A program made the position numbers and the translations under genes. A stretch of 20,077 nt of DNA from a virus, in the IMG/VR virus record IMGVR_UViG_3300001097_000102, positions 1-20,077 of that record; one strand, given 5' to 3'. Below, one piece after another: positions 1 to 20,077 of this stretch (positions are counted from its first letter, which is position 1; each line of letters opens with the position of its first letter). The notes under the pieces are model-generated. The model worked only from the letters and a program-made list of their open reading frames with translations, searched no databases and had not been told where the DNA came from.

Positions 1-442
1 CGGCCGCGCCACTTAAAAGCCCAGCCGCTGCATTGTTTGCGGTCCGGGTCGCAAAGTTTTTGCTGCTACCTGGTAATATATAGTTAAGCGGTGCCGACAC
101 TAAAGCTTTACCGGTCATATCCCCTAAAAAAGACGCCACGGGATACTCTTGGGATAACCGGGATTGCTCGGCCTCTCTGTTTCGTGCAAGCTGTCGACTT
201 CCTTGCGCTAGCGAATCAGATCCAAAATTTTCCATTATAGGGCCGCTTAAGCCATGCATTATGGTATCGCCGCCATATGCGGTAGATTTTAAATAAGCAT
301 TTGACGCAGATCCCACGTCTTTAACATTTTGCGCGCCTTGAGAGATGGGCGGCGTATAGCTTTCAGACTCTGCCATAAACTCAGGCTCTGGGGCTGCTGG
401 TTCGTCTTGGTATAAATATGCTCTGGCTTCTTCAGGGGTCAT
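1..442 (-). CDS. Probable virion/ejection protein, 5' part only (cut by window edge)
   Basis: The reading frame opens with ATG at 442 and stays open for 147 codons to the left edge, so the C-terminus is missing. The start overlaps the stop of the upstream gene as ATGA, the usual sign of translational coupling here. The N-terminal 25 residues are acidic and Pro/Ala-rich. A segment near residues 100-125 (reading YPVASFLGDMTGKAL) resembles, from memory, the start of long phage internal or DNA-transfer proteins. It is last in a run of internal-protein-like genes, where P22-type phages keep ejection proteins. Being a gene is well supported by the frame and the coupling. The function rests on position and a loose resemblance only. 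Confidence 0.7.
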   Translation of the reverse strand, partial: MTPEEARAYLYQDEPAAPEPEFMAESESYTPPISQGAQNVKDVGSASNAYLKSTAYGGDTIMHGLSGPIMENFGSDSLAQGSRQLARNREAEQSRLSQEYPVASFLGDMTGKALVSAPLNYILPGSSKNFATRTANNAAAGLLSGAA

Positions 443-2058
443 TGATTGTACCTCGCCATAAATTCAATTTCTGCACGAGTGGCCCGCTCTATAGGTTTCT
501 CCGAAAGCCGGGCATATGTAAATTCAGGGTCAACCCATAATTTCCAACCTTCTGTAATCTCTTTATCAGTTGCAGGAACTAGCAAGCCATCTTTGCCAGG
601 CTTGGCAAATGGTTTAGTATCCAGCCATTTCTCGTAGGTTTCTGTGGCTCCAGATAACGAGCCATTTTCCTTGTCATACTCTCTTAGGAAGCGAGCCTCA
701 TACTGCCCCTCTGATCCAAATGGTATTAATGCGTCCGACAAGGTCTCTATAGTATCTAGACTTACGTTTTGACCAGGCACTGCTTTAGAGAATTGCTGCT
801 CTATAAATTGGTTTGGTCTTCCGCCTAGGCTTTTAACTTGCTCTGACATCAAGTACACCGCATTTTTATTTAAACGTTCCACAAGGGCTACGTTTTCTTG
901 AGATGCCTTGCTGCCAAGCGATGCTGCAATTTTATTTCTATCCAATTGATTGGTTAACCAGAAACGAGATGGATCTAAATTACGTTTACGCATTTCTTGT
1001 GCAATTTGTTTGGTTTCTTTGGCACGGCGAACTAACTCGCGGCTTGGCTTTTCGCGTTCCTGAGCATCCCCTAACGTCTTAACGTCAAGCTCGGCTATTT
1101 TTTGCTGTTTAACCTTTTCGGTATTATCGCCGATATTAACTTGAGTCGATGGTTTTAACTTGGCGTCATACATAAACTTGCGAGCTTCGGGGCTGGTAAT
1201 GTCGCCATAAATAGCGCGTGCCACTTTTACAATTTCAGGCTCAGTTAAGTCGCCGGTTAAAGCTTTAATGGCTTCCTCTGTCTTGCCTTCCATCATATAC
1301 ATTTGGGCGGCCTGGGCCTGAGCTGGCGTTACTTCCATGCCGTTATTTAAACGTATCAAGCCTTGATCTCGAGCTTGTCTGCGCTCTAACCCACCCTGTA
1401 TACCTGCTCCCTCTGGAATTGGTCCCGGCGTTACAGGCGGAATACCAGATGGTACAGCCGCTGCATTTGGCGCGCCTTGTGGTAATAAGCCACCTACAGA
1501 TGGCGGTATAAATGGACTTATTGGCCCCTGTGGCGCTTGCTCTTGATTTAACATCCCAGGCATGTAAGGGGGCGCTTGTGGGCCACCTAAGTTGTCTGGG
1601 TTTAATAGGGTGGGGGAAGACATGGCAGCTCCCCCCATAGGAGAAAATTGCGGCATTTGTGGAGGTGGCGGGGCTTGCTGAGTTTGTGCAAAATCTATAG
1701 TTGGCCTCTGGCTTTGATTCCCATCAGGCATCATAGAGCTCATTAAATCTCTAAAGCGTTGTGTTTTTTCTTGAAATTCGCGTTCTGACAGGCCGAATTT
1801 TTTTTCATCAGCACCAATGCGCCGCTCATCTTGGCCTAGTTTTTTTCTATCAACATCCAGGCCACCTTCTAAAACTTTAAGCTTGCCTTGCTCTATAGCT
1901 GTTTGGCGCTCAGTGTCGGTACGTCCCTGCATGGCCTGCAAGCCATTCCCAAAGGCGCCACTTAAGCTGCCTGCGGGCTGGTTCGACAGTAGCCCCTGGG
2001 CAAGCGCCATGGCCTCGGGTGTTTTTATAAAATCAAGCAATCCTTCCCATCCGCTCAT
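439..2058 (-). CDS. Putative internal virion (DNA-ejection-type) protein, 539 aa
   Basis: ATG at 2058 abuts the TAG stop of the upstream gene (TAGATG) and has a strong SD (GGAGGT) six bases upstream. The protein has three parts. Residues 1-110 are a helical, charged region rich in E, R, K and Q that is probably coiled coil. Residues about 113-235 are a Pro/Gln/Gly low-complexity linker. The C-terminal half (about 240-539) is a charged helical domain containing TQVNIGDN at about 314-321. That layout, and the position downstream of the tail-hub genes, fit phage proteins carried inside the head and ejected with the DNA. No enzymatic motif is visible. No precise family is recognised; a structural or assembly role other than ejection is possible. 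Confidence 0.6.
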   Translation of the reverse strand: MSGWEGLLDFIKTPEAMALAQGLLSNQPAGSLSGAFGNGLQAMQGRTDTERQTAIEQGKLKVLEGGLDVDRKKLGQDERRIGADEKKFGLSEREFQEKTQRFRDLMSSMMPDGNQSQRPTIDFAQTQQAPPPPQMPQFSPMGGAAMSSPTLLNPDNLGGPQAPPYMPGMLNQEQAPQGPISPFIPPSVGGLLPQGAPNAAAVPSGIPPVTPGPIPEGAGIQGGLERRQARDQGLIRLNNGMEVTPAQAQAAQMYMMEGKTEEAIKALTGDLTEPEIVKVARAIYGDITSPEARKFMYDAKLKPSTQVNIGDNTEKVKQQKIAELDVKTLGDAQEREKPSRELVRRAKETKQIAQEMRKRNLDPSRFWLTNQLDRNKIAASLGSKASQENVALVERLNKNAVYLMSEQVKSLGGRPNQFIEQQFSKAVPGQNVSLDTIETLSDALIPFGSEGQYEARFLREYDKENGSLSGATETYEKWLDTKPFAKPGKDGLLVPATDKEITEGWKLWVDPEFTYARLSEKPIERATRAEIEFMARYNQ

Positions 2059-2544
2059 CTACATACCTCCGCCCATGCCGCCCATACGAGGTGGCATTCT
2101 AGGGATTTGGCCCATAGCCCCGCCTTGAATCGGCGATAAGCTTTGGCCTAGGGCGCCTGCCATCTGGGGCATAGTTTTCATCAACTGTTGTATGTACTGC
2201 TGCCTTAAGCCCATTGGCTGCACTTCTTCGGGCGCAAATTGCCCAAAGCCAAAACCACCAAAGCTTGATGGTAAATTTGGTAAGCCTGGCTGCGTGTCTG
2301 CAAATTCAGTTGGCGCTTGCATCATGCCGGGATTGCCCTGCATGCCACCCATATCCATACCAGGCATTTGCCCCATCATCTCAGGTCCGGGTGCCTGTGG
2401 GCCTTGTGGCATCTGCGGGGACGCCATATTGCCATCTCCGAGCAAGCCTTGCCCTGGCATTGGCCGTGAAAATGGATCTTGGCGCTGTGTTTGCATCATC
2501 TGCATAATTTGCTGCATCATTTGTGGGTCAAATTGGCCGCTCAT
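2059..2544 (-). CDS. Methionine-rich low-complexity protein, 161 aa, unknown
   Basis: ATG at 2544 follows an SD (AAGGAT) seven bases upstream, in the 10-base gap after the preceding gene. By direct count 26 of 161 residues are methionine. Met, Gln, Pro and Gly together make up most of the chain, with short runs such as MMQQIMQMMQ near the N-terminus and MPPRMGGMGGGM at the C-terminus. No folded domain is evident apart from a moderately hydrophobic stretch around residues 110-145. It sits between a glycine-zipper protein and a putative ejection protein and is coupled to both, so a role inside the virion is likely. The opposite-strand frame here is open and Cys/Pro-rich, but it is simply the mirror of the Met/Gly codons. 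Confidence 0.6.
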   Translation of the reverse strand: MSGQFDPQMMQQIMQMMQTQRQDPFSRPMPGQGLLGDGNMASPQMPQGPQAPGPEMMGQMPGMDMGGMQGNPGMMQAPTEFADTQPGLPNLPSSFGGFGFGQFAPEEVQPMGLRQQYIQQLMKTMPQMAGALGQSLSPIQGGAMGQIPRMPPRMGGMGGGM

Positions 2545-2554
2545 CTAATCATCC

Positions 2555-2875
2555 TTAAAATAGATTTGGCATCGACTGCCATAAGTATTGTCCACCAAGC
2601 CCCAACAGGCCACCTTTTAACGCGCCCTGGTATGGGTTTTGCGGGCTACCCAAGTATCCACTCAAGGCGCCTGCCATGCCTGCGCCACCTAATGAACCGT
2701 AAGGGCCTGCGATTGCCCCGCCCGCCATGCCGCCTAAAGTTGGCAGGCTCCACAGGGCAAAATCTTTAGCATGCGGGCCGAAAGTTTGCTCAAACTGCTG
2801 CATATATGTCTGTGGTGCAACCTGAGCCTGCGGTTCGTAATTTTGCATGCCGTCGCTATTTAAAAGCCCAATCAT
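2555..2875 (-). CDS. Small glycine-zipper protein, 106 aa, possible ejection or membrane-channel component
   Basis: ATG at 2875 has an SD (AGGGG) six to seven bases upstream, and the gene begins nine bases after the preceding stop. Residues 1-40 are polar. Residues about 43-95 form a Gly/Ala/Leu-rich stretch with repeated GxxxG-type spacing (for example GGMAGGAIAGPYG and KGGLLGLGG), as in proteins that insert into or span membranes. Several podoviral ejection proteins have such glycine-rich hydrophobic segments. The context of a run of internal-protein-like genes supports that reading. No named family is recognised. Confidence 0.55.
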   Translation of the reverse strand: MIGLLNSDGMQNYEPQAQVAPQTYMQQFEQTFGPHAKDFALWSLPTLGGMAGGAIAGPYGSLGGAGMAGALSGYLGSPQNPYQGALKGGLLGLGGQYLWQSMPNLF

Positions 2876-2884
2876 TGCAAGCCC

Positions 2885-3784
2885 CTAAAATAGCCCGGCC
2901 AAGGCCCCTAAGCCGCCACCTATAGCCGTCCCCCATCCAGGAGATATTTTGGTACCAAGGGCCGCACCACCTAGTGCGCCGCCTAAAATGCCCGCACCTT
3001 TATTGCCTTTGGGGCCCATGGTGGTTTGTGTGGTTTGTGAGCCAACGCCACCCTGCACGAGTGACATATAATTTTCTAAGCGACGCCACTCGTCTAGCTG
3101 ATTAAAGTCATGTCTTGCAATGGCCTCATCTATGCCTGACTGCGTTTGGCCTTCGCGTTGTTGCCCAACCCCGGCTAAAGCTCTTAAGTCGTTGAAATCG
3201 GCTTGCGCTGCCTCTGGGGCAAATAGCATGGCGCGTAATTGGTTTTGGCGTTCATTGCCATACTGAGATGCAAAAGCATCTGCTAGCGCCTTGGTTTCTG
3301 CTTGTCGTGCCAAACCTGAACCAAAGCGCCCGCCAGCATTAAATCTTGATTCGACACCCGGAATAATTTCATTGGCCGCTGCCTGATAAGCCGCATTAAA
3401 ACCTTGTCCACCGTGCAGGTAATCACCGCTTAAAGTGTTCATTAACTGTTGATTTGACGCTCTTTGTACCGGGCTGCCAGCTAGTGCTCGCTGCTCTGTT
3501 AGATTAAGGGCGTTTTCGGTTTGCGGAGAGAAATTGGCATAAGTTTGACCGCCATAGTAAGTGATAGGGGCCTGATAGGCTTTGCGCGCTAATTGCCATC
3601 CGTCGGTTAAATGCTGTTGTTGTGGCTCCCATGGGGCGGTATTGTTTACGACAGTTTGCTGCGTGCTGCCCTTACCCTTGGCTAAAGGAACAAACCCAGT
3701 ATATTCCACTAGGTTTGCGGTAATAATTGAGCATCCTTGCCCTTTGCCCCTGTACTGGCAAACTACGTCCCTTAATAGCTTCAT
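2885..3784 (-). CDS. Putative internal virion protein with Gly-rich C-terminus, 299 aa
   Basis: ATG at 3784 overlaps the upstream stop as ATGA, which supports this start. The first 37 residues (Cys-containing and basic) look unlike the rest. The family, as remembered from other podoviruses, tends to begin near the KGKGSTQQTVVNNTAPWEPQ segment (residues 37-56), so the first 37 residues may be an extension. A GTG near residue 27 is an alternative start but has no good SD. Residues 60-250 are helical, polar and Ala/Gln-rich, with GRFGSGLARQAETKALADAF as a recognisable conserved-looking stretch. Residues 262-299 are a Gly/Ala zipper (GGALGGAALG, GGGLGALAGLF), suggesting membrane insertion. A role in genome ejection is inferred from this tail and from its position after the gp10-like hub. 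Confidence 0.6.
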   Translation of the reverse strand: MKLLRDVVCQYRGKGQGCSIITANLVEYTGFVPLAKGKGSTQQTVVNNTAPWEPQQQHLTDGWQLARKAYQAPITYYGGQTYANFSPQTENALNLTEQRALAGSPVQRASNQQLMNTLSGDYLHGGQGFNAAYQAAANEIIPGVESRFNAGGRFGSGLARQAETKALADAFASQYGNERQNQLRAMLFAPEAAQADFNDLRALAGVGQQREGQTQSGIDEAIARHDFNQLDEWRRLENYMSLVQGGVGSQTTQTTMGPKGNKGAGILGGALGGAALGTKISPGWGTAIGGGLGALAGLF

Positions 3785-4194
3785 ATTTTCAATCTCATTA
3801 CTGTATGTATTTTTTCAAAGTTTTGCGCTTTAAGTACCTTCTCCCAGCCAGGGCGCCCGTAGAATTCAAGCCTTGCACAACCCCTACCCTTTCCATACTC
3901 CATAAGGTCTGGCAACAATGTAACAATTTTGTCAAAATTATCACCAGATACTAGAAATATCATCAAACACCGCGATTGCGGGTAGTCAAATATTTCTGTT
4001 AAAACGCATCCTTGCGCTTTCTTCTCTTCATCATTATAGACCACCCAAAGAATGAGGCCCTGGTCTAAAATCATTTGCTTAACGTCACTTAAAGTGTACT
4101 TGCCGTCGGCATATTCCAGGCCTCTTGTTATGTAACCCTCTACATCATTCCACGCCTTTTTAAGGTTGTCCGGGTGAATAGGAATCAGTCTCAT
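3781..4194 (-). CDS. GNAT-like (acetyltransferase-fold) protein, 137 aa
   Basis: ATG at 4194 directly follows the TAA of the upstream gene (TAAATG), with a GGTGGGAT SD seven bases before it. Its length and alternating alpha/beta pattern match a compact GNAT fold: an N-terminal helix pair (residues 1-45), strands around LILWVVYNDE (48-57) and AQGCVLTEIFDY (60-71), and a helix around KIVTLLPDLMEYGKGRGCARLEF (about 88-111). The GKGRGCARLEF stretch lies where GNAT enzymes carry the acetyl-CoA loop, but it is not a clean Q/RxxGxG/A motif, so activity is uncertain. Similar small genes occur beside gp10-type tail genes in other podoviruses, from memory. A structural role with a degenerate GNAT fold is possible. 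Confidence 0.5.
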   Translation of the reverse strand: MRLIPIHPDNLKKAWNDVEGYITRGLEYADGKYTLSDVKQMILDQGLILWVVYNDEEKKAQGCVLTEIFDYPQSRCLMIFLVSGDNFDKIVTLLPDLMEYGKGRGCARLEFYGRPGWEKVLKAQNFEKIHTVMRLKI

Positions 4195-4548
4195 TTATCC
4201 CACCAATATAAAATTAAAAGTTCTATCGTTTTGATTATTAACTGCATTGGTAATGATAAATTTATTTGTAAGTGGATCTTTAGTTGAGACCCACATGGTT
4301 GCAGTTGATATAGCCAGCGCCGCATTAGCGGTAGTTGGTTCAAATAAAATTATGGTATTGGGCCCTAGGCGCCCCTTAGCTAGCACAACGGTGGTGCTTG
4401 AGGTGCTGGTATTTAAAGTTACGATGCCCGTGTTGTTTGTTTTGCCATTTAAACAGCCGTTAATGGTGAGCCTGGCATGGAAGATCCAATCGTTGACATC
4501 TTCGCCGTTAAAGGGCGGTACACCTGGGAAAGTTGTTTGCTGGCCCAC
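4195..4548 (-). CDS. Small probable virion protein, 117 aa, beta-rich
   Basis: The start is GTG at 4548, overlapping the upstream TAG by one base (TAGTG), with a strong SD (GGGGAGG) five bases before it. The SD lies next to CCCC in a short GC-rich inverted repeat (CCCCGGTGGGG), so it may be partly sequestered and opened by ribosomes finishing the upstream gene. Residues 1-35 include FPGVPPFNGEDVNDW. The rest is Thr/Asn/Val-rich and predicted beta, ending DRTFNFILVG. Small proteins with this PxVPxF start and DRTF(x)4LVG end recur in podovirus structural modules, from memory, but I know no assigned function. A decoration, fibre-adaptor or neck role is a guess from position. Confidence 0.55.
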   Translation of the reverse strand: MGQQTTFPGVPPFNGEDVNDWIFHARLTINGCLNGKTNNTGIVTLNTSTSSTTVVLAKGRLGPNTIILFEPTTANAALAISTATMWVSTKDPLTNKFIITNAVNNQNDRTFNFILVG

Positions 4549-6047
4549 TACTGCCTCCCCACCGGGGTGGTAGTAATAATGTCAAAGCCCTGGGCGTCAC
4601 GAAAGCTACCAGTTATATTAAATTGCGCTCGCATAAAGCGGCCATTAGCGCGCACCGGGATGAATCCGGCGCTATTAAGACTGCAAATAGGGCCATAGCT
4701 TGCCGTCTCAGACTCTAGGTTTCGCGCTGCTATTTGAGCGGTTACGGTGCCAGAGCTTCTGTTTATGTGTGGGCGTATTAATGATATTTGGGTGCGATTT
4801 GGCTCTTTAAACCATGCCTCGCCTGTTTCTATTGTTGCATCTAATGGTGCGCTATTAAGCGCCGATAACCCAAGGGCTGTATCTATTATGCCCAAAACAT
4901 TTAAGCTGCCTTGCCAATACTTGGAGTCAAGGGAAATATCGTTAGGGGGTGGCTCTGGCAACGCGTCTAAATTGGTAGATACCGCATCTAAACCATCTAA
5001 TGTGTAAGCGGTTGAAATGGGGTTAAATAATATGTATTGGTCAATTTTTGCATAAGACCAGCGCTGCTTTGATCCAGGCGAGTAATTATATAATAAAATA
5101 GTGTCAGGAATAGCTCCGGTTGCATTAATGCTAGGGTAGGACCAGCAAATGATGTTTTCGCCAGGATATAAAGCAACAGACATTCGATCGAGATTTGATA
5201 TATCAACATCACTAAAAAATGTTTCATCAACTTTGCCGTCCCCGATAGGGATTGATTGTTGGCCGTCAAAAACAAAAAAACCATCTTCTGCAAGATAGGC
5301 CACATTGTCGCCAACTTTTATCACCGAATTTGCAGCAAGCGCGCCTCTATTACTTTCTACTAAATCAAATTGAAATACTAAAGGTGAGCCTATATATGAC
5401 ATTCTAGTGATGCCACGCTCTTGAAATATTAAGCCAAACTCGCCGCCAACTACTTTTTGGATGTAGCCAAAGTCATTTTTTAAATCTTGAAAGTCTGCTT
5501 GTGTTGTGGCATCCACTGTCCACGAGGTTGACGTGCCTATGCCTGCCCATCTAACGCGCTGTGGCTGAAATAAATCAACATCATCCCATGTGTTACCCAC
5601 CACTAAAAAATTATCAACCGCGCCTATGTGGCGGGCTTTTGGGGGCGTTCCAGCTAAGTCTGCAAAGGGGCTGCCGCCAAGGGTAATAGTTTGTATTTTG
5701 TCATTAAAGTTAGTGGCGATTACGTCATAACCCCAGGATACAAACTCCCATGCTTCTTCGGAACCGGTTGCGTAACCGCCAACCCTTGAGACATCAGTAA
5801 ATGTAGATCCACCAAAAGAGTAAAGCTTATCTACGGTGCCTATAAAAGTATAAATAGTGCTGGTATTATCCTGTCCGCGCGCCGAATACGCCCCTTGCGG
5901 GCGCGCATCTATAGTGTTTGATGATATTTGCGACGGGCTTGGAAATGGACGATAGCCGCTTGAGGCTGGCAAAATATTTTGGCAGTTAACCAGTCCCGGG
6001 TTTTCCAGGGGAGCTATATCAGGTAAATATTCGCCAAATTCTAACAT
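4548..6047 (-). CDS. P22 gp10-like tail hub / packaged DNA stabilization protein, 499 aa
   Basis: The length (499 aa) is close to that of P22 gp10 (472 aa). The chain is beta-rich and propeller-like, with repeated WD/FxDVS-type strands, for example around residues 70-170 (KLYSFGGSTFTDVSRVGG, WEFVSWGYDVIATNFNDKIQ, ARHIGAVDNFLVVGN). The stretch GLIFQERGITRMSYIG near residues 205-220 and the DGFFVFDGQQ segment near 256-265 are typical of this family. In P22 the hexameric gp10 attaches below the gp4 ring, closes the DNA channel and carries tailspikes and needle. The gene lies three bases after the gp4-like gene, as expected for that pathway. ATG at 6047 is used; SD-like sequence (GGTAATAA) is weak. 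The family call is confident; details of which spike it binds are not visible. Confidence 0.85.
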   Translation of the reverse strand: MLEFGEYLPDIAPLENPGLVNCQNILPASSGYRPFPSPSQISSNTIDARPQGAYSARGQDNTSTIYTFIGTVDKLYSFGGSTFTDVSRVGGYATGSEEAWEFVSWGYDVIATNFNDKIQTITLGGSPFADLAGTPPKARHIGAVDNFLVVGNTWDDVDLFQPQRVRWAGIGTSTSWTVDATTQADFQDLKNDFGYIQKVVGGEFGLIFQERGITRMSYIGSPLVFQFDLVESNRGALAANSVIKVGDNVAYLAEDGFFVFDGQQSIPIGDGKVDETFFSDVDISNLDRMSVALYPGENIICWSYPSINATGAIPDTILLYNYSPGSKQRWSYAKIDQYILFNPISTAYTLDGLDAVSTNLDALPEPPPNDISLDSKYWQGSLNVLGIIDTALGLSALNSAPLDATIETGEAWFKEPNRTQISLIRPHINRSSGTVTAQIAARNLESETASYGPICSLNSAGFIPVRANGRFMRAQFNITGSFRDAQGFDIITTTPVGRQ

Positions 6048-6050
6048 TTA

Positions 6051-6680
6051 TTACCAACTTGTCCCTTTAATATGGCCGCTTATGCCGGTCATGCCTTCAT
6101 TGATTCGATTTAAAACTTCTTTTGCGTCAAAGGCTTCTTTTTCATATTCGGCGGCTTTTTCTGCATCTAAAATCACGCGCTTGTACAGCCATCGTAATGC
6201 CTCGGCTTCAATTAAATCTTCGGCCTCTGGAATTGTTAAAAAGTCGTTGGTGTCAGACGGAAAAACTAAGAGAGCAAAAACTTTTTGATACCAGATTTTT
6301 ATTGCATAGGTGTCTTGGGGTACCGGATAGAACCAAACCTTTTGTGCATACCATGCCCAGTCAGTCATTTGCCCTTGATTATTATTGACGTTTGCATTAA
6401 TGATAAATTGAATATCGCGCTGCAACACATCATAGTAAATGTTATTTACGTTGACTCTAAAAAAGTCTATTTGTCGTATATCATCTGGGAGTCCATCGGC
6501 CGTGCCATACTCCCAAAGACCCTGGGTTGTAACAAAGTCACCGGTTACCTCATCAAACCACCAGCGTTGATTTGAATACTTGGCTATTGCGCGATTGATG
6601 GCTAATTGCACATAGGAATTAATATCCGTTCGCAATAAATAGCCTTCAATGTTTGTCTGCATCTGTAAAAATGTACTCAT
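6051..6680 (-). CDS. P22 gp4-like tail accessory factor / head-tail connector, 209 aa
   Basis: This all-helical protein has family-typical features: AINRAIAKYSNQRWWFDE at about 28-45, LPDDIRQIDFFRV at about 64-76, WYAQKVWFYPVPQDTYAIKI around 107-126, and the C-terminal pair EAEDLIEAEALRWLYKR near 152-168. In P22 twelve gp4 copies extend the portal ring and create the site for gp10. It is somewhat longer than P22 gp4 (166 aa). The position between the head genes and the gp10-like gene is as expected, although the glycan cassette separates it from the coat gene. The start ATG at 6680 is preceded by only a weak SD (AAGAATAAG), so coupling to the gene two bases upstream may matter. Confidence 0.8.
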   Translation of the reverse strand: MSTFLQMQTNIEGYLLRTDINSYVQLAINRAIAKYSNQRWWFDEVTGDFVTTQGLWEYGTADGLPDDIRQIDFFRVNVNNIYYDVLQRDIQFIINANVNNNQGQMTDWAWYAQKVWFYPVPQDTYAIKIWYQKVFALLVFPSDTNDFLTIPEAEDLIEAEALRWLYKRVILDAEKAAEYEKEAFDAKEVLNRINEGMTGISGHIKGTSW

Positions 6681-6682
6681 AA

Positions 6683-6931
6683 TTAGTACTTATTCTTTTT
6701 TGCAGTTGGATCAGGTGCTCCTGCGCCCGGCTTTGAGCCGCGCTTGCGATATGGCGTGCCGTTAGGCTTTACGATATCTTTTGGATATGGGGCAAACATT
6801 TCGTATTTTTCTTTGTCGCCTGCTGGGGCGGTTTTAGAAATCATGTTTGAATTTGGTACTTTTATGGCCATTTTCTTTTGCTCCTCCATGAGCTCGCGCT
6901 CGCGCGCTTCAAATATCTGTCTACGACGCAT
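6683..6931 (-). CDS. Small basic protein, 82 aa, unknown
   Basis: Two in-frame ATGs exist at 6937 and 6931. The SD AAAGGA ends right at the first ATG and six bases before the second, so 6931 is the better start (MRRRQIFEAR). This gives an 11-base overlap with the glycosyltransferase gene upstream. Residues 1-20 are a charged helix (RRRQIFEARERELMEEQKK). The rest is Pro/Lys/Gly-rich and probably disordered, ending TAKKNKY. The protein is strongly basic. No family is recognised. Its place just before the connector genes could make it a small DNA-binding or assembly protein, but this is only positional. Confidence 0.55.
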   Translation of the reverse strand: MRRRQIFEARERELMEEQKKMAIKVPNSNMISKTAPAGDKEKYEMFAPYPKDIVKPNGTPYRKRGSKPGAGAPDPTAKKNKY

Positions 6932-7631
6932 TTGCATTCCTTTGCATCTCTGCGGCTACAAACTTAGGAACTTTTATAATTGTCCCATCTTGCGTTTTTA
7001 CTTGCGCTGCATGTACTGAGTTACCCATTAATTCTTGCCAGTTGGTAACCAGGTTCATTTTTTGATGCTCTGTAAACCACTTATCAGCGTGTTCGCTGGT
7101 TTGGGTTTCCTTAAAAGCTGGCACCCCTTGAGTATAGTGTACGAGCTTAGGGTTTTCCCGGGGCGCGTCATATCCAACCAAATGATTCCACTCTCTAGGC
7201 AAATCACCCACCAGGGAATCGTCTACCCAGGAGATGTCATGTAGTCTTGGGGCGGCTTCGATGAACTCGGGCGTTAGCATGTGGCACTTATCGCAGTTAA
7301 ACAGCATCAAAGATGCGCGCTCAAACTTCAAATCGTTTTTGGACACCATTACCGCATACTTGTCATCTTTCATGGCAAATAGTTTGGCAATGTCGTCTAG
7401 TACCACCATGTCTAAATCTAAAAATAGCGCCCATCCTCTGTAGTCACAAAGATAGGGCACCAGAAACCGCGAGTAGGTAAATGGTGTAAGCCCTTCTCGC
7501 AGGATTGGTAGCTGCGGCAGCACCAACGGAGTAATCGCTACGGGCTGGGATGCCCGGGTATATATAGAACTAGCTAGGACATTTAAGCTAATTGGTTGTC
7601 TATGATCATATCCTATGAACACTCTCAGCAT
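6921..7631 (-). CDS. DxD glycosyltransferase (GT8-like), 236 aa
   Basis: Expected role: transfer of a sugar from a nucleotide-sugar donor, acceptor unknown. The N-terminus MLRVFIGYDHRQ has the start of a GT-A fold. WALFLDLDMVVLDD at residues 67-80 holds the DxD metal and nucleotide-sugar motif (D72-x-D74). LMLFNC at 109-114 and WVDDSLVGD at 135-143 fit the acceptor side, and HYTQG at 165-169 is where GT8-type enzymes place the C-terminal metal-ligand His. ATG at 7631 has an SD (AAGGGA) about six bases upstream and overlaps the preceding gene by 26 bases. It is shorter than many GT8 enzymes but keeps the core. It is the last enzyme of the cassette and probably works with the TPR-GT and methyltransferase. 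GT8 versus a related GT-A family is not certain. Confidence 0.75.
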   Translation of the reverse strand: MLRVFIGYDHRQPISLNVLASSIYTRASQPVAITPLVLPQLPILREGLTPFTYSRFLVPYLCDYRGWALFLDLDMVVLDDIAKLFAMKDDKYAVMVSKNDLKFERASLMLFNCDKCHMLTPEFIEAAPRLHDISWVDDSLVGDLPREWNHLVGYDAPRENPKLVHYTQGVPAFKETQTSEHADKWFTEHQKMNLVTNWQELMGNSVHAAQVKTQDGTIIKVPKFVAAEMQRNANAS

Positions 7632-7905
7632 ATTCTTCCCTTAATATAACTAAATTCTCGCTTCGCACCCTTATGGGGCCTTGCCCAAAGCGCTCCTTAG
7701 CGCCATAGCCTGGGGCTAGTAGGACACAGAGACGATTTTTATAGTATTTATCAACCTCAAATATTTTGGCCGATATCTCTTTGCAATATTCTTGCCGATC
7801 CCCCGTTGTAAAATATTTCCACCCTTTTACAAAGTCGCCGCCACCCCACACCCCTGGATTGCTTCTAATCCATACCACCGCGCGGGGCTTAATCCTAGCA
7901 AACAT
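7606..7905 (-). CDS. Unknown protein, 99 aa, within glycan cassette
   Basis: ATG at 7905 lies one base beyond the stop of the preceding gene and has no clear SD, so it probably depends on translational coupling. Its C-terminus overlaps the DxD glycosyltransferase by 26 bases. The protein is basic and mixed alpha/beta, with aromatic-rich segments VWIRSNPGVWGGGDFVKGWK at about 11-30 and CVLLAPGYGAKERFGQGP at about 60-77. The second resembles a Gly-rich loop but is not a P-loop or a Rossmann motif I recognise. Its position between two sugar-related genes suggests a helper role, unproven. Confidence 0.5.
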   Translation of the reverse strand: MFARIKPRAVVWIRSNPGVWGGGDFVKGWKYFTTGDRQEYCKEISAKIFEVDKYYKNRLCVLLAPGYGAKERFGQGPIRVRSENLVILREEYAESVHRI

Positions 7906-7906
7906 A

Positions 7907-8107
7907 CTATTTAGCGTCAGTTGATGCTGTTTTGCAGCCAGCGATATAGCCTGTACGTCCGGCAGGGCGTGACATGAAAGGGATAGATTTTTTAGCTTCC
8001 TTCATAACGCGGCCTGCGGCAGCATTAGTAAAGTCTTTGGCTTTGTATTGGCTTGAGTGTATTTCGGATGGTTTTGGGCCACCTAAACATGATTCGTATT
8101 TAGACAT
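7907..8107 (-). CDS. Small basic protein, 66 aa, unknown
   Basis: ATG at 8107 overlaps the end of the methyltransferase gene by eight bases and has a strong purine-rich SD (AGGAGAAGGA) upstream, so translation is well supported. The chain is polar and basic (KAKDFTNAAAGRVMKEAKKS, about residues 22-41) with no membrane segment and two widely spaced cysteines (7 and 58). No family is recognised. It belongs to the co-transcribed glycan cassette. Confidence 0.5.
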   Translation of the reverse strand: MSKYESCLGGPKPSEIHSSQYKAKDFTNAAAGRVMKEAKKSIPFMSRPAGRTGYIAGCKTASTDAK

Positions 8108-8663
8108 GAGATCCTTCTCCTGTAATATTAATTCGTGGGCTAACCACTAATAGATATTCTAGCACATCTGAGCTTTCTGGATTAACTGCTATGCCACTGC
8201 TTGCAAACTGCAGGATATGAAACAAGGGCATTAACTTCCCAAGCCACCATCTCTCGTCCTGCTGTATTAAGTGCGCGTTACGGCCGTCCTCTAAAGTCTT
8301 TTTAGCTGGCCTATTAGCAACTACAAAATACCCTAATTGCTTGGTTAAGCGACAAAGGTCTGCTAACACAGCATCAATGCAATCAGGCTCTATATGCTCT
8401 AAAACGTCTGTGCAAACTACTATATCAGCGGGGCTGGGCAGCTCAGCATACTTTGGAACTGCAGGATCATATTGATTAATTGCAAATGGTAAATTCTGAG
8501 CAAGGGTAGACTTGCCGCAACCATAATCCAATAGGTCAGTGCTTCCCACCATCTTGCAGGTGACCTGAATATGTGATGCCCACTTGTGCCCAGAGGTCCC
8601 GTAGTGTTTATTTGTCTCGTGCAGGCGCTCATTTAGTTTCCGATATTCTTCCGTGATTAGCAT
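8100..8663 (-). CDS. Class I SAM-dependent methyltransferase, 187 aa
   Basis: The Rossmann methyltransferase core is visible: motif I LLDYGCGKS at residues 44-52 (SAM-binding Gly loop), a following acidic strand end (INQYDPAV, 62-69), and motif IV DIVVCTDVLEHIEP at 80-93 (the DVLEHI signature common in small-molecule and glycan methyltransferases). LGYFVVANRPAKKTLEDGR at 110-128 resembles segments seen in phage-encoded methyltransferases. There is no DPPY-type DNA methylase motif, so DNA modification is unlikely. The gene overlaps the TPR-glycosyltransferase by 35 bases and has an AAAGGGA SD. The natural reading is methylation of a sugar, or of another small group, made or added by the neighbouring glycosyltransferases. 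The substrate is not visible. Confidence 0.8.
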   Translation of the reverse strand: MLITEEYRKLNERLHETNKHYGTSGHKWASHIQVTCKMVGSTDLLDYGCGKSTLAQNLPFAINQYDPAVPKYAELPSPADIVVCTDVLEHIEPDCIDAVLADLCRLTKQLGYFVVANRPAKKTLEDGRNAHLIQQDERWWLGKLMPLFHILQFASSGIAVNPESSDVLEYLLVVSPRINITGEGSHV

Positions 8664-10149
8664 TTAATAAATTCCCTTTATGCTCTAACTCCATAGCCAC
8701 ATCAGCAACCACCGTGCTCCAGTTGCCGCCCTCTAATTGCCATCTATTGGTAACCGACTTATACCAAGGCGCATCCTCGCCATATGGCCCCACTTGCCAC
8801 AAGGCTTCCTTAGGGCACATCTGAATAGTGCGAACGCCAAGGGCGCCCGCCAAATGAATTACCGACTGCGGCACCGAGATAACCAGATCTAGATTAAACA
8901 GCAGCCCTGCAGTTAAGTCGTAATCATCTACAATATCTTGCCAATGAGTTATAACGTCCCTGCCTTGTGACTCATTAAAAGCGTCAACCTCGGCACGGGC
9001 GTTGCAGTGGTACTGCAGGGATATAATATCATACTGATCTTGAAAAATCGGTAGCAGTTCGGTAAGAGGGATTGATCTAGTAGGTTTGTTGGTAGAGCCC
9101 ACGCCACCTTTCCAGCTAATGCCTATTTTAGGCTTGCGGCCCTTAACGTCTAGCGTTACTAGCCTGTCTGCTGCTTTATCAATGTATTTTTGTGCCACGT
9201 TCAAATAGGGCGCGCCTGGAAATGCGTCTTTGCTTTTCCTGTAGAACTGCCCAAGTTGCGATATAGGTATTTGAAAATCAATCTGCTTATGATTTTTAAG
9301 CCAGCTAATTTCTATGGCCTTGCGCGTCCCATAAAAAGTTATATTTTTAAAGCTGCCTCTAAACATCTCTAGTAAGCGTGGGTGAGTTTCCATGATGACG
9401 TTTGCATCTTGCGCTATTTCATTTAGCATCGAGGCAAACATAATCTCGTCGCCTATACCCTGCTCACCATAAACAACCACAGTAGGCTTGCTCAAGGCTA
9501 CGCCGGCCACGGTATGTGGGCGTGGGCCACCCCATGCTGGCGTTGTTCCATGTGGAGCGTGATAGTTGCGAGTCTTGGCTTCTTTTTGCAATAGATTATA
9601 ACTGTAACCTTCAAAGCCTTTGTCATAAACGCCAGACTCAAGGTAGGCGAGCCCTATATTCCACATAGCGTTTGGGGTGCCAGGCAAGATGTCTATGGAC
9701 TTCTGGAGATGCTCTATAGCTTGCTTTGGGTTGCCGCGCCCTACATAGCATGAGCCTAGGTTGGCCCAGTATTCAGCTAGATTTTTGTCGGCGCGAGCTT
9801 TGTCGTTTTCACATTTAGCAAGGTATGCCGGAGAAGATGCAATCTCCACTGCCCGGGTAAAGCAGATAACACACGCTTCGATATCGCCTAGGATTCGATA
9901 AGCTGATGCCATATTGTTTAAGCATTCATCAAAATTTGGCTGCAACTCAAGAGCTTTTTCATATGCCATAGTGGCAAAGGCATATTGTTTCTTGCCGTAA
10001 TACAGGCACCCTAGGTAGTAATACAAAATATGTGCTTTAGGGTTTAAATCTAAAAGATAGGTAAGTTTTTTTTCGGCTTTGTGGAATTCTTTTTTTTCAA
10101 TGTGGTAAAAGGCTTCGACTGCCATCTCTCGCAGGTTTTCGTATGCCAT
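8629..10149 (-). CDS. TPR-repeat protein with GT9-like glycosyltransferase domain, 506 aa
   Basis: The frame extends upstream to a TTG at 10224, but I choose ATG at 10149 (MAYENLREMAVEAF): it starts at the first TPR helix, and a GGA lies eight bases before it. Residues about 10-180 form roughly four tetratricopeptide repeats, with signatures such as YYYLGCLYYGKKQYAFATMA and WANLGSCYVGRGNPKQAIEH. From about 220 a heptosyltransferase/OGT-like GT-B domain follows: VVYGEQGIGDEIMF (224-237), KIGISWKGG (341-349), ITHWQDIVDDYDLTAGLL (about 400-417), and the donor-side motif SVPQSVIHLAGALG (425-438). TPR-plus-GT proteins of this kind glycosylate proteins or glycans in bacteria. It leads the cassette and has its own candidate promoter. 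Sugar and acceptor are unknown. Confidence 0.8.
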   Translation of the reverse strand: MAYENLREMAVEAFYHIEKKEFHKAEKKLTYLLDLNPKAHILYYYLGCLYYGKKQYAFATMAYEKALELQPNFDECLNNMASAYRILGDIEACVICFTRAVEIASSPAYLAKCENDKARADKNLAEYWANLGSCYVGRGNPKQAIEHLQKSIDILPGTPNAMWNIGLAYLESGVYDKGFEGYSYNLLQKEAKTRNYHAPHGTTPAWGGPRPHTVAGVALSKPTVVVYGEQGIGDEIMFASMLNEIAQDANVIMETHPRLLEMFRGSFKNITFYGTRKAIEISWLKNHKQIDFQIPISQLGQFYRKSKDAFPGAPYLNVAQKYIDKAADRLVTLDVKGRKPKIGISWKGGVGSTNKPTRSIPLTELLPIFQDQYDIISLQYHCNARAEVDAFNESQGRDVITHWQDIVDDYDLTAGLLFNLDLVISVPQSVIHLAGALGVRTIQMCPKEALWQVGPYGEDAPWYKSVTNRWQLEGGNWSTVVADVAMELEHKGNLLNANHGRISETK

Positions 10150-10211
10150 GTACAAAATCCATTTTAGTTGTCCATTGTTTAACATAATGGCAAACAAAAT
10201 GCCCAAGCACA

Positions 10212-10235
10212 AGTACCCCGACAACCCAGGGTACT
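10212..10235 (-). promoter_or_regulatory. 5' hairpin at head of glycan cassette transcript
   Basis: On the minus strand AGTACCC pairs with GGGTACT (7 bp, 10-base loop). It begins about six bases after the start point predicted from the extended -10 element upstream. It has no T-tract, so it is not an intrinsic terminator. A 5' stabilising hairpin or a binding site is the likely use. Confidence 0.45.
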
Positions 10236-10248
10236 CATACAGGACAAC

Positions 10249-10257
10249 TTTATACCA
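10249..10257 (-). promoter_or_regulatory. Extended -10 promoter candidate for glycan cassette
   Basis: Minus-strand TGGTATAAA matches TGn plus TATAAT at five of six positions. No clear -35 is present, as is allowed for extended -10 promoters. It lies in the 124-base gap between the small head gene and the TPR-glycosyltransferase, about 100 bases before the chosen ATG. This would let the cassette be expressed independently of the head operon. Confidence 0.4.
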
Positions 10258-10273
10258 TTGACATAGAACCTAT

Positions 10274-10714
10274 CTAGCTCGGATTCATGGTGTAAATTAC
10301 GTTTAGGGCAAACTCAAAGCTTGATGTTGCGGTACCAAGGGTCAAGCCTGCAACCAAGTATGCATACTGTGTTGCTTGCGTGTCTGTGATACTAACAATA
10401 TAAGGAAGCTTTAAAGCTGACGCTACGTTATTTTGGCCTTGTGTAACCTGGCTCATAAAAGCAGACAGTGTTAGCACTTGGTCTTTAATACCCATATCTA
10501 CTGTGGCAGTAGCCGCACCGGTGGAATGCGCTTCAGACAAATAACAAATGGACGCGCCATTTGGTATCCGGCAGAATTGCACGCGCACGGCGTTGGCGCT
10601 TGCGGTGATGTCAGTAGTATTAGTGTTATTAAAACGTACTGAGCGGGCTATTGTGCCCGATGGCATGTCTCTGGCAACGGTCGACATAGCTGTTGCAGTT
10701 CTAGTGGTAGTCAT
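10274..10714 (-). CDS. Probable head-associated (decoration or minor capsid) protein, 146 aa
   Basis: ATG at 10714 has a strong SD (AGGAGA) and follows the coat gene by nine bases, so the two are co-expressed. The chain is Thr/Ala/Ser/Asn-rich and beta-prone with few charged residues (for example NNTNTTDITASANAVRVQF at about 29-47 and ATSSFEFALNVIYTMNPS at the C-terminus), a composition typical of phage surface proteins. The position immediately after the major coat gene is where decoration or stabilising proteins are often encoded. It could also be the target of the glycosyltransferases encoded next, given its many Ser and Thr, but that is speculation. No named family is recognised. Confidence 0.55.
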   Translation of the reverse strand: MTTTRTATAMSTVARDMPSGTIARSVRFNNTNTTDITASANAVRVQFCRIPNGASICYLSEAHSTGAATATVDMGIKDQVLTLSAFMSQVTQGQNNVASALKLPYIVSITDTQATQYAYLVAGLTLGTATSSFEFALNVIYTMNPS

Positions 10715-10723
10715 TTATATCTC

Positions 10724-11773
10724 CTAGGTTGTTCCAGCTTGGCCAGAGGTTATCAATGCAATCGTTCCGAAATCCTGGCTATTAAACACAGTTTTCTTCC
10801 CGCCCCAAATCATACCTGCAGCTACACCTAGCTGATTGCCGTAGTCGAACAATTCCTCTACCCAACTTACTTTATTTCCAGCAGAGTCTTGACCAAACGC
10901 TAGTACTGCAGCTTGCGCGCCTGCAAATACGCCGCGATAAGCCCCAGCTACAACGCTCGGGACCCTTGTGGACTCATGGATAATAACGTTGTTGTACATT
11001 CCAAGGGCGCCCGTAAAAATGGGGTTCTTAGTGATTTCCCCACCAGTTAAGGCAGCTTTCTGGATGTCAAACCATTGTCCAGCGTTAGCGTTAGTACGCA
11101 ATGCTGTTACTTGGTAAGGGTGCAAGAAAAGCACATAGTAGTCTTCGCCCATCATGCGAATTGGTCTAATGCATGGAGAGTTCAATTTAGCTTTTTCTAA
11201 TACGAAATCGATAAATTGGATCTTCATAACGTTAGATGCAGTTGCAGATGCAACCGCAGTTTCGTCCGCTACACCGTTAGCGTAGTAAACGTTATTGCTA
11301 GATGGTGCTGTTGGCGTGTTGTTACAAGCAACTCGTGTATCGGCGCCTGAAACCCCTGCTAACTGGTTGAAGAAACCAAGGTCAAATGCTTGTGCATACC
11401 AGTCAGATAATCCGATCTGAGCTTGTTCTCGTACAGAGAATGGCACGCGTTGTTCAGACATTTTACCGCCTGAGCGAACAGCATTACGAAGTTGGTTGAT
11501 ATAAAGGTTATCGGTATATACCTGCAACGCTTCTTCATTACCTTCTAGTGTGGAGTCGCCTTGCACACCAAGAGCAGTTAACTGCATGCGTAATGGCACT
11601 GTGATTCTATCGCCTGGACCTTTTTGGGTGTCGTCTAGCAATTGAATCATCGAGTTATCGTCATTGCCGATGAATTTGTACATCCAAGTTTGTTTTAGAG
11701 CTTCTTGGAAAAGCTTACGCGACCAAAGTTTGACCGCGACTGGGCTGTTAACGCCCCATTCACTGACCGCCAT
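10724..11773 (-). CDS. Major coat protein, N4 gp56-type, 349 aa
   Basis: Family-typical segments are clear: AVKLWSRKLFQEALKQTW at about 12-29, GPGDRITVPLRMQL at 52-65, QLRNAVRSGGKMSEQRVPFSVREQAQ at about 94-119 (the hallmark of this coat family), DYYVLFLHPYQVTALRTN at about 206-223, and a C-terminal DYGNQLGVAAGMIWGGKK stretch. The fold is expected to be HK97-like, forming the icosahedral shell. Length agrees with the family. ATG at 11773 is preceded by AAAGGA, which lies in a small perfect hairpin. The gene is separated from the scaffold gene by a 541-base regulatory gap with a terminator and a promoter, so coat can be made at a different level from the upstream genes. P22 itself has an unrelated-looking coat sequence, so this is a mosaic head. 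Confidence 0.88.
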   Translation of the reverse strand: MAVSEWGVNSPVAVKLWSRKLFQEALKQTWMYKFIGNDDNSMIQLLDDTQKGPGDRITVPLRMQLTALGVQGDSTLEGNEEALQVYTDNLYINQLRNAVRSGGKMSEQRVPFSVREQAQIGLSDWYAQAFDLGFFNQLAGVSGADTRVACNNTPTAPSSNNVYYANGVADETAVASATASNVMKIQFIDFVLEKAKLNSPCIRPIRMMGEDYYVLFLHPYQVTALRTNANAGQWFDIQKAALTGGEITKNPIFTGALGMYNNVIIHESTRVPSVVAGAYRGVFAGAQAAVLAFGQDSAGNKVSWVEELFDYGNQLGVAAGMIWGGKKTVFNSQDFGTIALITSGQAGTT

Positions 11774-11790
11774 AGTAAAATCCTTTTACT
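11774..11790 (-). promoter_or_regulatory. Coat gene SD inside a perfect hairpin
   Basis: Minus strand AGTAAAA-GGA-TTTTACT is a 7-bp perfect stem with a 3-base loop, directly abutting the coat ATG. The SD (AAAAGGA) spans the 5' arm and loop. Mostly A-U pairs make it weak, so it could tune rather than block translation. Confidence 0.5.
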
Positions 11791-11801
11791 GTTGCGCTAA
11801 T

Positions 11802-11829
11802 AAAAAAACTCAATCAAGCCTGCTGGCTT
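11802..11829 (-). promoter_or_regulatory. Leader hairpin followed by T-tract upstream of coat
   Basis: Minus strand AAGCC-AGCA-GGCTT is a 5-bp stem with a 4-base loop, followed after seven bases by seven Ts. The gap before the T-tract makes it a poor terminator. It could be an attenuator or pause site between the coat promoter and ATG. Confidence 0.3.
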
Positions 11830-11926
11830 AACATCCCTAGTTTCTGTTTTTAGCGCCCAGTCGGCGGATTACTTACCATAGCTTGTAAGGCAGCAGTGCT
11901 TTTAGCGAGCACCCAACGGTATTTTT

Positions 11927-11954
11927 AGTATAGCTGGTGACTTAGGACTTGCAA
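11927..11954 (-). promoter_or_regulatory. Sigma70-like promoter for coat gene
   Basis: Minus strand TTGCAA, 16 bases, TATACT: four of six matches to the -35 and five of six to the -10 consensus. It would start a transcript with a leader of about 145 bases before the coat ATG. It lies downstream of the terminator after the scaffold gene, so it makes functional sense as the source of extra coat mRNA. Confidence 0.55.
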
Positions 11955-12039
11955 GGATGCTATATTTTACATGCGCATCAACGGGGTCGTTCCTGTAGCG
12001 TCATTTGGCTGGCTGGCTGACGTGGCACCTTCCGGCAAT

Positions 12040-12088
12040 GATGCAGCCTGAATCGGTTACCTGGGTTCAATTCCCAGCACCTCCACCA
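12040..12088 (+). ncRNA. tmRNA/tRNA 3'-end-like sequence without a 5' half
   Basis: The plus strand reads CTGGG-TTCAATT-CCCAG (a perfect T-arm, 12061-12077), then CACCTCC, A and CCA (12078-12088), exactly the order of a T-arm, 3' acceptor strand, discriminator and CCA end. CUCC-A-CCA gives U70, as in alanine-accepting tmRNA and tRNA-Ala. Upstream, GATGCAG, GAAT and CGG occur in the order I remember from the last part of E. coli tmRNA. A matching 5' acceptor strand (GGGGGTG or GGAGGTG) and the tmRNA TTCGAC motif are absent nearby, and no tRNA anticodon arm fits. It is therefore a partial copy: an attachment-site core, a remnant, or an orphan tRNA-like element. Confidence 0.5.
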
Positions 12089-12191
12089 AAGTTTATGGGG
12101 AGTCACGCAGACGTGCGTTTAAAGCATTTATAACGTAGATGGACGCCCCGCCATTTTAATTGGTTACCATAATCAAAAAAGCATACGCCCA

Positions 12192-12210
12192 AATGACATC
12201 TGTGGATGTT
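12192..12210. repeat. 19-bp dyad repeat, copy 1 (operator-like)
   Basis: AATGACATCTGTGGATGTT contains ACATC and GATGT as inverted arms around a 4-base centre. A second copy 27 bp away differs by one base. It is a typical layout for a dimeric regulator, located between the scaffold terminator and the coat promoter. Confidence 0.55.
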
Positions 12211-12218
12211 GGCACGGT

Positions 12219-12237
12219 AATGACATCTATGGATGTT
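12219..12237. repeat. 19-bp dyad repeat, copy 2 (operator-like)
   Basis: AATGACATCTATGGATGTT is identical to copy 1 except at one central position, keeping the ACATC/GATGT arms. It starts 27 bp after copy 1, between two and three helical turns. It directly abuts the T-tract of the terminator. A lone half-like TAACATCC occurs at 11829-11836 in the coat leader. Confidence 0.55.
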
Positions 12238-12275
12238 AAAAAAGACAGCCGCCACGCCGGAAGGGAATGGCGGCT
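12238..12275 (-). terminator. Rho-independent terminator after scaffold gene
   Basis: On the minus strand AGCCGCCA pairs with TGGCGGCT (8 bp perfect, 13-base loop), followed by GTC and six Ts. It lies 40 bases past the scaffold stop at 12315. It should reduce read-through from the packaging genes into coat, which explains the separate coat promoter. Without its own U-tract it would be weak on the plus strand. Confidence 0.75.
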
Positions 12276-12314
12276 ATTTGAACATAACATTAACAAAAAT
12301 ATTATAGCACATAA

Positions 12315-13313
12315 TTAACGTTGGCCCTTAGCCTTATTTTTATAACCAGCCCAAAATTCATCGAACTGGGCAAAATCCATACCATCAATTGCATCAACGC
12401 CTGGCGTTGAGCTTGGCAGTTCACCGCCACCACTTTTTAGCGACTTAGAGTTAGCCATGCCGCGCTTGATGTCACTAAGGCTCCTGGGTGCCACTGGCGT
12501 CTTTTTAGCGTTGGCAGCTGAGTAGCCGCGATTTTTTGCAACGTTATAAATACGCTCTGCTGGGTTAACCTTGTCGTGGTATGCTTTGGCCACAATGCTC
12601 ATTTCTTCCTCTACCAATAAAGACTGGGCCTCTTGGTCTGAGTAGCCTGCCGCTTTATGCTCGGCCATGCGCGCGCCTAGCAAAAACTTATAAGCCTCTG
12701 AAAACTCAGGCGTCTTAGCTGAGAACTCTTGTGCCGATGCCCGGTAAGTGTTCATAAAGGCTTGTTGCTGGGTATTGCGTTGCTGCATATCATGCTGCTG
12801 GCGTAAATAGTTGTTGTGCTCTTCCAGGGACCTCTCAAGCTTATTAATTTTGTATTGCTGGTACGCGAGCGGATCTTCGTCTTGATCAGGCACAACCTCT
12901 TTGGGCTCTTGCGATTGTGCGGGCTTTGTCATGGAGTCCTTAAGCTGGGCTAGGATTTGCTCCATTTCAAAAGCTTTGCGATTGGTAAGGTCTAACTCCT
13001 CTTTGAGCTCTTTGCGCTTGGCAAGCTCTACCTTGAACGCTTTTTCGTAATCGCGCTGTCCTTTGGAGGCTGGCTCATCTTCATCAGCTGAGCTGTCAAC
13101 GTCTGCATCGGTCTCGTTTTCGGCGTACACATCATCGCGTCCAGAATTATCTGATCCCACTTCATCTGATGATAAATCGCTAGCGGATGAATCGTCCCCA
13201 GCATCGCTTAGGCTCTCCTCAATTTTAGTTTCTTCTGCTTCAGCGCCTTTGCTTTTAAAGTAGGCATCTTCGTCTGCACTTAAATAATCATCTAATGGTC
13301 CTGCTGTTGTCAT
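12315..13313 (-). CDS. Scaffold-like assembly protein, 332 aa
   Basis: ATG at 13313 has an SD (AAGGA) eight bases upstream and overlaps the portal gene by 26 bases. Residues 1-80 are extremely acidic (Asp/Glu/Ser-rich). Residues about 85-200 are long charged helices likely to be coiled coil (AKRKELKEELDLTNRKAFEM, KLERSLEEHNNYLRQQ). The C-terminus, from about 255, is basic with KNKAKGQR at the end. An acidic, coiled-coil, highly charged protein encoded between portal and coat is the classic arrangement for a scaffold that directs procapsid assembly. In P22 the basic C-terminal helix-turn-helix contacts coat, and the basic C-terminus here could do the same. No protease motif is seen. The function is inferred from features and position. 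Confidence 0.75.
   Translation of the reverse strand: MTTAGPLDDYLSADEDAYFKSKGAEAEETKIEESLSDAGDDSSASDLSSDEVGSDNSGRDDVYAENETDADVDSSADEDEPASKGQRDYEKAFKVELAKRKELKEELDLTNRKAFEMEQILAQLKDSMTKPAQSQEPKEVVPDQDEDPLAYQQYKINKLERSLEEHNNYLRQQHDMQQRNTQQQAFMNTYRASAQEFSAKTPEFSEAYKFLLGARMAEHKAAGYSDQEAQSLLVEEEMSIVAKAYHDKVNPAERIYNVAKNRGYSAANAKKTPVAPRSLSDIKRGMANSKSLKSGGGELPSSTPGVDAIDGMDFAQFDEFWAGYKNKAKGQR

Positions 13314-20077: not shown

Follow-up and report, generated by a model that had tools for sequence, protein, structure and literature searches.

A tmRNA 3′-end segment between the scaffold and coat genes of a podovirus-like phage, possibly the relic of an ssrA-type attachment core

The tmRNA, encoded by the ssrA gene, is the RNA that rescues stuck ribosomes. 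In one IMG/VR contig (record IMGVR_UViG_3300001097_000102, positions 1 to 20,077; this whole stretch of 20,077 nucleotides is termed the window), a sequence resembling the 3′ end of such an RNA lies on the non-coding strand between the presumed scaffold gene and the coat gene (Table 1). The first-pass annotation had placed it at 12040-12088 and had read it either as the core of a phage attachment site or as an orphan tRNA-like RNA. The question is what the end of a tmRNA represents where the rest of its gene is missing. The explanation favoured here, to which about an even chance is given, is a relic of an ssrA-type att core or a tmRNA fragment that was captured by the phage and has no working partner.

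Table 1. Features in and around the scaffold-coat gap (window coordinates)
Feature	Position	Strand	Remarks
Major coat protein gene	10724-11773	−	PHROG 334
Coat-leader hairpin GGTGCT-CGCTAAA-AGCACT	11895-11913	−	Covaries with GCAACT-CGCTAAA-AGTTGT of L005
Coat gene promoter TTGCAA-16-TATACT	11927-11954	−	Conserved in L005
Strain-variable stretch upstream of T-arm	12000-12060	+
T-arm CTGGG-TTCAATT-CCCAG, perfect, tmRNA-type	12061-12077	+	From sequence; same in L084/L090 and in the permuted tmRNA of L083
3′ acceptor strand CACCTCC with U70	12078-12084	+	From sequence
Discriminator A (A73)	12085	+	From sequence
CCA	12086-12088	+	From sequence
Downstream flank	12089-12191	+	GGGG shortly after CCA, like the start of a permuted-tmRNA coding piece; without GGGGGTG and TTCGAC
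Direct repeat copy 1, AATGACATCTGTGGATGTT	12192-12210	+	From sequence
Direct repeat copy 2, AATGACATCTATGGATGTT	12219-12237	+	From sequence
Presumed scaffold ORF, lying between portal and coat	12315-13313	−	No family match

The T-arm, the 3′ acceptor strand with U70, the discriminator A and the CCA, all described earlier, are indeed found on the plus strand, at 12061-12088, and the acceptor strand is of the tmRNA/tRNA-Ala type. These elements belong to the tmRNA family, as does a GGGGGTG 5′ acceptor strand with a TTCGAC D-loop, which is absent from both the window and the closed phage genome. The missing 5′ half is thus borne out, at the locus and elsewhere in the closed genome. The further similarity to ssrA upstream does not hold, however. 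Identity ends at the T-stem, which is preceded by GGTTAC in the window and by GGAC in phage tmRNAs; the tmRNA match does not continue in 12040-12060 and nothing farther upstream aligns. The real segment is therefore 12061-12088 and not 12040-12088.

In a covariance-model scan of the genome, RF00023 scores 24.2 bits on the segment (E 5.6e-10), and the alignment is in substance a match at the 3′ end alone. This score and the 19.5 bits obtained with RF04321 are both under the curated cut-off of 47 bits, in the case of RF00023 because the match is confined to the 3′ end. ARAGORN finds no tRNA cloverleaf with an anticodon arm at the segment. The stem that marks a tRNA-like-domain-only tmRNA of the DS6A type, which closes within ∼65-105 nt and carries G3.U70, is likewise not found there. 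Among candidates that were rejected, a tRNA gene (with or without an intron) or a full tmRNA gave nothing sensible with ARAGORN under several settings. A tmRNA in two parts, the second encoded at a distant site of the same genome, was dropped for want of a TTCGAC adjoining GGGGGTG, and a compact permuted tmRNA, running from the plus-strand promoter to a hairpin near 12250, has a fitting size but no coding-piece signature.

A T-arm followed by 8 nt and CCA appears in 0 of 150 random windows from a second-order Markov model of the window sequence, which excludes that the likeness to the end of a tmRNA arose by chance. A scan of IMG/VR with the looser motif GGGTTCRATTCCCNNCACCTCCACCA yields at least 119 stretches. 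Among the matches listed, 70 of 119 loci are ARAGORN tmRNAs, mostly permuted, and many of the remaining listed loci are short tmRNAs with the tRNA-like domain alone. Nearly always, the motif marks the 3′ end of a tmRNA and not that of a tRNA. Outside its own phage, the exact 28-mer is present in L083, a 65.8-kb phage contig, where it forms the acceptor end of a permuted tmRNA that has a proper coding piece (GGGGGTGTAACGGTTTCGACGGGG). Together, the motif distribution and the shared 28-mer show that the segment is, by its sequence, a genuine tmRNA 3′ end, and in this respect the first-pass annotation was right. The L083 tmRNA (554-1090) is also distinguished by a long predicted tag (ANSIVSKVTRIWERIVEAISPAGYSPAFA).

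Three more contigs belong to the same virus at ≥99.9% (L003/L091, L004/L088+L089 and L084/L090). By way of overlaps the four contigs close into a circle of ∼34.85 kb (17,506 + 17,579 minus overlaps of 154 and 79). The phage is podovirus-like and encodes a terminase, portal, coat, ejection-like protein and tail fibres, and in addition ERF and YqaJ recombination proteins, sigma factors, a Lon-like protease domain and a ParB-like protein. Neither a tyrosine recombinase (PF00589) nor a serine recombinase/resolvase (PF00239) is matched in any of the four contigs, and Pfam and PHROGs reveal no recombinase among the larger open reading frames of the closed genome. A recombinase may be too divergent for these collections, or it may be supplied by the host or by another phage. 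As a separate observation, a sigma-70-type sigma factor (L088:3550-4077, +), a second sigma region-4 protein (L088:5726-6247, −) and a stand-alone Lon C-terminal protease domain (window 17270-18100, −) are carried here by a small phage in which an integrase is undetected.

The scaffold-coat gap is 541 bp in this phage vs mostly 130-160 bp in relatives. Across 46 contigs of the phage and its relatives, RF00023 detects neither a tmRNA nor a tmRNA end at the coat gene, and the sole match in this set is weak, sub-threshold and away from the coat gene. The segment at the coat gene is limited to one phage species. Within the species at least two versions of the gap coexist. The L084 version is longer by a net 113 nt directly upstream of the T-arm. 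A 21-nt piece of it recurs in reverse complement in the window at 12016-12036 (GGCTGACGTGGCACCTTCCGG); L003, from the same sample as L084, backs the junction of the window. Comparison of 12000-12060 with L090:17246-17440 (−) displays a net 113-nt deletion and a 21-nt inversion, adjoining a TGGC repeat run. Such a combination of deletion and inversion is typical of template switching. The 28 bases are intact in both versions, but as these are 99.95% alike overall, the intact bases cannot show selection.

Several known systems bear comparison with this locus. The segment resembles ssrA as used for integration by prophages and islands in that identity is confined to the end from T-arm to CCA; it differs from these systems in its position inside a late operon and in having neither a detected recombinase nor a host match. 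Fragments of ssrA have been reported in prophage genomes, and phage tmRNAs are known as well, including two-piece ones; that of OM43 phage Melnitz is permuted (PMC9004378). Permuted phage tmRNAs (Melnitz, Pelagibacter phage HTVC008M and L083, the last with all 28 bases in common) resemble the segment in the type of their T-arm and 3′ acceptor strand, but the segment has no coding piece, acceptor stem or tag frame. A tmRNA consisting of the tRNA-like domain only is found in mycobacteriophage DS6A, and a molecule similar to it strongly inhibits tmRNA (PMC4131195; PMC11915505). Like the segment, the DS6A RNA is a phage tmRNA end without the messenger part, but DS6A-type tmRNAs retain the 5′ acceptor strand and the segment does not.

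With identity running from T-stem to CCA, the segment has the form of an ssrA-type attachment core, and as a description of form the earlier proposal of an att core is fair. That it is a working attP, recombining with the 3′ end of a host ssrA gene through a recombinase that acts in trans or is too divergent to be recognized, is unlikely. The extent of identity is right for such a core, the two 19-bp direct repeats at 12192-12237 are candidate arm sites, possible ones if the locus was once an att site, and other contigs of the phage stop at the variable spot, 40 to 150 bp from the core. These contig ends are, however, accounted for by the two strain versions, and no integrated form is needed. 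Integration would also part scaffold from coat and split the late genes. In a phage, the integrase gene is usually adjacent to attP; no recombinase is found in the closed genome, and in the coat relative L007 the integrase is ∼19 kb from the coat gene, with no T-arm within 2 kb. In other viral contigs, a crude, unvalidated motif search detects no integrase with an orphan T-arm nearby. The exact 28-mer is in 0 of 84,980 species genomes, and a scan allowing ≤2 mismatches, run without a positive control for near matches, finds none in 614 genomes, of which 385 come from the class to which Bradyrhizobium belongs and 229 from that of a Thiotrichaceae MAG. Coat relatives are found in several alphaproteobacterial genomes, among others. 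Scans with each flank detect no viral contig that joins one flank alone, and no attL/attR junction among viral contigs.

It is somewhat unlikely that a phage-borne tmRNA gene, compact permuted or with the tRNA-like domain only, decayed in place to the T-arm and 3′ end. L120, L180 and L199 carry compact permuted tmRNAs with GGGGGTG within a few nt after CCA, and the window has GGGG ∼9 nt after CCA, within the span of the RF04321 alignment. Against this, there is no GGAC, TTCGAC or recognizable tag frame, identity ends exactly at the T-stem, and the acceptor stem is missing from the folding ensemble, where the downstream GGGG-CUCC pairing has a probability of 0.01. It is quite improbable that the plus strand yields a working RNA with a tRNA-like CCA end, for example one that would act as a processing signal or would decoy SmpB or alanyl-tRNA synthetase. 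The T-arm is very stable (pair probability 0.93-1.0), and a GAGGUG ∼170 nt upstream in L084 is able to pair with CACCUC, but this partner is missing from the window version, which offers no 5′ strand for G3.U70 and no D-loop. Folding z-scores of −1.1 and −0.7 are no better than those of shuffles, and the strain versions differ by the deletion and inversion directly upstream. The plus-strand promoter proposed to drive such an RNA does exist as a promoter-like site (11937-11966), but at chance level, with 1.2 expected in the stretch, and it overlaps the conserved coat promoter on the opposite strand. The tRNA-like RNA reading is thus unsupported, and it is very doubtful that an orphan acceptor/T-arm RNA, antisense to the coat operon and without its 5′ half, acts as a decoy of tmRNA partners or a processing signal. 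A tRNA-like fold of the long L084 version was also rejected, with a single 6-bp pairing and z −1.1. It is highly improbable that the longer version contains a small coding frame to which the tmRNA match is incidental: in L084 one frame runs open over 52 codons and, past a single amber stop, over 37 more through the motif, but no homologue is found in phages, plasmids or PHROGs, and the result with random windows excludes a chance likeness.

With the captured relic, the source of the segment would be a temperate element or a tmRNA gene, from which site-specific or illegitimate recombination brought it in; it would have lost any function, staying as a neutral scar in a gap that tolerates rearrangement. 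It adds another tmRNA-end fragment to those of phages, and it cautions that a T-arm with CCA is not always an attP or a tRNA.

Phage tmRNAs with the tRNA-like domain only, of 67-103 nt, are present in IMG/VR at L119, L125, L127, L130, L134, L147 and L148. Further examples are L151, L154, L156, L158, L159, L166, L173, L179, L185, L187, L203, L207 and L212, and another is L235:1150-1230 of Streptomyces phage pSt2308. Their layout consists of GGGGGTG, usually a TTCGAC-like D-loop, a closed P2 hairpin, GGAC, the T-arm and CACCTCCACCA, and a tag frame is absent. With RF00023 several reach 57-74 bits, and ARAGORN overlooks most of them. Such RNAs look common in environmental phages, whereas the literature cited here names a single one, that of DS6A, and the class is a candidate inhibitor of ribosome rescue. 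An unannotated tRNA-like stretch of ∼114 nt in the N4-like Ruegeria phage DSS3phi2 (L233:1115-1228) displays GGGGATG ... T-arm ... CATCTCC ACCA with G3.U70, and has no ARAGORN or Rfam call.

The 5′ leaders of the coat gene in 64 non-redundant relatives display tandem short hairpins with a CGYNA loop and freely covarying stems. The copy in the window matches no Rfam family. CGYNA motifs occupy a loop closed by a stem of ≥5 pairs in 38% of cases, vs 7-13% for control motifs and 9% for shuffled flanks, and these hairpins are possibly a binding array for the coat protein or a regulator.
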